Positions 1-32,689 of a DNA stretch of 32,689 nt are shown piece by piece. The stretch comes from Chloroflexota bacterium (GTDB lineage Bacteria > Chloroflexota > Anaerolineae > Anaerolineales > UBA11858): assembly GCA_018648225.1 (NCBI GenBank), contig JABGRQ010000020.1:1-32689 (forward strand), read 5' to 3'. The first letter of the stretch is position 1. Every line of letters begins with the position of its first letter. The notes below the pieces were generated by a model that worked only from the letters and a program-made list of their open reading frames with translations, ran no database searches and was not told where the DNA came from. A program made the position numbers and the translations under genes.

Positions 1-84
1 CGTTTTTTCAGAACAAATCCACAGTCCGATCCCTATTACACCTGTATAGTTACTTGCACTATATATTTTGCCCAAATGAATGAG

Positions 85-759
85 CTATAGGGTAATGTCC
101 AATAAGCCTTCGGCTACCGCACGCATGTGTTCGGCAGACATTTCACTTAACTTCATAGCCAACTCTAAATAAGGAGTATTTACCGGTTTGGCAATAAAGG
201 CTTTGATTTCAGAAGATAATGCCAAAAATTGCTGAACTGTTTCCTGTTCGAAAGACCAGTTCCCTGCAGGGCCGGTCTGATCGCGTAATTCATCGATGTC
301 TAAAGAAAAAATCCGCGCAAGCTGTTCTAAATCGGGGAGCGGAATTGGGCGATCGCCTCGCTCGTAGGCGCGCACAGTTCCCGAAGTCACTCCCAATTGT
401 TCTGCCAATTCTGCCAATGTTCGGTCTGTTTCCTGACGCGCCATACGCAATCTGGCGGCAATAATCCGGTGGCGGATAGCAATTGCCGATTGAAACCTGA
501 CAGGATCCAATGGTTGCTGACTGACAAGCGCGTCTGCATCCAAAAATTTTCGAACCGGGATATTCAGATAAAAAGCTAATCCTTCTAATTCAGGCAGGGA
601 AGGCGAGTTTTCGCCGCGCTCATAAGTGCCAATGCGGTGCCCGCTCACGCCAATGACTTCAGCGCACTCTTTCATTGTTTTTCCAGCAGCCATGCGCGCA
701 TCACGGAGCAGAACACCGAGCTTCTTTGCGCGTATTTTAATTGCTAACGGAACAGCCAT
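85..759 (-). CDS. Tandem-HTH XRE-family transcriptional regulator
   Basis: This is a probable DNA-binding repressor or activator of 224 aa with two Cro/C1-type helix-turn-helix domains, at about residues 14-73 and 98-159. Each shows the family hallmark: 'IGTYERGE' in the first and 'VRAYERGD' in the second. The C-terminal 60 residues are helical and of unknown role. The open frame begins at a GTG at 765, but AGGAG at 768-772 lies only 2 nt from it and 8 nt from the ATG at 759, so the ATG is chosen. The gene follows the CpaF-type ATPase by 26 bp and is probably the last gene of that operon, so it may regulate the operon or a pilus-like function. Two XRE domains in one chain suggest binding of two half sites without dimerisation, or of a long operator. 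The target is unknown. Confidence 0.88.
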   Translation of the reverse strand: MAVPLAIKIRAKKLGVLLRDARMAAGKTMKECAEVIGVSGHRIGTYERGENSPSLPELEGLAFYLNIPVRKFLDADALVSQQPLDPVRFQSAIAIRHRIIAARLRMARQETDRTLAELAEQLGVTSGTVRAYERGDRPIPLPDLEQLARIFSLDIDELRDQTGPAGNWSFEQETVQQFLALSSEIKAFIAKPVNTPYLELAMKLSEMSAEHMRAVAEGLLDITL

Positions 760-785
760 AATCACAACTCCTATGTGCAGTGCAT

Positions 786-2126
786 TTATCGCCTGCGACG
801 GGGGGCACTGCGCGATTCGGCAAATAAATCTGTAGAGCCAACACCAAAGGTTTGCGGGGTTAAATTAAAACCGGCAGCTTTAAGACGCTCGCCAAACAAA
901 GGACGGATACCGGTAGGTTTAAGTTCGCCAATAATTTTACCTTCGCCATCAACGCCCGTTTGTTCAAATTTAAAAATATCGGTCATCACAATTGTATCGC
1001 CTTCCATCCCGGCGACTTCGGTAATATAGGTGACCTTGCGGGAGCCATCTTTCAGCCGCGATTGTTGCACGATGAGATCCACAGCCGAAGCAATTTGCTC
1101 GCGGATCACTTTCAGCGGCATATTCAGACCCGCCATTAACGACATCGTTTCCAGACGAGAAAGTGCATCGCGCGGGGTATTGGCATGAAGTGTTGTCAGA
1201 GAACCATCGTGGCCGGTATTCATGGCCTGGAGCATATCCAGGGCTTCACCACCGCGTACCTCGCCCACAATAATCCGATCGGGACGCATACGCAAGGAAT
1301 TTCGAACCAGCTCGCGAATCGAAACCGAACCATGACCTTCAACATTGGGCGGTTTGGTTTCCAAGCGAACAACATGATCCTGGTGAAGTTGGAGTTCAGC
1401 GGCGTCTTCGATCGTTACAATGCGTTCATCGGAAGGAATAAAACTGGAGACAATATTCAACAGGGTAGTTTTGCCCGAACCTGTACCCCCCGAAATGACA
1501 ACATTTAACCGGCTCACGACACAGGCACGCAAGAAGTCGGCCATCGATTCAGAAATTGATCCAAATTCAATTAATTGTGCAATCGTCAATTTATCTTTCG
1601 TGAATTTACGGATCGTAACTGTAGGGCCATCAATTGCAACGGGCTGTATAACGGCATTGACGCGTGAGCCATCGGGGAGGCGCGCATCGACCGTGGGCGA
1701 ATCGGCATCAATCCGGCGCCCCAGAGGCATGATAATTTTGTCAATGATCTGGAGAACGTGATTATCATTATCAAATACCACATTCGTTTTTATCAGCTTG
1801 CCCTTTTTCTCAATATAAACATCTCGTGGCCCATTCACCATCACCTCAGAGACATCAATGTCATCCAGCAGCGGCTGAATAGGGCCAAAGCCAAACAAAT
1901 CATCCATAACATCGCGAAAAAGCTGAATGCGCAGTGTTTCGGCCAGCTTCAGATTGGTGCGCTGATAGGCGTTCTGGAGAATCTGCATCGCCACTTCTCG
2001 CCGCTCTGTCGCAGATGGCGGAGAATTTTCAAACGTTTGCGAGACATTTGAAACCAGAAAGGCTTTCAGCTTTTCCAGATCAACATTTTGTGGAGGTTGT
2101 GACTGATTCTGTATGGGCGATGTCAT
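786..2126 (-). CDS. CpaF/TadA-family secretion ATPase
   Basis: This is a 446-aa type II/IV secretion ATPase of the CpaF (TadA) branch, a hexameric cytoplasmic motor that in Tad systems powers pilus assembly. Walker A is GGTGSGKT (residues 213-220). The Asp-box-like 'IEDAAELQL' is at 239-247, the Walker B region '[10 protein letters not shown]' at 285-294, and the His-box 'LTTLHAN' at 310-316. The N-terminal 75 residues match the CpaF N-terminal helical region, followed by '[11 protein letters not shown]'. The C-terminus ends in a run of four arginines. The gene starts 6 bp after the upstream 98-aa gene and is probably cotranscribed with a two-component system. No TadB/TadC platform proteins, prepilin or CpaE are present in the window, so it is an orphan ATPase here. 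Its partner machine must be encoded elsewhere, or the ATPase has another role. Confidence 0.93.
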
Positions 2127-2132
2127 CGCCGA

Positions 2133-2429
2133 TTACCTTGAATCCGAATCGGGCTGTTCGTCAACGGGGCTGAGCCAGACGACATGGTCTAAATTAATCG
2201 TCATAAATTCAGATTGAAAAATTTCTTCTCCACGCGCATTGTAAATCACAGCGTTTGTAACAGCGATGAAACGATCGGATTTGTTCATCTCGTCTTTAAA
2301 GCGCTGACCGGGGCGAACATGGACATCGCCAACAATACGCACGGTCAATGTTTGAATTACAGAGCGCACGCCCTCTTTTGATATCACATCGGTAAAATAT
2401 TTACCCTTATGATCGACATGCAGAGCCAT
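2133..2429 (-). CDS. Conserved small protein of unknown function (DUF6812-like?)
   Basis: This encodes a 98-aa soluble protein of unknown function. The open frame reaches 2465, but GGAGG is placed 8 nt before the ATG at 2429, giving the N-terminus MALHVDHKGKYFTD. The protein has no cysteine, signal peptide or membrane segment. It alternates short hydrophobic strands (VIQTLTVRIVGDVHV, FIAVTNAVIY, FMTINLDHVVWLSP), suggesting a small beta-barrel or sheet fold, and has an acidic, disordered tail. From memory the pattern resembles a DUF6812-type family found next to secretion ATPases in Chloroflexota, but I could not verify that. It lies 38 bp after the response regulator and 6 bp before the CpaF-type ATPase, so it is likely an accessory part of that operon. 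Confidence 0.72.
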   Translation of the reverse strand: MALHVDHKGKYFTDVISKEGVRSVIQTLTVRIVGDVHVRPGQRFKDEMNKSDRFIAVTNAVIYNARGEEIFQSEFMTINLDHVVWLSPVDEQPDSDSR

Positions 2430-2467
2430 AGTTAATTCCTCCTGAACTAAATTGCATTTCGGCAATA

Positions 2468-3160
2468 TTATTCTGGGTACGGCATAGTGTACCCCAAACC
2501 TTGACGGGTCACAATATACAATGGTTTCTTGGGATCATCTTCAAGCTTTTGGCGCAAGCGTGAAATGCTCACCCAGAGGACTTCTTTATCATCGCGATAA
2601 GCCTCACCCCAAACGTTTTCAAGTAACGTTTCAGATGACAGAATTTGCCCTTGATGATGGACGAATTGCAACAACAGGCGATATTCTGTTGCAGAGAGAA
2701 GAATCTCTGTATCGCCTAAAAAAACTTCAGCACGTGCAAAATCAACCCGCAACTGCCCAAAGGTAAAGACGGATTGTGAATATGCGCTATCTGAGAATTG
2801 AGCGCGGCGTAAAACAGCGCGCACGCGCGCCAAAAGTTCGGTGACGGAATACGGCTTGACGATATAATCATCCGCTCCCACATCCAGGCCGCGCACCCGA
2901 TCTCGCTCATCACCACGGGCGGTTACCATGATAATTGGCACATTCGAAAATTTCCGAATTCGCTCACAAGCCTGCAGCCCATCCAGGTCAGGCATCATCA
3001 CATCGAGCAGCACCAGGTTCGGGCGCTGCTCATCCACAATGCCGATAGCATCCTGCCCGTTATTGGCAGTCAACACTGTGTATCCCGCGCTGACCAAATT
3101 GGCTTCCATCAAACGCACATAACGAGGCTCGTCGTCAACTACTAGAATTAGCGCGCTCAT
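2468..3160 (-). CDS. OmpR/PhoB-family response regulator
   Basis: This is a 230-aa two-component response regulator. The receiver domain covers residues 3-115, with acidic pocket D9/D10 in 'LVVDDEP', phospho-acceptor D53 in 'LLDVMMPD', T80 and K102 in 'VKPYS'. A winged-helix DNA-binding domain covers about 128-228 and contains 'LSATEYRLLLQFV' and 'VSISRLRQKLEDDP', typical of the OmpR class. The start codon overlaps the stop of the upstream histidine kinase by 4 bp (ATGA), indicating translational coupling and a cognate pair. It probably controls transcription in response to that kinase; candidate targets include its own operon with the CpaF-type ATPase. Confidence 0.95.
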   Translation of the reverse strand: MSALILVVDDEPRYVRLMEANLVSAGYTVLTANNGQDAIGIVDEQRPNLVLLDVMMPDLDGLQACERIRKFSNVPIIMVTARGDERDRVRGLDVGADDYIVKPYSVTELLARVRAVLRRAQFSDSAYSQSVFTFGQLRVDFARAEVFLGDTEILLSATEYRLLLQFVHHQGQILSSETLLENVWGEAYRDDKEVLWVSISRLRQKLEDDPKKPLYIVTRQGLGYTMPYPE

Positions 3161-4410
3161 ACTTCTCTCTCCTGCTGTTGGGTATTTCGCTTCCGAGGCA
3201 ATAAGATATGAAAGGCTGTACCCTCGCCAATCACAGATTTTGCAAAAATATCTCCCTGATGCGCACGAATAATTTCACGGCAGATAAACAGGCCCAAACC
3301 AGAGCCAGCCGTGCGATTCGTATGCATAGGCAGTCTGTAGATTCGTTTAAATATATCTTCGAGATGTTCATCGGGAATACCTGGCCCCGAATCTTGGATC
3401 ACAATATGCCCATTGTCTGCTTCCCAGGATAAAGATATTGTTACGACCGAATTGGGAGCATACTTTGCAGCATTCGTCATTAAATTATCCAATACTTGAA
3501 CCAAACGGGTAGCATCTACCCACGCCATTTGCGGGGAAGGGTCAATATCCGTTTCAATCGTTAACCGAAAGCCGCGTGTCTGCGCACGCTGCACGAAATC
3601 GTTCAATACAACCGCTAAACGCACTGCCTGAAACTCCATTGGCAAAGTGCCTGCCTGCAAACGCGATGAATCGAGCATAGCATCGATAATTTCAGTCAGG
3701 CGATCCGTTTCTTCATCAATAATCGTCAAAAATTCCCGGCGAGTATTTTCATCCCATTCGGCATCCTGGCGCAGCAAAGACGTAGCATAGCCTTTAATAA
3801 AGCCCAAGGGAGAGCGTAGTTCGTGTGAGACTGTGGCAACAAAGTGTTCCTGCAGCCGATCGAGCCGGCGTTCCGCCTCCAGAGTGGCTACCTGGCTAGC
3901 AAGATATTGCCGCTCCAGAAGTTTTAACACCAAATCAGCGATCAACGCAGCAAAAGCAATTTGCTCATCCAGATAAAGCGGGCCGCCAAAGCGGATAAAT
4001 ACAAGCGCACCATAGGGTTGATTCTGTAGAGCGAGGGGCAGTCCTAAGTAATATACCTGATTTAAGCGTTCATTCTCATGTTGGTATTTGGGCGGTTTGA
4101 TAGCTTCGTGCCGAACAATCTTCTGCTGGTTCTGGAAAACTTCATAAGCTATTTTTTCCCCCCATTCCATATCCGCCTCAATCGTGCGCCCGCGCCCAAC
4201 CGAACGAGCATACGTTGGGATCAAGTTTTGGTCTTTTTGCCGAATATAGAGAATAATATTATCAAAAATAAAGGCCGGTCGGGCCAGGTGGACAATTTCT
4301 CGCAAAGCTGTCTCTAAATTTTCCGCCTGGTTAATGACGCGGCCAATTTCATAAAGAGCTTTATATTCTTCCGGTTCTAATTGTTCGCGTTGGGCCTGAT
4401 GCAGAGACAT
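3157..4410 (-). CDS. GAF-domain sensor histidine kinase
   Basis: This is a 417-aa cytoplasmic histidine kinase with no transmembrane segment. A GAF-like sensory domain spans about residues 27-168. A short coiled coil (170-190) leads into HisKA, with phospho-acceptor H196 in 'VATVSHELRSPLGF'. The HATPase_c domain has an N box with N309/N313 ('DNLMTNAAKYAP'), a G1 box 'DSGPGIPD' at 340-347 and a G2 box 'GSGLGL' at 369-374. All catalytic motifs are intact. The gene overlaps the following response regulator by 4 bp and is therefore its likely partner. A soluble GAF sensor implies an intracellular small-molecule, redox or protein signal; the ligand cannot be read from the sequence. The Shine-Dalgarno sequence is weak. 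Confidence 0.94.
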   Translation of the reverse strand: MSLHQAQREQLEPEEYKALYEIGRVINQAENLETALREIVHLARPAFIFDNIILYIRQKDQNLIPTYARSVGRGRTIEADMEWGEKIAYEVFQNQQKIVRHEAIKPPKYQHENERLNQVYYLGLPLALQNQPYGALVFIRFGGPLYLDEQIAFAALIADLVLKLLERQYLASQVATLEAERRLDRLQEHFVATVSHELRSPLGFIKGYATSLLRQDAEWDENTRREFLTIIDEETDRLTEIIDAMLDSSRLQAGTLPMEFQAVRLAVVLNDFVQRAQTRGFRLTIETDIDPSPQMAWVDATRLVQVLDNLMTNAAKYAPNSVVTISLSWEADNGHIVIQDSGPGIPDEHLEDIFKRIYRLPMHTNRTAGSGLGLFICREIIRAHQGDIFAKSVIGEGTAFHILLPRKRNTQQQEREV

Positions 4411-4487
4411 TAATTACAACCTAATCAGGGTTTTTGCTGCCACAAGTAAATTCCTGTTGTTCGATATATTTCAACGCGGCGTAAGTC

Positions 4488-5654
4488 CTACGAATGATCA
4501 ACTTCCGCTATCGGCAAGGAAAACTCAAAATATGAGCCTTCGCCTACTTTCGAGTGGACAATAATTTTGGAACCATGTCCGGTAATGATCTGCTGAGACA
4601 TCGCCAAACCGAGGCCTGTGCCGCCATAACGTCGTGTCGAAGAACCATCAACCTGATGAAAAGGTTCAAAAATTTCGCTGATATGTTCTTTGGAAATCCC
4701 GATGCCGGTATCAAGAATATATATTTTTACGAAACCACGCTCCATACTGGCTCCCAACTGCACCCGTCCGCCAGATTCGGTAAACTTCACCGCGTTGTCA
4801 ATCAAGTGTAACAACGCCCAAGGCAGCTTTTGTGGATCGGCGCTGACCAAGGGCAAGTTCTGAGAAATTCTCTCTTGATAGATGATTTCTTTTTCTTCAC
4901 ATTTTTTGGATGCTTTAGGGGATACCTCATAAAAAATATCGGCCAAGTTCGTATCTATTAATCGCATATCCAGACTACCCTGTGAATACGCTGAAAACTG
5001 AATTAAATCTTCAATCAGGCCACCCAGACGAATATCGGCCTTTTCCATAACCCGAATAGCGTCAAGCTGTTGAGAATTCAACGGTCCCAAAACTTCTTCA
5101 CCCAACAACTCAATATACCCTCGCAAATGAGTCAATGGTGTACGTAATTCATGCGAGACATTCGAAATAAAATTCGACTTTAGCTGGTTAAGTTCCGCCA
5201 AACGCGTTAATGCATGCTCTAGTTCAACAGTTCGATCGCGAACGCGTTTCTCCAATTCTGCATTTGCGGCCCGAAGAGCCGATTGTAATTGAAGGATTTG
5301 CTCGGTAATCGCCTGATCGAGTGCTTCCCGGCTGATGAGATTTAATTCCAACAAAGCCTGACCAATTAATTTGGGCTGTCCACGATCCGCCATTTTTTTT
5401 TGATATGACAAAGCCTGGAACAATTCATCGGGAGTGAGCAGACCTTGCTCGGTGAGGCTATCTCCCAACCGAGGGACCAATACTTCAGGAGAGAGATGAA
5501 TATCGGGCAGTAGACCGGTCGATACTCTCATTTTTTGTTCAGCCAGAACAGCAGCCAGTGCCAAATTTACGCCACAATGCGCGCATTTTCCTGAACTCGG
5601 ATCAATTGATTGTCCACATTTCGGGCAAGAGATTGTTTCCGCCATAATTCCCAT
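4488..5654 (-). CDS. Histidine kinase with zinc ribbon and MshEN-like domain
   Basis: This is a soluble kinase of about 388 aa with an unusual N-terminus. Residues 10-27 hold a CPxCG/CxHCG zinc ribbon (C10, C13, C24, C27). Residues 62-85 and 96-119 are two 24-residue units resembling the MshEN motif (RLG..L...GL......L...L..Q) of type II secretion and type IV pilus ATPases, some of which bind cyclic-di-GMP. A coiled coil (120-160) connects to HisKA with H168 in 'FISNVSHELRTPL', then HATPase_c with N287 and 'DTGIGIS'/'GGTGLGL'. The open frame extends to 5927, but that extension overlaps the divergent receiver gene and looks noncoding. The start is either the ATG at 5654 or the one at 5645; neither has a good Shine-Dalgarno sequence. 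The gene lies 77 bp upstream of the GAF kinase on the same strand. Confidence 0.9.
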   Translation of the reverse strand: MGIMAETISCPKCGQSIDPSSGKCAHCGVNLALAAVLAEQKMRVSTGLLPDIHLSPEVLVPRLGDSLTEQGLLTPDELFQALSYQKKMADRGQPKLIGQALLELNLISREALDQAITEQILQLQSALRAANAELEKRVRDRTVELEHALTRLAELNQLKSNFISNVSHELRTPLTHLRGYIELLGEEVLGPLNSQQLDAIRVMEKADIRLGGLIEDLIQFSAYSQGSLDMRLIDTNLADIFYEVSPKASKKCEEKEIIYQERISQNLPLVSADPQKLPWALLHLIDNAVKFTESGGRVQLGASMERGFVKIYILDTGIGISKEHISEIFEPFHQVDGSSTRRYGGTGLGLAMSQQIITGHGSKIIVHSKVGEGSYFEFSLPIAEVDHS

Positions 5655-5867
5655 TATTTTTCTGGATAAAATATTTACTATCGCATGTGGGAAATCAGCG
5701 TTCTTTACGAACCACCGAATACCCAATGATGAGTTGGGCCAAGCTCGTTTATCATATCCTTTCTTGGCTGAAGTTGCAAGTGGACATAAGTCCTCCGCCC
5801 CTTGTAAAGTATTTGTAAGGATGTTTCCATTTGGTTTGTATGATAATTTGGGGCACTTGGAGGAAAA

Positions 5868-6251
5868 TTGGAAACCACAAAAACCCTCATTATCGATACA
5901 CAATCGAAAATAACCGAAAATTATCACGAGCTAGAAATACGCGGGTTGTCCGTTTATGTAATCCGTACGCACCAAGAGCTATTTAGTGCCCTATACAACT
6001 TTGCTCCGAATGTCATCATAATCGATTCGGCGGAGCCAGAACAACGAAGGCAATTACTATATGCGAATATTCGTTCCATGAGCCCTGCCCCCATTTTAGT
6101 ACTCTCAGTGATTGATGAACCCGATATTGTTGAAAAAGTACTCGATCATGGCGCAGATGACTATCTGCTAAAGCCTGTCTCGCCCACCCTGCTGACCGCG
6201 CGCATCAAAGCGCTGGCGCGGCGCGCCTATTTCACAAATTCGTTATATTAA
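5868..6251 (+). CDS. Receiver-only (CheY-like) response regulator, partly degenerate
   Basis: This is a 127-aa protein consisting of a single receiver domain. The likely phospho-acceptor is D53 ('VIIIDSAEP') and the conserved lysine is K102 in 'LLKPVSP'. The acidic pocket has only one aspartate (D10 in 'LIIDTQ') instead of the usual pair, and S80 replaces the common threonine. The start is TTG at 5868, supported by GGAGG at 5859-5863; no ATG fits. The C-terminal 'ARIKALARRAYFTNS' resembles the alpha5-linker of the OmpR-type regulator at 2468-3160 ('ARVRAVLRRAQFSDS'), after which the protein stops. It therefore looks like an OmpR-type regulator that has lost its DNA-binding domain. It is divergent from the zinc-ribbon kinase, a plausible partner. 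Confidence 0.82.
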   Translation: METTKTLIIDTQSKITENYHELEIRGLSVYVIRTHQELFSALYNFAPNVIIIDSAEPEQRRQLLYANIRSMSPAPILVLSVIDEPDIVEKVLDHGADDYLLKPVSPTLLTARIKALARRAYFTNSLY

Positions 6252-6396
6252 TCTTCAGTTGTAGAGCTTCCACCTTACAGCCGCGAAAATCCAAATAATT
6301 CATCAATAGGCTTTGTGTTTTTACGCACAAATTATCGCTTTTAATGTAAAATAGGGCATTATTATTATTGCCCTTATGGCTCCGAGGAGGAACAAC

Positions 6397-6693
6397 ATGC
6401 AAACTTGTTCAAAATGCAATGCTCAATCGCCCGACACATCTGCTCAATGCAAAAGTTGTAATGCCGATCTTGGTATTTATTCAGCAACCGCGGTTGCGCT
6501 CAAGAATTTTATAGGTAACAGCCGGGTTCGGAATATTCGTCTGGTCGTGTCGGGAAATGCTTGTCCCGTATGTGCAACTTACGAAGGAACGTATGCCAAA
6601 GACGCTGTGCCGGGCTTGCCCATTGAGGGTTGCTCCAACCCTGAAGGTTGTCATTGTTTTTATGAGCCGATGCTCACCGAACTTTATCCATAA
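6397..6693 (+). CDS. Small zinc-ribbon protein with capsid-protein-like Cys motif
   Basis: This encodes a 98-aa protein of unknown function. The N-terminus is a CxxC-x10-CxxC zinc ribbon (C4, C7, C18, C21). A predicted amphipathic middle leads to a second cysteine-rich module: 'CPVCATYEGTYAKD' (C56, C59), then LP and C79, C85, C87 ('EGCHC'). This second module resembles the C-terminal motif of phage Mu gpF/SPP1 gp7-type head morphogenesis proteins (CPxCxxxdG...LP.H..CrC). No phage genes are nearby, so the likeness may only reflect a shared metal site. The start is the ATG at 6397, preceded by AGGAGG with 6-nt spacing; an in-frame upstream ATG at 6376 has no ribosome binding site. The gene converges on cca across a perfect bidirectional terminator. 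Confidence 0.8.
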   Translation: MQTCSKCNAQSPDTSAQCKSCNADLGIYSATAVALKNFIGNSRVRNIRLVVSGNACPVCATYEGTYAKDAVPGLPIEGCSNPEGCHCFYEPMLTELYP

Positions 6694-6705
6694 AGCTGCT
6701 CGCAA

Positions 6706-6759
6706 TCTCAATAAAAACAGGCGTGTGCGGACAAATCCACACGCCTGTTTTTATTGAGA
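6706..6759. terminator. Bidirectional rho-independent terminator
   Basis: This is a perfect 22-bp inverted repeat with a 10-nt loop (6728-6737). The GC-rich core 'caggcgtgtg' is flanked by A-rich and T-rich arms, so a U-run forms on either strand. It sits between two convergent genes, the zinc-ribbon protein on plus and cca on minus, and probably ends both transcripts. Confidence 0.93.
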
Positions 6760-6763
6760 ACTT

Positions 6764-8419
6764 CTACTGCATATCAAGAAAATCAGCAGCGAATTTCAGA
6801 GCATTCTCCCGATTCGTCACATCGCCAACGACCTGAGCTTCCTTGATCGCATCTAATATTTCGCCAATGATCGGGCCAGGTTCAAGCTCAAATTCGGACA
6901 TCAAATCATGCCCATTCAACAATGCGGGTGGCGCTACTTGCTCGGTGTAATGCTCCCACCAGGCTTCGAGCAAAGCTCTTCCTATATCCAGTTGACGCCG
7001 CCAGCGTTCCGGCGGAATACCAGTACCATAGGTAGCCAATAAATCTGCCAGAGAGAGCAAAACAATCGCGGGGCCAGTTTCGCTTGTCGCACGAAAAAAG
7101 CGATAAACCGCGCGCCGCGAGGGTATCTGTTCGGACTTTAATTGATTTGCCAACCAGGTAGGGCGCATGTGTTGCGCCACCACAGTTTGCAACCAGTTAA
7201 TTTCAGCGTTGCTAAAATGAAGTTCCGTAGCGCGCTCAGCCGCAAGCTCGGAGCCAATACGCTCGTGCTCCAGAAAACGGATACGACCCCCCTCTTCAGC
7301 TTGCTGGCTCTGTGGCTTGCCAATATCATGATAGAGAGCCGCCGCAAACAACAACCCTAATATCGAGCGCCCCACGATCAATTCCTGCTGCACATAGTCT
7401 GTGATCTGCTGACGATAGCGTCCCAGACGCATCACAGCCAGTCCGAGCAACAAATTGCCTGAAGCGACATCATCGTGTGTTGGCCCTAAAACATGCAATA
7501 AACGCCCCAATTGGCGTACCGTTTCCAGAGTATGCTGCCAGGCATCCAGCGTGTGCGGCGGCGATTGAGACAAGTTCTTTAACGCTGCCATCTCGGGTAA
7601 AACTACATCCAACGCGCCCAGCATATCCAACGCGCGGATTGAGGTTGCCAGGCGCGGGGTTTCAAAAATGCGGAATAACTCGTCGCGGGTGCGCTCCGGG
7701 GATACTTGAGCCAACATAGGGATTACAACTCGCATTTGCTGGCGAGTTTCGATGTCTATGCGCAGACCATAAGCGGCTGCCAGACGAATAGCACGCAACA
7801 CACGCAGTGGGTCTGATTGCAGGGAGGTATTGGAACAAGATCGCAGTATTTTGGCCTGCAAATCGGCAGCCCCGCCCAATGGATCGAGCAACGCATCCGG
7901 CTGGCGCAGATCAAGCGCCAGCGCATTGATGGTGAAATCGCGGGCAGCGAGGTCTTCTTCAAGGGAATCGCCACGTAAAGACGCAAAATCTATGATGCTG
8001 CGTTTTCCGTCATCATCGGTATAGATGATGCGGGCAGTACCACGCTCGGCATCGAGCGGGTAATAGGCACCATTGATAGCATTGGCTAAAGCGCGCGCAA
8101 CACGCAAGGCATCGCCAAGCATTGCGAAGTCGTAGTCGTGGCTCGTGCGCCCCAAGAGCAGATCGCGCACACTCCCGCCGACCAAATAAATTTCAATATC
8201 ATCGGGCAACGCGGCACGCAGATGCATCAGTAATGGAGAAAAAGGGATTGAATTCATGATGGGTACAAAAAATATCGTGGGTGTTTCTTTAAATCGATTG
8301 GCTTTGGCAGCCTGCAAGGCTTGCTGCGGCGTGCCACCCTGGGCCACAACCCGCCCTCCCAGAAAGGCCACCCAGCGCCCGGCGTAGGGGGCAAAGTCGT
8401 CGCTGTGGGGATCAGGCAC
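6764..8419 (-). CDS. cca: CCA tRNA nucleotidyltransferase / poly(A) polymerase family, DUF5678-like N-terminus
   Basis: This 551-aa enzyme of the class II nucleotidyltransferase family adds or repairs the CCA 3' end of tRNA. The catalytic head has 'GGSVRDLLLG' at 81-90 and the metal-binding pair D95/D97 in 'HDYDFAM'. 'RDFTINALALD' is at 160-170 and 'DPLRVLRAIRLAA' at 203-215. An HD domain with H364/D365 ('YHDIGKP') lies in the C-terminal part, as in phosphohydrolase-bearing CCA enzymes. The first 55 residues are extra: 'YAGRWVAFLGGRVVAQGG' and 'IFFVP' resemble the small DUF5678 domain. The start is uncertain. GTG at 8419 lies 23 nt after a GGAG that overlaps the hpt stop; an in-frame CTG would be better spaced, and ATG at residue 55 would remove the extra domain. 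It is the last gene of tdk-hpt-cca. Confidence 0.92.
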   Translation of the reverse strand: MPDPHSDDFAPYAGRWVAFLGGRVVAQGGTPQQALQAAKANRFKETPTIFFVPIMNSIPFSPLLMHLRAALPDDIEIYLVGGSVRDLLLGRTSHDYDFAMLGDALRVARALANAINGAYYPLDAERGTARIIYTDDDGKRSIIDFASLRGDSLEEDLAARDFTINALALDLRQPDALLDPLGGAADLQAKILRSCSNTSLQSDPLRVLRAIRLAAAYGLRIDIETRQQMRVVIPMLAQVSPERTRDELFRIFETPRLATSIRALDMLGALDVVLPEMAALKNLSQSPPHTLDAWQHTLETVRQLGRLLHVLGPTHDDVASGNLLLGLAVMRLGRYRQQITDYVQQELIVGRSILGLLFAAALYHDIGKPQSQQAEEGGRIRFLEHERIGSELAAERATELHFSNAEINWLQTVVAQHMRPTWLANQLKSEQIPSRRAVYRFFRATSETGPAIVLLSLADLLATYGTGIPPERWRRQLDIGRALLEAWWEHYTEQVAPPALLNGHDLMSEFELEPGPIIGEILDAIKEAQVVGDVTNRENALKFAADFLDMQ

Positions 8420-8446
8420 CCACTTCGAGGCAGGCAGCGCAACTCC

Positions 8447-9004
8447 TTAGTCTTCGGGCTGATAAAGTTCGGGATTGACCACCCCAATAAATGGCAATCC
8501 CCGATAATATTCGTCGATATCCAATCCATAACCAAAAACAAATTCATTGGGAATTGTAAAGCCGCAATAATCAATGGGGACATCAACTTCGCGGCGTTCG
8601 GCTTTGTCGAGCAGGGTGCAAACTTTTAAGCTAGCGGGTTTGCGCAGGGAAAGCAGCTCGAGTACCGAGGCCAGCGTGTGGCCGCTATCGACAATATCTT
8701 CAACCAACACAACATCGCGCCCCTGAATATCATCGCGTAAATCCATCGTCAGGCGCACTTGCCCGGTGGATTGCCGCGCGCCAACACCGTAGGATGAAAT
8801 CGCCATAAAATCAATCGAATGAGGAATATTGATATTGCGCATAAGATCAGTGAGGAACATGACGCCGCCACGCAAAATACAAATCAGGTGCAAACTTTTG
8901 TCATTATAATCGCGGCTAAGCTCTTCGCCCAACATCTCAATGCGCGCCTGAAGGGTAGACTCATCGACGAGTTTCTTTTGCAGAAAATCATGGTAATCGC
9001 GCAT
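8447..9004 (-). CDS. hpt: Hypoxanthine phosphoribosyltransferase
   Basis: This is a 185-aa purine salvage enzyme that converts hypoxanthine or guanine plus PRPP into IMP or GMP. The PRPP-binding signature is 'VEDIVDSGHTL' (residues 101-111), the flexible-loop 'SSYGV' is at 70-74, and 'LRGGVMF' near 44-50 corresponds to the pyrophosphate loop. The length is normal for the bacterial family. GGAG, which overlaps the end of tdk, precedes the ATG at 9004; the two genes are separated by 2 bp and are surely cotranscribed. Together with tdk this forms a nucleoside/base salvage unit. Confidence 0.96.
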   Translation of the reverse strand: MRDYHDFLQKKLVDESTLQARIEMLGEELSRDYNDKSLHLICILRGGVMFLTDLMRNINIPHSIDFMAISSYGVGARQSTGQVRLTMDLRDDIQGRDVVLVEDIVDSGHTLASVLELLSLRKPASLKVCTLLDKAERREVDVPIDYCGFTIPNEFVFGYGLDIDEYYRGLPFIGVVNPELYQPED

Positions 9005-9006
9005 TA

Positions 9007-9588
9007 TTACTCCTTTTTTGAACGCGGCACTTCGTGGTGTTCACGACAGCGGGCTTCGTAAAGTTCGTCGGCGCCAACGATGACAACTGGATCGTCATAA
9101 CGGGCAGGCAAGCCATCGACCAGGCGTTGCGTGCGCGAAGCATTTTCGCCGCACACCATACAAATGGCGTGCAGTTTATAAACGCGTTCGGCTTTCGCCA
9201 TCAACAACGGCATAGGTCCAAAAGGTTCGCCGCGAAAATCCATATCGAGACCAGCGACGATGACGCGCATATCGCGATCGGCTAATTGCTGAACAACTTC
9301 TACAATACCGCTATCAAAAAATTGGGCTTCATCAATGGCAACCACGGTAGTCTCTGGACGCAATTGTTCAAATATTTCGATTGAATTTATTATCGGGTAT
9401 GCATCGAAATTCATTCCATTATGAGAGGTGACTTTTTCCTCAGCGTAGCGATTATCAAGCGCAGGCTTAAAAACCTGTACTTGCTGTTTGGCGATCACAG
9501 CACGGCGTATCCGGCGGATGAGTTCTTCGGTTTTTCCGCAGAACATGGAGCCGGTAACAATTTCGACGGAGCCTTTATGATGTTTCAT
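9007..9588 (-). CDS. tdk: Thymidine kinase (type II)
   Basis: This 193-aa enzyme phosphorylates thymidine to dTMP using ATP, for pyrimidine salvage. The P-loop is GSMFCGKT (13-20), the catalytic glutamate is E87 in 'AIDEAQFFD', and the zinc-binding part includes 'CMVCGENA' plus a C-terminal 'CREHH'. The open frame can start at a GTG at 9594, but GAGG overlaps that codon and is correctly spaced from the ATG at 9588, which I use. The upstream rpmE terminator lies only a few bases away (9601-9639). The tdk operon therefore needs either readthrough or a promoter squeezed into about 80 bp; I found no convincing one. Confidence 0.95.
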
Positions 9589-9600
9589 ATACACCTCACT

Positions 9601-9639
9601 GGAAAAAGAAAACAGGCAGATAAGTATCTATCTGCCTGT
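9601..9639 (-). terminator. Rho-independent terminator after rpmE
   Basis: On the minus strand an 11-bp perfect stem (acaggcagata / tatctgcctgt) with a 6-nt loop is followed by a T-rich tail. It lies downstream of the rplU-rpmA-rpmE operon and directly before tdk, so it may also act as an attenuator for tdk-hpt-cca. Confidence 0.85.
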
Positions 9640-9671
9640 AAGTTTACTTCATATTTGTCGATGTGCAAGTT

Positions 9672-10145
9672 TTATGCAGCAGCCAATTCCACGGCTTCGG
9701 GAAGTTCGTATCCTAACCGTCGCAGGGCCTTTTTGAGGTCTGCAAGCGACTTGCGGCCAAAACCTTTGACATCGAGCAGCGTATCTTCACCGCTCTCAAG
9801 GCGATCAAGCACGTGACCAACTTCGGTTATACCGGCATCCGCCAGCGCCTTCTCGGTACGCGCGCCTAATTCCAATTCGGCAACTGGACGATCTGGAGCA
9901 ACACGCGCAGTGGCTTGGGCATGCTTATCGGCGATGTACTCTTCGCGGGCCTGAAGTTTCTTCATAAAGCGGTCAACCTGACCCTCAGTATCCACGATAC
10001 GTTGCTCACCGGTATAAAACGGGTGGCATTTGTAGCAAATATCTGTGCGGATGTTTTCCTGGGTAGAACCCGTTGTCCAGGTGTTGCCACAGGAACAGAC
10101 AACTGTGGCCTCTGGGAAATATTTGGGATGAATTTCACTCTTCAT
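9672..10145 (-). CDS. rpmE: Ribosomal protein L31 fused to an alpha-CTD-like domain
   Basis: This is a 157-aa protein, about twice the usual 65-80 aa of L31. Residues 1-66 are a zinc-containing L31 with C17/C19 and C37/C40 ('CSCGNTW', 'CYKCHPFYTGEQ'), part of the 50S subunit. After a charged linker (67-86), residues 87-146 resemble the C-terminal domain of the RNA polymerase alpha subunit. The evidence is 'PVAELELGARTEKALADAGI' followed by 'LLDVKGFGRKSLADLKKAL', with the helix-hairpin-helix 'GFGRKS'. The fusion is in one uninterrupted frame. It is the third gene of the rplU-rpmA-rpmE operon, 13 bp after rpmA. The extension could bind DNA, rRNA or a transcription factor, or could simply be a ribosomal HhH add-on; its role is not known to me. 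Confidence 0.93.
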   Translation of the reverse strand: MKSEIHPKYFPEATVVCSCGNTWTTGSTQENIRTDICYKCHPFYTGEQRIVDTEGQVDRFMKKLQAREEYIADKHAQATARVAPDRPVAELELGARTEKALADAGITEVGHVLDRLESGEDTLLDVKGFGRKSLADLKKALRRLGYELPEAVELAAA

Positions 10146-10158
10146 AACGCTCTAACCT

Positions 10159-10422
10159 CTAATCTGCCGCGGCAGGTTCGACGCTAACACGCTTGCGACC
10201 GCCGGTAATGGTTTCAAATTTGACAAAACCTTCAATGGTTGCAAAAATCGTGTAGTCTTTGCCGAGACCTACGTTACGGCCAGGTTTAATTTTGGTACCG
10301 CGCTGACGAACGATAATATTGCCAGAAATAACATGCTCGCCACCAAATTTCTTCACGCCTAAGCGTTTGGATTCACTGTCGCGTCCGTTGCGGGATGACC
10401 CGCCACCTTTTTTATGAGCCAT
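10159..10422 (-). CDS. rpmA: 50S ribosomal protein L27
   Basis: This is an 87-aa large-subunit protein near the peptidyl transferase centre. It begins '[19 protein letters not shown]', the canonical bacterial L27 start, with no Firmicutes-type cleavable N-terminal extension. '[20 protein letters not shown]' also matches the family. A good Shine-Dalgarno sequence (AGGAG) overlaps the end of rplU, and the two genes are 14 bp apart. Confidence 0.98.
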
Positions 10423-10436
10423 GATTCAACTCCTGA

Positions 10437-10748
10437 TTATCCAATCTCGTCAATGCGAACCCGAGTATACTTCTGGCGATGGCCCTGGGTACGGCGATAG
10501 CGTTTGCTCGGGATATATTTAAAAACGATAATTTTCTTCGCTTTGAAATGTTCTTCAACAGTGCCTTTTACTTTGACACCATCGACAGTGGGAGCACCCA
10601 CTTGAACGTCTCCATCATTGGAGAATAACAGTACCTGATCGAATTCAATCGAAACACCTTCTTCAATAGACAGGCGGTCGATATCAACCGTGGCACCAGG
10701 GACGGCCTTATACTGCTTGCCGCCATTTTCAAAAATCGCGTAGGACAT
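10437..10748 (-). CDS. rplU: 50S ribosomal protein L21
   Basis: This is a 103-aa large-subunit protein that binds 23S rRNA. It has the family start 'MSYAIFENGGKQYKA' and C-terminal 'KRYRRTQGHRQKYTRVRI'. GGAGG precedes the ATG. It is the first gene of rplU-rpmA-rpmE, transcribed from the consensus promoter at 10893-10921 through a structured leader of about 138 nt. Confidence 0.98.
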   Translation of the reverse strand: MSYAIFENGGKQYKAVPGATVDIDRLSIEEGVSIEFDQVLLFSNDGDVQVGAPTVDGVKVKGTVEEHFKAKKIIVFKYIPSKRYRRTQGHRQKYTRVRIDEIG

Positions 10749-10886
10749 ATATTTTTACCTCCAACCTTCACTTCACACCGTAAGCCCCGCGAATACGTCA
10801 TAACCGCCGGGTTACGGGGAAGCTTGGGGTTTATAGATTATAAAACTTCAACACAAAGATTTGCCCCAGAGCAAATACGCTGGGGC
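10749..10886 (-). promoter_or_regulatory. Structured rplU leader
   Basis: This is the untranslated leader between the predicted transcription start and the rplU ATG. Near the 5' end is a hairpin with a 7-bp GCCCCAG/CTGGGGC stem (10863-10886). Closer to the gene is a nested structure: an outer CCCCG/CGGGG helix (10785-10789 with 10815-10819), extended by AAG/CTT, encloses a 5-bp TAACC/GGTTA hairpin with a 4-nt loop (10801-10814). Ribosomal leaders of this kind often mediate feedback by the encoded protein. That role here is inference. Confidence 0.55.
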
Positions 10887-10892
10887 CGCAAT

Positions 10893-10921
10893 ATTATACA
10901 GGGGCAAGAGAAGACTGTCAA
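10893..10921 (-). promoter_or_regulatory. Consensus sigma-70 promoter of rplU-rpmA-rpmE
   Basis: On the minus strand, a perfect -35 TTGACA (10916-10921) and a perfect -10 TATAAT (10893-10898) are separated by 17 nt. This is the strongest promoter signal in the window and fits a ribosomal protein operon. Confidence 0.93.
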
Positions 10922-11004
10922 CGCTAAAGTTTGGTACTTTCGTTTATATCCAAAATGACAGGTTTCACTACAAAATACGGACAAAAGTAGTACTATTTAG
11001 CATG

Positions 11005-11013
11005 TGATATGAT
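11005..11013 (+). promoter_or_regulatory. Probable extended -10 promoter of the oxidoreductase operon
   Basis: TG-a-TATGAT forms an extended -10 element 38 nt before the ferredoxin ATG. No good -35 is seen 17 nt upstream. AGGAG at 11041-11045 gives a 6-nt spacing to the start. Confidence 0.5.
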
Positions 11014-11051
11014 TTTCTATAACTCAAAAGACGAATCACAAGGAGTATTTA

Positions 11052-11312
11052 ATGCCCGTAACAGGTTGGATCGAAGTCAATGACCACTATTGCAAGGGTT
11101 GCGATATTTGTGTTGCTGCCTGCCCGCAAGATGTCATTGAACTAAATATGGAACGGCTGACCCCCAAGGGTTACCATCCGGCGCATCTGATCTCAGAAGG
11201 CTGCACCGGTTGTGGCATCTGCGCAATTGTATGCCCGGATGCGGCGATTACCGTATATCGAGAAACACCTCAACGCACACGACAAAAGATCACTGTCCAG
11301 GAGATAGCATAA
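11052..11312 (+). CDS. 2-oxoacid:ferredoxin oxidoreductase delta subunit (2x[4Fe-4S] ferredoxin)
   Basis: This is an 86-aa ferredoxin-like subunit with two CxxCxxCxxxC clusters (C14/17/20/24 and C51/54/57/61), each binding a [4Fe-4S] centre. It passes electrons from the thiamine-bound substrate to external ferredoxin. It is the first gene of a four-gene set (delta, alpha, beta, gamma) whose order matches VOR/KOR enzymes. The next gene starts 1 bp after the stop. The enzyme as a whole oxidatively decarboxylates 2-oxoacids to acyl-CoA in the cytoplasm and is oxygen sensitive in most organisms. Confidence 0.93.
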   Translation: MPVTGWIEVNDHYCKGCDICVAACPQDVIELNMERLTPKGYHPAHLISEGCTGCGICAIVCPDAAITVYRETPQRTRQKITVQEIA

Positions 11313-11313
11313 C

Positions 11314-12438
11314 GTGAGTAAACAATTACTGAAGGGAAATGAAGCCTTTGCCGAAGCCGCAATACGTGCTGGATGCGAAGGCTTTTTCGGCTACCCCATC
11401 ACACCTTCTACAGAATTCTTAGAATATATGGCCAAGCGCATGCCCGAGCTTGGCCGTGCTTTTGTACAGGCCGAGAGCGAAGTAGCCGCCATCAATATGG
11501 TTTATGGCGCCGCTTGCACCGGTAAACGGGTAATGACCGCATCATCCAGCCCCGGCATTAGCCTGATGATGGAAGGCATTTCCTATCTGGCTGGCACGGA
11601 AGTTCCCGCGGTGATCGTTAACGTGATGCGCGGCGGCCCCGGTCTGGGGAATATCGCTCCGGCGCAAGGTGACTACTATCAAATGGTAAAAGGTGGCGGA
11701 CACGGTGACTACTTCCCGATTGTATTGGCTCCGGCCAGCGTTCAGGAGGCGATTAACATTATGGGGGTGGCCTTTGATCTAGCCGACAAATATCGTGCAG
11801 TGGTACACATGATCGTGGATGGAAATATGGGTCAAATGATGGAACCCGCCGAACTGCCTCCCATGCGGGAACTCCCCAAAGAGCCGCCCAAATGGGCCGT
11901 TACCGGGGCTAAGGGGCGCAAACCCAATTTCTTGTCTTCAATATATATTGATCCGGTCGAGCAAGAAGTCACAAACCTACGCCTGCTCAAACGTTGGCTG
12001 GAGATCGAGAAAAACGAAGTCCGCTTCGCCGAATCGAATCTGGAAGATGCTGAGATCGCAGTAATCGGTTTTGGCACCTCGGGACGAGTCGCCTCATCGG
12101 CTATCCGAATCGCTCGCGAGGAAGGCATCAAGGTCGGGCTGTTGCGTCCGATCACACTGGCCCCCTTCCCCGAAAAACGCCTGGAGGAAATCTCCAAACA
12201 GGTCAGGCGTATTCTGGTCGTTGAAATGAATTCAGGCATGATGCTGGATGATGTCAACCGCGTTGTGCAGGGCCGCGTTCCGGTTGAGTTTTACGGACGC
12301 ATGGGCGGGATTACACCGCTGCCCGATGAAATTCTGGATGAAATTCGGCGTGTCGCGACCAACCAGATGCCTGTCAATGGGGATGCGCGCCAACAATGGA
12401 TTACACGGCTCGAAAAGATTGTCGGAGGCCAGGCATGA
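11314..12438 (+). CDS. vorB: 2-oxoacid:ferredoxin oxidoreductase alpha subunit, VorB type
   Basis: This 374-aa alpha subunit covers the pyrimidine-binding domain I and transketolase-C-like domain II. The signature is '[17 protein letters not shown]' (residues 22-38). The stretches '[15 protein letters not shown]' and '[17 protein letters not shown]', and '[20 protein letters not shown]', fit the VorB (3-methyl-2-oxobutanoate) branch better than pyruvate enzymes. The split between branched-chain 2-oxoacid and 2-oxoglutarate specificity cannot be settled by eye. The gene begins with GTG at 11314. Its stop overlaps the beta-subunit ATG (ATGA). Confidence 0.93.
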
Positions 12439-13217
12439 CCACACTTCATCAAGTAGATCACGAAATTGTATATCAGCGACCTGAGTCATTATCGGATGCT
12501 AATACCCACTATTGCCCTGGATGCACACACGGCGTGGCACACCGGCTGGTGGCTGAAGTACTTGACGAGATGGGCATCCGCGAAAAAACGATTGGCGTAG
12601 CACCAGTCGGCTGTTCGGTTTTCGCATATAAATATTTCAATATGGATTTTGTAGAAGCGGCGCACGGACGCGCCCCGGCGATGGCAACCGGGGTCAAGCG
12701 GGTACTGCCTCAAAGTACTGTCTACACCTATCAGGGCGACGGCGATCTGGCCTCGATTGGCATGGCCGAGATTATGCACGTCGCGGCACGGGGCGAAAAT
12801 ATCACCGTGATCTTCATCAACAACGCCATCTACGGCATGACCGGCGGTCAAATGGCCCCGACAACCCTCCCCGGCATGAAGACAACTTCATCCCCGCTGG
12901 GCCGCGATGTTGAACTCAGCGGCTTCCCCATTCGCATGTCGGAAATGTTGGCTACGATGGACGGCGCGGGGTATATCGCCCGCGGCAGCCTGCACGATGC
13001 CAAGCACATTCGTAAAGCCAAGAAAGCCATCCGGATTGCATTTGAGACACAGGAACGCGGGTTGGGCTTCTCAATGGTAGAACTGCTATCATCATGTCCG
13101 ACGAACTGGAAAGTCACGCCCAATGAGGCGCTTGATTTCATCGCCGAACAAATGGTGCCGGTGTTCCCGCTGGGCGAATTCAAAACCAACCCTGAGCTAG
13201 CCAAATTACGCGTATAG
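12435..13217 (+). CDS. 2-oxoacid:ferredoxin oxidoreductase beta subunit (TPP-binding)
   Basis: This is a 260-aa thiamine diphosphate-binding subunit. 'YCPGCTHG' near residue 26 and the TPP/Mg motif 'GDGDLASIG...[12 protein letters not shown]' mark the family, and 'SSCPTNWK' is near the C-terminus. The frame is open from an earlier ATG at 12396, but the start at 12435 has GGAGG upstream and forms the usual 4-bp overlap with the alpha gene, so coupling is likely. It works only together with alpha, gamma and delta. Confidence 0.94.
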
Positions 13218-13228
13218 GAGAGCAAACA

Positions 13229-13792
13229 ATGACAGAAACCAGCATCATCATCTCCGGCTTTGGCGGGCAAGGGACGCTCTTTTCAGGCCAGGTTTTAGCG
13301 TATGCCGCCCTCGACAACGGTAAAGAAGTCACCTGGATTCCATCCTATGGCCCCGAAATGCGCGGCGGCACCGCGCACTGCACCGTCATCATCTCCGATG
13401 AACCCATTGGCTCTCCGCTCGTGCGCAATCCGGATGTGGCTGTCATACTCAATTTGCCATCTCTGGACAAATATGAATACACTGTCAAGGCGGATGGCGT
13501 GCTGATTGTGAATGCATCCTTGATTAACCGAAAAATCGAGCGCAAGAATATCCGCAATATCTACATCCCAGCCAATGAAATTGCCGAAGAAATCGGTCTA
13601 AGTCGCATGGCAAATATGGTCATGCTCGGCGGGATGATTTACATGAAGCCGGTACTCAACCTGGAAATGGTCAAAGAAGCCTTGAGCGAACATATCCCCT
13701 CGCGCCACCGCCGCACACTGCCGATGAACTTCACGGCAATGGAACGCGGCTACGCCTTCGCGCAGGAGGCGTTTGAAAAAACCGTAGCATAA
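13229..13792 (+). CDS. 2-oxoacid:ferredoxin oxidoreductase gamma subunit
   Basis: This is a 187-aa gamma subunit that contributes to CoA binding and subunit contacts. The glycine-rich start '[20 protein letters not shown]' and '[15 protein letters not shown]' are characteristic. AGGAG lies 9 nt before the ATG, 11 bp after the beta gene. It is the last gene of the operon. Downstream, an imperfect inverted repeat (13812-13888) may act as a transcript end, though it lacks a clean U-run. Confidence 0.95.
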
Positions 13793-13811
13793 AAACAACG
13801 CCCAAGAATAC

Positions 13812-13888
13812 ACGCGAAGGCGCAGAGAAGCAAGGCCGCAAAGAAAAATATGAATCTTTGCAATTATGTTTCTTTGTGCCTTCGCGTT
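13812..13888. repeat. Intergenic imperfect inverted repeat, dispersed-repeat type
   Basis: An arm 'acgcgaaggcgcagagaag' (from 13812) is mirrored by 'ttctttgtgccttcgcgt' (to 13887) across a spacer of about 40 nt, with a few mismatches. The purine-rich 'cgaagg/gcaaag' words resemble intergenic repeats that recur in many environmental bacterial genomes. It may fold into a long hairpin after the oxidoreductase operon. Confidence 0.6.
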
Positions 13889-13918
13889 AAAAAAATTCGC
13901 TCGCAAATAGAATTCGGA

Positions 13919-13924
13919 TATAAT
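13919..13924 (+). promoter_or_regulatory. -10 box for leaderless ligA
   Basis: A perfect TATAAT ends 7 nt before the ligA ATG, and no Shine-Dalgarno sequence is present. Transcription would begin at or next to the ATG. The -35 region (TTCGCT, 17-nt spacing) is weak. Confidence 0.6.
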
Positions 13925-13931
13925 CACCCCC

Positions 13932-16010
13932 ATGAACGATCAACAACTTCACCAACATCTGGAAGAACTGCGTCGCCAGATCGAGTACCACAACTACCAA
14001 TACCATGGTCTCGACCAACCGATCGTTAGCGATTACGAATACGACCAACTTTTGCTGGAACTACGCCAGATCGAAGAGCAGCACCCCGAATGGATCACAC
14101 CGGATTCGCCCAGCCAGCGTGCCGGGGCGCCGGTCGCCGAGAAATTTGAGAAAGTTCATCATCCCGCGCCAATTCTCAGCCTGGGCAACGCCTTTGATGC
14201 CGACGGTGCCCGCGCCTGGCGGGAGCGTATCGCCAAAGTGGACGAGCGCGCCCTGGATGCTGATTTCGTCATCGAACCCAAACTCGACGGTCTAAGCGTG
14301 GTGTTGCATTATCAGGATGGCATCTTCGTTCAAGGCAGTACCCGCGGCGATGGCGAAGTTGGGGAAGTCATAACGGACAATCTTAGAACCATTAAAGCCC
14401 TGCCATTGCGCATCCCTGTGACCGACGACCGACGACCGACGACCGACCGCGGCCCGTCCCCTGTCCCCTATCCCCCGTCTACCCTTGTCGTGCGCGGCGA
14501 AGTCTTCATCCGTCTGTCCGATTTCGAACAATTAAACGCCGAACTAACAGCAGCGGGCGAAAAAACCTACGTCAATCCGCGCAACACCGCGGCTGGAGCC
14601 TTGCGCAACCTCGATCCCGCCGTCACCGCCTCGCGTCCACTGACGTTGCTCATTTATCAGATCGTAGATTGGCAAAACGAACCTTCAACCTTCAACCTTC
14701 AACCCACAACACAAACCGAAACGATCACTTATCTCAAAAAACTCGGCTTCCCCGTCCCTGAAAGTACCCACTGCCGCACTATTGAAGAAGCCATCGCTAT
14801 CCACGGCGAATGGCAAGAAAAACGCGCTACCCTCGACTACGAAATTGACGGTATGGTCATCAAAATCAACGACCACCAGCTTTTCAATGATCTCGGCATC
14901 GTCGGCAAAGACCCGCGCGGCGCGGTGGCTTTCAAATTCCCGGCGCAAGAAGTCACTACCCAACTGCTCGATATCGGCGTCAATGTCGGGCGCACCGGCG
15001 TGCTGACCCCCTACGCCATGCTCGACCCCGTCGAAGTTGGCGGTGTAGTCGTCAAACAGGCCACCCTGCACAATTTTGATTTCATCTTCGAGAAAGACAT
15101 CCGCATCGGCGACCGCGTGCGTATCAAGCGTGCCGGCGATGTGATCCCCTACGTCATCGGCCCCATTGAGGCCGCGCGCCAGGGCAAAGAAAAACCTTAT
15201 ACGCCCCCCGAAACTTGCCCGGCCTGCACACAACCCGTCGAGCGCATCGAGGGCGAAGTCGCCTGGTACTGTGTCAACGCCGCCTGCCCGGCGCAACTTA
15301 TCCGCAACGTGGAGCATTTCGTCTCGCGTGGCGCGATGGATATTGTGGGTATGGGCTTCAAAATTGTGGAACAACTCGTGACCGAGGGTTTGCTTGGCGA
15401 TGTGGCCGATCTCTACACCCTGGAGCGGGATGCGTTGCTCGCTCTGGAGGGGTTCGCGGAAAAGAAAGCTGAGAACCTGCTCGAGGCGATTGTTGTCTCC
15501 AAGGGCAAACCCCTGAGCCGCCTGCTGACCGCCCTGGGGATTCGCGGCATCGGTGAAGTTGTCGCCACGGATTTGGCCGCGCATTATGGCAGCCTGGACT
15601 CCCTCAGCCAGTCCACCCCTGGAGGCTTGCAAACCATCGAGGGCATCGGCCCCAATATTGCTCAGGCGCTAGTCGATTGGTTTGAACGTCCCGCCAACCG
15701 CGCTGTTTTGGAGAAACTGAAATCAAGTGGGGTTTGGCCTTATGGCCCGTCGTCGGTCGTCGGTCGTCCGTCGTCCACCCCCCTCACCGGACTCACCTTT
15801 GTGGTAACAGGCACCCTCACCGGGTTCACGCGCGCGGAAATCAAAACCTTCATTCAAGCCCACGGTGGCAAAGTCACCGGTTCAGTCAGTAATCATACCC
15901 ATTATCTGGTCGCCGGGGAAAAAGCCGGTTCCAAACTCACCAAAGCGCAAGAGCTGGGCGTGAATATCATCAGCGAAACTGAACTACGCCGCATAGTGGG
16001 GGAATCTTAA
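13932..16010 (+). CDS. ligA: NAD-dependent DNA ligase LigA
   Basis: This 692-aa enzyme seals nicks in DNA during replication and repair using NAD+. Domain Ia (1-65) precedes the adenylation domain with lysine nucleophile K117 ('EPKLDGLSV') and 'VRGEVFI'. An OB fold is followed by a four-cysteine zinc finger ('CPACTQPVE', 'YCVNAACPAQ'), four HhH motifs, and a C-terminal BRCT domain (about 618-692, 'FVVTGTLTGFTRAEIK'). Length is slightly above the usual 665-680. Three non-conserved inserts encoded by 7-bp repeats sit at about residues 163-185, 248-263 and 602-617, all at loop or interdomain positions, and the frame is kept. The gene appears leaderless. Confidence 0.97.
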   Translation: MNDQQLHQHLEELRRQIEYHNYQYHGLDQPIVSDYEYDQLLLELRQIEEQHPEWITPDSPSQRAGAPVAEKFEKVHHPAPILSLGNAFDADGARAWRERIAKVDERALDADFVIEPKLDGLSVVLHYQDGIFVQGSTRGDGEVGEVITDNLRTIKALPLRIPVTDDRRPTTDRGPSPVPYPPSTLVVRGEVFIRLSDFEQLNAELTAAGEKTYVNPRNTAAGALRNLDPAVTASRPLTLLIYQIVDWQNEPSTFNLQPTTQTETITYLKKLGFPVPESTHCRTIEEAIAIHGEWQEKRATLDYEIDGMVIKINDHQLFNDLGIVGKDPRGAVAFKFPAQEVTTQLLDIGVNVGRTGVLTPYAMLDPVEVGGVVVKQATLHNFDFIFEKDIRIGDRVRIKRAGDVIPYVIGPIEAARQGKEKPYTPPETCPACTQPVERIEGEVAWYCVNAACPAQLIRNVEHFVSRGAMDIVGMGFKIVEQLVTEGLLGDVADLYTLERDALLALEGFAEKKAENLLEAIVVSKGKPLSRLLTALGIRGIGEVVATDLAAHYGSLDSLSQSTPGGLQTIEGIGPNIAQALVDWFERPANRAVLEKLKSSGVWPYGPSSVVGRPSSTPLTGLTFVVTGTLTGFTRAEIKTFIQAHGGKVTGSVSNHTHYLVAGEKAGSKLTKAQELGVNIISETELRRIVGES
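14421..14483 (+). repeat. Heptanucleotide repeat array 1 inside ligA
   Basis: Four 7-bp units accgacg (last one accgacc) at 14421-14448 are followed, after 7 nt, by four pyrimidine-rich 7-bp units gtcccct, gtcccct, atccccc, gtctacc at 14456-14483. The array is translated in frame between the conserved 'RTIKALPLRIP' and 'LVVRGEVF'. Other bacterial LigA proteins have only a few residues here. Confidence 0.85.
14681..14701 (+). repeat. Heptanucleotide repeat array 2 inside ligA
   Basis: Three perfect tandem copies of the 7-bp unit accttca are followed by a partial copy. They encode part of a non-conserved loop ('NEPSTFNLQPTT') in the adenylation domain. Three units make 21 bp, so the frame is unaffected. 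Confidence 0.85.
15749..15776 (+). repeat. Heptanucleotide repeat array 3 inside ligA
   Basis: Four 7-bp units are present: gtcgtcg, gtcgtcg, gtcgtcc, gtcgtcc. This is the reverse complement of the accgacg unit of array 1, so the same repeat is present in opposite orientation within one gene. It encodes the linker between the HhH region and the BRCT domain. Confidence 0.85.
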
Positions 16011-16039
16011 TTGACAACTAGCCAACTCTGGACTACACT
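16011..16039 (+). promoter_or_regulatory. Promoter of the alpha-oxoamine synthase gene
   Basis: A perfect -35 TTGACA (16011-16016), starting directly after the ligA stop codon, is followed by 17 nt and then TACACT (16034-16039). The predicted start leaves a leader of about 40 nt with AGGAG 6 nt before the ATG. Confidence 0.72.
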
Positions 16040-16085
16040 AGCCGGAGTTTTCTTTTCTAATTATCGCAATTATCAGGAGTTTCAT

Positions 16086-17294
16086 ATGGATTTGAATAAC
16101 AGCAACGATGCCGTTGCTCGTCGCATGGCCGCCATGGTAGACCGCATCAGCGGTATGAAGAACAACGACGAATATTATTATAATATGCCAGTCTCTGAAT
16201 TGCGCGGCGGCTCCAAAGTGATCGTTCACGGACGCGAGATGGGGATGTATGCCTCGTACAGCTATCTGGGGTTGGTGGGGCATCCACGCATCAACAAAGC
16301 CGCTCAAGATGCTGTATCGCGCTACGGCACCGGCACTCACGGCGTGCGCACCCTGGCCGGTACGCTCGTTTTGCACGGCGAACTGGAAGACACGATCTCG
16401 GAATTCAAACAAGCCGAAGCCGCAATCACCTACACTTCGGGCTATGTCACCAATCTGACCGTAGTTTCCACGCTGATGAGCCGCGGCGATTATGTTTTCT
16501 CTGACAAGCTCAACCATGCCAGCATTGTGGATGGCTGCATGATGTCGGGGGCCAAGTTCCGCCGTTTCAAGCACAACGATATGGACAGCCTCGAGCGCAT
16601 GTTGGAAAGCGCCCCCGCCGATGCGGCCAAGCTGGTGGTTGCCGACGCGGTCTTCAGCATGGATGGCGATATTATTGACCTGCCCAAAATGGTGGCGCTG
16701 TGCCAAAAATACAACGCCTGGCTGATGATGGATGAAGCTCATTCGTTGGGTGTGTTGGGCAAAACCGGGCGCGGCATCGAAGAGCACTTCGACATGTGGG
16801 GTTCCGTCGATATTAAAATGGGCACCCTCAGCAAAACCATCCCCTCCGTGGGCGGTTATGTAGCCGGTAAGAAAGACCTGATCACCTATCTACGGCACGC
16901 CAGCCGGGCCTATATCTTCTCGGCGGCGCTGCCCCCAGCGCAGGCCGCCGCGGCCAACGAGGCCTTCAAAGTCATTCTCGACGAACCCTGGCGCGTGGAA
17001 AAACTCAACGCCAACACCCAACAGTTTATCGGCGGGCTGAAGGCGCGCGGTTTCGACACCATGCTAACCGAAACCGCCATTGTGCCTGTACTCTGCGGCG
17101 CAGACGAAACCGCCTACGCTGTTACCCGCCACGCCCAGAAGAATAATCTTTTCGTGCTGCCGGTTGTCTCCCCGGCAGTGCCAGTCGGCTTGGCTCGTTT
17201 GCGCGCCACCGTGCTGGCCTCCCATGAAGAAAAAGACATCGAATACGCGATGGATGTAATTGCCGAATCTGGTAAAGAGATCGGCATTATTTAG
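16086..17294 (+). CDS. Alpha-oxoamine synthase family PLP enzyme (KBL/BioF/SPT-like)
   Basis: This is a 402-aa fold-type I PLP enzyme that condenses an amino acid with an acyl-CoA and releases CO2. Conserved features are H144 ('LNHASIVDG'), 'DEAHSLGVLGKTGRG' with D216 and H219, and the Schiff-base lysine K250 in 'GTLSKTIPSVGGYV'. 'YLGLVGHP' and 'YGTGTHGVRTLAGT' are classic for the family. Candidates are glycine C-acetyltransferase, 8-amino-7-oxononanoate synthase or serine palmitoyltransferase. No biotin, threonine-dehydrogenase or sphingolipid genes are nearby, so the substrate is open. The ATG at 16086 is chosen for its AGGAG; an in-frame TTG at 16011 overlaps the promoter. Confidence 0.9.
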   Translation: MDLNNSNDAVARRMAAMVDRISGMKNNDEYYYNMPVSELRGGSKVIVHGREMGMYASYSYLGLVGHPRINKAAQDAVSRYGTGTHGVRTLAGTLVLHGELEDTISEFKQAEAAITYTSGYVTNLTVVSTLMSRGDYVFSDKLNHASIVDGCMMSGAKFRRFKHNDMDSLERMLESAPADAAKLVVADAVFSMDGDIIDLPKMVALCQKYNAWLMMDEAHSLGVLGKTGRGIEEHFDMWGSVDIKMGTLSKTIPSVGGYVAGKKDLITYLRHASRAYIFSAALPPAQAAAANEAFKVILDEPWRVEKLNANTQQFIGGLKARGFDTMLTETAIVPVLCGADETAYAVTRHAQKNNLFVLPVVSPAVPVGLARLRATVLASHEEKDIEYAMDVIAESGKEIGII

Positions 17295-17317
17295 CCTTAT
17301 AATGTATCAGCTTTCAA

Positions 17318-17354
17318 AAGTGGTGCGCACTTTTTGTTACAGTGCGCACCACTT
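17318..17354. terminator. Perfect 14-bp stem-loop between two plus-strand genes
   Basis: aagtggtgcgcact and its exact complement flank a 9-nt loop. No U-run follows directly, so it may be a weak terminator of the upstream gene or a cis-regulatory hairpin 21 bp before the methyltransferase ATG. A nearby 'caccacctttttg' (17360-17372) could compete for pairing with the 5' arm. Confidence 0.55.
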
Positions 17355-17375
17355 GCGTAACACCACCTTTTTGAC

Positions 17376-18578
17376 ATGAACAAAATCATCCTAAAACCCG
17401 GCCGCGAAAAGGCCTTATTACGCCGTCATCCGTGGATATTTTCGGGAGCCATTGCTGATGTACAGGGCGATCCCGGAATGGGCGAAACGGTGGATATTCT
17501 CGATCACAAAGGGGGATTTTTAGCCCGCGGCGCGTACTCGCCCCAATCACAGATACGGGTGCGCGTGTGGGGTTGGGAGGCGGACGAAAAAGTGGATACT
17601 GCCTTCCTGAGGAAGCGATTGCAAAGTGCCGTTGCGCTACGCTCGGACAGAAGACAGATGACCGATGACCCGGATTCCGTCATCCATCCCCCATCCTCTG
17701 TTCGATTAGTCCACGCTGAATCTGATCAACTCCCCGGTCTGATCGTCGATCAATACGGCGACACGCTGGTAATGCAAATCCTCAGCGCTGGCGCTGAACA
17801 CTGGCGTGACTCTTTGGCCGATTCACTGCTAGAACTCACCGGCGCGGCGCGCATATACGAACGCTCCGATGTGGAAGTGCGCAAACTCGAAGGCCTGCCC
17901 GTGCGCGTGGGGCCAATCCGCGGCGACGAACCGCCTGAACTCGAAATCCAAGAAAATGGCCTGAAATTTGGCGTCGATGTGCGCGGCGGCCACAAAACCG
18001 GTTTTTATCTCGATCAGCGCATCAACCGGGCGCGCGTGCGCCAACTGGCTGCGGATAAAGAAATTCTCGACTGTTTCAGCTATACGGGCGGCTTTGCGCT
18101 CAATGCGCTGGCGGGCGGGGCGGCGCATGTCACAGCCCTCGATGTTTCTGCTGATGCGTTGGCGCTGGCTGAAGCGAACCGTGCTCAAAATAATTTGCCC
18201 GCCGAAAAGATCACCTACCTGGAGGGGGATGTTTTCCATGTGTTGCGCAAATTCCGCGATCAGGTCCGCAACTTCGATATGATTATCCTCGACCCGCCAA
18301 AATTTGCGCCATCGGCGGCACAAGTCAAACGGGCAGCCCGCGGTTATAAAGACATTAACTTGCTGGCCTTGAAATTGTTGCGTCCTGGGGGAATATTGGT
18401 CACATTTTCGTGTTCGGGAGGTATCAGCGCCGAACTCTTTCAGAAGATCGTCGCTGGAGCTGCTCTGGATGCAGGACTCCACATCCGGGTATTGGAACAA
18501 CTCCACCAGAGTCCCGATCATCCGATTGCACTTAATTTCCCTGAAGGCGCTTATCTCAAAGGATTGATCTGTCGTTAA
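17376..18578 (+). CDS. Class I SAM-dependent rRNA methyltransferase, RlmI-like
   Basis: This is a 400-aa PUA plus Rossmann-fold methyltransferase of the RlmI/YccW group, which makes 5-methylcytosine in 23S rRNA in E. coli. A PUA-like N-terminus has 'RHPWIFSGAI' (18-27), and 'LPGLIVDQYGD' begins at residue 119. The SAM site is 'DCFSYTGGFALNALAGGA', and the catalytic region has 'LDPPKFAPS' and 'FSCSGGIS' with a candidate catalytic cysteine. Residues 89-110 are a non-conserved insert encoded by 7-bp repeats. No Shine-Dalgarno sequence precedes the ATG. The exact rRNA target is not predictable from the sequence. Confidence 0.9.
   Translation: MNKIILKPGREKALLRRHPWIFSGAIADVQGDPGMGETVDILDHKGGFLARGAYSPQSQIRVRVWGWEADEKVDTAFLRKRLQSAVALRSDRRQMTDDPDSVIHPPSSVRLVHAESDQLPGLIVDQYGDTLVMQILSAGAEHWRDSLADSLLELTGAARIYERSDVEVRKLEGLPVRVGPIRGDEPPELEIQENGLKFGVDVRGGHKTGFYLDQRINRARVRQLAADKEILDCFSYTGGFALNALAGGAAHVTALDVSADALALAEANRAQNNLPAEKITYLEGDVFHVLRKFRDQVRNFDMIILDPPKFAPSAAQVKRAARGYKDINLLALKLLRPGGILVTFSCSGGISAELFQKIVAGAALDAGLHIRVLEQLHQSPDHPIALNFPEGAYLKGLICR
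17647..17699 (+). repeat. Heptanucleotide repeat array inside the methyltransferase gene
   Basis: 7-bp units acagaag, acagatg, accgatg (17647-17667) are followed by pyrimidine-rich units gtcatcc, atccccc, atcctct (17679-17699). The layout (purine-rich heptads, then pyrimidine-rich heptads including atccccc) is the same as in ligA array 1. The array is translated in frame as a loop before 'LVHAESDQLPGLIVD'. Confidence 0.8.
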
Positions 18579-18628
18579 CAGCCCTGTCATAATTCTGCTT
18601 TCCTGTTAGCGCAGACGATCTCGAGTGC

Positions 18629-18637
18629 TGTTATAAT
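18629..18637 (+). promoter_or_regulatory. Extended -10 promoter of the membrane histidine kinase
   Basis: TG-t-TATAAT is a perfect extended -10 element about 70 nt before the kinase start. No -35 match is seen. Confidence 0.6.
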
Positions 18638-18705
18638 CCCAATAATATATCCAAATATGAACTTTTGCCGTTCATCAAGAACAGATTCGATTGGTCAAGA
18701 CCTCT

Positions 18706-20934
18706 ATGTCCTTTGATCTACTATTTTTTTTCCAGAGCTTTACTGCACTCATAACACTGGCTTTGCTCGTAATTAATTTTAGGAAAAACAACCTGCACAG
18801 CGAATATGGACGCGGGCTGTTCTTTTTTCTGCTCATTTATTTTCTATTCAGCATCGGGTATCTCTACACCCAATTCCCGCTGATCGAATTTCGTCCCCCT
18901 GTGATCCTAGCCAACTGGGCGACATACAGCATATTTTTGGGCAGCGTGCTGCAATATGCCATAGGCATGGCGATTGCACGGCGAACCGGCCGCAATTGGT
19001 ATATTTTAGGTATGCTCTGGTTCTTCGTCACTGTGGCAGCCCAATTCATTCCCACGCGAGATGGCTGGTGGTATGCGCTGGGCTACATGGGGGAGCTAAA
19101 ACTGCTCATCTACTGGATGCTGATAGGTGGCTGGGTTGTATTTGAGCTGGCTCTAATTGTGCTGATCGTTAAGAATTATCTGCAAAACAAGTTCCCGACT
19201 GTACGCAATCGGCTTTTTATTTGGGGGATTGCGATCGTAATTTTGCTACTTGGCAATGCGATCTATTTATTCTTCTCCAAAGAAGCCGGAACTCTTGTAA
19301 TGGCTGCGGGAATCCTGGCGATTGCCTACGTAGTACTCACGCCGCGGCTCCCGCACCTGGGGGCTACATTCCGGCGCATGGTTAATTCTGTTTTGCTGGT
19401 TTTGGTGGAATTTATTGTTTTTGCTTTGGTTTACCTGGTATTAGAAATTATCTTGCGTGAAAATCTGGGGATAGAGCGCGCTGTTGTGGCTGCTGTACTG
19501 GCGCTTGCTCTCATTTTGATCATTAATCCGATTTTGCGACGCATCCAAAAATGGGTTGATCGCATCTTTTTTGGCGAAGAAAAAGATCCTCGCAGCGCAC
19601 TGCGCGAATTCAGCCAAAGCATCAGCAATATTCTTGATCTCGAATTGCTCTCTGCGGTGGTCGTAGACCTGGTACAGGAATTTCTGGATGTCGATCGCGG
19701 TATTCTCTTCCTGGTTGAATTCGAAATTGGAGTCAACGGGCAAAAACAATTTCATCTCACACAGAGCCGAAAAGCGCCCACCACAGCTTTCGCTGGCATG
19801 CTGCCGGGAGATTGCGCACTGGCGAATGCCTGGAATAAAGATCGCAGCGCACTCAGCTATGCCGAAATTCAAATGCTGCCACGCTTTCAGAGCCTCACCC
19901 ACACTACACAGGTTTGGCTCACGCGCCTGAATATGGATATTTATATCCCCATCCACGCGCAAGAAGAGTGGGTCGGACTTTTGGCGCTGGGCCCCAAAGC
20001 ATCTGGCGCATCATACTTCGCTGAAGATATCGAATTATTACACACATTGGCCGATCAAACGGCTGTGGCCTTGCAAAATACTCGCCTGGTTGAAAGCTTG
20101 ATGCGCGTGAATAAAGAATTTCGCCGCGCGTATTCTGCCATGGAAGAAGCCCACACAAAACTCAAACGCATAGACCGCACGAAGTCTGATTTCATTAGCA
20201 TTGCATCGCACGAACTACGCACTCCGCTGACAATCTTGAGCGGATACAGTCAAATGCTAATGGAAGCCCCAGAGTTACAGGAAAACAAAGAGTATGCGGC
20301 TTTTCTCGGTGGTATTTACGAAGGCGCTCAGCGACTGCACGAAATTGTTGGCAGCATGTTGGAAGTAGCAAAGATTGATATGCATGAATTAGCACTCAAC
20401 ACTCAACCCGTTACCATAGCGCCGATCATTGAGGATGCAGTGCAAGAGTTTTCAAAAGTACTCCAAGAGCGCAAATTACATCTGACTCTGGACGAAAGTA
20501 TCTCCGTCATGCCAACCGTGCCTGGCGATTCTGAAGCGCTTTTCAAAGTTTTCAAGCATTTGCTTAATAATGCCATCAAATATACACCGGATGAAGGGTC
20601 AATCACGCTGAGCAGCCGTCATCTGCCCGAAGGCGATGCGCGCTTACCTCAGGGTGGCGTAGAAATCGCCGTCCGTGATACCGGCATCGGCATTGATCCA
20701 CGCCATAAAGACTTAATCTTCACAAAATTCTACCAAACCGGTGATGTTGATCTACACTCGTCGGGAAAAACAAAATTCAAAGGCGGCGGCCTTGGTTTGG
20801 GGCTGGCAATTGTGCGCGGTATTGTTCAAGCCCACGGGGGTCGTGTACGGGTTGAAAGCTCCGGCTACGATGAAATCAAATTGCCGGGAAGCACTTTTTT
20901 TATTTCACTCCCAAATGAAAAGAAGATAACCTAA
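18706..20934 (+). CDS. Membrane-bound sensor histidine kinase with GAF domain
   Basis: This is a 742-aa kinase. Its N-terminal 275 residues form about nine hydrophobic helices, resembling the 7TM-type sensory regions of some kinases. A GAF-like domain (about 305-460) and a coiled coil (465-493) follow. HisKA has H502 in 'FISIASHELRTPLTILSGY', and HATPase_c shows 'LLNNAIKYTPDEG', 'DTGIGIDPRHK' and 'GGGLGLGLAIV'. The motifs are intact. No response regulator is adjacent, so it is an orphan kinase. The start is taken as ATG 18706; an in-frame TTG at 18691 is possible, and neither has a clear Shine-Dalgarno sequence. Confidence 0.92.
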   Translation: MSFDLLFFFQSFTALITLALLVINFRKNNLHSEYGRGLFFFLLIYFLFSIGYLYTQFPLIEFRPPVILANWATYSIFLGSVLQYAIGMAIARRTGRNWYILGMLWFFVTVAAQFIPTRDGWWYALGYMGELKLLIYWMLIGGWVVFELALIVLIVKNYLQNKFPTVRNRLFIWGIAIVILLLGNAIYLFFSKEAGTLVMAAGILAIAYVVLTPRLPHLGATFRRMVNSVLLVLVEFIVFALVYLVLEIILRENLGIERAVVAAVLALALILIINPILRRIQKWVDRIFFGEEKDPRSALREFSQSISNILDLELLSAVVVDLVQEFLDVDRGILFLVEFEIGVNGQKQFHLTQSRKAPTTAFAGMLPGDCALANAWNKDRSALSYAEIQMLPRFQSLTHTTQVWLTRLNMDIYIPIHAQEEWVGLLALGPKASGASYFAEDIELLHTLADQTAVALQNTRLVESLMRVNKEFRRAYSAMEEAHTKLKRIDRTKSDFISIASHELRTPLTILSGYSQMLMEAPELQENKEYAAFLGGIYEGAQRLHEIVGSMLEVAKIDMHELALNTQPVTIAPIIEDAVQEFSKVLQERKLHLTLDESISVMPTVPGDSEALFKVFKHLLNNAIKYTPDEGSITLSSRHLPEGDARLPQGGVEIAVRDTGIGIDPRHKDLIFTKFYQTGDVDLHSSGKTKFKGGGLGLGLAIVRGIVQAHGGRVRVESSGYDEIKLPGSTFFISLPNEKKIT

Positions 20935-20971
20935 AAAGAGAGTGGTGAGCAAAACTCACCACTCTCTTTTT
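20933..20971. terminator. Bidirectional rho-independent terminator
   Basis: A perfect 17-bp stem with a 5-nt loop has an A5 run at its left end and a T5 run at its right end. It serves the histidine kinase on plus and the large surface protein on minus. Confidence 0.95.
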
Positions 20972-20991
20972 ATAAGGGCCATCCGAAATAT

Positions 20992-23900
20992 TTAGGGCGT
21001 GCCCGTTCCCTGGATGGAAAATGTATACGGATTCTCGTCGTTATCGTCATTGGCGATACTGATTATCGCTTCGCGCAAACCACTGTCGCTGGGATCAAAC
21101 GTGACCTCAAAGGTGGTTGTGCCTCCCGCGCTGGATACTGGCGTGGTGGCATCGCTGGTCAAGACAAAATCTGCCGCATGGGTGCCGCCAATGACGACAA
21201 TCGGTGTCCCGGAGAGATTCAAATCCACACTACCCGTATTCTGAATGGTGAAGGTATAAACTTGCGAACCACTCGCCACGGAAATATCGCCAAAATCGGT
21301 GTGGTCATCGGCATCGGGCGATGTATCACCACTGGCAATCGAAACCCCATTCCCCAGTACATCCATTTCCGCCGCGGCTCCGGTTCCCGCACCCTGAATT
21401 GAGAAGGTGTACGGATTCTCATCGCCATCATTATTGGCAATGCTAATTGTAGCCTCACGCAAACCGCTATCGCCGGGATTAAAGGTGATTGTGAAGGTCG
21501 TCTCGTTACCCGCGGTGATCGGCGTAGTTGCATCCACCGTTAATGTAAACTCTGCCGCGTGCGTACCGCCAATTGTCACAGCAGGCGAATTACTCAGCGT
21601 CAAATCTGCCGTGCCTGTATTCTCAATGGTGAACGTGCGGCTGATGGTAGCCCCATTCGTGTCGGCATTGCCAAAATCAGTGTGATCACCAGCCTCGGGC
21701 GTAGTATCGCCACTGATTATGGTCGTATCGTTGCCAAGTATATCCATCTCGGGAGCAAGCGCTCCCACCCCAACAATCTGAATATCGTAGGGGTTCTCAT
21801 CCGAATCAGTATTGGTAATATCTATATCAAAACTGAACGCGCCTAAAGCATCCACATTGAAAGTGAAATCCAGCACGTCGCTGCCACCCGCTGGCACATC
21901 AATCGGCAGCGATGAGATCAGCGTGAAACTGCTGGCATTGCTAAGATTATCGGCGGCAACGGCGCTCACACTAAGTTGAGCTGAACCTGCCGAATTATCC
22001 AGAATATAGCGCACAGAAACGGTTCCCACAGCCTGATTGCCGATGTCATCCGTGCTGTTATCGGCAATTGATGAGACAACCGGGCGCTGCACATCTATCT
22101 CTGCGGCGGTAGTTCCGGCACAGGCGAGTTGGAAATCATAGGGATTCTCATTCGCGTCATTATTGGCAATCGATACGGTGGCCGAAAGCGCGCCTGCCCC
22201 CGAGGGCGCACAACGCACCACAAAGGTCAGATCGCCCCCCCCGGCGGCGATAGTGGCACTTCCCGGTTGTGTTTGTACCGAGAAATCACCAGAGCCAGAT
22301 AAGGTTACAACCGCGGGGAAATCCGACAAGGTCAATGTATCGGTGCCTTCGTTCTGGATCGTGAATGTACGGTCAAGATGCCCGCCGACACTGATATTGC
22401 CAAAGTCGGTGTGATCGGCGGCATCGGGCGATACGTCGCCATCGGCGATCGAAACCACATTGCCTTCCACATCCATTTCGGGCTTGGGGGTTGGCGCAAA
22501 GGTAGCGGAACATGTCTTGTCGCTGCTCATCGTCAAAATCCCCGACAGATTGCTGCCAAACGCGGCGCAGTCGCCGCCCCAGCCCACAAAGCCAGAAGCC
22601 GCATCTACGGTAACGTTCAACGTCACGGTATCATCGAGGGCAAAACCGGTATCACAACGCGTGGCCGGGCAGTTAAGTTGCCCCTCAGAGGGTGTGCCCC
22701 CCGTGGTCGTGATCGCGTCTACGCCCGTGTTTCCAGACACGCTGACAAGCAGCACCGGAATGACAATATTGACACCCAAAGCCGGAGAACTTCCGCTGCC
22801 ATTCCCTGCCACATCCACCTGGGCTGCTGTGATATTATGTGCGCCTTCACTCAAGACGCTGGTCAGCGTGATGTCAAATGCGCCGCTGCTACACGTTCCG
22901 GTCGGAGCCAAAATTCCATTGACCGAACTACTCAGCGTAACGGTAGCCCCGCTCTCACATGAGCCGGTGAATTGGGGCGTGGTGTCGCTGGTGATATTAT
23001 CACTGTTTGAAGCGCCCGTATCGCTACCCGAAGCCAGATCGGGTGTACCGGGCGCGGCCGGGGCGATCAAATCAATCGTAATGCTCAACCCACCGGAAGC
23101 CGAACTCGTAAAGCCTTCGGGATTGGTGGCTTTGGCCGTAATGCTGTGCGGATCCTGACTCAGGATGGTAGTAATCGTAATATCATAGTTTCCAGAAGCG
23201 CATAGCGTGTTTGCAGGCACCAGCGCGCCGGTGAGATTGCTGCTTAGATTAATCTTGTCACCAGTCACACAAGCGCCAGTAAAGCGCGGCGTGGTGTCGT
23301 TGGTGATATTATCTGAATTTGATGCACCGGTATCGCTCTCCGGATGCATATCAGGAGTGCCGGGCGCGGTTGGTGTGGCGGCCTGCACTGTAATACCCAG
23401 CGCAGCAGACGCGGTGGAGAGATTACCTGCCAGGTCTCTGGCTTTTGCCGAGATATTGTGCGTATTCAGGGTAAGGGTGCTGGTTACGGTCATATCATAG
23501 CCACCACCCGAACAAAGCACATCGGTGGGGTTCAACTGTCCATCCGTACTACTCGACAGGGTGAGATAATCGCCGCTCGTACAGGTTCCTGTAAATTGTG
23601 GGGTGGTGTCGCTGGTGATATTGTCAGAATTTGAAGCGCCAGTATCGCTGCCTGCGGCCAGATCGGGGGTGCCAGGTGCGGCGGGCGCAATCGTATCGAC
23701 GGTTACGCTCAAAACGCCCGAACCCGGACTGCTGTTCCCGGCGGTATCAATGGCCGCGGCAGTGATATTATGCACAACTTCACTTAGCAAGCTGCTAACC
23801 ACAATATCATAGGCGTTATTCGCGCACGTGTAATTGGAGGGCAATAAAACGCCGCCAACACTGCTGTTGAGAACAATCCGGTCGCCGGTGGAGCATGTGC

Positions 23901-25110
23901 CGACGAATTGCGGCGTGGCGTCATTGGTGACATTGTCGGTGTTCGAAATACCGCTATCGCTGCCTGCGGCCAGATCGGGGGTGCCCGGCGTGGGGGGTAG
24001 GCTGGTGTCGACTGTCAGAGTCAGGCCCAGGGAGTTGAACGAATTTCCAGCCGCGTTGACCGCGCGGGCCGAAATCGAGTGTACCCCTTCACTGAGTGCG
24101 CTCGTCACAGTAATATCATAACGTCCATCCGCACAACCGCGGGTGGGCGACAAATCCCCATTCAGCGAGCTATGAATAACAATCACATCCCCCGATGTAC
24201 ACAGACCCGCGAATTGGGGCGTGGTGTCGTTGGTGATATTATCGGTATTTGAGATGCCTGTGTCGCTGCCCGCGGCCAGATCGGGCGTGCCAGGAGCCGA
24301 TGGTGCCGCCGTCTCGACCGTCATAATCAGGCCCGCAGACATACTCGAATTTCCAGCCGCGTCCATTGCTTTGGCAGAAATCGTGTGGGTGACTTCGGAA
24401 AGATTGCTGGTGAGGTTTATATCATAACCATTCACTGCACAGGTAATTGGAGGCAACTGATCCCCATCCACCGAACTGTGAATTGTAATCTGATCGTCTT
24501 GCGTGCAAATGCCAGTAAACTGCGGATTTATATCGCTGGTGATATTGTCTGCATTTGAGGCGCCAGTATCGCTGCCGGGCGCCAGATCGGGCGTTCCGGG
24601 TGCTGTGGGCGGGGTTGTATCCATCGTCAGGTTCAACCCCAAAGAAGCCGGACTGCTATTACCACTCGCATCGCTGGCGGTTGCGGTGATGTTGTGCGCG
24701 CCATCGCCGAGGGCGCTGGTCAGGGTTATATCATAATGCCCACCCGCGCAAACTACATCTGCCGGGGCCAATAACCCATTGATGCTGCTGGTGATGCTGA
24801 TTTTCTCGCCATCGGTACAGGTTCCGGTGAAACGCGGCGTGGTGATATTGGTAATATTATCTGCATTGGAAATCCCCGAGTCACTCTCAACAGCCAAATC
24901 TGGCGCGCCGGGCGCAGCGAGTGAACCGCCAGAAGAGAGCGGGTCAATGGTACTGACGGGTGTGGGGGTATTCGCAGGCGAAACCTTCGGTGTGGCATAG
25001 TTAGATAATTGATACACAATCAGGCCAATTGCCACACAGGCTGTAATGCCTAATAAAGCCAAGAGAATTGTAAGGGCGGTTTTCTCGCCACGGGTGAGAT
25101 TCTTCAACAT
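20992..25110 (-). CDS. Giant membrane-anchored repeat protein (Ig-like, InlB-like, choice-of-anchor D)
   Basis: This is a 1372-aa predicted surface protein. A basic N-terminus and one hydrophobic helix (about residues 12-35) form a signal anchor, followed by a Pro/Thr-rich linker. Seven Ig-like repeats of about 104 aa follow (about 66-785). Each begins with a variant of 'APGTPDLAAGSDTG', then 'DNIT' and 'TPQFTG', with a conserved cysteine pair likely to form a disulfide. A divergent InlB-type domain (about 790-880, 'GFVGWGGDCAAF', 'DKTCSATF') comes next. Four units of about 120 aa resembling choice-of-anchor-D/ASH domains ('HTDFG', 'FTIQNTG', 'SIANNDGDENPYTFSI') close the protein, which ends right after the last. 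AGGT 6 nt before the ATG at 25110 favours this over a GTG at 25125. It probably acts in adhesion or as a cell-surface scaffold. Confidence 0.88.
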   Translation of the reverse strand: MLKNLTRGEKTALTILLALLGITACVAIGLIVYQLSNYATPKVSPANTPTPVSTIDPLSSGGSLAAPGAPDLAVESDSGISNADNITNITTPRFTGTCTDGEKISITSSINGLLAPADVVCAGGHYDITLTSALGDGAHNITATASDASGNSSPASLGLNLTMDTTPPTAPGTPDLAPGSDTGASNADNITSDINPQFTGICTQDDQITIHSSVDGDQLPPITCAVNGYDINLTSNLSEVTHTISAKAMDAAGNSSMSAGLIMTVETAAPSAPGTPDLAAGSDTGISNTDNITNDTTPQFAGLCTSGDVIVIHSSLNGDLSPTRGCADGRYDITVTSALSEGVHSISARAVNAAGNSFNSLGLTLTVDTSLPPTPGTPDLAAGSDSGISNTDNVTNDATPQFVGTCSTGDRIVLNSSVGGVLLPSNYTCANNAYDIVVSSLLSEVVHNITAAAIDTAGNSSPGSGVLSVTVDTIAPAAPGTPDLAAGSDTGASNSDNITSDTTPQFTGTCTSGDYLTLSSSTDGQLNPTDVLCSGGGYDMTVTSTLTLNTHNISAKARDLAGNLSTASAALGITVQAATPTAPGTPDMHPESDTGASNSDNITNDTTPRFTGACVTGDKINLSSNLTGALVPANTLCASGNYDITITTILSQDPHSITAKATNPEGFTSSASGGLSITIDLIAPAAPGTPDLASGSDTGASNSDNITSDTTPQFTGSCESGATVTLSSSVNGILAPTGTCSSGAFDITLTSVLSEGAHNITAAQVDVAGNGSGSSPALGVNIVIPVLLVSVSGNTGVDAITTTGGTPSEGQLNCPATRCDTGFALDDTVTLNVTVDAASGFVGWGGDCAAFGSNLSGILTMSSDKTCSATFAPTPKPEMDVEGNVVSIADGDVSPDAADHTDFGNISVGGHLDRTFTIQNEGTDTLTLSDFPAVVTLSGSGDFSVQTQPGSATIAAGGGDLTFVVRCAPSGAGALSATVSIANNDANENPYDFQLACAGTTAAEIDVQRPVVSSIADNSTDDIGNQAVGTVSVRYILDNSAGSAQLSVSAVAADNLSNASSFTLISSLPIDVPAGGSDVLDFTFNVDALGAFSFDIDITNTDSDENPYDIQIVGVGALAPEMDILGNDTTIISGDTTPEAGDHTDFGNADTNGATISRTFTIENTGTADLTLSNSPAVTIGGTHAAEFTLTVDATTPITAGNETTFTITFNPGDSGLREATISIANNDGDENPYTFSIQGAGTGAAAEMDVLGNGVSIASGDTSPDADDHTDFGDISVASGSQVYTFTIQNTGSVDLNLSGTPIVVIGGTHAADFVLTSDATTPVSSAGGTTTFEVTFDPSDSGLREAIISIANDDNDENPYTFSIQGTGTP
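21000..22470 (-). repeat. Four tandem ~120-residue choice-of-anchor-D-type units
   Basis: This is the coding repeat at the 3' end of the giant protein gene. Units begin with 'EMDVEGN', 'EIDVQRP', 'EMDILGN' and 'EMDVLGN'. Units 3 and 4 are the closest pair (both contain 'GGTHAA', 'FTIT/FEVTF', 'DSGLREA'), suggesting recent duplication. Unit 2 is the most divergent. Confidence 0.8.
22770..24915 (-). repeat. Seven tandem ~104-residue Ig-like units
   Basis: Coding repeats of about 310 bp each encode seven similar Ig-like domains in the giant protein. They differ by many substitutions, so they are not recent identical copies. The conserved core is 'PGTPDL..SDTG.SN.DNIT', with Asp/Asn positions suitable for calcium binding. 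Confidence 0.85.
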
Positions 25111-25160
25111 ATGCTTACCTGCCACTTTATCGTTTGCATTCGATAGAATTCGACGATTAG

Positions 25161-25189
25161 ATCATAACATTTAGATTGCACAGATACAA
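25161..25189 (-). promoter_or_regulatory. Promoter of the giant surface protein
   Basis: On the minus strand TTGTAT (25184-25189), a 17-nt spacer and TATGAT (25161-25166), with a TG one base upstream of the -10 (extended -10). The leader is about 45 nt. Confidence 0.6.
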
Positions 25190-25254
25190 GATGGTTGCAA
25201 GTCTGCTGCCAGAAGCGAAGGGTAAAAAACAGACCGTATCTCAGAGCATCGGAA

Positions 25255-25303
25255 GATTAAAAACAAATGCGCCCCACTTCGGACGAAGTGGGGCGCATTT
25301 GTT
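25255..25303 (-). terminator. Rho-independent terminator of ppdK
   Basis: A perfect 19-bp stem (arms 25262-25280 and 25285-25303) with the tetraloop ggac on plus, followed on the minus strand by a short T-run. It lies just downstream of the ppdK stop. Confidence 0.93.
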
Positions 25304-25320
25304 AATTAATTATTTTTTCT

Positions 25321-28059
<2,739 letters not shown>

Positions 28060-28157
28060 TTTTTCTATCCTCCAGAAAAATAATAATTACTCAGCCAGTG
28101 AGTATGTATTCGGAAAATTAGTATTACAACCTGCTCGCAAATCACTTTCGGCAAAAA

Positions 28158-28202
28158 ATTCGTATCACGAATGACCACGAATTTCTCGAATGACACGAAT
28201 AT
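28158..28202. repeat. Direct-repeat cluster 'cacgaat', dispersed-repeat type
   Basis: The words attcg/cacgaat recur with a spacing of about 10-12 bp (cacgaat, cacgaat, cgaatga, cacgaat). This pattern is common in intergenic repeats of environmental bacteria. No coding potential is seen. Confidence 0.6.
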
Positions 28203-28267
28203 TTTAAAATGCATCGAAAGATATTCGCGCGATTTGTTTTATTCAGTTTCATTTATGATGATCACAG

Positions 28268-28298
28268 TCGTTCTGCACAGATTTGTCGTGCAGAACGA
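28268..28298. repeat. 11-bp perfect stem-loop
   Basis: tcgttctgcac and gtgcagaacga flank a 9-nt loop. No U-run follows, so it is a possible operator or the structured part of a small RNA rather than a terminator. Confidence 0.55.
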
Positions 28299-28310
28299 CA
28301 AGCAATCTTA

Positions 28311-28328
28311 TATGGAAACGGTTCCATA
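28311..28328. promoter_or_regulatory. LacI-family-like operator palindrome
   Basis: This 18-bp near-perfect palindrome, tatggaaacggttccata (16 of 18 positions symmetric), has a central CG. LacI/GalR-type operators have this form. Sugar genes lie within 1-4 kb, but no LacI-type regulator is in the window. Confidence 0.5.
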
Positions 28329-28417
28329 CGCTTATAAAAAAATCCACAAACCGGGGCATAGTTTACCATAAACTCGTCATAGACCCTATGGATATTCGTT
28401 ACCACAGACTACGACAT

Positions 28418-28446
28418 ATTCCCCAAAATTTTGTCGATTGGGGAAT
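28418..28446. repeat. 9-bp perfect stem-loop
   Basis: attccccaa and ttggggaat flank an 11-nt AT-rich loop, about 55 bp before the PQ-loop gene. A role as an operator is possible. Confidence 0.5.
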
Positions 28447-28485
28447 GCGGAGGTATGCTATCGTAGCAACATCATCGCCAGGGTC

Positions 28486-28494
28486 TGTTAGAAT
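28486..28494 (+). promoter_or_regulatory. Extended -10 box for the leaderless PQ-loop gene
   Basis: TG-t-TAGAAT ends 6 nt before the ATG at 28501, and there is no Shine-Dalgarno sequence. This spacing fits a leaderless transcript. Confidence 0.55.
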
Positions 28495-28500
28495 CACAAG

Positions 28501-29097
28501 ATGAATATTCCTTCTATTCTTGGTGCGGTTGGAACGCTGGTGGGGCTGATTCGGGCGATGCCACAGTTGGTACGGCTGCTGCGCGCACGGGAGGCCTTTG
28601 GTGTTTCAGTGGATACGGCTGGAACCAGTTCGATTGTTAGTTTCGGTTGGGCGGCCTATGGCATATTGACCAGCCAACCCTATGTCAGCTTTGCCACCGG
28701 TTCCTCGGGTGTTATTTTCGCATTCATCACGTTTGCTGCCTTGCGCTTTGGCCGCTCGATACGCGAATTCAGGGTTACCCCGGTCTGGTTTGTGGTTTTG
28801 CTAGTAGTAGGTCTGCTGGCTGGAAAAACCGGCCTGGGGATTGTTTTATCCATCAGCGTGTTAGCCGCCAACATTCCCCAACTCTGGGTAGCGTTTAAAG
28901 AAGGCAACTTAGCTGATTTATCGTTGGAAACCTGGACGCTATCCATCCTCGACGGTTTGGTGTGGGGGGCTTATGCTCTGTTCCAGCGCGATATTTCGAT
29001 TATGGCATACGGATTATTCCAGCTAACCACCAGCGGATTGATCGTGGCCTTGAAACTGGCGTATCGGACAAGACAATCCTCCGAAAACAAGCCATAA
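28501..29097 (+). CDS. PQ-loop repeat membrane protein (SWEET/SemiSWEET-like)
   Basis: This is a 198-aa integral membrane protein with about six to seven hydrophobic helices and two PQ-loop repeats. The PQ dipeptides are in 'RAMPQLVRLLR' (repeat 1) and 'ANIPQLWVAFKEGN' (repeat 2). Bacterial SemiSWEETs have one repeat of about 90 aa; here two are joined, giving a pseudo-dimer in a single chain. Families with this fold carry sugars, amino acids or act as receptors. A sugar is plausible given the neighbouring glucan operon but is not shown. The gene seems leaderless. Confidence 0.85.
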   Translation: MNIPSILGAVGTLVGLIRAMPQLVRLLRAREAFGVSVDTAGTSSIVSFGWAAYGILTSQPYVSFATGSSGVIFAFITFAALRFGRSIREFRVTPVWFVVLLVVGLLAGKTGLGIVLSISVLAANIPQLWVAFKEGNLADLSLETWTLSILDGLVWGAYALFQRDISIMAYGLFQLTTSGLIVALKLAYRTRQSSENKP

Positions 29098-29149
29098 CCC
29101 CGAATTGGCGTATTCTGCCTCCAAGATTTGGTTCTTGCACCATAGAGAA

Positions 29150-30595
29150 TCAATTAAATAAAACGGTCGCCGCGCGTGCAGGCACATCCAGGGTGATGTG
29201 TTGATTTTCTATGCGGTAACTGCCGCCGCCTTGCGGCCAGGCTTGAAAACAACCGGCTTGCTGGGCTTCGGGCAGGTGCAGGGTCAGATGGGCAACAGCC
29301 TTACCGGTGTTGAAAACCACCAAGGCACGGCGCTCGCCAAGTATGCGCCTGAAAGCGATTACATCCCCTTCGGCGTAGATAATCTCAAAAGAACCGGTAC
29401 GCAGCACCGGGTTCTGATGGCGCAACGCGATCGCTTGTTTGTAGAAAGTCAGCAGGTCGTGATCCCAGACTGATTCCTGCTCCCAGGGGAAAGCAGCGCG
29501 GCAATGTGGATCGCCCGCCGACGTTAGCCCAATCTCATCCCCATAGTATATGCACGGCGCCCCGGGCATGGTCATCTGAAAAAACAGGCTCAATCGCAAA
29601 GCGCTTTTATCATCGCTCATCAACCAAAGCGCACGCGGCGTATCGTGGCTATCGAGGAGATTCAATTGAACCTGATTGATCTCCCAATCGTAGAGCGCGT
29701 GCATCTGATTGATTTGTTGGGCAAATGCGGGAGCGTCTAGCGGTTGCATTGGCAACTCATTATGCTCAAATTTACGCAGAGTGGAGGCTCCAAAAAAACT
29801 CAATGTATTACGGGTGAATAAATAATTCATCACGGCATCAAACATATCGCCTTGCAACCACCGCTGAGCCTCAGTCCAGATTTCGCCCACAATATAGGCG
29901 CGTGGATTGGCAGCTTTCACAACCCGGCGATACTCGCGCCAAAAATCATCGTCATCAATCTCGGAGGGCACATCCAGGCGCCAACCATCAATGCCAAAAT
30001 CGAGCCAGTAGCGAGTAACCTCAAAGAGGTAATCCCGCACTCCGGGGTTATTGGTATTTAACTTGGGCAGCGCGGGCATCCCCCACCAGGCTTCATAGTT
30101 GACAGGGTTTTTGTCGTCGCTGGAATAAGGGCGCAGCGGCCAGTCATTGATAAAAAACCAATCCACATAGGGTGAGTTAGGGCCATTTTCGAGCACATGG
30201 TGAAACGGCCAAAAACCGCGGCTGGCATGGTTTAGAACCCCATCCAGCACCACATACATACCGCGAGCGTGGGCGCTATCCAGCAGATCACGCAGCGCAG
30301 CATCCCCACCGAGAAGCGGATCAACCTGCATATAGTCGAAGGCGTGATAACGGTGATTGGATGCCGATGAAAAAACGGGGTTGAGATAAAGCGCAGTGAC
30401 CCCCAAATCTTGCAGATAATCGAGCTTGTCCACAATGCCATGCAAATCGCCGCCCTGATAGCCCTGCTCTTCGGGGGGCGTACCCCAGGGTTTAAACTGA
30501 ATCCCGCGCGGGTGCCGCGTGCGCGCACTACGGGCAAAGCGGTCAGGGAAGATTTGATAAAAAACAGCGTTTTTAACCCAATTCGGTGTGTTCAT
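29150..30595 (-). CDS. GH13 alpha-glucan hydrolase (neopullulanase/cyclomaltodextrinase-like)
   Basis: This is a 481-aa glycoside hydrolase family 13 enzyme. Region I is 'DGVLNH' (118-123), and region II 'GWRLDV' carries the nucleophile D208. Region III 'VGEIW' carries acid/base E238, and region IV 'LLDSHDT' has the transition-state stabiliser D318. There is no signal peptide, so it should act in the cytoplasm on imported maltodextrins. At 481 aa it lacks the N-terminal domain of about 120 aa found in typical neopullulanases, beginning directly with 'PNWVKNAVFYQIFPDRF'. It lies 99 bp downstream of the MalG-like permease on the same strand, which supports an uptake-and-degradation operon. The exact product specificity is uncertain. 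Confidence 0.92.
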   Translation of the reverse strand: MNTPNWVKNAVFYQIFPDRFARSARTRHPRGIQFKPWGTPPEEQGYQGGDLHGIVDKLDYLQDLGVTALYLNPVFSSASNHRYHAFDYMQVDPLLGGDAALRDLLDSAHARGMYVVLDGVLNHASRGFWPFHHVLENGPNSPYVDWFFINDWPLRPYSSDDKNPVNYEAWWGMPALPKLNTNNPGVRDYLFEVTRYWLDFGIDGWRLDVPSEIDDDDFWREYRRVVKAANPRAYIVGEIWTEAQRWLQGDMFDAVMNYLFTRNTLSFFGASTLRKFEHNELPMQPLDAPAFAQQINQMHALYDWEINQVQLNLLDSHDTPRALWLMSDDKSALRLSLFFQMTMPGAPCIYYGDEIGLTSAGDPHCRAAFPWEQESVWDHDLLTFYKQAIALRHQNPVLRTGSFEIIYAEGDVIAFRRILGERRALVVFNTGKAVAHLTLHLPEAQQAGCFQAWPQGGGSYRIENQHITLDVPARAATVLFN

Positions 30596-30694
30596 AGAGA
30601 TTTCCTTGTTGGATGGGTTCCATGTATAAGGCCAATTATTCCTGATACTCCGCTCCCAGATTTTTGGATCATTTTCGAGCTGCGGAAAAATTTC

Positions 30695-31549
30695 TTATGT
30701 CTGATCGCCAACCGATAAAAACAGCAACCGATCTAAAAGGTATCGCTGCAAAATTAAAAAGAGAGCTATCACCGGAAGACTCATTAGTATCGCCAGGGCC
30801 GATAATAAGCTCCCAGAGAAGGTGGATACACCCAGAGCGCCGGACACAGCCATCGCAACGGTGACATTGGCGCTGGTGTCGACAAACAGCCAGCCCATGG
30901 CAAACTCGGAATAGCCGATCAAAAAAGCGATCAGGGCGGCTACAGCAATTGACGGCAATGCAATCGGCAGGGAGATACGCCAAAATGTCTTCAAGGCCCC
31001 GGCACCATCCAGAAAAGCGGCTTCTTCCAAATCTTTGGGCACGGCCTGAAAAGCGGAGCGCATATTCCACACACAGAAAGGCATGGAAAACGCCGTGTAG
31101 ACTATCGTCAAGCCCAACATTGTCGTGCGTAATTTCAAGATTGTCAAGAGCACATAGAGCGGCGTCATCAGGGCTACGGGTGGCAATAAAGCGCCAACCA
31201 GCAAGATCAGCAGTCCCGGTTTGCGGCCCGGGAAACGGTAACGCGCGAAGGCGTAGGCCATACTGGTCCCCAAAATAACCGAGAAGAACATGGCGCCACC
31301 AGACACAATCAGACTATTCTTGAGCAGCGCCAAAAACGGCATCGACTGCGAAGCCTGTGCCCAAACCTGCTGAAATATTCGCAGGGTAGGTTCTTCGGGC
31401 CACAGGCGAAATGTACTCGGCCAACCCATCGTGCCACCCTCAAAGGCCAAATAGACCATACCCCAGATTGGCAGCAATACGAACAAACCGACCAGCACCA
31501 GGCCAAGCTGATGAAGAAATTGTTCCCAAGCGCTGATTTGCCTACGCAT
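30695..31549 (-). CDS. Carbohydrate ABC transporter permease, MalG-like
   Basis: This is a 284-aa inner-membrane permease with about six transmembrane helices. The EAA loop that docks on the ATPase is 'EEAAFLDGAGALKTFWRISL'. It is paired with the MalF-like permease, whose stop it overlaps by 8 bp. The substrate is most likely maltose or maltodextrin, given the GH13 enzyme next door. The substrate-binding protein and ATPase are not in the window and may lie beyond its right edge or be shared. Confidence 0.93.
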   Translation of the reverse strand: MRRQISAWEQFLHQLGLVLVGLFVLLPIWGMVYLAFEGGTMGWPSTFRLWPEEPTLRIFQQVWAQASQSMPFLALLKNSLIVSGGAMFFSVILGTSMAYAFARYRFPGRKPGLLILLVGALLPPVALMTPLYVLLTILKLRTTMLGLTIVYTAFSMPFCVWNMRSAFQAVPKDLEEAAFLDGAGALKTFWRISLPIALPSIAVAALIAFLIGYSEFAMGWLFVDTSANVTVAMAVSGALGVSTFSGSLLSALAILMSLPVIALFLILQRYLLDRLLFLSVGDQT

Positions 31550-32689
31550 ACGTCACCCCCTCTACTGCACGGCTGCGGCGGTTGAACCACAAAATCAACA
31601 CTACCAGGACAACCACCGTAAAAATATTGATCGCCGCAGATACCGCAAATTGCCCGCCAAAAGTCGGCGAAAAGGCGTAATAGGATAGCGTGGCATGGGT
31701 AACAGTGGGGAAATCTACCCGCATGGTATAGAAGAGATAGAATTGGTTGAAAGCAAAAATCAGGCGGATGAGTACAGCAGGCATCACGAGGGGCCATAAT
31801 AAAGGCCAGGTCACAAAATGGAATTGCTGCCAACGTCCGGCGCCATCGATTGCCGCGGCTTCATAGACATCACTAGAGATCAACTTCAGCCCGGCAGTCG
31901 CAGCCAACATGATGAACGGAAAACCATACCAGGTAGCCGCCAACAACAAGAGCAGCAAGCGCGTGCCCGGCGCAGCCCAAAAAGTCGCTAACCAGACATC
32001 AAAAGGCGCATTTTCAATAACCGCCAACCAGCCCCGACCCGGCTCTAGCAGGCGCAACCAGATCAACGCGCCAACAAATTCGGGGATCGCCCAGGGTAAA
32101 ACGAACAGCGTGCGCCAAAAACCACGCCCGCGCACGCCCTCCCGGTTGAGCATCAATGCCACGGCAATCCCCAACGCGGCCTGCAAAAATACCGATAACA
32201 CCGCCCACAAAATATTGAACACCAACAAATCCGGGATGCCCCCGGCAAATAGAGACCGCAACGAACTAAAACCAACATAATGCACATCCGTTGAAGTCGG
32301 TCTCCGAAAACGATCAAAATACTGCCATAAATCCACAACCAGCGGTTCGGTTTGGCCGGTAATCCCGCGCCAGACTTCACGCCAGACACCGCCATTAATG
32401 CCATCGCGGATAGAGATGGTATTAAAATCCGTCAGCGACATGGCCGCCTGAAAAATCATCGGGTAGAAAGCAATCAGCGCCAAAACAACCAATCCCGGCA
32501 AAAGCCAGGGCCAGGCGCGGCGCAATTCTCGCCAAAGAATTGGGGCACGCGCAGCCGGACGCGGGCGAGTGCGAATATTTTGCAGCACAGTCTGCACGCC
32601 CATTGCAGCGCTCAGGCTAAGTGGCGCGGTGAGCGTGAGTACATATTGCGGCCACTTCGTCGGCCAGAGCAGCAAAAAAATACCCGCCA
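31542..32689 (-). CDS. Carbohydrate ABC transporter permease, MalF-like (5' end outside window)
   Basis: This is a partial gene of at least 382 codons; the frame stays open to the window edge, so the start is unknown. The permease core begins at about 'WPWLLPGLVVLALIAFYPMI', has six helices, and carries the EAA loop 'YEAAAIDGAGRWQQFHFVTW'. A periplasmic stretch of about 80 residues ('GINGGVWREVWRGITG') lies between the first helices. Before the core are about 65 residues that do not belong to a usual MalF. They form a hydrophobic helix plus 'LLWPTKWPQYVLTLTAPL', resembling the end of membrane glycosyltransferases, then a basic Pro/Arg linker. The protein may therefore be a fusion. Confidence 0.88.
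   Translation of the reverse strand, partial: AGIFLLLWPTKWPQYVLTLTAPLSLSAAMGVQTVLQNIRTRPRPAARAPILWRELRRAWPWLLPGLVVLALIAFYPMIFQAAMSLTDFNTISIRDGINGGVWREVWRGITGQTEPLVVDLWQYFDRFRRPTSTDVHYVGFSSLRSLFAGGIPDLLVFNILWAVLSVFLQAALGIAVALMLNREGVRGRGFWRTLFVLPWAIPEFVGALIWLRLLEPGRGWLAVIENAPFDVWLATFWAAPGTRLLLLLLAATWYGFPFIMLAATAGLKLISSDVYEAAAIDGAGRWQQFHFVTWPLLWPLVMPAVLIRLIFAFNQFYLFYTMRVDFPTVTHATLSYYAFSPTFGGQFAVSAAINIFTVVVLVVLILWFNRRSRAVEGVTYA

Follow-up and report, generated by a model that had tools for sequence, protein, structure and literature searches.

A histidine kinase of Anaerolineales with a predicted MshEN_N sensor domain and a probable response to c-di-GMP

CckA of Caulobacter is reportedly a histidine kinase with activity set by c-di-GMP. 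In ShkA, another Caulobacter histidine kinase set by this nucleotide, c-di-GMP is bound in a pseudo-receiver domain (PMC7010744). The MshEN domain is otherwise best known from pilus and secretion ATPases, such as VcMshE, PilB and Thermus PilF. In VcMshE, the spacer between the two motifs of the domain is 5 residues long, and an isolated MshEN_N, devoid of the C-terminal half, binds c-di-GMP with a KD of 0.35 uM (PMC5013675). The domain GSPII-B of PilF, with a natural Leu at position 1 of unit 2, has a KD of 6 nM, and the substitution L196R weakens its binding fourfold (PMC11731258). Fusions of MshEN to CheA, REC (such as Bd2402), HD-GYP, cyclase and Ser/Thr kinase have been described, the route from ligand binding to output being called obscure, and a fusion to a classical HisKA-HATPase kinase is not named in the main text of that work (PMC5013675).

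The window, that is the whole analysed stretch of 32,689 nucleotides, contains a kinase gene whose product can be set beside both groups. With VcMshE, PilF GSPII-B and PilB it shares two 24-residue units, a predicted four-helix fold, and the Arg/Lys/Leu, Leu-Gly, Leu cluster and Gln positions; however, it lacks the C-terminal MshEN subdomain, has a spacer of 10 residues instead of 5 and Val/Ile in place of the final Leu in unit 2, and its sensor is joined to a HisKA kinase, not to an ATPase. As in the signalling fusions (PMC5013675), MshEN appears here on the input side of a signalling protein. The likeness to ShkA and CckA lies in the control of a histidine kinase by c-di-GMP, as proposed here; in contrast to ShkA, the kinase has no receiver domain by Pfam, and the ligand would be bound by an N-terminal MshEN_N in line with the DHp helix. 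No description of an MshEN_N-HisKA fusion was found in literature searches of openly readable main texts; the domain is known, and the fusion is, within that scope, new. With moderate confidence, based on sequence and structure models, we regard the protein as a cytosolic, soluble, c-di-GMP-responsive histidine kinase with a minimal MshEN_N sensor and the OmpR-type regulator of its operon as the target. If true, the kinase would be a candidate c-di-GMP receptor, with its target, for Anaerolineales, for which literature searches seem to show none, and a sensor helix running straight into the phospho-acceptor helix would make a simple soluble system for measuring MshEN coupling.

The features of the locus and of the kinase are as follows:

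85..765, minus strand: protein with two XRE-type HTH domains, the most constant neighbour (same strand in 87 loci)
786..2126, minus strand: CpaF-type ATPase (T2SSE 2.5e-67)
2133..2465, minus strand: DUF6812 protein, start codon uncertain (PF20660 5.8e-17)
2468..3160, minus strand: OmpR-family response regulator (Response_reg and Trans_reg_C; neighbour in 73 loci)
3157..4410, minus strand: GAF-HisKA-HATPase kinase, second in the putative operon (neighbour on the same strand in 71 loci)
4488..5654, minus strand: MshEN_N-HisKA-HATPase histidine kinase, 388 aa, by open reading frame and Pfam domains (ATG at 5645 as an alternative start)
4506..4838, minus strand: HATPase_c, residues 273-383 (Pfam 2e-23)
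4989..5180, minus strand: HisKA (DHp), residues 159-222 (Pfam 1.9e-15)
5181..5297, minus strand: coiled-coil linker, residues 120-158 (full-length AlphaFold model)
5298..5369, minus strand: unit 2, residues 96-119, LIGQALLELNLISREALDQAITEQ, helix a3 plus the beginning of a4 (motif conservation in 102 orthologues)
5400..5471, minus strand: unit 1, residues 62-85, RLGDSLTEQGLLTPDELFQALSYQ, helices a1-a2 (motif of PMC5013675)
5562..5639, minus strand: zinc ribbon, residues 6-31, with Cys 10, 13, 24 and 27 (Pfam Zn_ribbon_3 1.6e-6)
5868..6251, plus strand: divergent stand-alone receiver-domain protein (Response_reg 2.3e-10)

The open frame spans exactly 4488-5654 and is translated into 388 residues without stops, laid out as a zinc ribbon, the two units, a coil, HisKA and HATPase. 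Thus, the coordinates, the zinc ribbon, the two 24-residue units and HisKA of the original prediction, which had been made from the letters alone and named no strand, are borne out by the frame and Pfam, on the minus strand. The phospho-acceptor H168 is conserved in 101 of the 102 kinase orthologues, and the N and G boxes of a HisKA-type kinase are present as invariant alignment columns (N287, D315-x-G-x-G and G345-x-G-x-G). The two units, R62-LGDSLTEQGLLTPDELFQALSYQ-85 and L96-IGQALLELNLISREALDQAITEQ-119, agree with each other at 8 of their 24 positions (shuffle p=0.0015). The four cysteines of the zinc ribbon occur in 72-73 of 102 orthologues, the remaining ones being without that region; since it is thereby missing in about 30%, the core function does not depend on the ribbon. 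A scan of 4300-6000 for promoters and terminators gave signals no more than in shuffles. A 105-residue protein (window 6376-6693, plus strand), a divergent neighbour in about 23 loci, opens with two CxxC pairs and then an alanine-rich helix, a start that resembles the kinase N-terminus, and the two may possibly share a zinc-ribbon localisation module.

The Pfam model MshEN (PF05157) has no match in the kinase at E<=10, nor anywhere in the genome by the Pfam/NCBIfam scan. In a glycosyltransferase with a canonical domain (L045), PF05157 matches solely the stretch after the repeats, and it misses the kinase because the model covers the C-terminal subdomain, which the kinase lacks. The Pfam model is therefore a blind spot, in which proteins with the ligand-binding half alone go undetected. 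The profile of 25 orthologue sensor domains, when compared with solved structures, matched 14 chains at E<0.001, all 14 of them MshEN domains, including PilF (4e-16), VcMshE (5htl, 2.7e-8) and PilB (9e-8). In the reverse direction, a profile built from MshEN_N of eight canonical proteins, glycosyltransferases and others, matched kinase residues 62-119 over the full model length with E=2e-6, the best unrelated ORF having E=0.03. Pfam-MshEN proteins fetched independently of the kinase were also recovered by the kinase profile (L062, for example, with 7e-12), and the profile-profile comparison of the sensor with MshEN_N by hhalign gave P=7e-17 and a probability of 98.8%. The AlphaFold model of the sensor (pLDDT 80) has four helices, at 10-16, 22-37, 44-50 and 56-96 in model numbering, and its best five Foldseek matches are the c-di-GMP-bound MshE/PilF structures, with an rmsd of 0.9-2.2 A and a probability of 1.00; for 5htl_B, the chain of the same four-helix fold, the rmsd is 0.9 A (probability 1.00). 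The Foldseek E-values of 0.02-0.07 are modest because the domain is short. The MshEN similarity, for which profile comparison had been suggested as a check, is thus sustained by profiles and structure for MshEN_N, but not by a match to PF05157; judged from sequence and model, it is only the N-terminal, predicted ligand-binding half (MshEN_N) to which the MshEN reading applies.

In the proposed mechanism, the two 24-residue units would form the four helices of a minimal sensor that binds one c-di-GMP per module, each guanine being clamped by the Leu cluster together with the first residue of the unit (Arg62 in unit 1 and Leu96 in unit 2), and Gln85 and Gln119 would hold the ribose/phosphate. 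The ligand would close the two units and shift the continuous sensor-DHp helix, thereby changing the kinase/phosphatase balance in one direction or the other. In the full-length AlphaFold model (pLDDT 82.8), helix 109-185 is unbroken from unit 2 to His168. Phosphate would then pass from the kinase to the OmpR-type regulator encoded in its operon, which would also be served by the GAF kinase, and a c-di-GMP signal would probably be turned into gene regulation via this neighbouring two-component regulator. The domains, the homology with MshEN_N, the retained contact positions, the modelled fold and the constancy of the gene order are results; the ligand binding, the coupling, the direction of the effect and the target are the parts of this explanation that we infer.

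Across 102 orthologues, unit 1 retains R/K62 (102/102), G64 (102/102), L78 (101/102), L82 (101/102) and Q85 (95/102), and unit 2 retains G98 (102/102), L112 (97/102) and Q119 (89/102), with Gln119 lost in 13 orthologues, in some clades. Position 96 is Leu in 78 and Arg in 16 orthologues, Val/Ile replaces the last Leu of unit 2, which corresponds to Leu58, in nearly every orthologue, and the mid Gly of unit 2 is Asn/Lys in many. All 12 contact positions lie within the accepted residue sets, which were chosen by the analyst from PMC5013675 and PMC11731258 with conservative changes allowed, in 72 of the 102, the kinase of the window included, and one position is missed in 24. The motif (R/K/L)LGxx(L/V/I)2xxG(L/V/I)2xxxxLxxxLxxQ occurs twice, with departures from the strict form in the kinase at Thr68 (position 7 of unit 1, where the motif calls for Leu/Val/Ile), Ile97, Asn105 and Ile116; Asn105 and Ile116 are real departures at the sequence level.

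An MshEN_N fold may also be retained for protein docking, for homodimer formation or for another ligand, without any c-di-GMP sensing, and this alternative, although unlikely, carries some weight. Non-binding degenerate MshEN domains do exist, namely those of XpsE (PMC5013675) and PilF GSPII-A, and the spacer of 10, Ile/Val at the Leu58 position and Asn105 would fit with such a loss. However, the XpsE loss substitutions (G11V, L29R, R38G, G40L, L54H, Q61V) are all absent from the kinase, and the mean top-residue frequency in the 102 orthologues is 0.87 at the contact positions vs 0.57 at the other motif positions, so that the conservation of ligand contacts, also set as a check by the original prediction, was found as anticipated. 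The MshEN spacing claimed there was not found: the spacer is 10 in the kinase and in 90 of the 102 orthologues, vs 5 in VcMshE (PMC5013675). The linker length is treated here as secondary, since the solved PilB 5zfr, too, aligns with more linker residues than VcMshE. Unit 2 does carry Leu for the first Arg and Asn for the mid Gly, changes by which binding might be altered according to the original prediction; however, Leu in place of that Arg belongs to the 6 nM binder PilF GSPII-B, so Leu96 is compatible with strong binding, and its candidacy as a weakener of binding was rejected on those data, L196R included (PMC11731258).

Turning to the nucleotide itself, the original prediction called c-di-GMP sensing plausible, and the genome, with 12 GGDEF and 6 HD_5/HD-GYP-type domains, supports it as such; no EAL phosphodiesterases were found in the domain inventory, by which the genome would be able both to make and to degrade c-di-GMP. 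The kinase is absent from all 23 GGDEF-less relatives and present in 107 of the 128 genomes with GGDEF (Fisher p 2e-15, not corrected for kinship). The double-HTH gene, which 119 genomes possess but not one of the GGDEF-less genomes listed, has a co-occurrence as strong as that of the kinase, and the GGDEF-less relatives have few kinases of any kind. The co-occurrence was therefore downgraded as proof of c-di-GMP sensing, with which it is consistent but for which it is not specific.

The putative operon starts with the kinase, which is followed by the GAF kinase, the OmpR regulator, DUF6812, CpaF and the double-HTH protein; in the window these genes lie close together. The complete order occurs in 35 of the 100 scored loci and shorter versions in most others, these counts being lower bounds, as many loci stop at contig edges. 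Under preservation of the regulator, one or the other kinase has been lost in some lineages: in the f7 (L085, L091, L093) and f5-g30 (L107, L117) genomes the GAF kinase is missing and the MshEN_N kinase is directly followed by the regulator, and in f1-g4 (L230-L236) the GAF kinase, the regulator and the double-HTH gene are kept with no MshEN_N kinase beside. Hence, both kinases probably act on the same OmpR regulator. In 13 loci the double-HTH gene alone follows the kinase, with no regulator near, and the target may therefore differ by lineage. It is distinctly unlikely that the c-di-GMP-responsive kinase has instead the divergent receiver (5868-6251) as its partner, in a phosphorelay-like manner, and that the OmpR regulator is served by the GAF kinase alone. 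Such a partnership would agree with the presence of the receiver upstream in about 30 loci, with the acceptor Asp retained in 28 of 31 relatives, and with the 4-base overlap of the GAF kinase and OmpR regulator genes, but in the f1-g4 genomes, which lack the MshEN_N kinase, the divergent receiver still adjoins the GAF kinase, and in the f7 genomes the kinase adjoins the OmpR regulator without any GAF kinase.

As regards the CpaF-type ATPase, the original prediction placed the kinase next to its operon and regarded it as plausible that the kinase controls a secretion motor. CpaF does lie downstream in the same putative operon, but about half of the loci are without it, the kinase and the double-HTH protein being kept, and no membrane-platform (T2SSF) genes occur near CpaF in this genome, which has five T2SSE ATPases and its T2SSF genes only on contig C26, beside a different ATPase. 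Support for the control of a secretion motor, a possible role, is therefore weak, and no evidence was found for the suggested sensing of the pilus state. A contact-based sensing of the CpaF motor or pilus state by the kinase, coupled with control of this motor, is thus very improbable, for all the 49 loci with a shared operon and the common occurrence of MshEN in such ATPases, as MshEN is here the kinase's own sensor domain and no evidence for contact with the ATPase. Two tandem CpaF-type ATPase genes were also observed on contig C98 of genome G000 (13149-15312; L172, L173), again a contig without T2SSF genes. A reading of the two units as an amphipathic helical linker of chance-like origin, without MshEN ancestry, for which the failed Pfam match might speak, is practically out of the question, being contradicted already by the profile, hhalign and structure matches, which all point to MshEN_N, and by the start of the Pfam model only after the repeats in L045.

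With an N-terminal query, the kinase was found in 107 of 151 genomes, comprising the genome of the window and 150 relatives of the same order, which is Anaerolineales by the named records, including Thermanaerothrix daxensis, Ornatilinea apprima and Bellilinea caldifistulae. In a 201-genome sample of the phylum, the full sensor-plus-coil profile matched only in this order, with isolated sensor-like units elsewhere. Four Desulfobacterota/Syntrophus MAGs (L223, L224, L225, L227) carry kinase copies without the operon, at 47-50% over the sensor, and these deltaproteobacterial copies represent either transfer between phyla or mis-binned contigs. Tentatively, the c-di-GMP-responsive kinase may be extended to an order-wide relay, in which a Leu-type, possibly high-affinity MshEN_N in one helix with HisKA, and an OmpR regulator common with the GAF kinase, would constitute a main c-di-GMP read-out of Anaerolineales.

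Units similar to MshEN_N were also observed in CheA-like proteins of Anaerolineales (L031-L038, L049), where they separate the Hpt part from the kinase core and where Pro or Leu often replaces the Arg in one unit, and the small TPR-type proteins of family f10 (L040, L041, L043, L044, L048), which end with an MshEN_N module, are candidate stand-alone c-di-GMP adaptors. Among the other genes of the window, that of ribosomal protein L31 (9672-10145, minus strand; L31 1.2e-28) encodes a C-terminal domain similar to that of the RNA polymerase alpha subunit (PF03118, 3.5e-9), and the L31 proteins adjoining the kinase in relatives are also longer. A 1377-residue protein (20992-25125, minus strand), with seven Big_13 bacterial Ig-like and HYDIN-type Ig-like domains, is probably a surface protein.
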